Notes under the pieces: model-generated
Databases searched by the model: none
The model's input: the letters and a program-made list of their open reading frames with translations, nothing else
What the model was told of the DNA's origin: nothing
Assembly: GCF_030733745.1 (NCBI RefSeq)
Contig: NZ_JASHIK010000010.1
Coordinates: 1 to 64,000 of the forward strand
Direction of reading: 5' to 3'
Length of the DNA stretch: 64,000 nt
DNA from: Stappia sp. MMSF_3263
GTDB taxonomy: Bacteria; Pseudomonadota; Alphaproteobacteria; Rhizobiales; Stappiaceae
Part shown: positions 1 through 64,000 of the stretch, piece by piece
Layout of the letters: each line of letters starts with the position of its first letter
How positions within the stretch are numbered: the stretch's first letter is position 1
Made by a program: the position numbers and the translations under genes

Positions 1-1993
1 CCGCCGTGCCCGAGAGGATCCCCTGCCCCGTGGTTCCCGTCACCGCGACACGGCCGTTGCGCAGCCCCCGCGCCCGCTCAGCCAGGTCCTGCTCGTCGCG
101 CGCGCATTCCTCGCGCCGGCGGGCGAGATCCTGCGACTGGGCCCGCACCCGCTCCCATTCCGCCTCGTCGAGGCCGTCGCCAAGGGCGCCCATCTCCTCT
201 TCCAGTTCCTGCTCCAGGGTCCGGATCTCGAGCGTATCCAGATAGTGGCAGAAGAGATCCTCGACGAAATCCGCCGGCGGTTCGTGCCGCAGGATCGGCA
301 GGCGCTGCAGCAGGTCGCTGAAGCGCGGCGCGGGACGCGCACCGGCTGTACCCGGCACCTCTCCCCCGTCGAGCGCCTCGGACAGGATCTGGTAGAACCG
401 GTTGTCCAGCGTCTCGAAAAAGCCGCTCACCGGCACGTCCTGCAACTCCGTCGCTATCCGGCACAGCTCGTCACGGAAGCGCGCGTGCAGCGTGTCGCCA
501 AAGCGCGCCTGGCTGACCCGCTCCACGTGCCGCTCGAGCAGATCGGGGTAACGCAGGCAGAGCCCGCAAAGGGTCCGCTCGTTGCCGAAGAGCGAGCTGT
601 CGGGAAGGTCGCCGCCGCGTGCCTGCCCGGACGGGGTCTGGGTTCCTCCCCGCTCCCCCCCCTGGCCCGGTCGGCCACCGCCGCCGGCCATGCGCCGGTC
701 GCGCGCCTGCCGGTAGAACAGATTGGAAAGCCTGAGGCGGATGTCGAGCTGGTAGCCGCGCCGCACGCGTTCGTCGGCTATCGTGCGGACGAGATCGTCG
801 AGCCCCTTTTCCAGCGCCGCGCGCCGCTCGGGCGTGTCGATGCGCGCCGCGTCGACCTCGCGCGACCAAACCACCTCGATCAGCGGCATGGCGCCGGCAA
901 GCTCGCGCGCAAAGGCGGCAACGCCCCCCTCGGCGATCAGGTCGTCCGGGTCCTTGCCGTCGGGCAGGAAGACGAAGCCAAAGGAATATCCGCTCCTTAG
1001 CCCCGGCAGGATACGGTCGACGGCACGATGGGCCGCCGACACGCCGGCAGCATCGCCGTCGAAACAGATCACCGGCTCGGGCGCCAACCGCCACAGCCGC
1101 CCCACCTGTTCCTCGGTAAAGGCGGTGCCGAGCGCCGCAACCACATTGCCCATGCCCGCCTGCCAGATGGCGATGGCGTCCATGTAGCCCTCGACCACGA
1201 TCGCTTGGCCGCTCTTGTGGGCAGGCTCGCGGGCGCGGTGGAAGTTGAACACCATCGTTCCCTTATGGAAGAGCGGCGTCTCGGGCGAATTCAGGTATTT
1301 CGGCTGTCCGTCGGGATCGAGCGTGCGCCCGCCAAAGGCGATCACCCGGCCGCGCTCGTCCTGGATCGGGATCATCAGCCGGTTGCGGAACCTGTCATAG
1401 GTCGGGCGCCCGTCATCGGGGCGAATAATGAGGCCAGCCTCGACCATCGCACCCTCGTCCACCCCCTTGCCCAGCAGATGGCGCTTCAGCGCATCGCGCC
1501 CGTTTGGTGCGAAGCCGATTCGGAACTCGCGCAGGGTCTCCGGTTTCAGCCGCCGACGGGCGACATAGGAGCGCGCCTCCTCGCCCCCGGACATGGCCAG
1601 CGCATCCTGGAAGAAGCGGGCCGCCATCTCGCAAATATCGGCAAGGCTGGCGCGTTCCGCCGCGCGGGCGGCAGCCTGCGGGTCCGGAGCCGGAAGGGAG
1701 ACGCCGGCCTGTTCGGCGAGCCGTTCAACGGCCTCGGGAAAGGACAGGCCCTCGGTTTCCGTCAGAAAGCGGAAATGGTCTCCCGACGCCCCACAGCCGA
1801 AGCACTTGTAGCGGTTGCGGCGATCGTCGACATGGAAGCTCGGCGACTTCTCCTGGTGGAACGGGCAGCAGGCCCAGAAATCGCCGCGCGCCGGCTGCGA
1901 CTTGCGCCGATCCCACGAGACGCGGCGCGCCACGATCTCCGACAAGGGAAGCCGGGCACGGATCTCGTCGAGGAGGCCGGGGGTAAATCGCAT
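1..1993 (-). CDS. dnaG: DNA primase, 3' end outside the window
   Basis: DnaG makes the RNA primers for replication with DnaB helicase. The frame is open from an ATG at 1991-1993 to the left edge, so at least 664 residues are present and the C-terminus is missing. The N-terminal zinc finger is intact (Cys43, His46, Cys64, Cys67). The catalytic Toprim domain shows EGYMD near residue 267, ALGTA, and the metal-binding FDGDAAG near residue 310. A helicase-binding C-terminal region follows. It reads away from the gatB/yqeY-like gene on the same strand, as in other Rhizobiales, where rpoD usually comes next, beyond the window. No strong ribosome site precedes the ATG. Identification is secure. Confidence 0.96.
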   Translation of the reverse strand, partial: MRFTPGLLDEIRARLPLSEIVARRVSWDRRKSQPARGDFWACCPFHQEKSPSFHVDDRRNRYKCFGCGASGDHFRFLTETEGLSFPEAVERLAEQAGVSLPAPDPQAAARAAERASLADICEMAARFFQDALAMSGGEEARSYVARRRLKPETLREFRIGFAPNGRDALKRHLLGKGVDEGAMVEAGLIIRPDDGRPTYDRFRNRLMIPIQDERGRVIAFGGRTLDPDGQPKYLNSPETPLFHKGTMVFNFHRAREPAHKSGQAIVVEGYMDAIAIWQAGMGNVVAALGTAFTEEQVGRLWRLAPEPVICFDGDAAGVSAAHRAVDRILPGLRSGYSFGFVFLPDGKDPDDLIAEGGVAAFARELAGAMPLIEVVWSREVDAARIDTPERRAALEKGLDDLVRTIADERVRRGYQLDIRLRLSNLFYRQARDRRMAGGGGRPGQGGERGGTQTPSGQARGGDLPDSSLFGNERTLCGLCLRYPDLLERHVERVSQARFGDTLHARFRDELCRIATELQDVPVSGFFETLDNRFYQILSEALDGGEVPGTAGARPAPRFSDLLQRLPILRHEPPADFVEDLFCHYLDTLEIRTLEQELEEEMGALGDGLDEAEWERVRAQSQDLARRREECARDEQDLAERARGLRNGRVAVTGTTGQGILSGTA

Positions 1994-2228
1994 GGACACT
2001 GGTTCCGGGGTAGCCCATTCGGCACGGGGCGAAGGGAACACCATAGCGTCCGCTCCGCCCGCACAACAGGGCTGACTGAAAGGGCGACAAGAGAAGGCCT
2101 GCCGGAGAAGGTGGGACGAGTGGTCCCGTTTGGCAATGGGCAGAGAGAGCAGATCTGAGGAGACGGGCCTGAGGAACGGGCCCGAGGGAACCGCAGTGCT
2201 GCGCGCCAGTGTCCCGGCCCCTGTCGCA

Positions 2229-2684
2229 TCACTCCGTGCGCAACAGATCCTTCACGACGCAGCTTGCCCGCACGAAGTCCATCTGCCCCGGATAGCGCTC
2301 CTTGAGCGCGCTCATGCAGCGGCCCATGTCGCGTAACCCCTTGGCGTTGATGTCGCGGACGATATCCTCGCATGCGTTCTGCATTGCCCGTTCGTCGAAC
2401 TGGCGCGGCAGGAATTCGTGGATGACCGACATCTCCTCGCGCTCCTGCTCGGCCAGGCCAAGCTGGCCGCTCTCCTCGAAGTCGCGCACGGAAGCCTCGC
2501 GCTGGCGAACCATCTTGTTGAGGATTTCCAGGATCTCGGCATCGGGAACGCCATCATGGCCGAGTTCCCTGGAACGCGCATCGCGATCCTTGATTGCCGC
2601 GAGAACCAGACGAAGCGTCGCCGCCCGCCGTTTGTCGTCGTTCTCCACGGCGTCTTGCAACGCCGCATCGATACGTTCACGCAT
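2229..2684 (-). CDS. GatB/YqeY domain protein
   Basis: A 151-residue helical protein of the YqeY family, which resembles the tail domain of the tRNA-dependent amidotransferase subunit GatB. Its cellular role is unsettled. The typical opening MRERID and the features LAAIKDRDARSR and ILNKMVRQR are present, and the length is normal for the family. An ATG at 2684 was preferred because GCAGGG lies 8 bases upstream; an in-frame ATG at 2699 would add five residues. Longer frames up to 2876 run into the AT-rich promoter region. It is divergent from carA and upstream of dnaG, a standard alphaproteobacterial arrangement. Confidence 0.9.
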   Translation of the reverse strand: MRERIDAALQDAVENDDKRRAATLRLVLAAIKDRDARSRELGHDGVPDAEILEILNKMVRQREASVRDFEESGQLGLAEQEREEMSVIHEFLPRQFDERAMQNACEDIVRDINAKGLRDMGRCMSALKERYPGQMDFVRASCVVKDLLRTE

Positions 2685-2927
2685 GACTTGCCCTGCCATT
2701 TGCCCGGATAAACTTGCCGTAGACTGTCGTCCCGCTTCGGAAGATCCCCGAACACCTTTCGCAACCACTTGATTTATATGATGTATTTTTACAACGCCGG
2801 TGGTTGACCCTTTTCCGCGCTTACCATAGAGTGCGGCGCGTGACGCACCGTTGACAGTTGAGCCCCTCTCCGTCAAGACGCGTCGAACGCCAAATCATGT
2901 CATCGAACCGATCGAGAAAGCAAGACA

Positions 2928-4136
2928 ATGACCGTTGACGTCTGGTCCGCGCCGCCGACCACGGCCGTACTCGTTCTCGCCGACGGGACAGTGATCGAGG
3001 GTCGTGGTTTCGGAGCGACCGGCCAGGCCTGTGCCGAAGTCTGCTTCAACACCGCGCTCACCGGTTACGAGGAAATCCTCACCGATCCCTCCTATGCCGG
3101 GCAGATCGTGACTTTCACGTTTCCTCATATCGGAAATGTGGGAACGAATGACGAGGATGTCGAGACCGTCAACATGGCGGCGGCTTCCGGCGTGCGCGGC
3201 GCGATCGTGCGTGCCGATGTCACGGAACCTGCCAACTACCGCTCGGCCAAGCATTTCGACGCCTGGCTGAAGGCGCGCGGCATCATTGGCCTGTCCGGCA
3301 TCGACACCCGCGCCCTGACCGCCCTGATCCGCGAGACCGGCGCGGCCAATGCGGTGATCGCCCACAATCCCGACGGCGTTTTCGACATCGAGGCGCTCAA
3401 GCACGCGGCGGCGGCCTGGCCAGGCCTCGTCGGCATGGACCTGGCGAAGGACGTCACCTCCTCGCAGAGCTACGGCTGGACCCAGACCCCGTGGGTCTGG
3501 GACGAGGGCTACGGTACGCGCGAGGACGGAGAATTCAACGTCGTCGCCATCGACTACGGCATCAAGCGCAACATCCTGCGCCTTCTTACCGACGCTGGCT
3601 GCAAGGTCTCCGTGCTGCCGGCGACCGCCACCACCGACGAGGTGATGGCGCGCAAACCCGACGGCATCTTCCTGTCCAACGGACCCGGCGACCCGGCCGC
3701 AACCGGCGAATACGCAGTCCCGGTGATCCGCGAACTCGTGGCAACCGGCCTGCCGGTCTTCGGCATCTGCCTTGGTCACCAGATGCTGGCGCTGGCGCTC
3801 GGCGGGGAGACCGTGAAAATGCACCAGGGCCATCATGGCGCCAACCACCCGGTTTTCGACCGCACCACGGGAAAGGTCGAGATCACCTCGATGAACCACG
3901 GCTTCGCGGTCGACGCCGGGAGCCTGCCGGCAACGGTGGAAGAGACCCACGTCTCGCTCTTCGACGGCTCCAATTGCGGGCTGCGCCTGAAGGATCAGCC
4001 GGTCTTTTCCGTACAGTATCACCCGGAAGCCTCGCCCGGCCCGCGCGACAGCCACTACCTGTTCCGCCGCTTCACCAACCTGATGCGCCAGCGCGCCGGT
4101 GGCGAGACCATTCCCGAGAAGGCCGAGACCGCCTGA
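2928..4136 (+). CDS. carA: carbamoyl-phosphate synthase small (glutaminase) subunit
   Basis: CarA hydrolyses glutamine and channels ammonia to CarB for carbamoyl phosphate, feeding arginine and pyrimidine synthesis in the cytoplasm. The 402-residue protein has the N-terminal small-subunit domain and a C-terminal class I amidotransferase domain. The triad is Cys281 (in GICLGHQ), His365 and Glu367 (in YHPEA). GAGAAAG lies 7 bases before the ATG. A TTGACA occurs at 2851-2856 in the divergent promoter region, without a convincing -10. It is followed by a near-perfect terminator and is not in an operon with carB, which starts 2.8 kb downstream after three regulator genes. Confidence 0.97.
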   Translation: MTVDVWSAPPTTAVLVLADGTVIEGRGFGATGQACAEVCFNTALTGYEEILTDPSYAGQIVTFTFPHIGNVGTNDEDVETVNMAAASGVRGAIVRADVTEPANYRSAKHFDAWLKARGIIGLSGIDTRALTALIRETGAANAVIAHNPDGVFDIEALKHAAAAWPGLVGMDLAKDVTSSQSYGWTQTPWVWDEGYGTREDGEFNVVAIDYGIKRNILRLLTDAGCKVSVLPATATTDEVMARKPDGIFLSNGPGDPAATGEYAVPVIRELVATGLPVFGICLGHQMLALALGGETVKMHQGHHGANHPVFDRTTGKVEITSMNHGFAVDAGSLPATVEETHVSLFDGSNCGLRLKDQPVFSVQYHPEASPGPRDSHYLFRRFTNLMRQRAGGETIPEKAETA

Positions 4137-4186
4137 CCGCGAAACGCGCCCTTGCTGCGCAATCGCAACCGATCGGGATGATCGGA

Positions 4187-4229
4187 GAACGAAAAACGCC
4201 GCGCTCATCGAGCGCGGCGTTTTTCGTTC
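4187..4229. terminator. bidirectional intrinsic terminator
   Basis: A perfect 19-base inverted repeat (4187-4205 and 4211-4229) with a 5-base loop lies between the converging carA and MerR genes. The outer arms are A-rich on the left and T-rich on the right, so each strand gives a GC stem followed by a U-tract. It should stop transcription from both sides. Confidence 0.93.
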
Positions 4230-4248
4230 AGATCCGCATCAACGCCCG

Positions 4249-4701
4249 TCAGGCGTCCGGATTGGCCTCGATCAGCCCCTCGAGCGCGGCGACGACGGAT
4301 GCCGTCTCCTTGGCCTGGGCCTGAAGCTGCTCGAGTTGCTCGCTCAGCAGGTCTTCCTGCCTGGCGCACATCTCCCGCAGCGAACGCAGTTGCGACATGC
4401 GGCTGGAACGTCCCTCGAGCAGCGAAATGACCTCGCGAATCTCGACCAGCGTCAGCCCGATGCGCTTTGCCTGCAGGATCACCCGCATGCGCCCGATCTC
4501 GCGGGCGCCGTAGAATCGCCGGGCCCCCTTGCGCTCCGGCCGCAAGAGACCTTTTTCCTCATAGAAGCGAAGCGCACGGAGGGTCACCCCGAACGTCTCG
4601 GCCATCTCCGCGATGGAGAGACGCGCCTCGGTTCCACCCTCGACCAGAATAGGCCCCGCCAGATCCGGTCCAAAAGCAGCAGTCCTGGAAAGTTCCGTCA
4701 T
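4249..4701 (-). CDS. MerR-family transcriptional regulator
   Basis: A 150-residue MerR-type activator. A winged helix-turn-helix at about residues 28-95 (SIAEMAETFGVTLRALRFYEEKGLL) is followed by a dimerisation coiled coil rich in Glu, Gln and Leu. No conserved cysteine or histidine cluster marks it as a metal sensor, so the inducer cannot be read from the sequence. The ATG at 4701 was chosen because it begins a normal-length family member; the open frame extends to 4902 but translates AT-rich, non-conserved sequence. It converges with carA and has no obvious target operon beside it. Confidence 0.85.
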   Translation of the reverse strand: MTELSRTAAFGPDLAGPILVEGGTEARLSIAEMAETFGVTLRALRFYEEKGLLRPERKGARRFYGAREIGRMRVILQAKRIGLTLVEIREVISLLEGRSSRMSQLRSLREMCARQEDLLSEQLEQLQAQAKETASVVAALEGLIEANPDA

Positions 4702-5149
4702 ATCCGTATCCGTATTTCCCGATAGAACGGCGCGGCCCGGAACGCGCACAACGCTGCGAACTATGCCACCGCGACGCGAACGGGGCCTTCTCTTCGCGCG
4801 CCATTTTTTTATCCCTACGTTCATTTTATCGAAAAACACGTTCGGAAATGAAAAACGCGAAGCAACCACCCGGTCAAAAAAATTTCCGCAATTGAAGATC
4901 ATCTCGTATCACTATCCGATATAGTCAATTCTAAACTTTTTACATCAAATCAACATGGAGATAACATCTGTCAATTGCTCTGTATAAACTGAAAACAGAC
5001 AGACATTTATGAATATCTCCCCGGAATCGGCGACCCCAAGGGAAGTTTTAGGCCTAAAGTATAGTGCCCATGAGGAAGGGGAGACAGGACAAATGCCATC
5101 CAGGCGACCGCCCGACGGCCTGCCCGGACGTTTTCCGGCAGGTTCTTGT
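4702..5149. other. AT-rich intergenic region upstream of the MerR gene
   Basis: These 448 bases hold no convincing gene. The part from about 4800 to 5080 is strikingly AT-rich for this genome, with runs of A and T and several TATA-like stretches. It probably carries the MerR promoter. A perfect palindrome lies at 5047-5058. The base composition is compatible with a promoter region or with a remnant of transferred DNA; I cannot tell which. Confidence 0.6.
5047..5065 (+). promoter_or_regulatory. 12-base palindrome beside a -10-like hexamer
   Basis: TTTAGGCCTAAA (5047-5058) is a perfect palindrome followed one base later by TATAGT (5060-5065), which resembles a -10 box. Transcription from it would run antisense into the AraC-type gene. 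No open frame of note follows, so this is either an operator, an antisense promoter or chance. Confidence 0.3.
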
Positions 5150-6202
5150 CTAAACCACAGCCACCCGGCTCTGCCGGCATTCGCTTGGCGGCCGACCGAA
5201 CCAGCGCCGCGCGGCGCGGGAGAAGTTCCCGACCGCCGAAAACCCGAGGCGGAAGGCAATCTCCGATACGGCAAGGTCGGTATGGGCGAGATAGTCGGCA
5301 GCCATGCGCCGGCGAACCCCGTCATGAAGATTGTGGAAGGTCCGCTCGCGCTCGGCCAGACGCCGCTGCAGCACGCGCACGCTCATGCCCAAATCGCGCG
5401 CCACCTCGGCGATGGTCAGGCCGGGATCGGCGATCCGCTCGGCGATCACATCGCTTACCAGGGACGCAAAGTCCTCCGCCCGGCGGCGGTCGTCGAGACG
5501 GCGCCGGTTCAGTTCGCACAGCGCCGCGAACAGGTCGTCGTCGCGCAGCGGATTGCTGCCCCCGCCCTCCTCAACCCGGAACCGCAAGGCATTGCGCTCG
5601 GCGGCAAAGCGCACCGGTGCGCCATAGAACAGGTCGTGACGCGAGACGTTCATCGGACGCGGGCGGGCCAGGTGGATCTCGAGCGGCCGCACGCTTGCCC
5701 CTCCGATACGCATCATCCGGCTGAAGATCTTGCTCGTCACCCGGTCGTTCAGTTGGTCCCTGCAGACCAATTCCGGCGAAAACGCGAAGCAAAGCGTAGC
5801 ATCCGGGCCATCGAACTCCGCCCGGATCTCCGTCACATCAACGACGATGCGCATGAAACGCGCGCTCATCTGCAGGGCCGCGCGGAAGTCGGGAGCATGA
5901 CGAAGCGCCAGCGACACCGTGTCCTCCGGCCCCGGCCCCAGCGCGCGGGTCCAGCCCAGACCGAACGTGTCGTCGTCGGCAAGCCTGCTGGCCGCCTCCA
6001 GGGCGCTGGCATGCGCCCGCAGGCTGATATGCCCGCCGAGCGAGGCCTGGGCGCTCTCGCCGTCGAGCCCGCTCTCTCGCAGCACCGTGTCGAACGGCAC
6101 GCCGCACAGCCGACAATAGTCCGCGAGCCCGACCTGGGCGCGCGAATGAATGAGCAGCGTATCCACTGACGCAGGGACATCGAATCTGGCGAGCATGGAC
6201 AT
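5150..6202 (-). CDS. AraC-family transcriptional regulator
   Basis: A 350-residue regulator with an N-terminal arabinose-binding-type ligand domain (about residues 20-200) and a C-terminal double helix-turn-helix AraC domain (about 250-345). Motifs such as TIAEVARDLGMSVRVLQRRL and VSEIAFRLGFSAVGNFSRAARRWFG are plain. This architecture is that of the OruR/GadX-like group in proteobacteria. The effector is unknown. The start ATG at 6202 has a second in-frame ATG two codons later; AACGGA is a weak ribosome site. It lies between two other regulators with no enzyme operon adjacent, so its target is not indicated by context. Confidence 0.9.
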   Translation of the reverse strand: MSMLARFDVPASVDTLLIHSRAQVGLADYCRLCGVPFDTVLRESGLDGESAQASLGGHISLRAHASALEAASRLADDDTFGLGWTRALGPGPEDTVSLALRHAPDFRAALQMSARFMRIVVDVTEIRAEFDGPDATLCFAFSPELVCRDQLNDRVTSKIFSRMMRIGGASVRPLEIHLARPRPMNVSRHDLFYGAPVRFAAERNALRFRVEEGGGSNPLRDDDLFAALCELNRRRLDDRRRAEDFASLVSDVIAERIADPGLTIAEVARDLGMSVRVLQRRLAERERTFHNLHDGVRRRMAADYLAHTDLAVSEIAFRLGFSAVGNFSRAARRWFGRPPSECRQSRVAVV

Positions 6203-6493
6203 ACGGTCCGTTCAAGGATCCGGCCGGTGCCGGAACGAGATTACTCCACCATCCGGAGCAGGAGGAGATGTTACAAGAAAATGTCGGCAATATGTAAGTT
6301 CGGCGGAGCCGCGCAACAGGGGGCCCTTCGCGGTTTCCCTCATCACGATTAACGCCGGCGCCGCCGCGGCGCATCGCCGTTTGACTTTCTCGCTCGCCCG
6401 TTGGATCTAGGCATGCGCACAGATTGCGTCTTGCCTGATGCCCTTCCCCGGTGCCGGGGGAATCGGCGGCAGGCTCACGAAGAAGGTCATCAC

Positions 6494-6811
6494 ATGAAAA
6501 AGCCTCAGACACCGGAACCGGCCACCGAGGAAGGCATGACACCGGAACGGTTCCGCCAGTGGCGAAAGTCGCTGGGCCTGAAGCAGAAGGATGCCGCCGA
6601 CATCCTCGGCCTGAAGAAGCGGATGATCCAGTACTACGAGAAAGGCGACCGCAACGGGCGACCCGTCGAGATCCCGAAATCGGTCCGCCTCGCCTGCTAT
6701 GCGCTCGCCATCGGCATCGGCGATTTCGACGGCGCGCGGCCGATTGCACTCGACATGCCGGACCTTGCACCCGCCGCGCCGGCCCGGCCCGCTGTCGCCG
6801 TCGTCGATTAG
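6494..6811 (+). CDS. XRE-family helix-turn-helix protein
   Basis: A 105-residue Cro/C1-type protein. The HTH covers about residues 15-50 (PERFRQWRKSLGLKQKDAADILGLKKRMIQYYEKG). The C-terminal third is Ala/Pro-rich and probably unstructured. AGAAGG at 6481-6486 sits 7 bases before the ATG at 6494; an upstream extension to 6401 is open but unlikely. It stands directly before carB in the same direction, with about 140 bases between, so it may share transcripts with carB, but nothing else ties it to pyrimidine control. Confidence 0.85.
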   Translation: MKKPQTPEPATEEGMTPERFRQWRKSLGLKQKDAADILGLKKRMIQYYEKGDRNGRPVEIPKSVRLACYALAIGIGDFDGARPIALDMPDLAPAAPARPAVAVVD

Positions 6812-6955
6812 GTACGGAACAAAGCGCGGATGGGGTTTCGCCGCCCGCGCTTTTTCCCTATAAGGCGCGCTCAGCCGAACACGTTACCGATACCGACCTC
6901 CTCGCCCCTGTTTCGCGCGCCGCGCGAAAGGGCGACGCCGAGCCGCGAGCCCAGA

Positions 6956-10270
<3,315 letters not shown>

Positions 10271-10279
10271 TTATCCTGA

Positions 10280-10321
10280 ACGTTCCGGCAGGGGACTTCC
10301 CGGCCGGACGTCTGTGTTTTT
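10280..10321 (+). terminator. probable intrinsic terminator after carB
   Basis: An imperfect GC-rich inverted repeat (10280-10289 with 10303-10311, one bulged T) is followed by a T-rich run ending in five T at 10317-10321. It lies just after the carB stop and 50 bases before greA, and may reduce read-through rather than stop it completely. Confidence 0.5.
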
Positions 10322-10370
10322 GACGCGCGCCGCCAACGAGTGGCGCGCGAAGCGAAAGGGTCGAGGACCT

Positions 10371-10844
10371 ATGGAAAAAGTTCCGATGACAAGCGCTGGC
10401 TACGCCATGCTCGAGAAGGAACTGAAGCAGCGGACGTCGGAAGAGCGGCCGCGCATCATCCAGGCGATTGCCGAGGCACGCGCCCATGGCGACCTGTCGG
10501 AAAACGCCGAGTATCATGCCGCCAAGGAGCAGCAGAGCCTCAACGAGGGCCGCATCGGCGAGCTTGAGGACAAGCTCGGCCGGGCCGAGGTCATCGACGT
10601 CACCAAGCTCTCCGGCGATACGATCAAGTTCGGCGCCACGGTCACCCTCATCGACGAGGACACCGAGGAAGAGAAGAAATACATGATCGTCGGCGACGTC
10701 GAGGCGGACGTGAAGCTCGGCCGCATCTCGATCTCCTCGCCGATCGCAAGGGCGCTGATCGGCAAGGCCACCGGCGACAGCGTCGAGGTCACCGCGCCGG
10801 GCGGCGCGCGCGCCTACGAGATCATCAACGTCAGCTTCGGCTGA
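10371..10844 (+). CDS. greA: transcription elongation factor GreA
   Basis: GreA inserts its coiled coil into the secondary channel of RNA polymerase and stimulates cleavage of backtracked RNA. The 157-residue protein is of normal length. The N-terminal coiled coil carries the family signature [15 protein letters not shown] with the catalytic acidic tip (residues about 43-58), and the C-terminal FKBP-like domain ends with YEIINV. GAGGA at 10363-10367 precedes the ATG at 10371; the long open frame starting at 10029 overlaps carB and is not used. Confidence 0.97.
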
Positions 10845-11177
10845 CGACGCGCGCGACAATCTCGAACAAATTCGAACAGTTTTCTGCGCAAAATTGATTC
10901 ATTTTTTTTCGAAATTGTACGTTTCTTTTTTCGCCCGGACGGCAACGTCCGGGCGTTGCCGTCTCTGCCCGGAGATGACACGGGGCCGCTCCGCCGGTGC
11001 CCGGCGCTTGTCGCCGCCTTGCACTTGTCCCCGCTTCCCGATGGCAACTATCCCCGCGGCGCAGGCCCCGCCCGCGCCGCCGCGCCGGAAGACTTTTCCC
11101 CGCCCCTCGCTCGCCATGCGATGATACGCGGAAGCTGTCATGCGACACGGCGGCTTCAACGTCCGGCTTCGAACCGC
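10845..11177. other. intergenic region with GC hairpin and T-rich tract
   Basis: This 333-base gap lies between the converging greA and TetR genes. It has an AT-rich stretch (about 10862-10931) and then a 9-base perfect stem (10932-10940 with 10947-10955). The T-run precedes rather than follows the stem on the + strand, so it is not a textbook terminator for either gene. A 20-base motif at 11130-11149 recurs at 39518-39537. No gene was found. Confidence 0.55.
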
Positions 11178-11786
11178 TCAGTGCGAGAGCAGCATCCTGA
11201 CCCGGTCGGCGATCTGCTCCCGCATGCGGTCGCTGGACCAGCCCGCACGGCCCCGGAACATGTAGCCCTGGCGAAGGTCGAAGAGCAGCGCTGCCCGCTC
11301 CTTCGAGGGGAAGGTCGGCGGCAATGTGCCCTTCTCCACTTCCCGGTCGAAGCGCTTGACCAGCCGCTTCTCCGTGTCGGCGATGGCAGTTTTCACACGC
11401 TCCGCGACGCCCTCGACCTGACCGACGGACGCCACGACGCTTGACGCGAGAAAGCACCCCGTCGCACCGCTTTCATGCTCCGCGGCGGAGCGGATGACTT
11501 CCGAGAAGAAGGCATGAAGCGCCTTCTCGATGTCCTCTTCGCTTTCCAGGGCCACAAGCGGCGCGCAAGCATCCGCCTCGCAATAGTGGTCGATCGTGCT
11601 GAGATACAGGCCGCGCTTGTCGCCAAAGGCCGCATAGAGACTTGGCCCCGTGATCCCCATGGCACTGGTCAGGTCGCGCATGGAGGCGCCGTCGTAGCCC
11701 TTCTCCCAGAAGACGAACATCGCCTTGAGCAGCGCCTCGTCATAGTCGAAGTTCCGGGGTCGGCCAATTTTTTTTGTAACGTTCAA
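11178..11786 (-). CDS. TetR/AcrR-family repressor
   Basis: A 202-residue TetR-type repressor. The DNA-binding domain occupies about residues 10-58 (ASMRDLTSAMGITGPSLYAAFG) and the rest is the ligand domain, including GATGCFLASS, the position where related NemR-type regulators carry a reactive cysteine. Translation appears to start at a TTG (11784-11786) with AAGGAA 7 bases upstream. It is divergent from a peroxiredoxin gene, with a 20-base imperfect palindrome in the shared promoter, so control of that operon in response to electrophile or oxidant stress is a reasonable inference. Confidence 0.88.
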   Translation of the reverse strand: MNVTKKIGRPRNFDYDEALLKAMFVFWEKGYDGASMRDLTSAMGITGPSLYAAFGDKRGLYLSTIDHYCEADACAPLVALESEEDIEKALHAFFSEVIRSAAEHESGATGCFLASSVVASVGQVEGVAERVKTAIADTEKRLVKRFDREVEKGTLPPTFPSKERAALLFDLRQGYMFRGRAGWSSDRMREQIADRVRMLLSH

Positions 11787-11796
11787 TATATATTCC

Positions 11797-11840
11797 TTGA
11801 CGCTGTCCGGCCCACGCCTTTATGTATCGATCAATATATA
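11797..11840 (+). promoter_or_regulatory. peroxiredoxin promoter with overlapping TetR operator
   Basis: TTGACG (11797-11802) and TTATGT (11820-11825) are separated by exactly 17 bases, a good sigma-70-type promoter. A 20-base imperfect palindrome at 11821-11840 (16 of 20 positions symmetric, core GATC) overlaps the -10 box and the expected start site. This is where the divergent TetR protein would block transcription. The site lies 14 bases before the peroxiredoxin ATG. Confidence 0.6.
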
Positions 11841-11854
11841 AAGGACTGCACGAA

Positions 11855-12388
11855 ATGACCAGCAGAAAACTCGCCGCCGGTTCGGTGTTTCCGGCGATTA
11901 GCCTTCCTGTGCTCGGTGGCGGCAGGCGCGACATATCGAAGCCGCGCGACGGCCTCGACTGGATGCTCGTGATTGTCTATCGCGGCAAGCACTGTCCGCT
12001 CTGCACGACATACCTGCGGGAGCTCGATGCGACCCTTTCCGACCTGAACGCGCTCGGCGTGGACGTGATTGCGGTCTCGGCCGACAACCAGCCCCGCGCC
12101 GCCGCCCAGATGGAGGAGGTGTCGCCGCGCTTCGACGTGGCCTACGGCCTGACGGTTCCTCAGATGCAGGAACTCGGCCTGTACGTTTCAGGTCCGCGCA
12201 ACGGGATGGATGTCGAGACCCCGTTCGCCGAACCGGGCCTTTTCGTCATCGACGAGACCGGCGCACTGCAGATCACCGACATCTCGAACGTCCCCTTTTC
12301 ACGACCCGACCTGGAGTGGATTGCCAAGGGCATCGGCTTCCGGCGGGGACCGATGAAAAACGCCCCGATCAACGGCACTTTCGCCTGA
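11855..12388 (+). CDS. AhpC/TSA-type peroxiredoxin-like protein
   Basis: A 177-residue thioredoxin-fold protein of the AhpC/TSA superfamily, probably reducing peroxides or acting as a thiol oxidoreductase in the cytoplasm; no signal peptide is seen. The active-site loop reads YRGKHCPLC, with Cys47 and Cys50 in a CxxC. This differs from classical peroxiredoxins, where a Thr stands three residues before the peroxidatic Cys. The VIAVSADNQ strand and a C-terminal extension are typical of the peroxiredoxin-like family. AAGGAC precedes the ATG at 11855. It is the first gene of an operon with an NTF2-like gene and is divergent from a TetR gene. Confidence 0.85.
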   Translation: MTSRKLAAGSVFPAISLPVLGGGRRDISKPRDGLDWMLVIVYRGKHCPLCTTYLRELDATLSDLNALGVDVIAVSADNQPRAAAQMEEVSPRFDVAYGLTVPQMQELGLYVSGPRNGMDVETPFAEPGLFVIDETGALQITDISNVPFSRPDLEWIAKGIGFRRGPMKNAPINGTFA

Positions 12389-12404
12389 ACCCCAAGGAGA
12401 CAGC

Positions 12405-12803
12405 ATGACCGAAAGAACGGAAGCCGCACTGCGCGCGCGGATCGACGAGTTGATGAAAGCCGGCGTCAGCGCCGACATGAAGACGCTCGACGGCATCTAC
12501 CACGACGACATCGTCGTGATGGACCTCAGCATCGACGGACGCCTGGTAACCCTGACCAAGACGGACTTCATGTCCATGCTGGAGCAGACCTTCAGGGGCA
12601 AGAACCCGGCCGACCACATGTGGGCCAAAATCCACAGCGTCACCGTGTCCGGCGACCGGGGGCATGTGCTGATTTCGCGAAAGATCCCGGTCGGCGGCCC
12701 GAACATGATGATCGACCTCAGCATCGACTTCATTTTCGAGGACGGACGCTGGCAGGTGACCCGCGAGGTGAACTTCAGCCGGCCGGACGCGGCCGCCGCC
12801 TGA
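12405..12803 (+). CDS. NTF2-like (SnoaL-type) small protein
   Basis: A 132-residue protein with the pattern of the NTF2-like cone fold: an N-terminal helix, then alternating strands ending in FIFEDGRWQVTREVNF. Such proteins are isomerases, hydrolases or ligand carriers; the substrate here is unknown. AAGGAGA immediately before the ATG and a 16-base gap from the peroxiredoxin show co-transcription, so a role in the same stress response is inferred. It has no signal peptide. Confidence 0.75.
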   Translation: MTERTEAALRARIDELMKAGVSADMKTLDGIYHDDIVVMDLSIDGRLVTLTKTDFMSMLEQTFRGKNPADHMWAKIHSVTVSGDRGHVLISRKIPVGGPNMMIDLSIDFIFEDGRWQVTREVNFSRPDAAAA

Positions 12804-12822
12804 GCGGATTTACGCGCACAGG

Positions 12823-12847
12823 GGGGAGGCATGGTCCGTGCCTCCCC
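12823..12847 (+). terminator. hairpin at the end of the peroxiredoxin operon
   Basis: A perfect 9-base GC-rich stem (12823-12831 with 12839-12847) with a 7-base loop lies 20 bases after the operon stop codon. No U-tract follows, so termination would be weak or factor-assisted. Confidence 0.45.
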
Positions 12848-12922
12848 GACAGGCTGTCGATGCACCGTTGGCGTGAAGCAGTCGTGGCGGCAGGCGACCG
12901 GACGGCGCACCGCGCTCATGCC

Positions 12923-13120
12923 GTCATCCCGGCCAAGCGTCAGCGCAGAGCCGGGATCCATTGGCAGCCTGAGCAGGCATGAGGGCTCTCACTGGATGCG
13001 GCAGACGTTAAGCCCTTCGCCGCCCCTGGGCCGGAGCGAAACGCGGGCTCCCTGCCCGGATCGATCGCGCTCTGGGAACGAATGGGCCCCGGGTCGCGGC
13101 TTCGCCTTGCCCGGGGTGAC
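12923..13120. repeat. dispersed palindromic intergenic repeat, long copy
   Basis: The element begins GTCATCCCGGCCAAGCG and ends with the near-inverse GCCTTGCCCGGGGTGAC, giving a long imperfect inverted repeat of about 198 bases. Its first 44 bases align with the reverse complement of 25308-25350 at about 80 percent identity by eye. This is the form of the palindromic non-coding repeats common in Rhizobiales genomes. It fills most of the gap between the NTF2-like gene and the Lrp gene; no gene is present in the gap. Confidence 0.7.
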
Positions 13121-13151
13121 GCGCGGAGGATGGGGCCGGGTTCGTCCCCCC

Positions 13152-13622
13152 TCACTCCTTCATCGGCACGACCGGGTCGTTCTTGGTCTGGCGGATGGTA
13201 AGGGCCGTGCGGACACTGTCGACATTGGGCGTCGCGGTGAGTTCGCGGATGATGAAGTTCTGGAAGGCCTGCAGGTCCGGCACCACGCATTTGAGCAGAA
13301 AATCGACCTCGCCCGACAGCATGTAGCTTTCGCGCACTTCCGGCCAGCTCTTCACCTTCTCCTCGAAGGCATTGAGATCGCCTTCCGTCTGCGAATGCAG
13401 GCCGACCATGGCGAAGGCGGTGACTTCGTAGCCAAGCTGCTTTTCATCAAGCAGGGTGCGGTAGCCGGTGATCAGCCCGGCTTCTTCCAATGCGCGGACG
13501 CGGCGCAGGCAGGGCGGCGCGGAAATGCCGACGCGGCGCGCCAGCTCCACATTGGTGATGCGGCCATCCGCCTGCAGCTCTTTCAGAATGTGCCAATCAA
13601 TCGCATCGAGGCGGATTTTCAC
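13152..13622 (-). CDS. Lrp/AsnC-family regulator
   Basis: A 156-residue feast/famine regulator: N-terminal helix-turn-helix (RITNVELARRVGISAPPCLRRV, about residues 20-42) and C-terminal RAM effector domain. Such proteins form octamers and usually bind amino acids. A GTG at 13620-13622 was chosen because AAGGAGA lies 6 bases upstream and the protein then opens KIRLDAIDWHIL, as family members do; the longer frame to 13799 is not conserved-looking. It is divergent from the ELM1-trxB-LysR set, a neighbourhood seen in other Rhizobiales. Confidence 0.92.
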   Translation of the reverse strand: MKIRLDAIDWHILKELQADGRITNVELARRVGISAPPCLRRVRALEEAGLITGYRTLLDEKQLGYEVTAFAMVGLHSQTEGDLNAFEEKVKSWPEVRESYMLSGEVDFLLKCVVPDLQAFQNFIIRELTATPNVDSVRTALTIRQTKNDPVVPMKE

Positions 13623-13797
13623 GCTGGTCTCCTTCGCCAATCGCTGGCACAGACGCGCAAGGGCTCGCGGACAGGCGCGCCGGACGGGAGGGTCCGGGCG
13701 GACAAGCGCGACTCGGCCACACGCGTCGTGCCGTTCGTACCCTAGGCCCTTATGATTTTTTACCGAAACCTGCAATAGTATAACAACAATCGCCGCC

Positions 13798-15808
<2,011 letters not shown>

Positions 15809-15861
15809 GCTAGGCTGCAACACGCCTCGGCGGGAGCCGACACGAACACATAGAGGGCGCC

Positions 15862-16758
15862 GTGCCGCTGGACTGGGACAAATTGCGGATCTTCCATGCG
15901 GCGGCGCAGGCCGGCAGCTTCACGCATGCCGGCGACACGCTGAACATGAGCCAGTCCGCGGTCAGCCGGCAGGTGAGCGCGCTTGAGCACGATCTCAAGG
16001 TGCCGCTCTTCCACCGGCACGCGCGCGGCCTGCTCCTGACCGAGCAGGGTGAGGTGCTCTACCGTACCGCGCGCGAGGTGTTCATGAAGCTGGAGGCGGC
16101 GCAGGCGCGCCTCACCGACAGCCGCGAAAAACCCTCCGGCGTACTCAGGATCACCACCACGGTCGGCCTCGGCTCGACCTGGCTGACCCAGCGCCTCAAC
16201 GAGTTCGTCGATCTCTATCCGGAGATGGAACTGCGGCTGATCTTCGACGACGACGAGCTGGACCTTGGCATGCGCGAGGCCGATGTTGCCATCCGCCTGC
16301 GCCAGCCGACCCAGCCGGACCTGATCCAGCGCAAGCTGTTCACCGTGCATTTTCATCTCTACGCGGCGCCCGGCTACATCCAGCGCTTCGGCGCGCCGAA
16401 GTCGATGAACGATCTCGACGGCCACCGAATCATCACCTTCGGCGAGCAGGCCCCGCCCTATCTGCGCGACATGAACTGGCTGGAAACGGCCGGCCTGCCG
16501 CTTGGCGAGAGCCGCCGCTGCGTGCTGCGGATCAACAACGTGGTGGCGATCAAGCGGGCCGTTCAGCGCGGCATCGGCATCGCCATCCTGCCGGACTACA
16601 TCAACGAGGACGGTTCCGGTCTCGTGCAGCTGATGCCCGAGGCGGAAGTGCCAAGCTTCGACACCTATTTCGTCTATCCCTCGGAATTGAAGAACACCGC
16701 GCGCATTGCCGTCTTCCGCGACTTCCTGCTGTCCAAGGCCGAGCGCTGGACCTTCTGA
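15862..16758 (+). CDS. vtlR: LysR-family regulator, LsrB/VtlR-like
   Basis: A 298-residue LysR-type regulator with an N-terminal winged HTH (residues about 5-62, SFTHAGDTLNMSQSAVSRQVSAL) and a co-inducer domain. The opening LDWDKLRIFHAAAQAGSFTHAG-type sequence and the position straight after trxB match LsrB of Sinorhizobium and VtlR of Brucella and Agrobacterium. VtlR activates abcR sRNA genes, and a good AbcR-like sRNA lies 300 bases downstream here. GTG is used as the start, with AGAGGG 5 bases before it. The name rests on neighbourhood and general resemblance, not on a database search. Confidence 0.82.
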   Translation: MPLDWDKLRIFHAAAQAGSFTHAGDTLNMSQSAVSRQVSALEHDLKVPLFHRHARGLLLTEQGEVLYRTAREVFMKLEAAQARLTDSREKPSGVLRITTTVGLGSTWLTQRLNEFVDLYPEMELRLIFDDDELDLGMREADVAIRLRQPTQPDLIQRKLFTVHFHLYAAPGYIQRFGAPKSMNDLDGHRIITFGEQAPPYLRDMNWLETAGLPLGESRRCVLRINNVVAIKRAVQRGIGIAILPDYINEDGSGLVQLMPEAEVPSFDTYFVYPSELKNTARIAVFRDFLLSKAERWTF

Positions 16759-17009
16759 ACGCAGGTTCCCCAAGGCGCCCGGCGCTTCCCGAGAAAGCAT
16801 TCGCTCCCCGCGATATTGCGTCGCACATTGCACAGGCAATGCGCGGCCATGCGCGAAAACGCGTCCCCGGGCACGGAAGAAGGTCGTCATGCGACCCCTG
16901 TAATTCGCGTGAGACATGCTTTGGAAGCGGGCAGAGCGCCTTCGCTTCAGCCACATCGCGGTGTCCGGCGAGGCAAAGATGACGCAGCGCGCGGCGTGGT
17001 CCCCGTTTT

Positions 17010-17068
17010 TTGCATAGCAGACTTGCGCGACTGCATCTTGCATAGGCACGTTGTGCACTGCATATAAG
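17010..17068 (+). promoter_or_regulatory. promoter region of the sRNA with repeated TGCAT motifs
   Basis: Four TGCAT units occur at 17011, 17032, 17039 and 17059, two of them inside identical TTGCATAG octamers (17010-17017 and 17038-17045) spaced 28 bases. TATAAG at 17063-17068 is a good -10 box; no good -35 stands 17 bases upstream, as expected for an activator-dependent promoter. The repeats are plausible binding sites for the LysR protein encoded just upstream. Confidence 0.55.
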
Positions 17069-17074
17069 CAACAG

Positions 17075-17209
17075 GCTGTTGGTCTGCTTCGTCGCTACCT
17101 CCTCCCAGCGACGTCTGATGCGACCAGCTGTTCCCCTCTGGAAGGTGATTGCGCCACCGATGGTGGCAAAATCAAATAACTGCCGGGCCTTGTGCCCGGC
17201 ATTTTTTTT
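17075..17209 (+). ncRNA. abcR: AbcR-like trans-acting small RNA
   Basis: About 135 nt from the estimated start (7 nt after TATAAG) to the end of the T-run. Three features make it an sRNA. A hairpin with a perfect 7-base stem (17090-17096 with 17107-17113) exposes ACCUCCUCCC, an anti-Shine-Dalgarno loop. A second CCAG/CUGG-bounded loop exposes UGUUCCCC (about 17124-17141). An 8-base terminator stem (17181-17188 with 17194-17201) is followed by eight T. A small GCCACC/GGTGGC hairpin lies between. AbcR RNAs of Rhizobiales bind Hfq and silence ABC transporter mRNAs through such C/U-rich loops. The position after an LsrB/VtlR-like gene supports this family. The 5' end is an estimate; 16759-17009 holds nothing else recognisable. 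Confidence 0.78.
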
Positions 17210-17263
17210 GGTCTTCCGGAACCTTCGCGGCTGCCGAAACGGTTCTCCTGCCCCCGCTGCGTC

Positions 17264-18340
17264 TCACTCCCGGACCGAAAGACAGATCTTGCCGACATGG
17301 GCCTTCGACAGGAACGCTTCCTGGGCGATGCGCAGGTCTCGCAGCGGATAGGTCCTCGCGACCACCGGGCGGATTTCACCCGCCTCGATATAGCGGACAA
17401 GATCAGTGAAGACGCTGGCCGGCTGGTGGGTGCAGCCGAAGAAGGCAAGGTCCCGCAGATAAAGCGTGCGCAGGTCCAGTTCCACGATGGGGCCCGCGAT
17501 CGCGCCGGCCGTCACGTAGCGCCCGCCCGGACGCAAGGCCTCGATCAGCCCCGGCCAGCTCGCGCCGCCGACAAGGTCGAGAACCACGTCGAACGCCTGC
17601 GCGGGAGGCTCCGCCTCGCGTGCCAGCACCTCGTCGGCACCAAGTTCGCGAAGCGCATCCGCCTTCTGCAGGCTGCTCACGGCGGTGACATGGGCGCCGC
17701 GACGCCGGCTTAGCTGAATCGCGGCGGAACCGACTCCGCCCGATGCTCCCGTCACCAGCACCCGCTCCGCCCCAAGCCCGACCCTCTGGATCATCCCCTC
17801 GGCCGTGGAGAACGCGCAGGGAAACGAGGCCAGCTCCACATCCGAAAGATCCGACTGCACGGCAACCGCATCCTCGGCCGCAACGCAGGTATACTCGGCG
17901 AAAGCGCCGTCGCGTTCGGACCCGAAAGTCGACGCACCGACCCCCGTATCCGCATCGGCGACCACCTGGACGGCTCGAACGAGCACCCTCTCGCCCACCC
18001 TTGCGGCAGGCACGCCAGCGCCGACCGCAAGGATCTCGCCGCAGCAGTCAGCTCCCTGGATGCGGGGAAACGACAGCGCCGCGCCGGACCAGCCTCCGTC
18101 CTTCCCCACCAGATCGCCGTAACCGTCCGCCGCGCCCGAGGCGGTATCGCCCCGCACGGCCTTTGAATACCAACCCGTACGCGTGTTGACGTCGGTATTG
18201 TTGAGCGCGGCGGCGCCGACCCGGATCAGCACCTCACCGGCCTGCGGAACAGGCACCGGCAGATCCTCGCGCCATTCCAGCTTGTCCAGCCCGCCATGGC
18301 CGGTCAGAACCACGCCATTCATCGTCTCGGGGATCGTCAT
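17264..18340 (-). CDS. zinc-type alcohol dehydrogenase-like/quinone oxidoreductase family protein
   Basis: A 358-residue MDR-superfamily oxidoreductase using NAD(P)H. The N-terminal GroES-like domain starts VPVPQAGEVLIRVGAAALNNTDVNTRTG; the Rossmann fold has VTGASGGVGSAAIQLSRRRGA near residue 195. The N-terminal region contains GADCCGEI rather than the full set of structural and catalytic zinc ligands of classical alcohol dehydrogenases, so it is closer to zinc-free quinone oxidoreductases. The substrate is unknown. It is divergent from a TetR gene with two identical-geometry operators between, so it is probably derepressed by a toxic carbonyl or quinone-like inducer. Confidence 0.85.
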   Translation of the reverse strand: MTIPETMNGVVLTGHGGLDKLEWREDLPVPVPQAGEVLIRVGAAALNNTDVNTRTGWYSKAVRGDTASGAADGYGDLVGKDGGWSGAALSFPRIQGADCCGEILAVGAGVPAARVGERVLVRAVQVVADADTGVGASTFGSERDGAFAEYTCVAAEDAVAVQSDLSDVELASFPCAFSTAEGMIQRVGLGAERVLVTGASGGVGSAAIQLSRRRGAHVTAVSSLQKADALRELGADEVLAREAEPPAQAFDVVLDLVGGASWPGLIEALRPGGRYVTAGAIAGPIVELDLRTLYLRDLAFFGCTHQPASVFTDLVRYIEAGEIRPVVARTYPLRDLRIAQEAFLSKAHVGKICLSVRE

Positions 18341-18359
18341 CCTTGCCGCCTTCCTTCAG

Positions 18360-18377
18360 GTAGAATAAACACTCTAC
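18360..18377. promoter_or_regulatory. TetR operator 1 (GTAGA-N8-TCTAC)
   Basis: A perfect 5-base inverted repeat with an 8-base spacer lies 20 bases upstream of the dehydrogenase start. It has exactly the geometry of a second site 26 bases away. The pair sits in the 73-base gap between divergent genes, where a TetR protein would repress both. Confidence 0.65.
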
Positions 18378-18385
18378 TTGCACAG

Positions 18386-18403
18386 GTAGAACGATCTCTC
18401 TAC
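18386..18403. promoter_or_regulatory. TetR operator 2 (GTAGA-N8-TCTAC)
   Basis: The second copy of the same inverted repeat, with identical arms and spacer length but a different spacer sequence. It ends 10 bases before the regulator's first ATG, consistent with autoregulation. Conservation of the arms only, not of the spacer, is what a protein-binding site should show. Confidence 0.65.
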
Positions 18404-18413
18404 ATCGTCAAGC

Positions 18414-18986
18414 ATGACGGACACGATGACGAGGATTGCGGCGGGACTGGAGGGCGCCTTTGCGCGCCAGGGCTTTGCGGTGCCAAGCGTGGAGGACCTG
18501 CGCGACGCTGCAGGGGTGAGCCTGCGCACGCTCTACAAATATGCCCCCTCACGCGACCGGATGGTTCGTATCGCCCTTGAGCATCGCCATCGTCGCTATC
18601 TCGACCATGTCTTTACGGACCTGCCGGCAAGCCATGAGGCGGCGCTCACAGCCTTGATCGAGCGTATCGGTCTGTGGATGGAGCGCGAAACCTCCCACGG
18701 ATGCCTGTTCCATGCCGCCGTGGCGGCGAACCCGGACGACAAGCAACTTGTTGCCCTGCTTGAGCGGCACAAGTCGGACATGGCGGAACGCGCGGCCGAG
18801 GCAACAGGGCTTGCCCGTCGGAAAACAGAGCTGATGCTTGTCATCGAGGGCCTGACGCAAAGCTGGCCGCTCTACAGGGAACAGGCAACGGCCAGTGCCA
18901 GGACCCTGGTCATGGCGCTTTGGCGCCTTGAGCAGGACACCGGGAGCGCTGAACGCCAGGACGCCTCCCCGCCCCCTCACATGTAG
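18414..18986 (+). CDS. TetR/AcrR-family repressor
   Basis: A 190-residue TetR-type protein with an HTH at about residues 22-48 (PSVEDLRDAAGVSLRTLYKYAPSR) and a C-terminal ligand domain containing SHGCLFHAA. No Shine-Dalgarno sequence is evident before the ATG at 18414; a second in-frame ATG follows at 18426. The short distance from the operators leaves room for only a very short leader. It is divergent from the dehydrogenase gene it most likely represses, and its last codons overlap the 3' end of the convergent msrP by 10 bases. Confidence 0.85.
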   Translation: MTDTMTRIAAGLEGAFARQGFAVPSVEDLRDAAGVSLRTLYKYAPSRDRMVRIALEHRHRRYLDHVFTDLPASHEAALTALIERIGLWMERETSHGCLFHAAVAANPDDKQLVALLERHKSDMAERAAEATGLARRKTELMLVIEGLTQSWPLYREQATASARTLVMALWRLEQDTGSAERQDASPPPHM

Positions 18987-19939
18987 AGCTTCTCGCCCTC
19001 CATCCCCTTGTAGAGGTCGGCGACATAATCGCCGTAGCCGTTGAAGAGCTGCGTCGGCACGCGGTTGCCGCTCGGCAGCAACTGCTCGCTCGCCTGGCTC
19101 CAGCGCGGGTGGGGAACCTCCGGGTTCACATTCGCCCAGAAGCCGTATTCGGCCGCCTGTACCTCCTCCCAGAAGCTCACCGGACGTTCCTCGGTGAAGG
19201 AGAAGCGGGTGATCGACTTGATCGACTTGAACCCGTATTTCCACGGCACGGCGAGGCGCAGCGGCGCGCCGAACTGCTTGGCCAGCGGCTTGCCGTAAAC
19301 ACCGGTCACCAGGAAGGCCAGCTCGTTGGTCGCCTCGGCGATGGTCAGCCCCTCGACATAGGGCCAGGGGTACCAGGAGGCACGCTGGCCGCTGGCCGTG
19401 TCCGGGTCGAGGAAGGTTTCCATGCGCAGGTATTTCGCCCCCGCCTTGGGGGCCGCAAGCCGCACCAGTTCCGCCAGCGGAAAGCCCGTCCACGGCACCG
19501 CCATCGCCCATGCCTCGACGCAGCGCAACCGATAGAGCCGTTCCTCAAGGCTCACCTTCTTCAACAGGTCGTCGATACCGATGGTCTGCGGATTGTCGCA
19601 GAGCCCGTCGATCTGCACCTCCCAGGGTCGGATCTTCAGCGCCTGCGCCGCCGAGGCGATCTGCTTGTGCGAGCCGAACTCGTAGAAATTGTTGTACATC
19701 GAGGTCACCTTCTCGGGGGTGATCTCCCGGTCGAGGGTGAACGCCTCGTTGCGGCTCGCAGGATAGAGTGAGGCGCTCGGGTCTTCCTCCGCAAAGGCCG
19801 GGCGCGAAAAACCGCCACCGGCGAGAAGCGCGCCAGCGCCTGCAAGTCCGGCGATCACCGAGCGCCGGTTGAAGAAGACGGCCTCGGGCGTCGCCTCGGA
19901 TTCAGGCAGCTCCCAGCCGCGCTTGCGAATGATGTTCAT
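18977..19939 (-). CDS. msrP: protein-methionine-sulfoxide reductase catalytic subunit MsrP
   Basis: MsrP is the periplasmic molybdopterin enzyme that repairs oxidised methionine in envelope proteins. The 320-residue precursor starts at an ATG (19939) with GAGAGGAC upstream. A twin-arginine signal (NRRSVIAG near residue 25, then a hydrophobic stretch and ending near AFA) directs folded export. The molybdenum ligand is Cys140 in RLRCVEAWAM, and GGWYPWPY-like and YGFKSIKSI family motifs follow. Its usual membrane haem partner MsrQ is not beside it; the neighbours are a TetR gene and an MFS exporter. Confidence 0.94.
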   Translation of the reverse strand: MNIIRKRGWELPESEATPEAVFFNRRSVIAGLAGAGALLAGGGFSRPAFAEEDPSASLYPASRNEAFTLDREITPEKVTSMYNNFYEFGSHKQIASAAQALKIRPWEVQIDGLCDNPQTIGIDDLLKKVSLEERLYRLRCVEAWAMAVPWTGFPLAELVRLAAPKAGAKYLRMETFLDPDTASGQRASWYPWPYVEGLTIAEATNELAFLVTGVYGKPLAKQFGAPLRLAVPWKYGFKSIKSITRFSFTEERPVSFWEEVQAAEYGFWANVNPEVPHPRWSQASEQLLPSGNRVPTQLFNGYGDYVADLYKGMEGEKLYM

Positions 19940-20125
19940 TGCGTCCTCTCCCGCTTCATGCCTGCCGTCCTGAAGGTTTCCGCGCCGACACATGCGTGCC
20001 GGCCGCGGACGTCGTGGCGCCGAGCGTTGCTCCTCACCTAGCGCGCGAGACGCCTGCCGGCAAATCAAGTGCGGTTGAACGAAAGGTGCGGGCAGCGTGA
20101 AGAGCTACCGGGCAAAACGCTCCGC

Positions 20126-21511
20126 TCACGCCTCCCGGCGCTGACCGTGCCCGGAAGCCTCCTGCCCGGCCGCCGCCGGCAGGAAGGCAAAGACCGGCAC
20201 CGAGACCAGCGCCAATGCCGCCGTGACGGCGAAGGCCACGTGGAAATTGACGAGCGCCAGCGGATCGCCGCTGAACCAGCCGCTCGCCTCCAGAACGAAA
20301 CCGGCAAGCGCCACGCCGAGCGCCAGCGACACCTGCTGGAAGACGGAACTGAGGGCCGTTGCCTGGCTCGCCTCGTCATCGGCAATGCTCGTGAACATCA
20401 GACCGTTGGAGGAGGTGAACAGGAAGGAGCGGGTAAGACCGGCGCCGTAAAGCACCAGCACGAAGATCCAGACCGGCGTTCCGGGAGCGAAAGCGGCCAT
20501 GGCGAAGGTCAGCAGCGCCCCACCGAGCGAGGCAATCACCAGGGCGGTGCGAAAGCCCAGCGCGGCCAGCGAGCGCTTGACGATGAACTTCATCGAGATC
20601 GCGCCAAAGGCGCCGGTGAAGGTGATCAGGCCCGACTGGAAGGCGTTGTAGCCGAACCCCGTCTGCAGCATCAAAGGGATCAGGAAGGGCATCGCGCCCG
20701 ACGAGACGCGGAAGATGTTGGTGCCCAGCAAGGTCAGCCCGAAGGCCCGGTTGCGCAAAAGCCCCAGATCGAGGATCGGATGGTCCTTCGCCCGCGCGTG
20801 CACGAGATAGGCGGCAAGCGCTGCAAGCCCGGCGACGGTCGTCACCACACCGACAACGGGCGGCAGCGCCGGCAGGCTGACGACGGACAGGCCGAAGACG
20901 ATGCCCGCCGCCGCGGTTCCGCTCAACAGGAAGCCCCTCCAGTCGAGCGAGGAGGTCGGCCGCCTGGCAATGTCGGGCAGGAAGATGCCGCAAAGCCAGA
21001 TCCCGGCAATGCCGATCGGCACGTTGATCAGGAAGATCCAGTGCCAGGAGAAATAGGTGGTCAGGAAACCGCCGAGCGGCGGACCGGCCATCGGGCCGAT
21101 GAGGCCGGGAATGGTCATCAAGGTCATCGCGTGGACAAGGTCCTTCTGCCGGAAGGTCCTGACCAGGATGAGGCGGCCGACCGGCACCATCATCGACCCG
21201 CCCATGCCTTGCAGAAAGCGCGAAAGCACGAAGGTGAGCAGCGAATTGGAGAAGGCGCAGGCGAGCGAGCCGATGACGAAGACGACGATGGCGAGGCGAA
21301 ACACCCGCTTGGCGCCGAACGTGTCGGCCATCCAGCCGCTGACCGGGATGAAGACGCCGAGCGCCACCAGATAGGAGGTCAGCGCCAGCTTCAACGCGAT
21401 CGGGCTGGTGCCCAGATCCGCCGCGATCACCGGCAGCGAGGTGGCGATGACGGTGGAATCCATCATCTCCATGAAGAACGCGAAAGCGATGATGAGCGGA
21501 ACGGTGTTCAT
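20126..21511 (-). CDS. MFS transporter of the DHA2 drug:proton antiporter type
   Basis: A 461-residue integral inner-membrane protein with about 14 hydrophobic segments, the number expected of the DHA2 group. Motifs include DSTVIATSLPVIAADLG in the first helix (motif D1-like), GWMADTFGAKRVFR (motif A) after the second helix, and GPMAGPPLGGFL (motif C, antiporter) in the fifth. It should export a drug or metabolite using the proton gradient. The open frame extends to 21784, but MNTVPLIIAFAFFME begins at the normal family position. No regulator is adjacent. Confidence 0.9.
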   Translation of the reverse strand: MNTVPLIIAFAFFMEMMDSTVIATSLPVIAADLGTSPIALKLALTSYLVALGVFIPVSGWMADTFGAKRVFRLAIVVFVIGSLACAFSNSLLTFVLSRFLQGMGGSMMVPVGRLILVRTFRQKDLVHAMTLMTIPGLIGPMAGPPLGGFLTTYFSWHWIFLINVPIGIAGIWLCGIFLPDIARRPTSSLDWRGFLLSGTAAAGIVFGLSVVSLPALPPVVGVVTTVAGLAALAAYLVHARAKDHPILDLGLLRNRAFGLTLLGTNIFRVSSGAMPFLIPLMLQTGFGYNAFQSGLITFTGAFGAISMKFIVKRSLAALGFRTALVIASLGGALLTFAMAAFAPGTPVWIFVLVLYGAGLTRSFLFTSSNGLMFTSIADDEASQATALSSVFQQVSLALGVALAGFVLEASGWFSGDPLALVNFHVAFAVTAALALVSVPVFAFLPAAAGQEASGHGQRREA

Positions 21512-21671
21512 GATGTCCAGGGTGGGGCGCGGCAGGAGGAGGGGAAAGGGGCCGCTCCCTCTCAATAGCGCGAAAGCCCGGTGCTGCAAATGGCGTGCGG
21601 GACAAAGACACGTCCCGGGCAGCGACATGCACGCCGCCCGGGAAACCGAACCGGCTTCCAGGTCGCGCCGG

Positions 21672-22823
21672 TCAGGGCGCCCCGGAAATGCGATAAAGCG
21701 CGCCGTCGCCCTCGTCGGTGGAGAACCAGAGCGTCCCGTCGGGCCCGTTGCGCAAGGTGCGGATGCGCCCGTACTCGCCGGCAACGAGCTGTTCTTCGGT
21801 GACGACCTCGCCGTTCTCCACCTCGAGCCGGGAGATCAGTTGGTCCTTCAGCGCGCCGACGAAGAGGTTGCCGCGCCATTGCGGCACGGCATTGCCCGTG
21901 TAGAAGGCCATCCCGGACGGGGCGATCGACGGATCCCAGTAGTGGACCGGCTGCTCGTAGCCCTCCGCCGTTGTGCCGACACCGATCCTCAGGCCCGAAT
22001 AGTGGCGGCCATAGGAGATGACCGGCCAGCCGTAATTCCTGCCGGCTTGCGGAATGTTGATCTCGTCGCCGCCGCGCGCGCCGTGCTCGACGGTCCAAAG
22101 CCGCCCGGTCGAGGGCTCGATCGCCGCGCCCTGGATGTTGCGGTGGCCGGTCGACCAGATCTCGGGCAACGCCCCGAAACCGTCCGCATAGGGATTGTCG
22201 GCCGGGATCGAGCCGTCGGCGGCGACCCGCAGGACGGATCCGGCATGATCCTTCGGGTCCTGGGCGCGGTCGGCATCCCCCCGGTCGCCGAGTGTCACGA
22301 AAACCGTGCCATCGGGCGCCGGCACGATGCGCGAGCCGAAATGGCGGCCGTTCCCGGTCTTCTTCTCCATCCGTGCGATGACCGTGACATCGACCAGCCT
22401 TGCGGCATCGCCCTCGCGCAGCAGCCTGGCCGTCGCCGCGGCGGTGCCGGCGCCGCCCGGTCCACGCTCGGAGAAGGTGAGATAGATCCGACCGCTCGCC
22501 GCGAAGTCCGGAGCGACGACAAGATCGAGCAAGCCCCCCTGCCCCGAGGCATAGACCCTTGGAACGCCTGAAACCTCGATGCGGCGCTCGCCGGCGGCGG
22601 AGACAAGCCACATGCGCCCCTCGACCTCGTTGACCAGCAGCGAGCCGTCGGGGAGGAAATCGAAGCCCCAGGGATAGGAGAGGTCCGCGACGGCGCGGGT
22701 GACCGTGAACCGGACATCGCCGGCCGTATGAACCGTTTGCGCCGATACCGGACCAAGGATCGCGGCCGTCAACGCCATGGCGCCGGCGACATTCGAAAAA
22801 ACAACTGAAAGAACTGCTCGCAA
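21672..22823 (-). CDS. PQQ-dependent aldose sugar dehydrogenase-like protein
   Basis: A 383-residue periplasmic six-bladed beta-propeller of the YliI/soluble glucose dehydrogenase family, which oxidises sugars using PQQ. A signal peptide of about 28 residues ends at VSA-QT. Family features are YPWGFDFLPDGSLLVNE, the catalytic-type GNGRHFGSRI, GHRNIQG and HGARGGDEIN. Translation begins at TTG (22821-22823), with GGGAGGG 6 bases upstream. It precedes the MFS exporter gene on the same strand with a 160-base gap; PQQ synthesis genes are not in the window. Confidence 0.88.
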   Translation of the reverse strand: MRAVLSVVFSNVAGAMALTAAILGPVSAQTVHTAGDVRFTVTRAVADLSYPWGFDFLPDGSLLVNEVEGRMWLVSAAGERRIEVSGVPRVYASGQGGLLDLVVAPDFAASGRIYLTFSERGPGGAGTAAATARLLREGDAARLVDVTVIARMEKKTGNGRHFGSRIVPAPDGTVFVTLGDRGDADRAQDPKDHAGSVLRVAADGSIPADNPYADGFGALPEIWSTGHRNIQGAAIEPSTGRLWTVEHGARGGDEINIPQAGRNYGWPVISYGRHYSGLRIGVGTTAEGYEQPVHYWDPSIAPSGMAFYTGNAVPQWRGNLFVGALKDQLISRLEVENGEVVTEEQLVAGEYGRIRTLRNGPDGTLWFSTDEGDGALYRISGAP

Positions 22824-22954
22824 GGGAACCCTCCCGCCTGATCCGGTCTCATGACCAGCCCCCGCCTATAGCTAGGGAGCAGGCCGGCGAGGTCCAGACG
22901 GGAAGCGATCGGGGATGGTGCGGCAGGTTCCGCACCATCCCCTGTCCGTGCGTC

Positions 22955-25030
22955 TCACGCCGCCTGACGGCCGTGGCGGGCGAGCACCGCCTCGGCCGGC
23001 TTGCCGGTCAGTTCCGACAAGTGGTCGAAACGGCTGACATAGGTGGCGACGCCGGCGGTGGCCGAACGCAGCTCGACGATCAGCCCGCCGATCTCGGTCT
23101 CCGGCATCAAGGCCTGCACCTCGTCCCAGCCGGCCCAGCCCGGACGGGCATCGAAGCCCAGTAGCTGCCCCCGCCGGCTGGAGACGATGGCGTTGATGCG
23201 TGCCGTCGCATCGCTCGGGCAGGCAATGGTGACGTGGTGGATCGGCTCGAGCAGCACCGGCTTGCACTGCGGCAGCCCCTCGCGCATCGCCTGGATCGCC
23301 GCCATGCGGAACGCCTGGTCGGAGGAATCGACGCTGTGATAGGAGCCGTCGGTCAGGGTCACCGCGATGTCGACGGTGGGAAAGCCGAGCGTGCCGGTTC
23401 GCAAGGCCTCTTCCACGCCGGCACGCACGGAGGCGATATACTGCTTGGGGATCACCCCGCCCGTGATCGTGTCGTTGAAGACGAAGCCCTCGCCGCGCGG
23501 CATCGGCCTTATGTCGATGGCCACATCGCCGAACTGGCCATGGCCGCCCGACTGCTTCTTGTGGCGTGCCCTCACCGATGTCGACCCGCGGATCGTCTCG
23601 CGATAGGGAATGGTGGAATCCGCCGTTTCCACCGTCAGTCCGTATTTGCCGGTCAGCCGCTCCAGCGCAACGCGCAGATGCATCTCGCCCTGCCCCTCGA
23701 TCCGCGTCTCGCCGCTATCCTGGCTCTGGGTGACGACAAGCGCCGGGTCCTCCTCGGCCAGCTTGGCAAGTGCCGCCGACAGCTTCACCTCGTCGCGCCG
23801 CTCGCTCGGCGAGACGGCAAGGCCGAGCACCGGCGGTGGCATCACGAGCGGCGCGAGCTGGGGCGCGGACGCAGTGGCACCGAGCGTATCGCCCGTACGC
23901 ACCCCGTCGAGCTTGCCCAGACCGACCGTATCGCCGGCTTGCGCCGGCCCGCGCTTGTTCGCCTGCTGGCCCATCAGCTTGTAGAAACCGGATATCCGTA
24001 CCGGCTCGCCGTCCGGCCGGGTCAGCGTGTCCGCGTCCGACAGGGTGCCGCAGATGAGCCGCGCCAGCGACAGCTTGCCCGCATGCAGCGTGTGGACGGT
24101 CTTGAGCACCTGGACAAGCGTGCCGCCATCCTCGGAGAGCCCCAGCCTGGCGCGGGTCTCGGCAATCCCAGGCGCGTCATGACGCAGAGCCTTCATCAGC
24201 CGTCCGATGCCGTTGCCATGTTCGGCCGAGCCGAACAGCACCGGGCAGATCAGACCGTCGCGCAACTCGCTGCCGATGTCATCGAAAACCCTGTCGCGCT
24301 CCGGGGCAATGTCCTCCAGCAGCGATTCCATCAGGACGTCGTCATGGTCGGCCAGCGTCTCCAGCATGGAAAAGCGCGCCTCGACCTCGCGCGCCATTGC
24401 CTCGTCGGGGATCTCGATCACCTGGCTTGCCGCGTGCTCGCGGTAGACATAACCGCGCTCCAGCGCCAGGTCGATGAAGCCGGTGGCGATGCCGTCCTTC
24501 CAGATCGGGATCTGGCGCATGACCAGCGGCACGGCCGAGGCCGGCTGCAGCATGGCCAGCACGTCGCGCAGCCGCATGGAAGCCTTGTCGATCTTGTTCA
24601 GGAACAGGATGCGGGGAATGCCGCGATCCTCAAGCTGCTTGAGAATGACCTGAAGCGCGGCCACCTTCTTTTCGTCCGCCTCGGCAACCACGACGGCAAG
24701 GTCGATGCCGGCAAGCACGCCCGCGGTCTCGCCCAGGAAGTCGATGGAGCCGGGACAATCGAGGAAAACGAAACGGTCGCCGAGATACTCGGTCTCGGCC
24801 ATGTTGAGTTCGACGCTCATGGAGTGGGCGCGCGCCTCCGGGGCGGCATCGCCGACCGTGTTGCCGGCGGTCACCGCGCCCTGCCGCGAAATGGCCCCCG
24901 TGCGGGCGAGCAACGCTTCCAGCAGCGATGTCTTTCCGCTGCCGAAGGGCCCGAAGATCCCGATGCACCGGGGCCCCGTATCTCTGCCGGCTGGGGTGCC
25001 GACGCTCCCGTTTGTCCTGTTGTCGCCCAT
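22955..25030 (-). CDS. elongation factor G-like translational GTPase
   Basis: A 691-residue protein with all EF-G domains: GTPase (P-loop GPFGSGKTS at residues 27-35, switch II-type DCPGSIDF, NKID), domain II, and domains III-V. The P-loop and DCPG differ from AHIDAGKTT and DTPG of canonical EF-G, which places it with the second, divergent EF-G-like proteins of alphaproteobacteria rather than with FusA of the str operon. Its exact role (ribosome recycling, stress translation) is unknown. AAGGAGA precedes the ATG at 25030. The longer open frame to 25381 translates a repeat element and is rejected. Confidence 0.88.
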   Translation of the reverse strand: MGDNRTNGSVGTPAGRDTGPRCIGIFGPFGSGKTSLLEALLARTGAISRQGAVTAGNTVGDAAPEARAHSMSVELNMAETEYLGDRFVFLDCPGSIDFLGETAGVLAGIDLAVVVAEADEKKVAALQVILKQLEDRGIPRILFLNKIDKASMRLRDVLAMLQPASAVPLVMRQIPIWKDGIATGFIDLALERGYVYREHAASQVIEIPDEAMAREVEARFSMLETLADHDDVLMESLLEDIAPERDRVFDDIGSELRDGLICPVLFGSAEHGNGIGRLMKALRHDAPGIAETRARLGLSEDGGTLVQVLKTVHTLHAGKLSLARLICGTLSDADTLTRPDGEPVRISGFYKLMGQQANKRGPAQAGDTVGLGKLDGVRTGDTLGATASAPQLAPLVMPPPVLGLAVSPSERRDEVKLSAALAKLAEEDPALVVTQSQDSGETRIEGQGEMHLRVALERLTGKYGLTVETADSTIPYRETIRGSTSVRARHKKQSGGHGQFGDVAIDIRPMPRGEGFVFNDTITGGVIPKQYIASVRAGVEEALRTGTLGFPTVDIAVTLTDGSYHSVDSSDQAFRMAAIQAMREGLPQCKPVLLEPIHHVTIACPSDATARINAIVSSRRGQLLGFDARPGWAGWDEVQALMPETEIGGLIVELRSATAGVATYVSRFDHLSELTGKPAEAVLARHGRQAA

Positions 25031-25307
25031 GCTCAAGTCTCCTTCCCCATCAGGTCCTGGAAAGGACCGGTTGTCGTAGAAGGAACCGGGCGCGGCTCTG
25101 ACCGGACGGCGCCGCGCACCAGCACCGCCGCCCGCCAGACACGGGCGGACGCTCATCGTCGCGCCGATGAGGCGGCGAACGCAAGGGAAACCTGTGCTGC
25201 GCTGCGTTACGGACTGGGGCGCTGCGATGCGCGCCGACCAGCTTCTGGCGACTGCGGGGCCTCCGCGCCTGCCGCAACCGGCCGCGAGCCGTCGCACCTG
25301 CCGGGGT

Positions 25308-25350
25308 TGCCAATGGATCCTGCTCTCCGCTTCGCTCCGGCTGGGATGAC
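25308..25350. repeat. dispersed intergenic repeat, short copy
   Basis: Reverse complement of this 43-base stretch aligns with 12923-12966 with one gap; shared blocks include GTCATCCC, AGAGC and GGATCCATTGGCA. It lies in the leader of the EF-G-like gene and explains the spurious N-terminal extension of that frame. Confidence 0.65.
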
Positions 25351-25423
25351 CGCCGAGAGAGAGGCAAGGCCGGCGTGACATCGGCAGGGCGGCGGGATGG
25401 GATCCGGGAACGAGGCAAATACA

Positions 25424-25453
25424 AAGGCCCGGCGGATCGCTCCGCCGGGCCTT
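25424..25453 (-). terminator. intrinsic terminator of the aminotransferase gene
   Basis: A perfect 13-base GC-rich stem (25424-25436 with 25441-25453) with a TCGC loop lies 35 bases after the stop codon. On the minus strand it is followed by a T-rich TGTATTT. Confidence 0.88.
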
Positions 25454-25487
25454 GTCGCTCCATCCACGCCGAACCGGCGCGGGCGGG

Positions 25488-26729
<1,242 letters not shown>

Positions 26730-26785
26730 CTACTTCCCGCGCTCCCGCCACGCAAGGGAGATGGCGAGCCGTCCGCGCAAGCCGT

Positions 26786-28450
26786 CTAACCAGCGAGGAC
26801 GCCGCCGCCGCAACGGATGCCGTGGACCCGCACATCCGCCTCGCCCAGATGCAGGCCGAGCGTCGTCAGCAGCCCGTGCACGGCGGCATCGAGCGGATCG
26901 GCGACATTGCCCAGCACGCTGCCGACCGTGTCGGCGATCGGACCGGGCAGGGACAGGCCGAGCGACAGCAGCTTCACCTCGACATCGAGATCCGACAGCA
27001 GGCTGGAGACCAGCGAGCCGGCGATCGAGTTGGTGCTGGTACGCTTCACCGTGCCGCGCTCGACGTCGCGCGCGGTGAAGACAAGCCGCGTGCCAAGCGA
27101 ATTGCCGACATCGATATGCGCCTTGCCGGTGACCTTGACCAGCGGCGCGTCGACGATGCGCGCGGGAGAAAGGCGCGGCGTGGTGCCGAAATCGGACAGG
27201 TCGCCGCCGCCGAGTTCGCCGATCCAGGCCTCCGTGATCCCCGGCCGGGCAACGACCGCCGCGCGCGACGACCCGCCATAGGGGCAGGAAACGGAGGCAA
27301 GGCTCGCCTCGCCATAGGCAAGGTCGACAACAAGCGGCAGCCGCAGGCGGACATTGGCGAGCGCACCGGCGCCGCCTACCTCCGCCACGAGACGCAGTCG
27401 CGTCTGCGCGGTGCGCACCTTCGCAGCTTTCGGTCCGACGGCGATCATGGCGCTGTGGCGCGGCATCTCGCCAATGGCAAGATCGACGGTGAGCGACAGC
27501 AGGCCCGGCACCTCTGCGCCCAGATCGAGCTTCACCTGGCGCGCGCCGTTGGCAAGCACGAGCGAGGAACCGAGGATCTGCATGGCCGAGACCTGCGCGT
27601 CGAGCCCCGGCGCCGGATCGTCGATGGCAAGCATCGCGAAGGGGCCGAGATCGAACAGCGAGGCAAGCGGCACCTCGCCGTCGAGCCCGCCCGAGGCCAG
27701 CAGGCGCTTCAACGCCAGTTCCGCCGCCGTGTCGCCGTTGCCGGCGGCGATCTTCGCCATCGCGGCGACGAGATCGCCGGTTGTCACCGACGCGTCGAGC
27801 ACGTCCTGGAAGGTGCCCGCCTTCAGGTCGATCTCGCTCGCCACCGCCTGGATCGTCTGCGCGATCTGCACATCGGCCGAGGCCAGCCCCTGATAGTCCA
27901 TGACATTGAGATTGACCGTGGTCCCCAGCATTTTGCCGAGGAGTTCGTTGGCAACGCCGTCGCGCAGCGCGAGCAGCCGTGTACCGATGGAGAACGAGGC
28001 CATCTCTGCATTGGCGGCCAGCGCCGAGACCCCGATAGTGGCCGTCTGGGAGGAGAACACCTTGGCGAAATAGACTCGGCCCGGCTTGCTCAGGTCGACC
28101 CTGACCGCGTTGAACGGCTGCAGGTTGGGCCGGAAGCGGCGCGTGTGATCGAGCGCCGTGTCCTGGACGTAGTTGCCGCGGATGACGGTGAAGTCGGCCT
28201 CGACGCCGTTCGCTTGGAGCGTCGCGGCGACGGCGGCTTCCGCGCGGGAGATATCGGAGGCGCCGGCAACGGCGGCCAGATCGGCCGTTCCCTGCAGGGT
28301 CCGCCGCTCCAGGAACAGCGAGCCGACATCGACGGCAAGGGCCAGCGCCCCGACGATCACGGCAAAGAAGAAGGCCGTGACCATCGCGACCGATCCATTC
28401 CGGTCGCGGGCAAGGGAAACGAGGAGTCTGCGCGGTTCTTTGCTGTACAT
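26786..28450 (-). CDS. tadG: TadG-like pilus assembly protein
   Basis: A 554-residue protein of the Flp/Tad system type. A TadE/TadG-like N-terminal anchor (about residues 12-45, GSVAMVTAFFFAVIVGALALAVDVG) is followed by a long periplasmic part with repeated Ala/Leu/Asp-rich strands and helices. It probably helps surface display of Flp-type pili or shapes the envelope. GGAGGACA stands 6 bases before the ATG at 28450; the frame extends to 28471. It is 17 bases after a TadE-like gene. The tad ATPase, secretin and pilin genes are not in the window, so this is an orphan pair. Confidence 0.82.
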   Translation of the reverse strand: MYSKEPRRLLVSLARDRNGSVAMVTAFFFAVIVGALALAVDVGSLFLERRTLQGTADLAAVAGASDISRAEAAVAATLQANGVEADFTVIRGNYVQDTALDHTRRFRPNLQPFNAVRVDLSKPGRVYFAKVFSSQTATIGVSALAANAEMASFSIGTRLLALRDGVANELLGKMLGTTVNLNVMDYQGLASADVQIAQTIQAVASEIDLKAGTFQDVLDASVTTGDLVAAMAKIAAGNGDTAAELALKRLLASGGLDGEVPLASLFDLGPFAMLAIDDPAPGLDAQVSAMQILGSSLVLANGARQVKLDLGAEVPGLLSLTVDLAIGEMPRHSAMIAVGPKAAKVRTAQTRLRLVAEVGGAGALANVRLRLPLVVDLAYGEASLASVSCPYGGSSRAAVVARPGITEAWIGELGGGDLSDFGTTPRLSPARIVDAPLVKVTGKAHIDVGNSLGTRLVFTARDVERGTVKRTSTNSIAGSLVSSLLSDLDVEVKLLSLGLSLPGPIADTVGSVLGNVADPLDAAVHGLLTTLGLHLGEADVRVHGIRCGGGVLAG

Positions 28451-28467
28451 GACGTGTCCTCCTCGCC

Positions 28468-28896
28468 TCAATAGCCGCCGCGCTTGACGACGGCGGCGCG
28501 CGCGATCGTCTGGCTCGGCAAGGGAAGGATGGGGCCGATCGCCCAGATCGGCAGGCTGCTGGCGTCATAGAAGACGGCAACGCGGAACTGGGTGGCGTCG
28601 GTGGCGACAGGCCCCGCCTCGACGCTCACATGGCTCACGTCGAGAAGGGCATATTGCCGGGCATTCTCGGTGACGTGGCGATTGGCGATCTGGACCCTCT
28701 CGGGATCCGAAAGACCAGCGATGGAGGCCCGGGCCGCATCCGCAGCGAGCTGCTGAACACTGTGCGTCGCACCGAAATAAATGCCGTAGGCGATGATCCC
28801 GAGCATCACCAGCACGAAGACCGGCAACACGAGGGCGAATTCAACAGCCGAGGCGCCGGATTTTTCCCGCAGGAAGCGGTCGATCAACTTGCGCAT
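28468..28896 (-). CDS. tadE: TadE-like pilus assembly protein
   Basis: A 142-residue pseudopilin-like protein with a short charged N-terminus, then the TadE-like motif GASAVEFALVLPVFVLVMLG and one membrane helix (residues about 14-40). The remaining 100 residues are periplasmic. In Tad systems TadE is cleaved by a prepilin peptidase and forms minor pilins. AAGGAGC precedes the ATG. It is followed 17 bases later by the TadG-like gene and preceded by a long AT-rich promoter region. Confidence 0.87.
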   Translation of the reverse strand: MRKLIDRFLREKSGASAVEFALVLPVFVLVMLGIIAYGIYFGATHSVQQLAADAARASIAGLSDPERVQIANRHVTENARQYALLDVSHVSVEAGPVATDATQFRVAVFYDASSLPIWAIGPILPLPSQTIARAAVVKRGGY

Positions 28897-29561
28897 GCAA
28901 TGGCTCCTTCCTCAAGGAAGGGCGCGAAGCTTGCGGGTCGTGCCGCATGGATATCAAGTCAAGCCCGAAAATGAAAAATTGAACAAGGACACTGACACGA
29001 CATCGTATTACTCCGGATTTATCTTCCGGAAATCTTCTGGCACAACTTGTCTTCACGCCATACAGACGATAATAGTCCGATTATCGCGCTAAAATTGTGT
29101 AAACTTTGCTTTTGATTAACAAGTGTTAAACGATTTATTTTATCAGAAACAGGAAATCTGCCTGGAAATATTTTCATTTCAAAAACAAGAATATACCTTT
29201 GGTTGCACTGTAAAAAATACGAATTTTCGAACATTCGCTTCTAATGAAAAAAATCATCTGAAACTTTGTTTTTGACGCGGATTGCGGAAAAAATTGCATC
29301 CCTTGCCCCTGGTGCGCAGGCCCGGCGCCTGATCCTCCATGTCGCGCCTCTCCCCGCGGCCCGCAAATGGGCCCCTTCGGCAGTCACGCATGTCAGCGGC
29401 AAACGACAACAGGCCGGCGAGCGGCTCCGGTTCTCGGGCCACTCGCCGACCTGTCTCGACGATCACGATGGGAAATGCGGGGTTTGCGAAAATGTGCCGG
29501 GTTCGGCAACGCGCCGCGTGGGAGGTCCCGCGCGCCCTCGCCCCCCGGAGCTGTCCTGACC
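28897..29561. other. 665-base intergenic region with AT-rich core
   Basis: No gene is supported here. From about 28960 to 29280 the sequence is strongly AT-rich, against a GC-rich background. It contains GATAAT-N6-ATTATC (29068-29085) and TTAACA-AG-TGTTAA (29116-29129), both perfect inverted repeats. The second includes two TTAA half-sites spaced 6 bases, close to but not equal to the TTAA-N7-TTAA of CtrA, a known regulator of tad genes in alphaproteobacteria. It presumably carries the TadE promoter. A 71-residue frame on the minus strand (29019-29234) is not credible. Confidence 0.6.
29068..29085. promoter_or_regulatory. perfect inverted repeat GATAAT-N6-ATTATC
   Basis: An 18-base dyad in the AT-rich region upstream of the TadE-like gene, with arms of 6 bases and a 6-base spacer. 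Its geometry suits a dimeric repressor or activator. The binding protein is not indicated. Confidence 0.4.
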
Positions 29562-29567
29562 CTAGTG
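29552..29567. repeat. solo copy of an inverted-repeat end
   Basis: GTCCTGACCCTAGTGC is identical to bases 35144-35159, the right end of the MITE-like element with its outer flank. No partner end is found nearby. The TAG in it (complement) is the stop codon of the PAS gene. It may be the remnant of an excised or decayed element. Confidence 0.5.
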
Positions 29568-30677
29568 CTTGCTCTCGATCAGCAGGTAATGGGTGGTGCC
29601 CGCGTCAATAACCGTCGCGCGCATGCGCTTGCTGCGCGACACGCCGTCGAAGCCGCTGACCGTCGCCTGCAGCGGCGTGTTGCCGCCTTTGCGGGCATGC
29701 TCGATCAGACTGAGGAACGTCTTGGGATGCAGCATGGTCTCGGTGATCGGCGCCGATTCCATCAGCTGCTCGGTCACCGCGAAGGTCTTGCGCGCCGCAT
29801 GATTGGCGGAGATCAGCATTCGCGTCTTGATGTCGACCACCAGCATCGGCGCATGCACGCAGTTGAAGATCTGCTGGAAGTCGATGCCGCTCTCCTTGAC
29901 CTTGGAAGCGGAGAAGACGACGCCGCCAAGCCCGGCCGAGACCCGGAACGGGATCAGGTCGAAATCCAGTGTCATCGAATCGCCGCTCGCCAGGAAGAAG
30001 CGCTTGCTGCCGTCCATCGGCGCGCGCCGCGCCAGCGTCGTCAGGACGACCGAAGTCAGGGTCTTGCCGACGCGGTTGGGAATGTGGGCGATGTTGCGCC
30101 CGATGCACAGCGAGGGATCGGAAATGTTGAACAGCTTGTAGAGCGCGTCATTGGCGTAGCGCAGATAGCCGAAACTATCACAAACAAGCACCGCCTTCTC
30201 GCTGTCCTCGACGAGATGACGGATCAGCGGCGCGACCCCGCGCACCGCCGTGCCGTTGGCCTCGTCCTCGACCTCCGAGCCCGAGACGGCGACGACGAAG
30301 GTGCGCCCGCCCTCGGCCTGGTAGCGCATTGCCACCAGCGACAGCCCGGCGCCAAGGTCGTCGCCGCCGAGTTCGACCGGACCGGCCGCGCCGTTCTTCA
30401 CGGCGAGCTGGATCAGGCTGAGGATCTGCTTCTGGTCGTTCTGCGCCATGTGGCGCATCGCCGTCGACAGCGACGCGTCGTTGAGGCCCGAGCGGTGCTC
30501 GAAATCAAGCGACCGCGGCTCCAGCCACACGACCCGCTTCGCCTGGATGTCGACCATGAAGAAGGACAGGCCCGCCACCGACATCGCCGGCGTGCCGCCG
30601 TCACTGGCAACGGGCTGGCTGACCGTTTCCGTATCCGCCGGCACCGGGTGCCGCTCAGCCTTCTCCATTGCGTCCAT
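29562..30677 (-). CDS. PAS-domain protein of unknown function
   Basis: A 371-residue soluble protein. Two PAS-like regions can be made out: about residues 165-270 (VLVCDSFGYLRYANDALYKLFNI) and 275-365 (VHAPMLVVDIKTRMLISANHAARKTF), with a further degenerate one near residues 30-130. No kinase, cyclase or HTH domain is attached, so it may sense a ligand and pass the signal through protein contacts. The ATG at 30677 was chosen from two close Met codons; the ribosome site is weak. The stop codon lies within a solo inverted-repeat end shared with the 35-kb element, so the C-terminus may have been set by an insertion. Confidence 0.7.
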   Translation of the reverse strand: MDAMEKAERHPVPADTETVSQPVASDGGTPAMSVAGLSFFMVDIQAKRVVWLEPRSLDFEHRSGLNDASLSTAMRHMAQNDQKQILSLIQLAVKNGAAGPVELGGDDLGAGLSLVAMRYQAEGGRTFVVAVSGSEVEDEANGTAVRGVAPLIRHLVEDSEKAVLVCDSFGYLRYANDALYKLFNISDPSLCIGRNIAHIPNRVGKTLTSVVLTTLARRAPMDGSKRFFLASGDSMTLDFDLIPFRVSAGLGGVVFSASKVKESGIDFQQIFNCVHAPMLVVDIKTRMLISANHAARKTFAVTEQLMESAPITETMLHPKTFLSLIEHARKGGNTPLQATVSGFDGVSRSKRMRATVIDAGTTHYLLIESKH

Positions 30678-30947
30678 TTTTCGTTTTCCGGTTCTCGCCA
30701 GACGCCCGGGATCGCCCCTGGCGGTCAGCCCAAATGCTGCGTTGTCCCAACCTTCGCGCAAAGCTCCTGCGATTCAGTAAAAGCGGTCACAGAAATTCGC
30801 ATGCTCCGCATTCATAATTGCGCAGGCTCCTGCCTTGCTTCCGCCGCGAAATGACACAGGAAGTGCCCGATTGGCGGCCTCAGGCAGCCCATATCGACGG
30901 TCATCTTCACAGCATCGAAATTGCACGAAGCCCCCGGAGTACCAGTC

Positions 30948-31214
30948 ATGCGTTCCACAAGCTCCACACGCCGTTCGCGTTTCGGCAAGTCCGTCCGCGC
31001 GGTGGCGATCGCCGCCATCGGCTCGGTCCCCGCCGTGCTGATCGCCTCGAGCGCCCGCGCCGCCAACACGACCGCCGCCGACGAATGGACCATCGGCCTG
31101 CTGGCCGTTGCCTTCGGCTCGATGCTGATCGTCCTGACCCTGCTGGGCAGCCGCATGACGCAGAGCCTGCGCGCCAGCCTGCGCCAGCGCGACACCACCG
31201 GGAGGCAGATGTGA
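30948..31214 (+). CDS. small membrane or exported protein, 88 residues
   Basis: Unrecognised. A basic N-terminus rich in Ser and Arg is followed by a hydrophobic segment ending in SARAANT (a possible signal peptide cut) and a second hydrophobic helix (about residues 45-66, TIGLLAVAFGSMLIVLTLLG). CGGAG lies 8 bases before the ATG. It overlaps the next small gene by one base (TGATG), so the two are translated together. It is divergent from the PAS gene. Confidence 0.6.
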   Translation: MRSTSSTRRSRFGKSVRAVAIAAIGSVPAVLIASSARAANTTAADEWTIGLLAVAFGSMLIVLTLLGSRMTQSLRASLRQRDTTGRQM

Positions 31215-31402
31215 TGCGTCGCGGCACGTTCGACACGCTCGGCGCCTCGCGGCGCGCGGAAGACGAGCGCGCGGCCATGTTCCTGGCCGTCGCCGTCGCC
31301 GTCGGCCTGCTTTTCGCAGGCTCGCTGACCATGTTCGGCGGCCCGCTCACCGAAACGATCCGCGATCTCGGCCCGCAGGCAATGTCCGCCGATCAGCGCT
31401 GA
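31214..31402 (+). CDS. small single-helix membrane protein, 62 residues
   Basis: Unrecognised. A charged 20-residue N-terminal part (TLGASRRAEDERAA) leads into one membrane helix (about residues 21-40, FLAVAVAVGLLFAGSLTMFGG) and a short polar tail. Its start overlaps the preceding stop codon, and GGGAGGC lies within the end of the previous gene as ribosome site. Such overlapping membrane peptides are usually subunits of one small complex; the function is not known. Confidence 0.6.
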   Translation: MRRGTFDTLGASRRAEDERAAMFLAVAVAVGLLFAGSLTMFGGPLTETIRDLGPQAMSADQR

Positions 31403-31670
31403 CCGGTCTTGTCGGCTCGCAAGCGCCGGGCCGGTCCACTTTTCGAGTGCGCCTCGCCGTCCCCTTCCGCTTTCCTCCCCCACTGGCATTCGCATCGGTC
31501 CGAGCGTAGGCTCGCGAGACGGTGGTTTCCGTGATCCCGCGCCCGGATGTCTTCCTTGCGTTGCATCAACGCGGCCGGCTCGGGGAGGCGCCACTGTCGT
31601 GATGTCAGGCATGCCGGCGGAAACAAGAAGCGGATCAGGGAGCCGGCCCCGCGAGGCGGAGTTTCGAACG

Positions 31671-32081
31671 ATGGCGGTCGACCTCACACTTTCTCCGGCG
31701 ACGATCCGGATGTTTGTCCAGAAGGCCCGGGCGGCAGCAGCTGCCAATGACGGGGGTTACGAAACCGGCAACGATCACGAGATCGAGTTCGACAATGACA
31801 GCCTGGAGGACACCCATGCCCATGACGGGCTGGCAGAGGAAGAATCGGACGACCTCTCCGCCGAGGAACTGCTGGAGCTGATCGAGGACCTCAATGTCGA
31901 CGAGGCCGCGGAACTGGTCGCGCTGGTCTGGATCGGACGTGGCGACTACGATGGCGAGGAACTGGACCAGGCCATAGAGGAGGCCCGCGACCGGGCCTTG
32001 CGCTCCACCGCCAACTACCTGATCGGCATGCCGCTTTTCGCCGACCACCTCGAGGCGGGGCTGGAAGCGCTCGACCTCTAG
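31671..32081 (+). CDS. DUF3775 family protein
   Basis: A 136-residue acidic soluble protein. The middle is rich in Asp and Glu (EESDDLSAEELLELIEDL), and the C-terminal part has ALVWIGRGDYDGEELDQAIEEA followed by STANYLIGMPLFADHLEAGL, the pattern of DUF3775. Function unknown; the fold is likely all-helical. The ATG at 31671 was preferred to 31599 because the conserved part starts there. It stands alone after the small membrane gene pair. Confidence 0.78.
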   Translation: MAVDLTLSPATIRMFVQKARAAAAANDGGYETGNDHEIEFDNDSLEDTHAHDGLAEEESDDLSAEELLELIEDLNVDEAAELVALVWIGRGDYDGEELDQAIEEARDRALRSTANYLIGMPLFADHLEAGLEALDL

Positions 32082-32169
32082 TCGCGTCTTCTTTTCCACA
32101 GGCTGAGGACGCTGCGTCACTTTCCTTGGGATAAGTGCGAAGGGTGACGACGCGACGCTTTACAGTTTG

Positions 32170-32177
32170 TTAACCAT
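32170..32177 (+). promoter_or_regulatory. CtrA-like octamer TTAACCAT
   Basis: TTAACCAT is the 8-base form of the CtrA site known in alphaproteobacteria. It lies 46 bases before the ATG of a 52-residue membrane protein and is followed by a weak TTGAAT. An 8-mer alone is weak evidence. Confidence 0.3.
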
Positions 32178-32222
32178 ACCGCTTGAATTCTCTGGTCGCG
32201 AGGGGATTGGCGGAGACGACGC

Positions 32223-32381
32223 ATGAGCTTCACGAACCAGGCACCGACGAACGATCTGGCCGCTGGCCTGTCCGACACGATTGCCGTCCAGAAGACCTCC
32301 CCCTGGCCCATCGCCCTGCGCGTGACCATCGCGGCCTTGGTCCTCACCCTCGTTTTCTGCTTCGCTTTCCCGAACGGCTGA
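32223..32381 (+). CDS. small membrane protein, 52 residues
   Basis: Unrecognised. A polar N-terminal half (about 28 residues) leads into one membrane helix near the C-terminus (WPIALRVTIAALVLTLVFCFAF) and a two-residue tail: a tail-anchored or N-in small protein. GGCGGAGA lies 6 bases before the ATG. It stands between DUF3775 and a DMT transporter in the same direction. It is short, but the ribosome site and clean topology support it. Confidence 0.5.
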   Translation: MSFTNQAPTNDLAAGLSDTIAVQKTSPWPIALRVTIAALVLTLVFCFAFPNG

Positions 32382-32425
32382 CGCCGCTGCTTGCAGGCAC
32401 CCCCGGTTTCGGATAGCGGGTGCCC

Positions 32426-33331
32426 ATGAGCCGCCTTCTCGCCAACACGCTGCTGCTTCTCGCCGCCCTCTTCTGGGGGTCCGCCTTCGTTGCGCAAGCG
32501 ACGGCGATGGCGCACCTGGGACCGCTGACCTTCACAGGCATCCGCTTCCTGATCGCCGCCGCCGCCGTCCTGCCTTTCGCCCTCGCGGAGGGCCGCAGGA
32601 ACCCTGAAAATCCGCTGACCGCCGGCATGGTCCTGCGCTTCACCGGCCTCGGCCTCGTCTTCTTTGCGGCAATCACCCTGCAGCAGGTTGGCCTGCTGAC
32701 CACCACGGTGACCAATGCCGGTTTCCTGACCGGCATCTATGTGGTGCTGACGCCGCTACTCGCGCTCGTGGTGTTTCGCGAAAGGCCGCATGCCGTCGCC
32801 TGGCCCGCCTCGCTGGTGACGCTCGCAGGCATCTGGCTGCTCAGCGGCGGCGATCTGAAAGCGCTTGGGACCGGCGATCTGCTGATGATCGTGTGCGCGC
32901 TCTTCTGGGCGCTTCATGTCGGCCTTATCGGCGGGCTTGCGGCCACAAGCGGCCGCCCTCTGGCGTTGTCCTGCTGGCAGTTCGTCGTGGTCGGCACCGC
33001 CGCGTTGGTGCCCGGCCTGCTGCTTGAACCGGTCACGCTCTCGGCTTTGTGGGCGGCTGCTCCCGAGCTCTTCTACACAAGCCTGATCTCCGGCGGCCTC
33101 GCCTTCACGCTGCAGGCCATCGGGCAGCGCTGGACGCGGGCCGCCGATGCCGCCATCCTGCTGTCGTCCGAGGCCTTGTTCGCGGCCCTGTTCGGGGCGC
33201 TGCTCCTGGGCGAAAGGCTTGACGCCGCCGGCCTGGCCGGCTGCCTGCTGATCTTCCTCGCAATCATCGCGGTGCAACTCGTGCCGATGATCTCGTGGAA
33301 CCGGTGGCGCCTGCGCCCCAACCGGGTCTGA
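32426..33331 (+). CDS. EamA/DMT-superfamily transporter
   Basis: A 301-residue inner-membrane protein with ten hydrophobic segments in two EamA repeats (about residues 8-138 and 148-290). The opening ANTLLLLAALFWGSAFVAQ and the GLILTVTNAGFLTGIYVVLTPLLA-like fourth helix region are typical of drug/metabolite exporters of the YdcZ/RhaT-related group. The substrate is unknown. GTG at 32420 is two codons upstream in frame; the ATG at 32426 begins at the usual place. It is followed within 33 bases by a DUF1624 membrane gene, possibly co-transcribed. Confidence 0.9.
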   Translation: MSRLLANTLLLLAALFWGSAFVAQATAMAHLGPLTFTGIRFLIAAAAVLPFALAEGRRNPENPLTAGMVLRFTGLGLVFFAAITLQQVGLLTTTVTNAGFLTGIYVVLTPLLALVVFRERPHAVAWPASLVTLAGIWLLSGGDLKALGTGDLLMIVCALFWALHVGLIGGLAATSGRPLALSCWQFVVVGTAALVPGLLLEPVTLSALWAAAPELFYTSLISGGLAFTLQAIGQRWTRAADAAILLSSEALFAALFGALLLGERLDAAGLAGCLLIFLAIIAVQLVPMISWNRWRLRPNRV

Positions 33332-33364
33332 CCGGAAACCAGCCGACAACGGAGTGTCTGCGGC

Positions 33365-34345
33365 ATGGCGATGACAAGCGAAGCGGATGCGCAGCAGCCG
33401 CGGGGGCGGATCGACGCCCTCGACGTCGCGCGCGGCATCGCGCTGGCGACCATGGCCGTCTACCACCTGTCCTGGGACATGAAATGGTTCGGCGTGGTCG
33501 ACTGGCCGGTCGATTCCCACCCCGCCTGGCGGGGTTTCGCAATCGCCATCGCCGGCAGCTTCCTGTTTCTCGTCGGCATCGGCCTGGCGCTGGCCCATCA
33601 CGACGGCCTGCGCATCAGTCCCGCCCTGCGCCGCGCGGCACGCATCGCGCTCGCCGCGGCCGCCATCAGCCTTGCCACCTATTTCGCGCTTGGCGAGCAA
33701 TATGTCCGCTTCGGCATCCTGCACGCCATCGCCGCCGGCTCGCTGGCAGCGCTACCCTTCGTGCGCCTGCCGGTGGTTGCCACCGCGCTCGCCGCAGCGC
33801 TTGCCGCCGCGCTGCCGCTCCTCGTTTCGCTCGACTTTGCCGGCGACGGCTGGCTCGCCTGGACCGGGCTTGTCGCGCGGCCACCCTTGTCGGTCGACTA
33901 CGTGCCGCTGTTTCCCTGGCTGGCCGCGATCCTTGCCGGCATCATCGCGGGCAGGATCGCGATCGCGCGCGGCGTTCCCGCAAGGTTGCGCCAATGGCGG
34001 ACGAAGGGGAGGACAAGCCGGACGCTGGCCCTTGCCGGTCGCCATTCGCTGCTGGTCTATCTCGCGCACCAGCCGCTCCTGTTCGGCGCGGTCTGGCTGG
34101 CGGTAACCGCCGGCCTGACCCCGGACCGCACCAGCACCGCCTTTGTGGAGCAGTGCACCGCCACCTGCAGCTTGTCGGGCGAAGCCTCCGGATGCGAGGC
34201 GGCCTGCGCCTGCACCTTGCGCTCGCTACGCTCGGACGGCATCTGGCAGGACCTGCTGGAGCGTCCGGACGATGCCGAACTCAGCGCCGCGCTGAACGAC
34301 CGCTACGGCCAGTGCCGCAGCCGCTTCGACCTCGGTGCGGACTGA
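33365..34345 (+). CDS. DUF1624/heparan-alpha-glucosaminide N-acetyltransferase-like membrane protein
   Basis: A 326-residue membrane protein with about eight helices. The N-terminal RIDALDVARGIALATMAVYHLSWD is the signature of the DUF1624/HGSNAT-like acyltransferase group, which moves acetyl groups across the membrane to sugars. The histidine in YHLSWD is the likely functional residue. After the last helix there is a soluble tail (about 258-326) with five cysteines in 25 residues (CTATC, GCEAACAC), which is not usual for the family and could form disulfides in the periplasm or bind metal. Confidence 0.83.
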   Translation: MAMTSEADAQQPRGRIDALDVARGIALATMAVYHLSWDMKWFGVVDWPVDSHPAWRGFAIAIAGSFLFLVGIGLALAHHDGLRISPALRRAARIALAAAAISLATYFALGEQYVRFGILHAIAAGSLAALPFVRLPVVATALAAALAAALPLLVSLDFAGDGWLAWTGLVARPPLSVDYVPLFPWLAAILAGIIAGRIAIARGVPARLRQWRTKGRTSRTLALAGRHSLLVYLAHQPLLFGAVWLAVTAGLTPDRTSTAFVEQCTATCSLSGEASGCEAACACTLRSLRSDGIWQDLLERPDDAELSAALNDRYGQCRSRFDLGAD

Positions 34346-34437
34346 CGAGCGCGCGGAACGTGACGCGCGTCACTGCCCGCACCGCCCGGGCACGGCAATG
34401 TCGTGCTACAGTGTCGAGGTCCGGGGGAGACGATCAC

Positions 34438-34899
34438 ATGGGAAACCACAAGACCATTGCCATCAGCAGGTTGACGGGCACGGCCCTTCGCCCGCTTGCC
34501 GCCGGCGCGTTGATGCTCGGCACGCTCGCCGCGATACCGGCGCCGGCCGCCGCCGAAAGCTGCTGGATGCACAACGGGTCGGTGATGCGCCTGCAGGCAA
34601 CGGGCGATCGCCGCTGGTTCTCCTACGACAATCCCCGCCCGCAATTGCGCAGGGCCGGCGTCACACCCGGCACCGTGCTGTTCGAAGGCGTCAAGCGCGG
34701 CAACTGGTACGAGGGAACGGCGCGGGTCTTCTCCCGACACTGCCCCGGCCAACCGCAAGTCTATTCAGTGGCCGGCCCGGTGCGCCCCGACCAGCTTCAG
34801 GTGACGGTGTCCGGCACCCGCAACATCAACCGGCAGTGCCACCCCACCGATGCGGTCACGACCGACACGCTGATCTTCACCTACAGCCACCAATGCTAG
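34438..34899 (+). CDS. secreted protein of unknown function
   Basis: A 153-residue protein with a signal peptide (hydrophobic residues about 18-35, likely cut after AAA-ES). The mature part has cysteines near the start (ESCWMHNGSVM), in the middle and at the very end (SHQC), so disulfides are likely. YSYDNPRPQLRRAGV and GTRVFSRHCPGQPQVYSVAG repeat motifs suggest a beta-rich fold like that of small SH3-like or cell-wall proteins in Rhizobiales. GGGGGAGA precedes the ATG. The stop codon TAG coincides with the left end of a MITE-like element, so the last residues may derive from the insertion. Confidence 0.75.
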   Translation: MGNHKTIAISRLTGTALRPLAAGALMLGTLAAIPAPAAAESCWMHNGSVMRLQATGDRRWFSYDNPRPQLRRAGVTPGTVLFEGVKRGNWYEGTARVFSRHCPGQPQVYSVAGPVRPDQLQVTVSGTRNINRQCHPTDAVTTDTLIFTYSHQC

Positions 34900-35156
34900 G
34901 GTCAGGACTCATTAGAATGGCGTTCGATATGACGAGAGATGCCAGGAGAAGCTCGAAGAGCGGGGTTGACACCCCGGTCGAGAGCTTTGGCGCCGCTGAT
35001 CGCCGTCAGATCGGACGTCCTTCGGATCGGGCGAATTTGCACGGGCGTCAGCGTCGCAAGACCTTGAAAGGCTTCAGCCTTCCTGCGGTCTTGCTTCTCG
35101 CATCCGCACAAATTCGCTCCGACCATGTCCGCCAATTTAACGGGTCCTGACCCTAG
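34896..35156. mobile_element. MITE-like non-autonomous insertion element
   Basis: A 261-base element bounded by CTAG and carrying imperfect terminal inverted repeats of about 25 bases. Left end reads GGGTCAGGACTCATTAGAATGGCG; right end, on the other strand, reads GGGTCAGGACCCGTTAAATTGGCG. CTAG at both ends fits a short target duplication of the IS5/IS427 type. Inside there is no transposase but a set of nested inverted repeats (GCGAATTTG with CAAATTCGC, GCAAGACC with GGTCTTGC, GGGGT with ACCCC), so the RNA would fold strongly. It occupies almost the whole gap between the secreted-protein gene and anmK. Confidence 0.8.
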
Positions 35157-35208
35157 TGCGTAGCCGCATCGCGGCGCTATCCATGAACCCCGGGGAGACC
35201 ACGCCCAG

Positions 35209-36336
35209 ATGACACCCGCCTGGGCCATTGGCCTGATGACCGGCACCGTCCTCGACGGCAATATCGACATCGCCCTGCTGCGAACCGACGGCGAGGAAAT
35301 CGCCGAGTTCGGAGCCTGGACGCTCGCCCCCTATCCGCAAGACCTGCGCCCACTTCTCGTCGAGACGCTGGCGACGGCGGCCGACTGGGCGTTCGAGGGC
35401 GACGAGCCCGCGATCTTCGCCAGGGCCGAGGCCCGCGTCACCCAGGCGCAGTCCGAGGCCGTCGCGAATTTCCTGGAGGAGATCGGCCTGCCCCGCCACG
35501 AAGTTGCAGCCATCGGGTTCCACGGCCAGACGGTGCTGCACCGGGCGCCGTCGCAAGGGCGCAAGGGCCGTACCCGCCAGCTTGGCGACGGCGGTGCCAT
35601 GGCAAGCCGGCTGGGCATCGCGGTCGTCAACGACTTCCGCAGCGCCGACATGGAGGCCGGCGGACAGGGCGCGCCGCTTTCGGCGATCTACCACGCCGCG
35701 CTGCTCCGCCGGGCGGAAGCGGGACCGGAGACCGCCGTTCTCAATCTCGGTGGGGTCGCCAACGTCACATGGGTGGACGACAGGGGCCTTCCCCATGCCT
35801 TCGACACGGGACCAGCCAATGCGCCGCTCAATGACTGGATCGGCCGGCACGGGCTCGGCGAGATTGACCGCGACGGCCGCATCGCCGCAACGGGCAAGGT
35901 CGACGAGGACCGCCTGGCGCGTTTGCTCGACCACCCGTATCTGTCCGCGCCCTATCCCAGGTCGCTCGACCGCAACGATTTCACCTCCGCCATGGCCGAT
36001 GGGCTTACAGCCGAGGACGGTGCCGCAACCCTGACCGCCTTCACAGCCGGCGCCGTCGGCCGCGCGCTCAATGTCCTGCCGCAGCGCCCCGCCCGCCTCG
36101 TCCTGTGCGGCGGCGGGCGCCACAATCCGGTGATGCGGCAGGAAATAGCGGCACGCGCCGGGATCGAGGTCCTGCTTGCAGAGGACCTCGGCTGGCGCGG
36201 CGATGCGATCGAGGCCGAATGCTTCGCGCTGCTGGCCATGCGCACCCTGCGCGGCCTGCCGATCAGCTTTCCCACCAGCACCGGCGTCGCCCGGCCGATT
36301 ACCGGCGGTGTCCAGCACCCGCCGGTGCGCGCGTGA
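35209..36336 (+). CDS. anmK: anhydro-N-acetylmuramic acid kinase
   Basis: AnmK opens the 1,6-anhydro ring of anhydro-MurNAc and phosphorylates it, recycling peptidoglycan fragments in the cytoplasm. The 375-residue protein has the sugar-kinase/ASKHA fold: [19 protein letters not shown] (phosphate 1-type motif) at the N-terminus, [11 protein letters not shown], the catalytic-region [11 protein letters not shown] and [11 protein letters not shown] near residue 303. The usual MSGTSLDG is here [15 protein letters not shown] precedes the ATG. Its last bases overlap the start of the next gene, and a MITE-like element lies directly upstream, possibly affecting its promoter. Confidence 0.93.
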
Positions 36337-36350
36337 GCGCGAGGCCCGCC

Positions 36351-36764
36351 ATGTCGCTCCGCTCGCCAGAGATTTTCCGCCCCCGCAGCGACGATCCGCT
36401 CGGCGAAGCGCTGCGGCAGGAGGAGGCGGCCGAGAAGATCGCCACCCTCGTCCGGCTGAACAAGGTGCTGGAAAGCGCGCTGGCGTTGCTGCGTCGCTGC
36501 GGCGAACGCTTCCATGCCGCCTCCCCGGACGAGGTCGAGGCGCTGCGCGCGCGCTGGCGACGGCGCCACGCGGAGGCCGGCGAGGCTCTCTGGCACAGCA
36601 TTATCCAGCGCGAGCTCTGCGGCCTTCGCCGGCATGACGGTTTCCTCAGGGAACTCGCCGTCCCGCGCTCGGTGCACCTGTTGATGGGGCCGGCCGCCAC
36701 CGCCGCCGACCCGCCGGACCCTCCCGCCCCTTCCGAAGCCGGCACCTCGGTACAGACCCGATGA
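36351..36764 (+). CDS. hypothetical protein coupled to anmK
   Basis: Unrecognised. The 137-residue product is helical and rich in Arg, Glu and Leu (DPLGEALRQEEAAEKIATLVRLNKVLESALALLRRC), then loses order in an Ala/Pro-rich tail. No signal peptide or membrane segment. An in-frame GTG at 36333 overlaps the anmK stop (GTGA); the ATG at 36351 has GCGAGG 7 bases upstream. Close spacing suggests co-expression with anmK. Confidence 0.6.
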   Translation: MSLRSPEIFRPRSDDPLGEALRQEEAAEKIATLVRLNKVLESALALLRRCGERFHAASPDEVEALRARWRRRHAEAGEALWHSIIQRELCGLRRHDGFLRELAVPRSVHLLMGPAATAADPPDPPAPSEAGTSVQTR

Positions 36765-37015
36765 ACCGCCGGCCGACACCGTTTCGCTCAGCCCCCGCAC
36801 CCGACAAGACAAGCGACCTTTCCCGCATGAAATCCATTCGTTCCAGGCTTTCCCGCACCCGCCCCTCCACATGCGCCGCCGACCCCGCCCATTGGCGCGG
36901 AGACGGACGCAACGCGCAAAGATTTGTTCAGCCTGTGGGCCGGCCGTCCTTCCCAACGCACCGCCCCCCGGTATATGCAAGGGACGAGGCGGACGAGCGG
37001 CGGCTAGATGCGGTA

Positions 37016-38032
37016 ATGACACGACCAACGATTTTTGCGCGGCGCGCGCGCGCGGCTTTGCGCGCACTCGCGGCAACGCTCCTGCTGGCCCTCCCCCTGG
37101 ACATCGCCCCGCTTGCCGGGATCCCCTCGTTCGTGAGCGGCGCGGCGGCGGCAAGCACCGTCCCCTCCGGCAACCGTAACGCCCGACAGCCGCGCATCCC
37201 CTTCGCATCCGCCCGTCGCACGGCGGCAAGCAACTCCGCCTATGACGCGAAATTCGACCGGATCATCGGCGTGCTGCGCCGGGATTCACGCCTGATCCGC
37301 GACATCAAGCGCGTCGCCGGCCTCTATGGCATCGATCCGGTCCACATGCTCGGCGCGATCATCGGCGAGCACACCTACAACTACGACAGTCTCGACAGCG
37401 CCCAGTCCTACTATGTGAAGGCGCTGAGCTATGCAGGCGTGCGCATGGAGTTCTCGCTTGGCGGCGAGCATGTCGAGGATTTCGTCAAGCGACCGCAATT
37501 CAGCCGCTGCAACAACGGCCGCCAGGACACCAACACGCTGTGGAACTGCTACCAGCGGGTCTGGAACGCCTCGTTCCGCGGCAAGCGGATCGACGGAGAC
37601 CGGTTTCCCGACAAGACCTTCAACGAAGCCTTCTTCCAGCCGCTTTTCGCCGGCCAGAGCTTCGGGCTTGGCCAGTTGTCGCCGCTGACGGTGCTGATGA
37701 TGAGCGACAAGGTGGCCCGCACGAGCGGCTTTTCGAAACTGTCCGCCAGGAACGAGCAGGAAATCTACCGCGCGGCGATGGATCCGGGAAAGTCGCTGCA
37801 CTACATGGCCGCGATCCTGCGCGACGCCATCGATGCCTACAAGTCGGTGGGGCGGGTCGACATCTCGAAGAACCCGGGCCTGACGGCCACGCTCTACAAC
37901 CTGGGAGATCCCTGGGCGCGGGCCTCGGACTTTCGCCGGCGGAGGGCGGCGGGCGCCCAGACATGGCCGGCGGAGAACTATTACGGCTGGCTGGTGAACG
38001 ACAAGCTCGAGGTCATCAAGAGCCTGCTGTGA
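37016..38032 (+). CDS. DUF1402 family exported protein
   Basis: A 338-residue protein with a signal peptide (helix LRALAATLLLALPL, cut near AAA-AS at about residue 45). The mature domain carries the DUF1402 features: DPVHMLGAIIGEHTYNYDSL, SFGLGQLSPLTVLMMSDKVAR and LYNLGDPWARA. The arrangement with an early GEH glutamate and a later GLGQLSP resembles lysozyme-like transglycosylases, so a peptidoglycan role is plausible but unproven; it follows the muropeptide-recycling gene anmK by 0.7 kb. The ATG at 37016 was taken instead of 36761 because only it begins a normal signal peptide. Confidence 0.85.
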   Translation: MTRPTIFARRARAALRALAATLLLALPLDIAPLAGIPSFVSGAAAASTVPSGNRNARQPRIPFASARRTAASNSAYDAKFDRIIGVLRRDSRLIRDIKRVAGLYGIDPVHMLGAIIGEHTYNYDSLDSAQSYYVKALSYAGVRMEFSLGGEHVEDFVKRPQFSRCNNGRQDTNTLWNCYQRVWNASFRGKRIDGDRFPDKTFNEAFFQPLFAGQSFGLGQLSPLTVLMMSDKVARTSGFSKLSARNEQEIYRAAMDPGKSLHYMAAILRDAIDAYKSVGRVDISKNPGLTATLYNLGDPWARASDFRRRRAAGAQTWPAENYYGWLVNDKLEVIKSLL

Positions 38033-38036
38033 CCGG

Positions 38037-38059
38037 TGGTGGCGGTTCGCCCGCCACCA
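38037..38059. terminator. hairpin between convergent genes
   Basis: A 9-base GC-rich inverted repeat (38037-38045 with 38051-38059) with a TTCGC loop sits 5 bases after the DUF1402 stop. No U-tract follows on either side, so it may act as a weak or bidirectional terminator between the converging genes. Confidence 0.4.
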
Positions 38060-38099
38060 TCCGCTCGGGAAGGTGCCGCGTGTCGCGACGCACCGGACG

Positions 38100-38366
38100 T
38101 CATTCCATCCAGCAGACTTCCTTCATCACATAGACCTTGGCGCCGGTATAGGGGTCGCGCACCGGCGTCGGCATCACGTTGCAGACCTTGTAGCGGGTCA
38201 GCGTCGGGCCGTGGCCGCCGCGGATATAGGGACCGCCGCGCATGTCCTGCTCCTTCAGCCGGTCCAGCCGCATCTGACGGCTCATGTTGTCCTCGACCGC
38301 GAGGGCGCCGGTGGTCATCGTGGCGGCCATCGCCGCAGCCAGGGCAATTCGCATCATCTTGCGCAT
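38100..38366 (-). CDS. small exported protein, 88 residues
   Basis: Unrecognised. A signal peptide (residues about 1-23, cut after LAV or ALA) precedes a 65-residue polar mature part with two cysteines (KVCNVM and KEVCWME) and TYGAKVYVM, probably a small disulfide-bonded periplasmic protein. AAGGAC lies 6 bases before the ATG. It converges with DUF1402. Confidence 0.65.
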   Translation of the reverse strand: MRKMMRIALAAAMAATMTTGALAVEDNMSRQMRLDRLKEQDMRGGPYIRGGHGPTLTRYKVCNVMPTPVRDPYTGAKVYVMKEVCWME

Positions 38367-38482
38367 GGGTCTTGTCCTTATCCTCAGGCTGGAACCGTTC
38401 CGGCCATCTGCAAGGACCTTAACGCCGCAACTGGCCGTGAAGCCGTGACGCGCGTCACGCAGCGTCCGTTTGCCCCCCGCGC

Positions 38483-39142
38483 CTATTTGAGGAACGGATT
38501 GGTCTGCCGTTCATGGCCGATGGTCGAGGCCGGACCATGGCCGGGCAGGAAGGTGACATCGTCGCCCAGCGGCAGCATCTTGTCGCGAATCGAGGCGATC
38601 AGCGTCTCGTGATTGCCGCCGGGAAGATCGGTCCGCCCGACGGATCCGGCAAACAGCACGTCACCGGAAATCGCGAAACGCAGCTCCTTGTCGAAGAAGA
38701 CCAGATGGCCCGGTGCATGGCCGGGGCAATGCAGCACCTGGAAGCTGCGACCGGCCATGGTCAGTTCATCACCTTCGGCGAGCCACTGGTCTGGCTCGAC
38801 CGCCCGCACCCCGTCGACGCCGAACTGGCGCGCCTGGTCCTCCACCCGGGCGATCAGCTCGCGATCCGCCTCGTGCGGTCCGATCACCGGGACCTCCAGC
38901 GCCTCCGCCAGATCGGCAGCACCGCCCACATGGTCGATATGCCCGTGCGTCAGGACGATTTTCTCGACCTTGACCTCATGCTCGCGCAGCGCGGCAAGGA
39001 TACGCTCCACATCGCCGCCGGGATCGATCACCGCCCCGGCCTTCGTCACCCTGTCGAAGACGATCGAGCAATTCTGCTGGAACGCCGTCACCGGCACGAT
39101 GACAATCTGGATCGGCGGCTCCATGCCTTCTGGCTCGCTCAT
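38483..39142 (-). CDS. MBL-fold hydrolase of the GloB/ETHE1-like type
   Basis: A 219-residue metallo-beta-lactamase-fold enzyme. Metal ligands are seen in THGHIDHVGG (H-x-H-x-D-H) near residue 70, and HAPGHLVF, SGDVLFAGSVGR and PGHGPASTIGHE further on supply the remaining ligands. This pattern fits glyoxalase II-like or polythionate/quorum-quenching-type hydrolases; without the GloB C-terminal extension the exact thioester is not clear. The ATG at 39142 is preceded by AGGAGA; an in-frame extension to 39208 is not conserved. Confidence 0.88.
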   Translation of the reverse strand: MSEPEGMEPPIQIVIVPVTAFQQNCSIVFDRVTKAGAVIDPGGDVERILAALREHEVKVEKIVLTHGHIDHVGGAADLAEALEVPVIGPHEADRELIARVEDQARQFGVDGVRAVEPDQWLAEGDELTMAGRSFQVLHCPGHAPGHLVFFDKELRFAISGDVLFAGSVGRTDLPGGNHETLIASIRDKMLPLGDDVTFLPGHGPASTIGHERQTNPFLK

Positions 39143-39483
39143 GACGTCTCCTGTTGCTGTGGCCGGCCGGCCGCATCCCGCCCCCTGGCGGCAGACGCGC
39201 CTGATCACCCGGGGGAAGTTGCAAGGCTGGCAAAAATTCCGTTTCCCTCGTAGCCCGGCGGACGCGCCGCTGGCAACCGTCCGCCGCCCGCCCGGCCAAG
39301 GCTCCTGTCAATTCGCACAGGGACGGATCGGCGCTTTCACCAAAATGCTTCGAAAAACACGACAGGGTGTCGCTTTCTCCGGGTTTTCCTTGCCCGAAAG
39401 CCCCCTCAGACCGTATGATATCACCGCGGTTGGCAGGGCTGGAGCGGTGCATGGTTGCCGAAGAGCGTGAGTTCGGGTGGTTC

Positions 39484-39515
39484 GGCGACAGGCAGGTCAG
39501 GCGACAGGCAGGTCA
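39484..39515 (+). repeat. perfect 16-base tandem direct repeat
   Basis: GGCGACAGGCAGGTCA occurs twice without spacing (39484-39499 and 39500-39515). Two and a half bases later begins the 20-base motif shared with 11130-11149. The repeat may be a paired protein-binding site or a replication slippage product. Confidence 0.75.
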
Positions 39516-39601
39516 TCGGAAACTGTCATGCGACACGAATTGCGCGCCTCTCCGCCAAGGGTGGCGTGCAATCGCGTGCGGGTGACAACCGCGGTTGAAG
39601 C

Positions 39602-39643
39602 CTGACGGCGCAGGGCAAGAGCACAAAGGTCCCTGTGCGTCAG
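39602..39643 (+). promoter_or_regulatory. leader hairpin of the cold-shock gene
   Basis: A long imperfect stem pairs 39602-39615 with 39631-39643 (one bulge, one mismatch) around a 15-base loop. It ends 57 bases before the ATG. Cold-shock mRNAs are often controlled by leader structures that change with temperature; here that is only an inference from position and shape. Confidence 0.4.
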
Positions 39644-39699
39644 AAGAGTGTGATCGGCGAGCCCGGCGGACCAGCAGGCTCATACAAGGTGATTTGGAC

Positions 39700-40500
39700 A
39701 TGGATGACTGGCGTTCGGACAACCGTCGGCAAGGCAGACGGCGCGGCGGTTCGAAGGACTATGGCGGGGACGCGGACGAATTCGGCGCTGGTTCCGATCA
39801 CGGAAAGCGCAACAAACCGGAACGCGGTGGCCGTCGCGACAATTTCGGTGAACCCGCCTGGGGCGGCCCGGACGGCGGCGAGCCGGGGTTTCCTCCGGAC
39901 AGCCAGTTTGGTGGCGGCGACCGCTTCGGCGGCGGCGATCGCGGTCCCTCGCGCTCCTTTGGCGACCGCGGCCCGGACAACCGGCGTGAGGGCGGTGGCC
40001 CGCGCGGCGGCGGTTACGGCGGTCCCCCGCGCGAAGGCGGCGGCTACGGCGCTCCGCGTGGCGGCGGCTATGGCGGCGGCGGTTCGCGTGAAGGCGGCGG
40101 CAGTTATGGCGGCCCCCCGCGTGAAGGCGGCGGCTACGGCGCTCCGCGCGGTGGTGGCTATGGCGGTGGCGGTCCCCGTGAAGGCGGTGGCGGCTATGGA
40201 GCACCCCGTGGTGGCGGTGACGCCGATCGCGGCCCCCGGCGCAGCGGCCCGCCGGCCGAGCGTGGCCCGCGGCAGCTTGGCACGGTGAAGTTCTTCAAGG
40301 CCGACAAGGGCTTCGGCTTCATCATGCCGGACAATGGCGATGCCGACGTTTTCGTCCATATCTCGGCAGTCGAGCGATCCGGCCTGACCAGTCTGGAAAG
40401 CGACCAGCGCGTCTCCTTCGAGACCGAGCCGGACCGGCATGGCAAGGGCCCCAAGGCCGTCGAGCTGAAGATCGAGGAAGGCGGCGAGCAGCCGGAGTAA
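39700..40500 (+). CDS. cold-shock-domain protein with Gly/Arg-rich repeat region
   Basis: A 266-residue fusion. Residues 1-100 are charged and disordered. Residues about 105-190 consist of repeated Gly-rich blocks of the type REGGGYGAPRGGGYGGG, akin to the RGG regions of eukaryotic RNA-binding proteins. The C-terminus (about 191-258) is a cold-shock domain with both RNA-binding motifs, KGFGFI and VFVHI. Cold-shock domains bind and melt single-stranded RNA or DNA; the Gly/Arg part may add RNA contacts or drive phase separation. The ATG at 39700 was chosen because AAGGTGA lies 7 bases before it. The coding sequence repeats itself at DNA level about every 45-60 bases, so repeat number may vary. 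Confidence 0.9.
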   Translation: MDDWRSDNRRQGRRRGGSKDYGGDADEFGAGSDHGKRNKPERGGRRDNFGEPAWGGPDGGEPGFPPDSQFGGGDRFGGGDRGPSRSFGDRGPDNRREGGGPRGGGYGGPPREGGGYGAPRGGGYGGGGSREGGGSYGGPPREGGGYGAPRGGGYGGGGPREGGGGYGAPRGGGDADRGPRRSGPPAERGPRQLGTVKFFKADKGFGFIMPDNGDADVFVHISAVERSGLTSLESDQRVSFETEPDRHGKGPKAVELKIEEGGEQPE

Positions 40501-40698
40501 CTCCCGGCGCACGCCCCCGCGGTCACCGTTCGAACATTCCGGCCGGGCCATGTGCCGGCCGGACAGGGCGCATCACGGCCAGCATATCGCGGCGGCGGTT
40601 CCGGCAAGGAGCCGCCGCCTCCCTTTTTCCCGCCGCCGGCAAGGCCCTTCCCCGGGGCCAGCGAGAGCGGCGCGGCATGGAACGCGTCACGAACCACG

Positions 40699-41220
40699 AT
40701 GATCGATATCCGTCCCTTCCTGCCCGCTGATGTCGGGGCAGCCCGCCGCGTCAATGAAGCCAGTCTTCCCGCCGTCAACAGCCTGAGCGAGGCCGAACTG
40801 CTCGCGCTCGCGGCGATGAGCGTGCACACGCTGGTCGCGGTTCGCGACGAGGACCTTGTCGGCCTGCTCGTCTGCCTCGATCAGGGCGCCGACTATGACA
40901 GCCGCAATTTTGCATGGCTGAAGAACAATCTCGGCCGTTTCGCCTATGTCGACCGCATCGCGCTGGCGCCGGAGGCACGCGGATCCGGGATCGGGCAGTT
41001 GTTCTATCGCGATCTGATCGCGCGGCTTGCCGCCGAGCCGGCACGCGCCGCCGCGCCGCTGGCCTGCGAGGTCAACACCAGGCCGCCTAACCCCGGCTCG
41101 CTGCGCTTCCACCAAAGGCTCGGCTTTGCCGAAATCGGCACGCAGGATCTCGGCGACAAGGCCGTCGTCTATCTGTCCCGGTCGCTCGCGGCCACCGCAA
41201 CGGGGAGCGCAAACCGGTGA
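40699..41220 (+). CDS. GNAT-family acetyltransferase
   Basis: A 173-residue acyl-CoA N-acyltransferase. The acetyl-CoA-binding motif is in APEARGSGIGQLFYRDLIARL (Q/RxxGxG/A type, about residues 96-112), with the LRFHQRLGFAEIG end that positions substrate. The acceptor is unknown; the protein opens IRPFLPADVGAARRVNEASLP. The gene stops with TGA overlapping the GTG start of rlmJ (GTGA), so the two are translationally coupled. The open frame further upstream to 40552 is not used. Confidence 0.87.
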   Translation: MIDIRPFLPADVGAARRVNEASLPAVNSLSEAELLALAAMSVHTLVAVRDEDLVGLLVCLDQGADYDSRNFAWLKNNLGRFAYVDRIALAPEARGSGIGQLFYRDLIARLAAEPARAAAPLACEVNTRPPNPGSLRFHQRLGFAEIGTQDLGDKAVVYLSRSLAATATGSANR

Positions 41221-42074
41221 ACTACCGCCACGCCTTTCACGCCGGCAACATCGGCGATGTCCTCAAGCATGCGACGCTCGCGCGCATCCTCACCTATCTC
41301 AAGGAAAAACCCTCCGCCTTCCGGGTGATCGACACCCATGGGGGTCTTGGCCTCTACGACCTCACCAAGGGCGAGGCCCAGCGCACCGGCGAATGGCGGC
41401 AGGGCATTGCCCGGGTGCTCGACGCGCAGCGTCCGCCCCAGGTCGAGGCGCTGCTGGCGCCGTGGCTCGACGTTGTGGCAAGCGTCAACGAGGGCGCCCG
41501 CAAGCTCGAGCGCTACCCCGGCTCGCCACTGCTCGCGCGCAAGCTGATGCGCGAGCAGGACCGGCTCACGGTAACCGAGATGCATCCGCTCGACGCGGTG
41601 AAGCTCGCCGAGCTCTTCGACGGCGACTATCAGACCAAGGCAATCGAGCTTGACGGCTGGAACGCGTTGCGCGGCTTCGTCCCGCCGAAGGAAAAGCGCG
41701 GCCTGATCGTCGTCGACCCGGCCTTCGAGGAGACCGACGAGTTCGAGCAACTCGCCTCCGGCCTCTACAAGGCGTGGCGCCGCTTTGGCACCGGCGTCTA
41801 CATGGCCTGGTACCCGATCAAGGACCGCAAGCTGGTCAAGCGCTTCTACGACGCCATGTCGGTGTCCGGTATCACCCGCATCATGGTCGCCGAGCATTTT
41901 GCGGGCCGGGCCACTGCCGACAAGCCGATGATGGGCAGCGGACTGATCATGATCAACGCGCCGTGGACGCTGAAGGGCGAGTTGGAAACCATCCTTCCCT
42001 GGCTGACAACGGTCCTGCAGCAGGGGCGCGGCGCCGAGTGGCGGGTGTTCGACCTGACCGGCGAAACCGCGTGA
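41217..42074 (+). CDS. rlmJ: 23S rRNA (adenine-N6)-methyltransferase RlmJ
   Basis: RlmJ methylates A2030 (E. coli numbering) of 23S rRNA. The 285-residue protein opens NYRHAFHAGNIGDVLKHATL, exactly as the family does. DTHGGLGLYDL (about 40-50) is the SAM-binding region. The catalytic motif expected as DPPY/F is here DPAF (Asp167), with Ala for the second Pro. A GTG start overlaps the preceding stop codon. It forms the second gene of an operon with a GNAT gene upstream and three secreted-protein genes downstream. Confidence 0.92.
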   Translation: MNYRHAFHAGNIGDVLKHATLARILTYLKEKPSAFRVIDTHGGLGLYDLTKGEAQRTGEWRQGIARVLDAQRPPQVEALLAPWLDVVASVNEGARKLERYPGSPLLARKLMREQDRLTVTEMHPLDAVKLAELFDGDYQTKAIELDGWNALRGFVPPKEKRGLIVVDPAFEETDEFEQLASGLYKAWRRFGTGVYMAWYPIKDRKLVKRFYDAMSVSGITRIMVAEHFAGRATADKPMMGSGLIMINAPWTLKGELETILPWLTTVLQQGRGAEWRVFDLTGETA

Positions 42075-42157
42075 CGGCGATCCCCGCGCCAAGGCTTGAC
42101 CGTGACGGCGCGCTGCCGCATCGTCCCCCTGTCCGCACCGGCTGAGGAGTCGCCCGC

Positions 42158-42604
42158 ATGCCTGCCCTTCACCGCCGCGCCCTGCGCGCCATCACCTGCG
42201 CTGCGGCCTTCGCCGGCTTCTGCATTTCCGCACAGGCGCAGGATCGCCCCTATTTCTCCTGGAACGGCGAACCGCGCATCCCCGCCTGCGAGGAAGCGGC
42301 GGTTCAGCGCGCGGTCATCGGCCATGTGGCGCGGGCCGACGCCGTCTATTCGGGCGGCATCACCATCCGCGAGATGCACCGCATCGTCGAGACGGGCTAC
42401 AGCGTCGACCGGCCGAGCCCCTATGCCCGCCGCTTCTGCGAGGCGCGGGCGATGATGAGCGACGGCCGCCAGCGCCGCGTCTATTATGCCATCACCGAGC
42501 ACAGCAGTTTTGTCGGCCTGTCCTGGGGTCTTGAGGCTTGCGTCGCCGGCATCGACCCATGGCGGGTCTATGACGCGCGCTGCCGCACCGCGCGCTCCTA
42601 TTGA
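42158..42604 (+). CDS. secreted protein with conserved cysteines, unknown function
   Basis: Unrecognised. A 148-residue protein with a signal peptide (hydrophobic residues about 8-26, cut near AQA-QD). The mature part has cysteines in IPACEEAAV, RFCEAR, EACVAG and DARCRT, four in total, allowing two disulfides. It stands 83 bases after rlmJ and its stop overlaps a possible TTG start of the RNase T2 gene, so it belongs to the same transcript. Its position suggests a role with the RNase in the periplasm, but nothing in it identifies that role. Confidence 0.7.
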   Translation: MPALHRRALRAITCAAAFAGFCISAQAQDRPYFSWNGEPRIPACEEAAVQRAVIGHVARADAVYSGGITIREMHRIVETGYSVDRPSPYARRFCEARAMMSDGRQRRVYYAITEHSSFVGLSWGLEACVAGIDPWRVYDARCRTARSY

Positions 42605-42615
42605 CGAGAGCATTG

Positions 42616-43287
42616 ATGCCAAGGCTATGGGCATTCGCGGGACGGCTTGCCGCCGGCCTTGTCGCCGCCGTGCTGCTGGTTGCCCTTGCCGTTGACGCGC
42701 GCGCCGAACGCCCCGGCACCTTCGACTATTACGTGCTATCGCTCTCCTGGTCGCCCTCCTATTGCGCCCGCGCCGGACGCAATGCCGACCCGACCCAGTG
42801 CCGCGCCGCCAAGCCCTTCCGCTTCATCGTCCATGGCCTGTGGCCTCAATACGAGAACGGCTACCCGGACTTCTGCGAGGCCTCGGGACCGCGCGATCCC
42901 GACTATAGGACGATCGAGAAGACACTCGACATCATGCCGAGCCGGGGCCTCGTCCGGCATCAATGGCGCAAGCATGGCAGTTGCAGCGGGCTTGCCCCGG
43001 ACGCCTATTTCGCCCTTGCCCGCCGCGCTTTTTCGAAGATCCGCATCCCGGCTGCCTTCGCCACCACCGAAAGCGGCGGACGGGTGGCGCCCGACGCCGT
43101 CGAGACGGCTTTCCGCCTCGCCAATCCGGGCCTGCGCGACAATGCCATGGCCGTCATGTGCGAACAGGGACGGCTGAGCGAAGTGCGCATCTGCCTGACG
43201 CGCGATCTGGAATTCCGCTCCTGCCGGTCCGTCGACCGAAGGGGCTGCAGACAAGGGCAGATCCATGTTCCCGCTCCCGGACGCTGA
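42616..43287 (+). CDS. ribonuclease T2 family protein
   Basis: A 223-residue exported RNase of the T2 family (E. coli RNase I relatives), which cuts RNA through 2',3'-cyclic phosphates in the periplasm. A signal peptide (about residues 1-32, cut near ARA-ER) is present. The first catalytic segment FIVHGLWP (His73) is normal. The second reads HQWRKHGSC (residues 115-123), with Gln116 where most T2 enzymes have Glu, and His120 intact. Eight cysteines are present. An ATG at 42616 was used; a TTG at 42601 overlaps the previous stop. It overlaps the DUF1176 gene by 23 bases. Confidence 0.88.
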   Translation: MPRLWAFAGRLAAGLVAAVLLVALAVDARAERPGTFDYYVLSLSWSPSYCARAGRNADPTQCRAAKPFRFIVHGLWPQYENGYPDFCEASGPRDPDYRTIEKTLDIMPSRGLVRHQWRKHGSCSGLAPDAYFALARRAFSKIRIPAAFATTESGGRVAPDAVETAFRLANPGLRDNAMAVMCEQGRLSEVRICLTRDLEFRSCRSVDRRGCRQGQIHVPAPGR

Positions 43288-44356
43288 CAGGCTCCTCCTC
43301 CAGGGTGCGGCGCGCCGGATCCCGGCCCTGCTTGCCGCCGGCCTTCTGGCCTTTTGCCTTCAGGCATTCGGCCCTGCCACATCCAGCGCGCATGCCGAAA
43401 CCTTTGGCGACTGGCAGCTGGACTGCACCTCCCCCGACCCGTGCCAACTGACGACGACGGGGGTCGAGGAGCAGAGCGGCCAGCCGCTCTACACGCTGGC
43501 GCTGCGCGCGGGCAAGACGGCACTGTCGCTGTCGTTCAGCGCCGGCCGCGCCCGTCCCGACGACGCCCGCGCAATGCAATGGGAGGTGGACGGGACACTG
43601 GTGCATGTGCTGCGCCCCGAGGAATTCGCCCCCTTCGGAGATATCGCGCATCTCTATCTCACTGACGCGGCGGCGGCCGAGCGCCTGTTCACCGCGCTCA
43701 AGGGCGGGGCACGGCTGCGTGTCTCCTATCTCGATGCGGTCGCCGACGCCCATGACGCGGTCTTCTCGCTTTCCGGGCTGAGCGCCGGGCTCAAGGCGCT
43801 CGGCGAGAGGGCAGAGGGCATCGACACCGCCCGGCTGGCGGCGCCCGACACCCTCGCCGCCCTTGCAAGGCCGAGCCGCCGGGAGATCGTCACCGCGCTC
43901 GGCATCCCCTACGCGGTGCTGGAGCGGCACGCTCGCACGAGCGACTGCGAGAGCACCGACAGCACCTCGATCGCCGGCGCGAATGTGCCTGTCGGCGTGC
44001 TCGGCAACGCCGCGACGCTCTACGCCATTCCCTGCACGGTCTCGGGCAATGCGGTCACCTACCGCCTGTACATGCGCGATTCGGGAGAAATCGGCGGCAT
44101 CGAGACCCTCGCCTTCGCCCTGCACGACCCGCGGTTCGGCTGGGTCGGCACGGACCTCCTGACCGGCGTTGCCTACGACCATGACCGCAGCCTGCTGACG
44201 GCGGAGCATGTCGGTCGCTCGGACCGCGTCTGTGGCTACCGCGCCACGTGGCGCTGGCAGGACTATGCCTTTGTTCTGGAGCGTTTCGAGGGGCCGACCG
44301 ATTGCCGAAATGCCGGAAATCCGGGTCGATGGACGCAGGTCTACCCGCTCAGATAG
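43265..44356 (+). CDS. DUF1176 family exported protein
   Basis: A 363-residue protein with a signal peptide (hydrophobic residues about 18-40, cut near AHA-ET). The mature protein shows the DUF1176 pattern: FGDWQLDCTSPDPCQL near its start, then a middle domain and a C-terminal LTAEHVGRSDRVCGYRATWRW region with two pairs of cysteines. Function unknown; such proteins are common in the periplasm of alphaproteobacteria. The ATG lies within the RNase T2 gene (23-base overlap), so it is coupled to it and ends the operon. Confidence 0.84.
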   Translation: MFPLPDADRLLLQGAARRIPALLAAGLLAFCLQAFGPATSSAHAETFGDWQLDCTSPDPCQLTTTGVEEQSGQPLYTLALRAGKTALSLSFSAGRARPDDARAMQWEVDGTLVHVLRPEEFAPFGDIAHLYLTDAAAAERLFTALKGGARLRVSYLDAVADAHDAVFSLSGLSAGLKALGERAEGIDTARLAAPDTLAALARPSRREIVTALGIPYAVLERHARTSDCESTDSTSIAGANVPVGVLGNAATLYAIPCTVSGNAVTYRLYMRDSGEIGGIETLAFALHDPRFGWVGTDLLTGVAYDHDRSLLTAEHVGRSDRVCGYRATWRWQDYAFVLERFEGPTDCRNAGNPGRWTQVYPLR

Positions 44357-44383
44357 GCCGCATGCCGGCACCGGCCGCCAGGT

Positions 44384-44638
44384 TCACTTGCGCAGCATTC
44401 CCGCGATATGCTGGCGGGCGAAATGCGGCGACAGGCGCAGCGGCTCGGTGACAAGCGCCAGCGTCGGCCGCTGGTCCGCGAAAACCTCGTTCACCGCATC
44501 ATGGTAGCGCGACATCGGCTCGTCGACGACATCCGGACGCCAGGGCGCGAAAGCCGGCCCCGAGATCACATAGACCAGAGCCGACAGGCAGATCGCCTTG
44601 CACAGCGCCCCGAAGGGAGAGTGAAGCGAAAACCGCAT
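44384..44638 (-). CDS. small membrane-anchored protein, 84 residues
   Basis: Unrecognised. An N-terminal hydrophobic helix (about residues 8-30, FGALCKAICLSALVYVISGPAFA) may be a signal peptide or anchor, followed by 54 charged residues (PMSRYHDAVNEVFADQRPTLALVTEPLRL). AAGGAC lies 6 bases before the ATG. It converges with the DUF1176 gene. Confidence 0.6.
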   Translation of the reverse strand: MRFSLHSPFGALCKAICLSALVYVISGPAFAPWRPDVVDEPMSRYHDAVNEVFADQRPTLALVTEPLRLSPHFARQHIAGMLRK

Positions 44639-44971
44639 GCCATGTCCTTTGCCGGTATCCTCGCGAAAGCCGCCTGCCGACCCGCATCGCCACGCTAGGA
44701 ACCGCGCTTTAACGAGATGTTACCGGCATGTTCGCAATTCGTTTCAAGAACGCACTGAAACCTCGACTGTTTTTCAAGCCGTGGACAAACAACGCAAAAC
44801 CGCGTTAACCAGTGTTCTGCAGTTCGAAAAAAATCGACCCGCCAAACCGGCCGCCCCATGCCAGGCAGGACATGCCAGCCAAGTCATGTCATGCGGACAT
44901 GCGAGCGAGACCGGCACCCGCCAGACCGCACGCCCCGTGCATTCCGTCCTGAGACCTTTGGGAGGCTTTAC
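44639..44971. other. divergent intergenic region upstream of GST
   Basis: No gene is supported in these 333 bases. They contain the divergent promoters of the small membrane gene and the GST gene. TTAACC occurs at 44814-44819 and GGACATGC twice in a 30-base stretch (about 44868-44905), a minor direct repeat. Open frames that continue the GST gene upstream translate this repeat and are not used. Confidence 0.5.
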
Positions 44972-45580
44972 GTGCCCGTCCTTCGTTCTTCCCCCCCGTC
45001 CCCTTTCGGCCGCAAGGTCAAGATCGCCGCCGCCGTTCTCGGCCTGAAGGATCGCATCGTCGTCGAAACGACAGACACGATGAATCCGGCCGACACGATT
45101 CGCGCACAGAACCCGCTCGGCAAGATCCCCGCACTGGTACTGGACGACGGCAGGGTGCTGTTCGACAGCCGGGTCGTGGTCGAATATCTCGATCACCTCG
45201 CCGGAGGCGGCAAGATCATCCCCGCAGGCGAGGCCCGCTTCGACGTGCTGCGGCTCGCCGCCCTTGCCGACGGCATCATGGACGCCGCCATCTTGCAGGT
45301 CTACGAGGTCCGGTTCCGCCCCGAGGACAGGCGCCATGCGGACTGGCTGGCCTATCAGGGCGAGAAGGTGGCCCGCGCGCTCGCGAGCCTGGAGGCCGAA
45401 CCGCCGGCAGCAGCCGGAAGCCTGCCCGATGCCGGACAGATCGGCCTTGCCTGTGCGCTCGGCTATCTCGACCTGCGCTTCGACGGCACCTGGCGGGCCG
45501 GGCATCCGAAGCTGGTCGCCTGGCTCGAGGCCTTCGAGGCGGCGGTTCCCGCCTTCGCCGAGACCCGTTTCACGGGCTGA
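44972..45580 (+). CDS. glutathione S-transferase family protein
   Basis: A 202-residue GST. The N-terminal thioredoxin-like domain opens VLRSSPPSPFGRKVKIAAAVLG and contains NPLGKIPALVLDDG with the cis-Pro and the VLFDSRVVVEYLD glutathione-binding Asp/Ser. The C-terminal helical domain follows from about residue 85. The catalytic Ser is likely in SSPPSPFG. GTG at 44972 was chosen because GGGAGGC lies 5 bases upstream; the 38-residue extension lacks any homology. Substrate unknown. It stands alone between the small membrane gene and a PhnD-like gene. Confidence 0.9.
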   Translation: MPVLRSSPPSPFGRKVKIAAAVLGLKDRIVVETTDTMNPADTIRAQNPLGKIPALVLDDGRVLFDSRVVVEYLDHLAGGGKIIPAGEARFDVLRLAALADGIMDAAILQVYEVRFRPEDRRHADWLAYQGEKVARALASLEAEPPAAAGSLPDAGQIGLACALGYLDLRFDGTWRAGHPKLVAWLEAFEAAVPAFAETRFTG

Positions 45581-45603
45581 GTCGGGACGCTTGCGCTGAC
45601 CGG

Positions 45604-46428
45604 TCAGGCAAGGGCCGGATATCCGAGCCGCGAGGCGGCCGTATCGCGCTCGGCGATGACCGCGTAGTCGGCAGCCTCCATCGGCACGAAGCCTTTCAGG
45701 AAGAGCGCCTCGCGCACATCGCGCGGGGCGGCCGCTATCGCCTCGGAGACGGCTTCGCGCAGAAGCTTCACCCGGGCGGCATTGCCGCGCGCCGTGATCA
45801 GCGGCAGGCCCGGCGTCGGTGGTGTCCGCAGCAGGACGCGCACGCCGCCGGTCGCCGGATCGTGAGCTTGCGCCAGGCCGAAGCTGACGGCGTCGAGCGT
45901 CGCCACCTCCGCCTCCCCGCTCGCGACCGCCGCCAGTGCCGCACGGTGCGAGCCCGTCTCGATGACTTGCGAAAACCAGGCCCGCCCGCCCGCGCGCGGC
46001 GCCAGCAGATGGCGCAAGGCGCCTTCACCCGACTGCGACCCCGGGTGGTTGAAGGCAAGCCGCGTGCCGCGCAGGTCGTCGAGGCTTTCCGCGCGGCTCT
46101 CCCGTGCGACGACGACGACGCTGCAATAGTGGCCCGGCGGGCATCCCGCGACCCCGTGATCGGGCGCGCCCAGCACGCAGACCGTATCGGCAAGGTGGCG
46201 GACAAGCGGCAACCCGCAGGTCTGGCCGACCAGCAGACCCGGATCGCGCCACAGGTCGAAAAGGTCACGCTCGCGCGCCAGCTCTGCCGGTGCCGCGAAC
46301 CCGCGTGCCTCGAGCGCGGCGCGAAGCCGCGCCCACAGCGCGTCGGTCGCCTCGCGCACTTCAGGCCAGTCATACATGGGCAGGCCGGCAATCGGCGAAC
46401 GGGGGGAAGAAGTTTCGGCGAGGGACAC
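45604..46428 (-). CDS. PhnD-like substrate-binding domain protein
   Basis: A 274-residue protein with the type II periplasmic-binding fold of the phosphate/phosphonate (PhnD) group: WRDPGLLVGQTCGLPLV, the GCPPGHYCSVVVVA strand, RLAFNHPGSQSGEGALRHLLA, SGEAEVATLDAVSFG and the C-terminal FLKGFVPMEAADY. It has no signal peptide, and no permease or ATPase gene is adjacent, so it may be a cytoplasmic sensor or orphan binding protein rather than a transporter part. A GTG at 46426-46428 preceded by GAAAGG was preferred; a downstream ATG is also possible. Confidence 0.8.
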   Translation of the reverse strand: MSLAETSSPRSPIAGLPMYDWPEVREATDALWARLRAALEARGFAAPAELARERDLFDLWRDPGLLVGQTCGLPLVRHLADTVCVLGAPDHGVAGCPPGHYCSVVVVARESRAESLDDLRGTRLAFNHPGSQSGEGALRHLLAPRAGGRAWFSQVIETGSHRAALAAVASGEAEVATLDAVSFGLAQAHDPATGGVRVLLRTPPTPGLPLITARGNAARVKLLREAVSEAIAAAPRDVREALFLKGFVPMEAADYAVIAERDTAASRLGYPALA

Positions 46429-46527
46429 GGCAGGCCTTTCGATGGAGATAACGCCTCGAAAGGCTAAGGCAGCAGAGCGGACGCTGGCAAGGTCGGCGGC
46501 CGAGGGCACAGTGCGTGGCCTGGAAAC

Positions 46528-46563
46528 GCAAGGAGGGAGCCCGTTGCCGGGCTCCCTCCTTGC
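46528..46563 (-). terminator. intrinsic terminator of the porin gene
   Basis: A perfect 15-base stem (46528-46542 with 46549-46563) with a GTTGCC loop lies 20 bases after the outer-membrane protein stop codon. On the minus strand it is followed by CGTTTCC, a short U-rich stretch. The stem is among the strongest in the window. Confidence 0.85.
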
Positions 46564-46582
46564 AGGTTGCAATCCGTCAGGA

Positions 46583-47254
46583 TCAGAACTTGTAGCTCAT
46601 GCCGAAACGGACCTGGTTGTTGTCGAGATCCGTCTTGTAGGTCTGACCACCGATAGCGAACTTGTCGCTGCCGTAGTTCTGGTACTGGTATTCGACGCGA
46701 GCCGTGATGTTCTGCGTCACGGCGCCCTCGATACCCGCACCGGCCGTCCAGCCGACCCGTACGGAATCCTTGGAGACACCGTTCGCGGCCGCATCGATGT
46801 CGGCGATCGCCATACCGCCGGTACCGAAGACCAGGAAACGGTCGAAGGCCCAGCCGGCACGGGCACGCAGCGTGCCGTTCCAGTCGCTCGACGTCTTGTA
46901 GTTGACGCCGGCGACCGTGCGCGACTTCTCGATGTCGCTGAGGCTGAAGTCAGCCTCGGCGCCGAGCAGGAACTCCGGCGTCAGCATGTAGTTGTAGCCG
47001 GCGTGGACGCCGCCCGTGACGCCGTTGTCGCGGGTGTTGAAGCGACCGGTGACGGCGTTGTTGGTTTGAAAGTCGGACCAGTTCCACCCGAGATGCCCAC
47101 CGAAATAGAACCCGGACCAGTCGAACCGCTCCGCGGGAACGGGCTCGTTGTAGGTATAGGGTTCGGCAGGCTGCGGAAGGTCGGCCGCGAGTGCCGGAGC
47201 ACTCGCCGCGACGGCGGCGGCGATCGTCAAACCGGCTGCAGCGAGACGCTTCAT
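46583..47254 (-). CDS. outer-membrane beta-barrel protein (Omp25/Omp31-like)
   Basis: A 223-residue outer-membrane protein. A signal peptide (residues 1-24, cut after ALA) is followed by WSGFYFGGHLGWNW, the recurring opening of Rhizobiales Omp25/Omp31-type 8-stranded barrels, then alternating strands and a terminal Phe (FGMSYKF), the signal for Bam-mediated insertion. Such proteins are abundant and maintain envelope integrity. GGAG lies 7 bases before the ATG; a strong terminator follows. Amino-acid composition (many Asn, Tyr, Gly, Asp) fits. Confidence 0.92.
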   Translation of the reverse strand: MKRLAAAGLTIAAAVAASAPALAADLPQPAEPYTYNEPVPAERFDWSGFYFGGHLGWNWSDFQTNNAVTGRFNTRDNGVTGGVHAGYNYMLTPEFLLGAEADFSLSDIEKSRTVAGVNYKTSSDWNGTLRARAGWAFDRFLVFGTGGMAIADIDAAANGVSKDSVRVGWTAGAGIEGAVTQNITARVEYQYQNYGSDKFAIGGQTYKTDLDNNQVRFGMSYKF

Positions 47255-47643
47255 TTGATTACTCCGAGTTACACGATGGATTATTCAGACAGGCGGGCAA
47301 TTGCCCAGCCGCTGCCCGGCCCCCAACACGGAACATATGGCGATCGAATGTGGCGACGCCCGTCACGAAATGCGGTGATCTGGGGGCAAGTGATGATTTT
47401 TTGGTGACGTGGTAAGCAATCGGTTACCATGCGGAACGGGCGGGAAATGCCGCCGACCGGGCCGTTTTCGCATGCCTGTACCCCCACATCCGGGCTTTTC
47501 ATCCGCATTCGAATGCATATATACGGCTGGTCACACGCAGGCTGGAGTGAACCAGACGGGCTCGCCCGGACCTTTCCGCCGCGCCCGTGTCCAGCTTGCC
47601 TCGCTTTTCACATTGTCTCCGCAGCGCCGGGTGCCCTAGCTTC
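47255..47643. other. divergent promoter region of porin and exchanger genes
   Basis: No gene is supported here. A perfect inverted repeat GGTAA-N8-TTACC is at 47411-47428, and AT-rich stretches at 47393-47404 and TATATA near 47517-47522 look like promoter elements for the Ca/Na exchanger. Strong porin genes usually have long, regulated leaders, which would explain the length of this gap. Confidence 0.5.
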
Positions 47644-48639
47644 ATGCTCATCGAATATGTCAGCCTGATCGGGGGGCTCGTCGTTCTCATCGTCGCCGGA
47701 GATGTCCTGGTGCGCGGTTCCGTGGGCATCGCGGAGAAGCTCGGCATACCCACCCTGGTGATCGGACTGACGATCGTCGCCTTCGGCACCAGCGCGCCCG
47801 AACTTGTCATCTCCCTCGGCGCGGCACTGGACGGCCTCCCGGGCATTGCCGTGGGCAATGTCGTCGGCTCCAACATCGCCAATGTGCTGGCCGTGCTCGG
47901 CCTGCCGGCGCTGTTTGCCGCGACCGCATGCTGCGAGAACGGCGCGACCCGCAACGCCATCTTCATGGTCGCCGTCACCGGCATCTTCATCGGAATGGCG
48001 TTCCACAGCCCGATCTCGCGGCTGGACGGCGGCATCCTGCTGCTGCTCCTGGCCGTGTTCCTGTGGGATTCGGTTCGCGCCACCCGCAAGCACCGCGCGC
48101 AGAATGTTGGGGCCGCTGCGGTCGAGACCGGCTGCTGTGACGACGACACGCCGTTCGAGGAAGTCGAGGGCGTTCCCGAAAGCCCGGCGCTTGCCATCCT
48201 GTTCGTCGTTCTGGGCATGATCGGCCTGCCGCTCGGCGCCCATTTCACCATCGAGGGCGCTTCTGCGCTGGCCCGCAACTGGGGGGTTTCCGACGCGGTG
48301 ATCGGGCTGACCGTTGTTGCGCTCGGCACATCGCTGCCTGAACTGATGACGTCGCTGATGGCCGCCATCCGTGGCCACGCGGCCGTCGCGCTCGGCAACG
48401 TCATCGGCTCGAACGTCTTCAACCTCGTCGCCATCATGGGGATCACGGCCGTCGTCATTCCCGTGGAGGTTCCCGCCGAAGTGCTGCGATTCGACCTCTG
48501 GGCGATGCTTGCCTGCGCGCTGCTGGTGCTTGCGTTCTCGGCAATGCGGGTGACCATCCGCTGGCCTTCGGGTATCATCCTCTGCGCGTTGTACGGGATC
48601 TACATTTTCATGGCGTTCCATCTCGGCAAGGTCGCCTGA
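47644..48639 (+). CDS. calcium/sodium antiporter (CaCA family)
   Basis: A 331-residue inner-membrane exchanger of the YrbG/CaxA type with about ten helices in two inverted repeats. Each repeat has the ion-binding GNxxGSNxxN motif: AVGNVVGSNIANVLA (about 83) and ALGNVIGSNVFNLVA (about 258), and GTSAPELVISL / GTSLPELMTSL. Between them is an acidic loop with CCDDDTPFEEVE, likely the regulatory, metal-sensing loop. It exports Ca2+ in exchange for Na+ or H+. The ATG at 47644 is preferred to the frame start at 47587. Confidence 0.92.
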   Translation: MLIEYVSLIGGLVVLIVAGDVLVRGSVGIAEKLGIPTLVIGLTIVAFGTSAPELVISLGAALDGLPGIAVGNVVGSNIANVLAVLGLPALFAATACCENGATRNAIFMVAVTGIFIGMAFHSPISRLDGGILLLLLAVFLWDSVRATRKHRAQNVGAAAVETGCCDDDTPFEEVEGVPESPALAILFVVLGMIGLPLGAHFTIEGASALARNWGVSDAVIGLTVVALGTSLPELMTSLMAAIRGHAAVALGNVIGSNVFNLVAIMGITAVVIPVEVPAEVLRFDLWAMLACALLVLAFSAMRVTIRWPSGIILCALYGIYIFMAFHLGKVA

Positions 48640-48706
48640 TCGGACGTCCCCCGCATTGCGTATGTTTTTTTGCTAGCGTCTGATTTCCAGAACCCAGCGA
48701 GTCGCA

Positions 48707-49495
48707 ATGCCCGTATCGGAACGTGCCGCAACCGCGGCAAATGCCCCTGTCGCCCTCGTCACCGGCGCCGGTCGCCGCATTGGCCGCGCAATCGCCGCGG
48801 ACCTTGCCGCCAACGGCTTCCAGGTTGCCATCCACGCCCACAGCTCAATGCCGGAGGCCGAAGGCCTTGCCGGCGAGATCATCGCTGCCGGCGGCAGGGC
48901 CACGGTCGTCAACGGAGACCTGACGCAGCCGCAGGCGCCGGCGCAGGTCATGAGGAAGGCATGCGAGGCGCTCGGACCCGTCCGCCTGCTCGTCAACAGC
49001 GCCTCGATCTTCGAGCGCGACGAGATTGGCGACATCGAGGTCGAGCGCTACGAGCGCCACCAGGCCATTCATACCCGCGCGCCGATCCTGCTGACGCAGG
49101 AAATGGCCGCCGCGCTGCCGGCGGAAGCAACCGCCCTTGTCGTCAACATCATCGACCAGCGGGTGTGGAAGCTGACCCCCCAGTTCTTTTCCTACACCTT
49201 GTCGAAGGCAGCTCTGTGGACGGCGACGCAGACGATGGCGCAGGCGCTTGCACCGCGCATCCGCGTCAACGGCATCGGCCCGGGTCCGACACTTGCCAAC
49301 ACGCGCCAGCAGGCGGAGGATTTCGCGCGCCAGGCTGGCGCGGTGCTGCTTGGGCGCGGGCCGGCCCTGCCCGAATTCGGACGCACCATCCGTTTCCTGT
49401 GGGAGACCCCATCGATCACCGGCCAGATGATCGCCCTCGACGGGGGGCAGCATCTTGCATGGGAGACGCCCGACGTCGTAGGCATCGCGGAATGA
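48707..49495 (+). CDS. short-chain dehydrogenase/reductase, pteridine reductase-like
   Basis: A 262-residue NADP(H)-dependent [15 protein letters not shown] (residues 20-31) is the cofactor site, with Arg after the second Gly typical of the FolM/PTR1 dihydrofolate or pteridine reductase group. The catalytic YTLSK is in [10 protein letters not shown] (about residue 163) and LVNSAS replaces NNAS. PGPTLAN follows. The substrate is not certain. It overlaps uvrC by four bases (ATGA), so the two are translationally coupled. Confidence 0.86.
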
Positions 49496-51549
49496 ACGGA
49501 CACAAGAACGCCCCTCCCGACCCGCAGGACCTGCCGGACGAGAACGGGGACGAGGCTGAAAACGACCTTCCAGGCGAGGACGGCGCGGAGGAACTGCCGC
49601 CGGTGCCCGCCTTTCAGAGTGCGCCGACGCCGCTGGGGCCGGACGCCCGCGGCGCGGACGTGATCGCGCATTTCGTTCGCCGCCTGCCGCTGGGGCCCGG
49701 CGTCTACCGCATGCTCGATGGCGAAGGCAACGTGCTCTATGTGGGCAAGGCGCGTTCGCTGAAGAAACGGGTCACGAGCTATACCCGCCTGCAGGGTCAG
49801 TCGAACCGCATCCTTCGGATGATCATGGCGACCGCCACCATGGAGTTCGTCACGACGGGCACCGAGACGGAGGCGCTGCTTCTCGAGGCGAACCTGATCA
49901 AGCGGCTGCGACCCCGCTTCAACGTGCTGCTGCGCGACGACAAGTCGTTTCCCTATATTCTCGTCACTGGCGACCACGAGGCTCCCGCCCTCGTCAAGCA
50001 CCGCGGCTCGCGCCGGCGCAAGGGCAGCTATTTCGGCCCCTTCGCCTCCGCCGGCGCGGTCAACCGCACGATCAACGCCCTGCAGAAGGCGTTCCTGGTG
50101 CGCAACTGCTCCGACAGCTACTACGCCAACCGTTCGCGCCCCTGCCTGCTCTACCAGATCAAGCGCTGCGCCGGCCCCTGCACCGGCGAGATCGCCCCCG
50201 ACGACTATGACGGGCTCGTCGCCGAGGCGAAGGCCTTCCTCTCGGGCCGCAGCCAGATCGTGAAGAAGGAACTGGCCCGGCAGATGGAGCAGGCGTCGGA
50301 AACGCTCGATTTCGAGCGCGCCGCTGTTTACCGCGACCGGCTGGCCGCGCTCTCGCATGTCCAGTCGCACCAGGGCATCAATCCGCAGACAGTGGAGGAG
50401 GCCGACGTCTTCGCCATCCACCACGACGGCGGACAGACCTGTATCCAGGTGTTCTTCTTCCGCACCGGCCAGAACTGGGGCAACCACGCCCAGTTTCCCC
50501 GCGCCGACAAGTCGCTCAGTGAGGCGGAGGTGCTGGAAAGCTTCCTTGCCCAGTTCTACGACGACAAGCCGACGCCGCGCCTCGTGCTGCTGTCGCACGA
50601 GATCGAGGAACGTGCACTGCTTGCCGCCGCCCTGTCCGAGCGCGCCGGCCACAAGGTCGAGGTCGCGGTGCCGCAACGCGGCGAAAAACGCGAACTCGTC
50701 GAGCACGCCATCAAGAACGCCCGCGAGGCGCTTGGCCGGCGGCTTGCGGAGACGAGCAGCCAGGCCCGGCTGCTGAAAGGGGTCGGCGAGGTCTTCGGGC
50801 TTGCCGCAACCCCGCGCCGCATCGAGGTCTATGACAATTCCCACATCATGGGCACCAACGCGGTCGGCGGCATGATCGTTGCCGGACCGGAAGGGTTCGC
50901 CAAGGGCCAGTACCGCAAGTTCAACATCAAGTCGCAGGACCTCGTTCCCGGCGACGACTACGGCATGATGCGCGAGGTGCTGGCCCGGCGCTTCTCCCGC
51001 CTTCTGAAGGAACACGCCCGCGACGTCGCCGCTCCTCCGGTGGAAACGGAAGCAGGGACGGAGGACGCCGATGGCGAAACACCGGATGCGGCCTCCATCC
51101 CCGCCTGGCCGGACCTTGTCTTCATCGACGGCGGCCTTGGCCAGTTGAACGCGGCACGCGAGACGCTGGAGGAACTGGGCATTACCGACGTTCCCCTGAT
51201 CGGCATCGCCAAGGGACCCGACCGCGACGCGGGGCGGGAGAAGTTTTTCATTCCAGGCAAGCCCTCCTTCATGCTGCCGGAGCGCGATCCCGTCCTCTAT
51301 TTCGTCCAGCGCCTGCGCGACGAGGCGCACCGCTTCGCCATCGGCACGCACCGGGCGCGGCGCAAGAAGGACATCGCCAGGAGCCCGCTCGACGAGATCG
51401 CCGGCATCGGCCCCAACCGCAAGCGGGCGCTGCTTCGCCATTTCGGCACGGCCAAGGCAGTCTCCAAGGCCGGCATGGATGATCTGATGGCGGTCGAGGG
51501 TGTGTCCGAATCCGTGGCGCGCGCGATCTACGACCACTTCCACGAATAG
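49492..51549 (+). CDS. uvrC: excinuclease ABC subunit C
   Basis: UvrC makes both incisions flanking a lesion in nucleotide-excision repair. The 685-residue protein has an N-terminal GIY-YIG nuclease domain ([18 protein letters not shown], from about residue 73; catalytic Tyr and Arg present), a UVR domain that meets UvrB (about 255-290), a C-terminal RNase H-like nuclease and a helix-hairpin-helix end ([15 protein letters not shown]). An acidic, disordered segment of about 55 residues precedes the GIY-YIG domain and is unlike E. coli UvrC but common in Rhizobiales. The ATG overlaps the SDR stop codon. Confidence 0.97.
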
Positions 51550-51666
51550 CCCCGCGCGTCGCCGCGCATCCCTTTACCTGTGCAAAACCGCGCTGCCGGG
51601 TCGGTCGGGAGGGCGAATGCGGTCATGATGGCGACATCAGCCCCCACAGGAGCCGGCGCCCGGACA

Positions 51667-52266
51667 ATGGCGAAACTCTATTTCAGCTATTCCTCGATGA
51701 ATGCGGGAAAGTCGACGATCCTGCTGCAGGCGTCCTACAATTACCGCGAACGCGGCATGGCGACGCTGCTGCTGACGGCGGCGATCGACGAGCGCGCCGG
51801 ACGGGGGCGCATCGCCTCGCGCATCGGACTGGCGTCGGAAGCCGACCTGTTCGAGACGGGAACGGACCTGCGCGCCCATGTCGAGGCGCATCTTGCGGAG
51901 CGTCCGATCGACTGCGTCTTCGTCGACGAGGCACAATTCCTGACCGAGGCTCAGGTCTGGCAGCTTGCCGCGGTCGCCGACGAGCTCGGCATTCCGGTGA
52001 TGTGCTACGGCCTGCGGACGGACTTCCAGGGCAAGCTCTTTCCCGGCAGCGCCGCGCTGCTGGCCCTCGCCGACACCTTGCGCGAGGTGAAGACGATCTG
52101 CTGGTGCGGGCGCAAGGCGACGATGGTCGCCCGGCTCGACGGCGCCGGGCGGATCGTGGAGGAAGGCGAGCAGGTCGTCATCGGCGGGGAGGAGAGCTAC
52201 GTCTCGCTCTGCCGCCGACACTGGTCGCACCGTCAGTTGGGCGACGACCCGAACGGCCGCACTTGA
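51667..52266 (+). CDS. tdk: thymidine kinase
   Basis: Tdk phosphorylates thymidine to dTMP in the salvage pathway. The 199-residue protein has the P-loop SSMNAGKST (residues 8-16), the Walker B-type FVDEAQFL (about 83) with the catalytic Glu, the lasso region and the zinc ligands CWCGRKA and SLCRRH near the C-terminus. CAGGAG lies 13 bases upstream of the ATG at 51667, a wide spacing; a longer frame to 51580 is not conserved. A HlyU-like gene follows in the same direction. Confidence 0.95.
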
Positions 52267-52392
52267 AGTGCCCCGCCGCACGCGCGACACTCGGGCCCGG
52301 ATCCGCGGGGCCGACAGAAAGGCCTTGCGGGAGGACTTGCCCGGCCGGCGCTCAGATGCGCGGCGCGGCGAAAAGCATACGGAGCGCGTGAC

Positions 52393-52686
52393 ATGGTATT
52401 CGGCAGGCTGTTCGGCGGATTGTTCGGCGGCGGCGGCAAGGCGGCACCCCGCGCCCGGCATCCGATCGTGGAATACAAGGGCTTCCTCGTCACGCCGGCC
52501 CCGACCGCCCGCGACGGCCAGTGGCAGGTCGCCGGGTCAATCGCCCAGACGGGCGAGGACGGCGAGACGCGCTCGCACGACTTCATCCGCGCCGACCTGA
52601 TGCCGAGCGAGGAGCAGGCCGCGGAGTTCGCCATCCGCAAGGCCCGCCAGATCATCGACGAACAGGGCGAACGCATCTTCTCCTGA
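52393..52686 (+). CDS. HlyU-like protein
   Basis: A 97-residue protein of the HlyU family, named for a Vibrio transcription activator of hlyA; in alphaproteobacteria its members are small and of unknown role. The domain covers residues about 22-95 (EYKGFLVTPAPTARDGQWQVAGSI) and ends RKARQIIDEQGERIF. The N-terminal 18 residues are Gly/Phe-rich (FGRLFGGLFGGGG), possibly a membrane-associating segment. GGAGCG lies 7 bases before the ATG. Convergent with the next GNAT gene. Confidence 0.82.
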   Translation: MVFGRLFGGLFGGGGKAAPRARHPIVEYKGFLVTPAPTARDGQWQVAGSIAQTGEDGETRSHDFIRADLMPSEEQAAEFAIRKARQIIDEQGERIFS

Positions 52687-52709
52687 CGCCCGTCGCTCCG
52701 TCCGTGGGT

Positions 52710-53414
52710 TCAGCCCCGGAACGAGGCGAGCGAACGCTTCTGCCGACCGGCCTCATCGAAATTCGACGGATCAAGCCAGGCCTCGAAGGCGGCCTTGAGC
52801 GCCGGCCATTCGCCGTCTGTGATCGAGAACCAGGCCGTGTCGCGATTGCGGCCCTTGTAGATCACGGCCTGGCGGAAAGTGCCCTCGTAAACGAAGCCGA
52901 GCCTTTCGGCCGCGCGCCGCGAGGGTGCGTTCAGCGCGTCGCATTTCCACTCGTAGCGGCGATAGCCGAGCTCGTCGAAGACGCGCCCCATCATCAGGAA
53001 CATGGCCTCGCTCGCCATCACCGTTCCCTGCAGCGCGGGCGAGAAATTGATGTGACCGACCTCGATGGCCCCGTTGCCCGGATCGATCCTGAGATAGCTG
53101 GCAACGCCCAGCGCCCGGCCGCTCTGCCCGTCGATCACCACATGGAACATCGGGTCGGCGCCGGGATAGGTCGCGGCGGCAAATTTCGCGAACGCCGTCT
53201 CCTCGGCAAAGGGTCCGTATCCCAGATAGGTCCAGTTGCGGCCCTCGCGATCTTTTGAATAGGCGGCAAAAAGATCCGCCGCATGACGCGGCTCATACGG
53301 CTCGAGCCGGCAGGTCCGCCCGCTCATCGCCGTGCGCGGCGGGCGTGGCCGCGCGCTCCAGTTCGCCACGTCCGGCCCGATCGCCTGCCCGAACCCGTTC
53401 ACCCGCTCTGTCAT
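52710..53414 (-). CDS. RimJ/RimL-type GNAT acetyltransferase
   Basis: A 234-residue acetyltransferase of the RimJ/RimL type. RLEPYEPRHAADLFAAYSKD opens the domain (about residue 36); the CoA-binding region is around GHINFSPALQGTVMASEAMFLMM (about 125-145), and DALNAPSRRAAERLGFVYEG marks the C-terminal part. An N-terminal extension of about 35 residues is present. It probably acetylates an amine of a small molecule or a ribosomal protein. An ATG at 53414 was used; an in-frame ATG at 53432 gives six more residues. Confidence 0.85.
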   Translation of the reverse strand: MTERVNGFGQAIGPDVANWSARPRPPRTAMSGRTCRLEPYEPRHAADLFAAYSKDREGRNWTYLGYGPFAEETAFAKFAAATYPGADPMFHVVIDGQSGRALGVASYLRIDPGNGAIEVGHINFSPALQGTVMASEAMFLMMGRVFDELGYRRYEWKCDALNAPSRRAAERLGFVYEGTFRQAVIYKGRNRDTAWFSITDGEWPALKAAFEAWLDPSNFDEAGRQKRSLASFRG

Positions 53415-53666
53415 CTCGCATCCCGTTTTCATGTCGCGTCCCAAAGGTATACCCGTTGTGGCGGGGCGATGCAGAGCCGCTTGCCGATCAATTCGCAGGG
53501 CCGGTTCCCGACCACGCGATGACGCTTCCCGCCCGGGCCCGCCGATTGACGCGCACATGTGCACATGCTTCAAGGGCGGGGTACGTCCCTTGCCCCCGCC
53601 TGGCGCGGTGGCTCGCCGATCCGGCCGGAACGGCAGGTCCCGCCCAGCTCAAGACACGACCGAGAC

Positions 53667-54245
53667 ATGTCGCGATCCCACGTCTGGAGCCTTCCCAACA
53701 TCCTGACCTACGGCCGGATCCTCGCCGTTCCCGCGGTCATGCTGTGCCTGATTCCCGATTTCGCCGGACATGGCGCAAGATGGACGGCGCTTGGCATCTT
53801 CATCGTCGCGGCGATCACGGACTTCTTCGACGGCTATCTGGCGCGCGCCTGGCAACAACAGTCGCGTCTCGGCCAGATGCTCGACCCGATCGCCGACAAG
53901 CTGCTTGTCGCCGTCTGCCTGCTGCTGCTGTCCGAAAAGGGCGATATCGGCGGCTGGTCGATGATCGCGGCGGCCATCATCCTGTGCCGCGAGATCCTCG
54001 TCTCGGGCTTGCGTGAGTTCCTGGCCGACCTTCGCGTCAGCGTGCCGGTGACCCAGCTCGCCAAGTGGAAGACGACCCTGCAGCTCATCGCCATGGCCTT
54101 CCTGCTGGCCGGCCCCGCCGGCGAGGCCGTCCTGCCGGGCACCCAGATCGTCGGCCTCATGGCCCTGTGGATCGCCGCGCTGCTGACGCTATATACCGGT
54201 TACGACTATTTCCGTGCCGGCATCGGCCACCTGATGCAGGACTGA
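53667..54245 (+). CDS. pgsA: CDP-diacylglycerol-glycerol-3-phosphate 3-phosphatidyltransferase
   Basis: PgsA makes phosphatidylglycerol phosphate, the first committed step to phosphatidylglycerol and cardiolipin, in the inner membrane. The 192-residue protein has several membrane helices and the complete CDP-alcohol phosphotransferase motif DG-x2-AR-x8-G-x3-D-x3-D in residues about 52-75 (DGYLARAWQQQSRLGQMLD, then IADK). The ATG at 53667 begins RSHVWSLPNILTYGR, normal for the family. It is followed by moaD and moaE, an order seen in Rhizobiales after uvrC. Confidence 0.95.
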   Translation: MSRSHVWSLPNILTYGRILAVPAVMLCLIPDFAGHGARWTALGIFIVAAITDFFDGYLARAWQQQSRLGQMLDPIADKLLVAVCLLLLSEKGDIGGWSMIAAAIILCREILVSGLREFLADLRVSVPVTQLAKWKTTLQLIAMAFLLAGPAGEAVLPGTQIVGLMALWIAALLTLYTGYDYFRAGIGHLMQD

Positions 54246-54288
54246 CCGGACACCCCGGGGCCGCCGCCGCAACGAACGGAGCCTGACC

Positions 54289-54540
54289 ATGCAGATACGC
54301 TACTTTGCCTGGGTGCGCGAGCGCGTCGGGCGCGAGGCGGAAACCCTTGAGGTGCCCGCGGCGGTGACCACCGTTTCCGGCCTGATCGACTGGCTGGCCG
54401 AGCGCGACGAAAGCTATGCGAGCGCCTTTGCCGAACGCGACACGATCCGGGTCGCGCTGGACCACGAGCATGTCGAACACGACGCCCCCCTGGCAGGCGC
54501 GCGCGAGGCCGCGTTCTTTCCCCCGATGACCGGCGGCTGA
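54289..54540 (+). CDS. moaD: molybdopterin synthase sulfur carrier subunit
   Basis: MoaD is the ubiquitin-like carrier whose C-terminal thiocarboxylate supplies sulfur for molybdopterin. The 83-residue protein ends in the obligatory Gly-Gly (PPMTGG) and has MQIRYFAWVRERVGR at its start, both diagnostic. GGAGCC lies before the ATG. It forms an operon with moaE, 9 bases downstream, and follows pgsA by 43 bases. Molybdopterin is also required by MsrP at 19 kb. Confidence 0.95.
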   Translation: MQIRYFAWVRERVGREAETLEVPAAVTTVSGLIDWLAERDESYASAFAERDTIRVALDHEHVEHDAPLAGAREAAFFPPMTGG

Positions 54541-54549
54541 GGTGCATCG

Positions 54550-55077
54550 GTGACCGGCCAGGCTCCCCTGTCTCCCCAGACCACCCCGAAACCCGACCAG
54601 GAACGGGACCCTGCCCTGCCGCCGGTCGTGGTGCGCATCCAGGCGGAAGATTTCGACCCGGCGGCCGAGATCGAGAAACTTGTCGCCGGAAAGGCCAATA
54701 TCGGCGCCGTCGTCACCTTCACCGGCCTGTGCCGCGACGAGGCCGGCCGGCTCGCCGCGCTGGAACTCGAGCACTATCCGGGCATGGCCGAGGAGGAAAT
54801 CGGGCGGATCGCGCAGGAGGCCTGCCGACGATGGCCTCTCGACGGGATCCTCGCCATCCATCGCCATGGCCGCATTGCCCCGGGGGGCAACATCGTCCTC
54901 GTCGTTGCCGCCTCCCGCCACCGCCGCGCCGCCTTCGAGGCGGCCGAGTTCCTGATGGACTATCTCAAGACCCGGGCCCCGTTCTGGAAGAAGGAACACC
55001 TGAAGAGCGGCGGCGCAGGCGAATGGGTCGACGCGCGCGAGAGCGACAACGCCGACGCGGACCGCTGGACGCGATAA
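54550..55077 (+). CDS. moaE: molybdopterin synthase catalytic subunit
   Basis: MoaE, with MoaD, converts precursor Z (cPMP) to molybdopterin. The 175-residue protein uses a GTG start. It has an N-terminal Pro-rich extension of about 20 residues, then VVRIQAEDFDPAAEI, GAVVTFTGLCRDE, LELEHYPGMAEEEI, the GRIAPGGNIVLV strand and the active-site lysines in KTRAPFWKKE. All are family marks. It follows moaD in the same transcript. Confidence 0.95.
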   Translation: MTGQAPLSPQTTPKPDQERDPALPPVVVRIQAEDFDPAAEIEKLVAGKANIGAVVTFTGLCRDEAGRLAALELEHYPGMAEEEIGRIAQEACRRWPLDGILAIHRHGRIAPGGNIVLVVAASRHRRAAFEAAEFLMDYLKTRAPFWKKEHLKSGGAGEWVDARESDNADADRWTR

Positions 55078-55325
55078 TTTTCCGAAAAACTGCGGCGCGT
55101 CCCCGCCGCTGTCATTTCAAGGTCTTGACCGTCTTTCCGCGAGGACAATCCGCGCCACCGCTCGCCGGCCAAACGCCCGCCCGGAAGCCTGCCGGTTGAC
55201 CGGCGGCAAATTCCGGTGAATGTCTAGCAAAAGCTCCCGACGCCCTGTCTCGGCCTGTGCCGGCAACCGTTCCCCCAACGGTCTTCCCGCCGACCGCCGA
55301 TGGTATCCTCCCGATCGGACCGACC

Positions 55326-56561
55326 ATGACTGTTTCCTCCCCCGCTGCAGAAGCGGTCAGCGCACCGCGCCACGGCCTCGCTTTCACCGAGTTCGTCGCC
55401 ATCGTCGCCGCGCTCATGGCGCTCAACGCGCTTGCCATCGACGTCATGCTTCCCGCCCTCGGCGATATCGGCAGGGCCTTCGCCGTCGCCGATCCGAACG
55501 ACCGCCAGAAGGTCGTCATCGTCTATCTGCTCGGCTTCGGCGCCGCGCAACTCGTCTACGGGCCGATGTCCGACCGCTTCGGCCGCCGGCCGGTCCTGCT
55601 CGGCGGGCTGGCGCTCTATGCGCTCGCCGGCCTCCTCAGCCTCGTCGCCGACACGATGGATCACCTGCTGCTGGCCCGCCTGCTGCAGGGCATCGGCTGC
55701 GCCGCACCGCGTGTCGTCGCCCTGTCAGTGGTGCGCGACTGTTATTCCGGCGCCCGCATGGGCAAGGTGATGTCGCTGGTGATGATGGTGTTCATGACCG
55801 TCCCGGTGATTGCGCCCTCGATCGGCCAGTTGATCCTCTTCGTCGCGCCATGGCGGGCGATCTTCCTGATGCTGACGCTGGGCGGCTTCGCCATGCTGAT
55901 CTGGTGTGCGCTGCGCCTGGGCGAGACCCTGCCGAAAGCGGAAAGGCGGCGGTTCTCGCTCTCCGCCGTCGCAAGCGCCTATATGGCGACCCTGAGGACG
56001 CGCACCACGCTCGGCTACATGCTGGCCACCACGCTGATCTTCGGCGCGCTGTTCGCCTTCATCGCGTCCGCCCAGCAGGTCTATGTCGACGTCTTCGACC
56101 TTGGCGCGTCCTTCCCGCTGATCTTCGCCCTGATCGGCAGCGCGCTGGCCGCCTCGTCCTTCCTCAGCGCCTCGCTGGTGGAGCGGATCGGCCTGCGCCC
56201 TCTCTCGCACTGGGCGCTCGTCGCCTATTGCGCCATCAGCATCATCCAGGTCGTGGTCGCGCTCACCGCCGGCTCCAGCCTCGTTCCCTTCACCGGCCTG
56301 CTGCTTCTGGCTGTGTTCTCCTTCGGCCTCATCGGGCCGAACTTCAACGCGATCGCGATGGAGCCGCTCGGCCACATCGCCGGCACCGCCTCGGCAATGC
56401 TGGGTTTCGTGACCACCAGCGGCGGAGCCGCGCTCGGCTTCCTCGTCTCCAGCCATTTCGACGGCACGGTGCTGCCGCTGGCGCTCGGTTTTGCCGGCTT
56501 CAGCCTGCTCGCGATCGGGGTCGTCGCCTGGACGGAACGCGGCCGCGTCTTCCGCCTGTAG
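55326..56561 (+). CDS. Bcr/CflA-family MFS exporter
   Basis: A 411-residue inner-membrane drug-resistance transporter with 12 helices. Helix 1 ends with ALNALAIDVMLPALGDI (DHA1 motif D-like); GPMSDRFGRRPVLLGG is motif A between helices 2 and 3; GVVAPSIGQLIL-type sequence PVIAPSIGQLILF in helix 5 is the antiporter motif. Bcr/CflA proteins extrude bicyclomycin, chloramphenicol or cysteine; the present substrate is unknown. The ATG at 55326 was chosen over the frame start 55257. A convergent terminator follows. Confidence 0.9.
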   Translation: MTVSSPAAEAVSAPRHGLAFTEFVAIVAALMALNALAIDVMLPALGDIGRAFAVADPNDRQKVVIVYLLGFGAAQLVYGPMSDRFGRRPVLLGGLALYALAGLLSLVADTMDHLLLARLLQGIGCAAPRVVALSVVRDCYSGARMGKVMSLVMMVFMTVPVIAPSIGQLILFVAPWRAIFLMLTLGGFAMLIWCALRLGETLPKAERRRFSLSAVASAYMATLRTRTTLGYMLATTLIFGALFAFIASAQQVYVDVFDLGASFPLIFALIGSALAASSFLSASLVERIGLRPLSHWALVAYCAISIIQVVVALTAGSSLVPFTGLLLLAVFSFGLIGPNFNAIAMEPLGHIAGTASAMLGFVTTSGGAALGFLVSSHFDGTVLPLALGFAGFSLLAIGVVAWTERGRVFRL

Positions 56562-56587
56562 GCCCGTCTGCCGCACTGCCGGCACGA

Positions 56588-56613
56588 AAAAGGCGGCCCC
56601 GGGGCCGCCTTTT
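56588..56613. terminator. bidirectional intrinsic terminator
   Basis: A 26-base perfect palindrome (arms 56588-56600 and 56601-56613) with A-runs on the left and T-runs on the right lies between the converging exporter and ilvE genes. Each strand gives a GC-rich stem with a U-tract, so it should end transcription from both. Confidence 0.92.
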
Positions 56614-56657
56614 CCATGTCCGATGTGTGGTCCCTAGCCTTGCAAGGCCAGGCCGGA

Positions 56658-57560
56658 TCAGCCGGCGGCGGCAACCCGCGCTTCGGCCTTCGGCTGGACT
56701 TCCCGCTGGTAGTCCTCCATCAGCGCCTTGGTGATGGCATCGACCTGGAACGACCAGTTGGCGATTTCCGAAACCGGCGTCACCTCGGCGGCCGTGCCGG
56801 TCAGGAAGCAGGATTCGAAGCCGGCGAGTTCCTCCGGCAGGATCGCCCGCTCGATCACCTCGATGCCGCGCCGCTTCGCCAGGTCGATCACCGTGCGCCT
56901 GGTGATGCCGTCCAGGAAGCAATCGGGCTTGGGCGTGTGGATCTGGCCGTCCTTGATGAAGAAGACATTGGCGCCCGTCGCTTCCGCCACCTGGCCGCGC
57001 CAGTCGAGCATCAGCGCATCGGCATAGCCCTTGCGCTCCGCCTCGTGCTTGGAGATCGTGCAGATCATGTAGAGGCCTGCGGCCTTGGAGCGGCACGGCG
57101 CCGTCGCCGGATCCGGCCGGCGATAGGGCGCCATGTCGAGCCGGATGCCCTTCAACCGCTCTTCCGGATTGAAGTAACTCGGCCACTCCCACGCGGCGAT
57201 CGCCAAGTGGATCGTGTTCATCTGCGCCGACACGCCCATCATCTCGCTGCCGCGCCATGCGACCGGACGCACATAGGCGTCGACCAGATTCTCGCGGGCA
57301 AGCAGCTCGCGCGTCGCCTGGTTGATCGTCTCGGAGCTGTAGGGGATCTCGAAGCCGAGGATGCGTGCCGATTCATGCAGGCGGTCGGTGTGCTCCTCGA
57401 GCTTGAACACCTCGCCGCCATAGGCGCGCTCTCCCTCGAACACGCTGCTGGCATAGTGCAGGCCGTGGCTCAGCACATGCAGCTTGGCATCGGCCCACGG
57501 CACGAAGGCGCCGTCATACCAGATCTCGCCTTCGCGTTGGTCAAAAGGCACCTGCGCCAT
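56658..57560 (-). CDS. ilvE: branched-chain amino acid aminotransferase
   Basis: IlvE transfers the amino group in the last step of leucine, isoleucine and valine synthesis, with PLP. The 300-residue protein is a class IV aminotransferase. The PLP lysine is Lys159 in CRSKAAGLYM, the same place as in E. coli. Other marks are SHGLHYASSVFEGERAY, EATGANVFFI and TGTAAEVTPV. The ATG at 57560 was preferred because GGGAG lies 8 bases upstream and the opening AQVPFDQREGEIWYDG is typical of the family. It is divergent from a MarR gene. Confidence 0.95.
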   Translation of the reverse strand: MAQVPFDQREGEIWYDGAFVPWADAKLHVLSHGLHYASSVFEGERAYGGEVFKLEEHTDRLHESARILGFEIPYSSETINQATRELLARENLVDAYVRPVAWRGSEMMGVSAQMNTIHLAIAAWEWPSYFNPEERLKGIRLDMAPYRRPDPATAPCRSKAAGLYMICTISKHEAERKGYADALMLDWRGQVAEATGANVFFIKDGQIHTPKPDCFLDGITRRTVIDLAKRRGIEVIERAILPEELAGFESCFLTGTAAEVTPVSEIANWSFQVDAITKALMEDYQREVQPKAEARVAAAG

Positions 57561-57871
57561 GTCGAAATACTCCCGAAACATGCAACGGGCTTGATCCCGC
57601 TTGCGTTTGAATGCGACCCGAAACCCGGAAGGAACGGATCGAACCGACTGACTTGCAACTCGATCGCGCGGCTTTGCGCGGCCCGTCATCTGTTTGTATG
57701 GTGGCGGGCCACCGGCTGGCCGATGCAGGCAATGCGTGAACCGCAAGCATCGGCAAAAAGCCGCGATCTGCAACGGTGAAGGACAACATCTACCATGCTT
57801 GAAGGGCGATGACGTACGATCGTTTCGCAACAGACAGCATACGTGTAACAATCGGTCGGAAATAAGTCAAT

Positions 57872-58378
57872 ATGACTGACGTAAATTTCTCGGACACGCT
57901 CCCCCCGGAGCCTGCCGCCTCCACGACGGCGATCCCGATCGACCTGATCGAGCTGCTGTTCTTCGCCTATCGCGACTTCACCTCGGACCCCGATGCCGTC
58001 CTTGCCGAGTTCGGCTTCGGCCGGGCGCATCACCGGGTCCTGCATTTCGTCAGCCGCAATCCGGGCCTCAGGGTCACCGACCTTCTGGCGATTTTGCGCA
58101 TCACCAAACAGAGCCTTGCCCGGGTGCTGAAGCAGCTCGTCGAGGAAGACTACATTTCCCAGGAGCCCGGCCCCCAGGACCGGCGCGAACGGCTGCTGTT
58201 CGCCACCGCCAAGGGCAAGGCGCTCGCCGCCCGCCTGACCGACCTGCAGACCCAGCGCATCCGCCGGGCCCTCACCGCCATCCCTGCAGGCGGTCAAGAT
58301 ATCGCCCGACAGTTCCTCTATCATATGATCGATCCTGATCAGCGCGGCGACGTCGCGCGCCTGATCGAGGGCGAATGA
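57872..58378 (+). CDS. MarR-family transcriptional regulator
   Basis: A 168-residue MarR-type regulator. The winged HTH covers about residues 58-125 (VTDLLAILRITKQSLARVLKQLVEEDYI, then QDRRERLLFATAKG). The N-terminal helix FFAYRDFTSDPDAVLAEFGFGRAHHRVLHFV is typical. Ligand unknown. It lies divergent from ilvE with a 311-base gap (57561-57871), which contains TATGACTG/ATAC-rich sequences and no gene. Whether it controls ilvE, itself or the following two-component genes cannot be told. Confidence 0.9.
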   Translation: MTDVNFSDTLPPEPAASTTAIPIDLIELLFFAYRDFTSDPDAVLAEFGFGRAHHRVLHFVSRNPGLRVTDLLAILRITKQSLARVLKQLVEEDYISQEPGPQDRRERLLFATAKGKALAARLTDLQTQRIRRALTAIPAGGQDIARQFLYHMIDPDQRGDVARLIEGE

Positions 58379-58429
58379 AGTTCCGATCCGCGCCCCGGCG
58401 CATCACCATGAAAGAGCGAGAAGCCGGCC

Positions 58430-59182
58430 GTGACGATCGATTCCGCCGAACTCCCGATCTCCGATCCTCCCCTGACCGGGACCCAGGGCCGCCCCGTGCT
58501 GGATGACGATGCACCGCATCTGCTGCTCGTCGACGACGACACCCGCATCCGCACGCTGCTGCGCCGTTTCCTCGCCGAGCACGGCTTCCGCATCACGGTC
58601 GCCGCCTCCGCGGCCGAAGCCCGCCGCCGGCTGGAAGGACTCGCTTTCGACCTGCTCGTCGTCGACGTGATGATGCCGGGGGAAAGCGGGCTGTCGCTCG
58701 CCGCCGACCTGCACGGGCGCTCGGACGTGCCGATCCTGATGCTCACCGCCCGCTCGGATACGGCCGACCGAATCGCGGGCCTCGAGGCAGGCGCCGACGA
58801 CTATCTGGTGAAGCCGTTCGAACCGCGCGAGCTTCTGCTGCGCATCCGCGCCATCCTGCGCCGCCGCGCCGCGCCGGAGGCCATGCCCCTCGCCGATGTC
58901 CGCTTCGGCCCCTACGTGTTCGACGCCGCCCGGCGCGAGCTGAAGCGCGGCGAGGAGATCGTCCGGCTGACCGACCGGGAGAAGGAGATCCTGTCCCTGT
59001 TCACCGAAAAGCCGAACGAGACCGTGCCGCGCACCGAAATCGTCGGCGACGACAGCGGCCTGGGTGAGCGCACCGTCGACGTGCAGATAAACCGCCTGCG
59101 CCGCAAGATCGAAACAGATCCTGGCAATCCACTCTATCTGCAGACCGTGCGTGGCATCGGCTACCGGCTCGTATGCGATTGA
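58430..59182 (+). CDS. OmpR-family response regulator
   Basis: A 250-residue DNA-binding response regulator. The receiver domain (about 27-140) has the acidic pair DDD near residue 34, the phospho-acceptor Asp79 (VVDVMMP) and Lys at about 130 (YLVKPFEP). The C-terminal winged helix (about 155-245) ends ETDPGNPLYLQTVRGIGYRL, an OmpR/PhoB pattern. A GTG start is preceded by GCGAGAAG. Its last ten bases overlap the sensor kinase gene, so the pair is co-translated. The signal is unknown. Confidence 0.94.
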   Translation: MTIDSAELPISDPPLTGTQGRPVLDDDAPHLLLVDDDTRIRTLLRRFLAEHGFRITVAASAAEARRRLEGLAFDLLVVDVMMPGESGLSLAADLHGRSDVPILMLTARSDTADRIAGLEAGADDYLVKPFEPRELLLRIRAILRRRAAPEAMPLADVRFGPYVFDAARRELKRGEEIVRLTDREKEILSLFTEKPNETVPRTEIVGDDSGLGERTVDVQINRLRRKIETDPGNPLYLQTVRGIGYRLVCD

Positions 59183-60591
59183 TCGGACGCCTGCGCGACA
59201 AACTTCCGGACTGGTCGCTGCCACCCGCCCTGCGGCGGTTCGCCGACATGGCGGCCGTCCCCTATCGCACCTTTGCCGGGGCGCTCTATCGGCGCACGCC
59301 AAAGGGCCTCTTCGCCCGGACCCTGCTGATCATCGTGGCGCCGCTCGTGATCATGCAGGCGGTGCTGGCCTTTGTTTTTCTCGAGCGCCACTACAACCTG
59401 GTCACCCAGCGCCTGTCCGACGCGGTCGTGCGCGATATCGCCCTTCTGGCAACCCTGGTCGAGGGCGCCGGGAGCGAAGAGGAGATCGCCGGACTGACGG
59501 AGATGGCCCGGCGCGATCTCAGCCTGGCGATCACCATCCTGCCGCCCGAACCTCTGCCGCCTCCACGCCCCAAGCCCTTCTTCGACATCGTCGACCGTTA
59601 TCTCTCCCAGCAGATCGCGGCACGGATCGGCAAACCGTTCTGGATCGACACCGTCGGCCGCTCGAGCTTCGTCGAGATCCGCATCAAGCTGCCCGACAAC
59701 GTGCTGCGCGTGATCGCCCGGCGCAGCCAGACCTACGCGTCGAACTCGCATTTCTTCATCGTCTGGATGGTCTCCACCTCGCTCATTCTCGTCGTCATCG
59801 CACTGCTGTTCCTGCGCAACCAGACGAGGCCGGTCGAGCGGCTGGCAACGGCGGCGGAAAACTTCGGCAAGGGGCGCCCGATCGAGGATTTCCGGCCGAG
59901 CGGCGCACGCGAAGTGCGGCGCGCGGCCCAGGCCTTCATCGAGATGCGCCGGCGCATCGAGCGCCAGATCGAGCAGCGCACCACCATGCTCGCCGGCGTC
60001 AGCCACGACCTCAGAACCGTGCTGACCCGCTTCCGCCTGCAACTTGCCCTGTTCCCGGACAGCGAGGAGGTGCGGGCGCTGCAGCGCGATGTCGACGAGA
60101 TGAAGACGATGCTGGAGGATTATCTCGCCTTTGCCCGCGGCGAGGGCGACGAGCAGGCGCAGCCGACCGACATAGGCCTCTTGTTCGAGGACCTGGAGGC
60201 GGAGGTGGAGATCCTCGGCGGCGCCGTCTCGTCCCGCCTCGACGGACCGCCGATGGTCAACCTGCGGCCGAGCGCCTTCAAACGGGCGCTGACCAACCTG
60301 GCCACCAATGCCGCGCGCCACGGCAGCGAAGTGCGCATCGAGGGCCGCAACGCCGACGGCTGGCTGACGATCACCATCGACGACAACGGCCCCGGCATTC
60401 CCGAGGATGAGCGCGAGAACGTCTTTCGCCCCTTCTACCAGCTTGATCAGGCGCGCAATCGCGACACCGGCGGCAGCGGTCTCGGCCTGGCGATCTCCCG
60501 CGACATCACCCGCGCCCATGGCGGCGATATCGTGCTCGGCGCCAGCGACAGCCTGGGCGGGTTGCGCGCCCGGGTGCGCATTCCCGTCTAG
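59173..60591 (+). CDS. EnvZ-like sensor histidine kinase
   Basis: A 472-residue membrane sensor. Two helices (about residues 49-70 and 197-216) flank a periplasmic domain of about 125 residues. Then come HAMP (about 217-270), the H-box with His278 (AGVSHDLRTVLTRFRLQLA), and the ATPase domain with N-box LTNLATNAARHG, DNGPGIP and GGSGLGLAIS. The short HisKA and periplasmic domain match EnvZ-type kinases, probably responding to envelope or osmotic change. It overlaps the regulator gene upstream by 10 bases. Confidence 0.94.
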   Translation: MRLIGRLRDKLPDWSLPPALRRFADMAAVPYRTFAGALYRRTPKGLFARTLLIIVAPLVIMQAVLAFVFLERHYNLVTQRLSDAVVRDIALLATLVEGAGSEEEIAGLTEMARRDLSLAITILPPEPLPPPRPKPFFDIVDRYLSQQIAARIGKPFWIDTVGRSSFVEIRIKLPDNVLRVIARRSQTYASNSHFFIVWMVSTSLILVVIALLFLRNQTRPVERLATAAENFGKGRPIEDFRPSGAREVRRAAQAFIEMRRRIERQIEQRTTMLAGVSHDLRTVLTRFRLQLALFPDSEEVRALQRDVDEMKTMLEDYLAFARGEGDEQAQPTDIGLLFEDLEAEVEILGGAVSSRLDGPPMVNLRPSAFKRALTNLATNAARHGSEVRIEGRNADGWLTITIDDNGPGIPEDERENVFRPFYQLDQARNRDTGGSGLGLAISRDITRAHGGDIVLGASDSLGGLRARVRIPV

Positions 60592-60627
60592 GGCGCCGCT
60601 TCGCTCAAGGCATGCGAGCCGAGCAAC

Positions 60628-61227
60628 TCACTCCGGGCGGCCAAGATAGCCGAGCACGGCGCGCTCAAGACGGGCCTTCAGACCCTCGGTGTCGTCCTGT
60701 CCGGCGCGCACGGCAGCCGATGCCATTCCGTGGCACATGGCAACCAGGTCGAAGGCGCAGCGCTCGGCATCCGCGACCCCTCGCTCACGGAGAAACCCGG
60801 CGATCAGGCCGCGCAACTCCGCCTTCAGCACCTGCGTTTCCATATCGATCGGGAGGTCCTCTTCTTCCCGTTCCAGCGCCCGCGCCAGTTCCGGCCGCGC
60901 CGTGTGGTGGTCCAGCGTGGCCGCCAGCAGCGTTCCCACCGCCGGGCGGAACGCCTGTGTTGCCGCGGCGTCCACCGCCCTGCGCAGCAGCACCACCATG
61001 TCCCGCCGCATCTCCCGGATCAGCTCCGCGACGATCGCCTCCTTGCCGGGGAAATACTGGTAGAGCGAACCGACCGAGACGCCGGCACGCTCGGCGATGC
61101 GATTCGTCGTCAGGGCGGACCGCCCCTCCTCCACCAGAATGCGAGCCGCCGCCTCCAGAACGGCATCGCAGGTCGCCTTGCTGCGGCCCTGCACCGGGGT
61201 TTTGCGCGGCTTGAGCCGTGTGTCCAT
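60628..61227 (-). CDS. TetR/AcrR-family repressor
   Basis: A 199-residue TetR-type protein with an HTH at about residues 37-62 (ALTTNRIAERAGVSVGSLYQYFPGK) and a C-terminal ligand domain of the TetR_C_17/AcrR-like kind. It is divergent from an SDR gene with a 32-base inverted repeat in the shared 91-base gap, so repression of the SDR and lipid-methyltransferase genes is likely. The N-terminal basic stretch RLKPRKTPVQGRSK is typical. Confidence 0.88.
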   Translation of the reverse strand: MDTRLKPRKTPVQGRSKATCDAVLEAAARILVEEGRSALTTNRIAERAGVSVGSLYQYFPGKEAIVAELIREMRRDMVVLLRRAVDAAATQAFRPAVGTLLAATLDHHTARPELARALEREEEDLPIDMETQVLKAELRGLIAGFLRERGVADAERCAFDLVAMCHGMASAAVRAGQDDTEGLKARLERAVLGYLGRPE

Positions 61228-61239
61228 CGGGTCTGCCCA

Positions 61240-61271
61240 ATGCGAGTGTGAAGATGAGCAATTACTCGCAT
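61240..61271. promoter_or_regulatory. probable TetR operator (ATGCGAGT-N16-ACTCGCAT)
   Basis: A perfect 8-base inverted repeat with a 16-base spacer lies 12 bases from the TetR start and about 50 bases from the SDR start. Within its right half, GAG-N6-CTC adds further symmetry. The site is placed to control both divergent promoters. Confidence 0.6.
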
Positions 61272-61321
61272 AATCGGACGGGTCTGCGAAGCAGTTTTCG
61301 CCTCATGCGAAGAAGGCCTTG

Positions 61322-62080
61322 ATGAGAAAAACATTCGACCTTGCCGGCCGCACGACCCTGGTGACCGGCGGCTCGCGCGGCATCGGGCTGGAAACAGCCC
61401 GCCAGTTGCTCGCCCGAGGGAACACCGTGCTGGTCGCCGCGCGCGACATCGCGCCACTGGACGAACTGGCCCAGGCCCATCCGGGGCGGCTGGACGCCTT
61501 CGCGGCCGATCTCGGCACCACGCAGGGCGTTCGCGCGCTCGCCGACTGGGTCGCGACCCGCCATCCCGACTGCAGCCTCGTCATCAACAACGCCGCGATC
61601 ATGATCCACCAGGACCTTGCGGCTGCCCCGCCCGCCTTCCTCGACGACATCGCGCGCGAGATCACCGTCAACCTCGCCGCCCCCGCGCAGCTGGCAACGG
61701 CCTTGTTGCCGTTGCTGTCGCGCCAGCCCACCGCCGCGATCGTCAACGTCACGTCCGGACTTGCCATCGCGCCGAAGCGCGACGCCGCCGTCTACTGCGC
61801 CACCAAGGCGGGCCTGCGCAGCTTCACCCGCGCGCTGCGCGACCAGTGCGAGGCCGCCGGGCGTCAGATTCTTGTCAGCGAGGTTGTGATGACACTGGTC
61901 GATACCGGCCTGTCGCGGCCCTCCGCAATCCGAAAATACCCGCCGGCACGCGCCGCCGCCGACCTGTTGCACGGCCTGGAAGCGGGAAAGAAGGAAATCT
62001 GGATCGAGAAGACACGGGCCTTGCGGGTCCTTCACCGGATCTCGCCCGCGCTTGCCTACGCGATCATGCGCGGCCGTTGA
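61322..62080 (+). CDS. short-chain dehydrogenase/reductase (DltE-like)
   Basis: A 252-residue classical SDR. TGGSRGIGLETA (about residues 15-26) is the NAD(P) site, NNAAIM (about 90) and YCATKAGL (about 159) are the active-site motifs. The sequence after the catalytic Lys (SFTRALRDQCEAAGRQILVSEVV) resembles DltE-type dehydrogenases. Substrate unknown. GAAGAAGG precedes the ATG at 61322. It heads a probable operon with the methyltransferase gene, under the divergent TetR protein. Confidence 0.85.
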   Translation: MRKTFDLAGRTTLVTGGSRGIGLETARQLLARGNTVLVAARDIAPLDELAQAHPGRLDAFAADLGTTQGVRALADWVATRHPDCSLVINNAAIMIHQDLAAAPPAFLDDIAREITVNLAAPAQLATALLPLLSRQPTAAIVNVTSGLAIAPKRDAAVYCATKAGLRSFTRALRDQCEAAGRQILVSEVVMTLVDTGLSRPSAIRKYPPARAAADLLHGLEAGKKEIWIEKTRALRVLHRISPALAYAIMRGR

Positions 62081-62147
62081 GGCGGCCCGCGCCATCCCCA
62101 AACGACCAACGCGTCCATCCCGCATCGATCAACAGAGGGTTTCCCGC

Positions 62148-62723
62148 ATGCCGACCGGACAGACAGCCTTTCTCCAGCAGTTCCTGCGCCGCCCGCGCCA
62201 GGTCGCCGCGCTCGCCCCCTCCTCGCCCGGCCTCGGCGAGATGATGGCGCGCCAGCTGCCCGCCCAGGCCCGCCGGGTGGCGGAACTCGGCCCGGGAACA
62301 GGCGTTTTCACCCGCTGCATGATCGACCGCGGCATCGCCGAACGCGACCTTGTGCTGTTCGAGATCAACCTGCTGTTTGCCGAGGGCCTCGCGATCCGCT
62401 TCCCGCAAGCCACCTTGCACAGGCTGCCGGCGCAGGATCTGGCACGCGTCGAGACGGAACCCTTCGATGCCGTGCTGTCCGGGTTGCCGCTGCTCTCGAT
62501 GAGCGCCGACGAACAGGCCGCGATCCTGGGTTCCGCCTTCTCCCGGCTCGGACCGGACGGCGTCTTCATCCAGTTCACCTATGGTCCGAAGTCGCCCCTG
62601 CGCGAGCGTGTCGAAAAAGGGCTCGGATTGAGCTTCACGCGCACCCGGCGCGTCTGGGCGAACCTGCCGCCGGCAACCGTCTATGTCTTCCGCCGCCCCC
62701 GCTTGCGGGCACCTGCTCAGTAG
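62148..62723 (+). CDS. class I methyltransferase, PmtA-like phospholipid N-methyltransferase
   Basis: A 191-residue SAM-dependent methyltransferase. Motif I is VAELGPGTGVFTRCM (about residue 44), and LSGLPLLSMSADEQAAIL is the post-I/IV region that, in PmtA of Sinorhizobium and Rhodobacter relatives, accompanies phospholipid methylation. The FLQQFLRRPRQVAALAPSSPGLGEMMA opening also fits the Rhizobiales PmtA type, which makes phosphatidylcholine from phosphatidylethanolamine. It could instead methylate another lipid. It overlaps the convergent CsaA-like gene by 7 bases at its 3' end. Confidence 0.78.
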   Translation: MPTGQTAFLQQFLRRPRQVAALAPSSPGLGEMMARQLPAQARRVAELGPGTGVFTRCMIDRGIAERDLVLFEINLLFAEGLAIRFPQATLHRLPAQDLARVETEPFDAVLSGLPLLSMSADEQAAILGSAFSRLGPDGVFIQFTYGPKSPLRERVEKGLGLSFTRTRRVWANLPPATVYVFRRPRLRAPAQ

Positions 62724-63082
62724 AGCCGGCCCCCGAGGGGAACGTCCTGGTCGGGGGCAAGCAGCACCACCTCGCCATCGGCATCGGGCACGCCAAGCGT
62801 CAGGACCTCGGACATGACCGGGCCGATCTGGCGCGGCGGGAAATTCACCACGGCAAGCACCCGGCGGCCGATCAGCGTCTCGGGCGTGTAGTGACGGGTG
62901 ATCTGGGCGCTGGTCTTCTTGATGCCGATCTCCTCGCCGAAATCGATCTTCAGCTTCAGCGCCGGCTTGCGCGCCTCGGGAAACGGCTCGGCCTCGATGA
63001 CGCGCCCGACACGGATGTCGACTTTCAGGAAGTCGTCAAAGGTAATGGTCGGCGCGACAGCGCCCTTGTCGTCATGTGCCAT
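62717..63082 (-). CDS. CsaA-like tRNA-binding domain protein
   Basis: A 121-residue protein consisting of a tRNA-binding (OB-fold) domain as in MetG C-termini and CsaA: FDDFLKVDIRVGRVIEAEPFPEA, LKIDFGEEIGIKKTSAQITRHY, and VVNFPPRQIGPVMSEVLTLGV. CsaA-like proteins are thought to be secretion-related chaperones that bind preproteins or tRNA. The ATG at 63082 was chosen; the frame runs on to 63196 without support. It converges with the methyltransferase gene. Confidence 0.9.
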   Translation of the reverse strand: MAHDDKGAVAPTITFDDFLKVDIRVGRVIEAEPFPEARKPALKLKIDFGEEIGIKKTSAQITRHYTPETLIGRRVLAVVNFPPRQIGPVMSEVLTLGVPDADGEVVLLAPDQDVPLGGRLY

Positions 63083-63250
63083 ATGAAAACCTGCCTTGAA
63101 AGACGAAGAAGGTGAGAGACCCGCGCATCCGGCCGGCTGCCCGGATGCCCCCGCCGGTCGCGGGGCGACATTAGGCCATCCGCCTGATCCGTGCAAAGCA
63201 ACGCACGGCCGAATGGTCGCGGCCGGGCATCGGCAGGAAAACGTCCCGGG

Positions 63251-63868
63251 TCAGGGTGTCGCCGGCACCTCTGTTTCACGGCCCGTCAGGATCCGGTCGA
63301 TCAGACCCCATTCCAGCGCCTCCTCCGCCGTCATGAACCGGTCCCGGTCCATGGCCTGCTCGAACGCGTCGTAGTCGCGGCCGCAATGCTCTGCGTAGAG
63401 CCGTGTCATGCGGTGCTTCGTCCGCTTGATCTCCTCGGCATGGATGAGCATGTCCGAGGCCTGCCCCTTGAAGCCGCCCGAGGGCTGGTGGATGAGGATG
63501 CTGGCATTGGGCAGGGTCGCCCGTTCGCCCGGCTCCCCCGCCATCAGCAGGAAGGACCCCATGGACCGAGCCGTTCCCATGCACAGCGTGTGCACCGGGG
63601 GCCGGATGAAGCGCATGGTGTCGTACATGGCGAACCCGCTTGTCACCATGCCGCCGGGAGAGTTGATATAGAGGCTGATCGGCTTTGTCGGATTCTCCGC
63701 CTCAAGGAACAGAAGCTGGGCGCAGACAAGGGCGGAAACGTCGTCATTGACCTCGCCGTTGAGGAAGATGATCCGCTCGCGCAACAGCCGCGAGTAGATG
63801 TCGAAAGACCGCTCTCCCCTTGCCGACTGCTCGACGACCATGGGGACGAGTTGCATCGCTTCGCGCAT
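63251..63868 (-). CDS. clpP: ATP-dependent Clp protease proteolytic subunit
   Basis: A 205-residue ClpP. The catalytic triad is complete: Ser102 in [10 protein letters not shown], His127 in ILIHQPSGG and Asp176 in MDRDRF. Where most ClpP have GQAASMG, this has GTARSMG. Length and the missing tig-clpX-lon neighbours show it is an orphan paralogue, of which alphaproteobacteria often have one to three. It forms heptamer rings that need ClpX or ClpA ATPase. Its start is at an ATG at 63868, with no strong ribosome site (CACCGGAGTTC). Confidence 0.93.
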
Positions 63869-63913
63869 CGGCGAACTCCGGTGTTTCCTGGTTTTCGAAG
63901 GATCTCGCGGGTG

Positions 63914-64000
63914 TCAGGCCGCGAGCATGAGGCAGGGATCGTTGCTGGTCGGCGGTCTCCCCGCCCGTCGCAGCCGTGCGTCCGTCAGTTCGTGCAGGAT
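63914..64000 (-). CDS. 3' end of an unidentified gene at the window edge
   Basis: On the minus strand, 28 codons (HELTDARLRRAGRPPTSN and on) run from the right edge to a TGA at 63914-63916. This would be the C-terminus of a gene beginning outside the window. It is too short to identify; nothing in it is diagnostic and it could be a chance open frame. Confidence 0.3.
   Translation of the reverse strand: MLHELTDARLRRAGRPPTSNDPCLMLAA

Follow-up and report, generated by a model that had tools for sequence, protein, structure and literature searches.

The window, a stretch of 64,000 nucleotides of Stappia sp. MMSF_3263, contains on its forward strand the gene trxB, coding for thioredoxin-disulfide reductase (14843..15808; TIGR01292, 405.9 bits, above the cut-off), and a gene for a LysR-type regulator (15862..16758). 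A predicted abcR-type sRNA gene (17074..17209) lies on the same strand, 315 nt past the stop codon of the regulator gene. This order, an sRNA after a LysR gene that follows trxB, had been described in the initial annotation, and the sRNA locus was confirmed as it had been read from the sequence.

The regulator matched PDB 9hh1 over its full length with 432 bits, against 112.5 bits for the next LysR structure; according to the deposition stated in PMC11975290, 9hh1 is LsrB of Agrobacterium tumefaciens, whose gene likewise stands after trxB and before abcR. The nearest relatives among the matches listed belong to Stappia (94% identity). In all of the 80 best listed loci, one of which (L020) is cut by the end of its contig, a TrxB match ended upstream of lsrB at a distance of at most 280 nt. 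The full-length match and the trxB neighbour support the assignment of the window regulator as an LsrB/VtlR orthologue, in agreement with the LsrB/VtlR-like character proposed for it previously.

After the sRNA, a quinone-oxidoreductase-like gene on the reverse strand (17264-18340) had a match in three of the 80 best listed loci (L003 and L004 at 89%, L025 at 41%, within the compared stretch). The next gene (18977-20068), presumably a molybdopterin-type oxidoreductase, had a match in many of these 80 loci. A local insertion of the 17264-18340 gene is possible.

Predicted structure, conservation and copy number of the sRNA

The predicted RNA is about 136 nt long, with the 5' end placed from the spacing to the -10 element. 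Its 5' domain (17078..17128) would be formed by a long-range helix, GUUGGUC/GACCAGC, supported by covariation, around a hairpin with the first anti-Shine-Dalgarno segment (aSD1), CCUCCUCCC, within its loop (17098..17106, read from the window as CCTCCTCCC). In the predicted fold a 7-bp stem, of the length given in the initial annotation, carries this C/U motif in a loop of 10 nt. The second segment (aSD2), UGUUCCCCUCUGGA (17129..17142, with TGTTCCCCTC at 17129-17138), is conserved, single-stranded or weakly paired, and is the same element as in the ar15 alignment. It had been described as a second C/U-rich loop: the segment is present, but a firm loop is not, as UGUUCCCC was predicted to be unpaired or in a weak 4-bp hairpin and would more aptly be called a largely single-stranded segment. 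In the published AbcR layout, aSD2 lies between stem-loops (PMC8844928). The rho-independent terminator (17181..17209) consists of an 8-bp stem (helix 3, 100% paired), a 5-nt loop and T8 at 17202-17209, matching the clean U8 terminator reported before. The minimum free energy of the sRNA was -55.2 kcal/mol, compared with -39.57 (sd 3.69) in 200 shuffles (z -4.24), none of which was as low. A generic sigma-70 promoter scan found no promoter, and a terminator scan gave two sites versus 1.4 in shuffles; the case for the sRNA is therefore based on its conservation in relatives and not on generic scans.

Related loci were those of the best 80 LysR relatives listed (at least 80 exist). Forty-seven Stappiaceae copies of the sRNA were used to build a covariance model, which detected it on the forward strand downstream of lsrB in 69 of these loci, with E at most 3.1e-8, and scored 47-54 bits on the copies of the group whose LsrB carries a pair of cysteines (the cysteine-pair group, see below). 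The model recovered the same 72 places as a search with the motif TGTTCCC, and no others at that strength; 25 of these matches are independent of the model, whereas its own 47 copies necessarily match. The core CCTCCC of aSD1 was present in 72 of the 72 copies and TGTTCCCCTCTGGA, the 14-mer of aSD2, in 67, a count biased by the gathering motif; the five exceptions were both copies in L007 and in L008, with one C fewer, and L050. A further 43 rows of the model were weak matches with E 0.007-0.99; the reverse strand accounts for 42, and most cover the terminator. No sRNA match was obtained in L035, L040, L045, L046, L048, L049, L052, L053, L058, L059 and L069. That of L035 is uninformative on loss because L035:5839-6444 reads N, and the other ten were covered by a short-motif search, the sRNA possibly lying elsewhere there.

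The structure that was tested is the own consensus of the 47-row alignment, minus one helix left out. In it, 98.0% of the cells were paired versus 19-44% in slid controls, and 11 of the 20 pairs had changes on both sides; the 5' helices were paired in 96.4% (helix 1) and 97.5% (helix 2) of the cells, with double changes in 8 of 13 pairs. None of 500 shuffles reached the observed paired percentage, the double-change pairs, the double-change cells or the covariation score, and the count of further pair types was within the shuffle range (243/500). From alignment A2, comprising 27 of the 72 copies picked to span both groups, RNAalifold recovered the terminator and not the two 5' helices, so that the evidence for the 5' fold covers Stappiaceae only. 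The copies of the other group are shorter, and relative to them the Stappiaceae 5' domain has an extra enclosing helix. Both CCTCCC and TGTTCCCCTCTGGA were invariant across the 27 copies.

One copy was found in the own genome by DNA search, and the model placed it at 129.5 bits, the next match having 21 bits. In a survey of 87 genomes of the family, representing seven genera, 86 had a match and 83 exactly one; G076 and G086 contained a tandem pair about 277 nt apart and G042 had no match. The single copy seen in the window, which the initial annotation had set against the tandem pairs of many Rhizobiales, is thus confirmed genome-wide but is not an oddity, since it is the norm in Stappiaceae. 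In the order, 105 of 297 genomes matched at E <= 1e-4 with strict filters, and misses mean little because the model was built on Stappiaceae.

A weak second match was found in G063 (35.4 bits, G063:C4:88936-89043, reverse strand), on another contig than the first. Tandem abcR pairs were observed in two Stappia genomes (L007:4074-4484 and L008:4074-4485), each copy having its own promoter element and an aSD2 that reads UUCCCUC; in the pair of L007 the RNAs differ at 6 of 134 bases and the upstream 101 bases at 33.

Relationship to AbcR and promoter element

No Rfam family reached in the window its gathering threshold, which is a curator's cut-off and not a biological property. The model of ar15/AbcR (RF02345) fitted the sRNA over its full length (1-112) with 21.4 of 40 bits (E 0.072), and CAGCUGUUCCCCUCUGG matched within this sub-threshold alignment; at E <= 10, ar15 also matched in 12 of 14 control genomes. 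Other sub-threshold fits were those of ar14 (RF02344, which we take to be NfeR1; 23.4 of 58.8 bits), JA04 (23.3 of 81 bits), SorX (22.8 of 46.6 bits, in the 3' part only and with the best E-value, 0.0061) and a CcsR1 fragment (15 bits). Since thresholds were not reached in the window, the orthologous locus was followed in relatives, and 20 of the 80 related loci were scanned with Rfam. ar15 passed at nine of them, each time directly downstream of lsrB, and no other family did, including ar14, with which the window sRNA has the CCUCCUCCC loop in common. Eight of the nine loci belong to the cysteine-pair group and the ninth is of Methylobrevis (L055). The eleven loci at which ar15 did not pass were seven of Stappiaceae (0/7), L026, L056, L074 and L045, the last of these being without a match to the covariance model as well. 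The Rfam check suggested in the initial annotation therefore had a divided outcome, sub-threshold in the window itself but positive for the syntenic sRNA in relatives. Because syntenic copies pass ar15, both motifs are common to the two groups and the stems covary, the assignment of the sRNA as a divergent AbcR is supported.

Like AbcR1 and AbcR2 (alpha-r15, RF02345) of Sinorhizobium, Agrobacterium and Brucella, the window sRNA lies beside lsrB/vtlR, ends in a rho-independent terminator, has a candidate LsrB-type element, one base off the published one, about 60 nt upstream and presents the AbcR layout: the loop of the 5' hairpin carries aSD1, and aSD2, UUCCCCUC, occupies the stretch that separates stem-loops. 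It differs from them in its single copy, its longer 5' domain with the extra enclosing helix and its sub-threshold score. Alpha-r15 has been reported as always multi-copy in Rhizobiaceae and Brucellaceae, which describes those families and is not a condition for homology.

The putative promoter, TTGCAT-N17-CATATA (17038..17066, forward strand), was derived from the sequence and an ungapped alignment of relatives. The upstream TATAAG noted earlier was found at 17063-17068, inside GCATATAAGCAAC (17060-17072). VtlR directly activates abcR1 in Agrobacterium (PMC7486931), and Sinorhizobium meliloti AbcR1 is LsrB-dependent, with the element GCAT-N3-TG-N3-T at -61 to -49 (PMC8844928). In the window, GCATAGCAGACTT (17012..17024, forward strand) is one base off this element, with A instead of T at one position; a start of the RNA at 17074 would place it at about -62 to -50. 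The relaxed form GCAT-N3-[TA]G-N3-T was present in 72 of the 72 aligned related promoters versus 59 of 5000 random 60-mers, and the exact published element in 41 versus 28 of 5000, counts that are not independent as the promoters are mutually related. With 17 occurrences in the window, on both strands, the relaxed pattern is not specific alone. A dyad pattern with 8 spacer bases was found in 72 of the 72 promoters, in 147 of 20000 random 60-mers and at seven places in the window. An LsrB-type element thus appears to occupy the published promoter position and is a candidate LsrB site, and by analogy with the relatives LsrB may activate the sRNA.

Candidate targets and interpretation of the locus

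Pairing with mRNA leaders was compared between 58 binding-protein and 24 LysR genes, corresponding to 82 of 102 loci; the 20 left out (14 binding-protein, 6 LysR) lacked a usable start or had a leader that was too short. Some of the chosen starts look wrong, and lsrB itself (L171) is among the LysR controls. aSD2 paired better with the binding-protein leaders (p 0.024), and so did the 16S anti-SD (p 0.007); the excess of aSD2 over 16S was not significant (p 0.36), and aSD1 had p 0.076. Shuffled arms gave as large a difference in 13 of 100 cases for aSD2 and in 86 of 100 for aSD1. Genome-wide, the pattern GAGGGGAA-N3-9-ATG occurred at 21 sites and the reversed pattern, which is not a gene-start control, at three. 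Sixteen of the 21 downstream frames were scanned, five very short ones being left out: two encode binding proteins and one each an ABC permease, an AzlD-type protein and an MFS transporter, while eight belong to other families (one LysR) and three to none. This transporter share is suggestive only.

The best of the candidate targets, L215, encodes a binding protein (PF13433/PF13458); its leader has AGAGGGGAA directly before the ATG, and the protein has a match in 50 of 61 genomes of the family. From 30 orthologous loci, 21 leaders were readable; in the other nine, the stretch that was searched contained no ATG. GGGGA stood at most 22 nt from the ATG in all 21 leaders, which are mutually related and hence not independent counts; 12 of them had the full GAGGGGAA and none GGAGG. 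In the own genome, GGGGA was found in 7 of the 58 binding-protein leaders, L215 included, and in 1 of the 24 LysR leaders. These data hint at L215 as a target of the sRNA, and the conserved GGGGA could also be an ordinary Shine-Dalgarno sequence.

Very probably, the locus is a Stappia LsrB(VtlR)-AbcR module, a reading that draws on what the comparison with relatives shows: the orthologous LysR, the conserved LsrB-type element and a conserved sRNA with covarying stems and two anti-Shine-Dalgarno segments. In S. meliloti, AbcR1/2 bind Hfq and repress by pairing at the ribosome-binding site (PMC8844928); control by LsrB, expression and silencing of targets are extrapolated from such relatives. 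In this module the element (about -62 to -50) would be bound by LsrB, which would activate transcription of the one sRNA of about 136 nt. Through aSD1 or aSD2, and probably with Hfq, the sRNA would pair to the ribosome-binding sites of uptake-gene mRNAs, among them those for periplasmic binding proteins, and block their translation.

The sRNA might also be real and AbcR-like without being controlled by LsrB, driven for instance by sigma-H, the neighbourhood being history only. Such a case is known, as S. meliloti AbcR2 adjoins lsrB and yet depends on RpoH1 and not on LsrB (PMC8844928), and the window element deviates by one base from the published consensus; its location at the published position and the relaxed element in every aligned promoter, including those of both tandem copies in L007 and L008, make this explanation unlikely. 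It is considerably less probable that the region contains no independent gene and forms the terminator and 3' untranslated part of a trxB-lsrB mRNA. The common strand and the short distance to the lsrB stop would agree with this, but a promoter region is conserved directly upstream of the sRNA, and it moves with the sRNA where this is distant, namely in L023, L025, L028, L030 and L032, whose aSD2 lies +1215 to +2676 from the end of lsrB. Lowest of all is the probability that the sRNA merely resembles AbcR and is a member of a different C/U-loop family (ar14/NfeR1, SorX or CcsR-type): the sub-threshold scores of ar14 and CcsR1 and the E-value of SorX speak for it, but syntenic relatives passed ar15, at nine of the 20 loci scanned, and no other family, and UGUUCCCCUCUGGA is common to the ar15-passing group and the Stappiaceae copies.

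Cysteines of LsrB and significance of the module

For Agrobacterium LsrB, an intramolecular disulfide between the conserved C144 and C273 was proposed, the trxB linkage was taken as a hint of LsrB re-reduction, and among single cysteine substitutions that of C273 only changed H2O2 sensitivity (PMC11975290). The window LsrB, on the other hand, has one cysteine (residue 220) and none at the four cysteine positions of the Agrobacterium protein, with valine at both the C144 and the C273 position. In the alignment, the pair was present in 21 of the 80 best listed loci and in Agrobacterium, and was lacking in the other 59 and in the window; 33 of 46 Stappiaceae-type LsrB loci had no cysteine whatsoever. 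The sRNA adjoins lsrB in 21 of the 21 loci with the pair and in 48 of the 59 without it. In the LsrB tree a single branch separated the cysteine-pair group from all other sequences (support 100/99, recovered in 100% of 200 bootstrap trees), the midpoint rooting giving no direction, gain or loss, for the pair. L046, titled Phyllobacteriaceae, lacks the pair and groups with Pinisolibacter. This set does not comprise Sinorhizobium and Brucella, for which PMC11975290 was relied on.

As C144 and C273 are absent, the window LsrB is probably not an intramolecular thiol switch of the Agrobacterium type; it would respond to a different signal or be constitutively active. The output of the module looks like that of standard AbcR and the input signal probably differs. 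It is slightly favoured on balance that trxB-lsrB-abcR works without the redox pair, that LsrB of Stappiaceae and of several further Hyphomicrobiales families would drive AbcR independently of thiols, and that the thiol switch is confined to one clade (Rhizobiaceae/Phyllobacteriaceae-type); if so, the trxB linkage would not be explained by LsrB re-reduction.

A literature search, whose coverage leaves many subscription papers outside, listed no paper whose title deals with AbcR or LsrB in any of Stappia, Labrenzia and Roseibium. Modules of this kind are already known; this one is a variant by virtue of its single copy, longer 5' domain, sub-threshold divergence and, above all, cysteine-poor LsrB. 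The LsrB-AbcR circuit would be extended to Stappiaceae, where Rfam ar15 misses the window and the seven scanned loci. Being naturally single-copy, the system could show what AbcR does with no redundant sibling present. The split in the cysteines poses the question of whether LsrB is basically a redox sensor, as proposed for Agrobacterium and Sinorhizobium, or redox sensing is a feature of one clade, in which case the uptake circuit beneath it would function without the redox pair as well.

Additionally, among the loci with no abcR match within the compared stretch, L040, L045, L046, L048 and L049 encode an LsrB whose cysteines lie near 219/221 and 266/268 rather than at 144/273, and L053 one with only the second of these sites.
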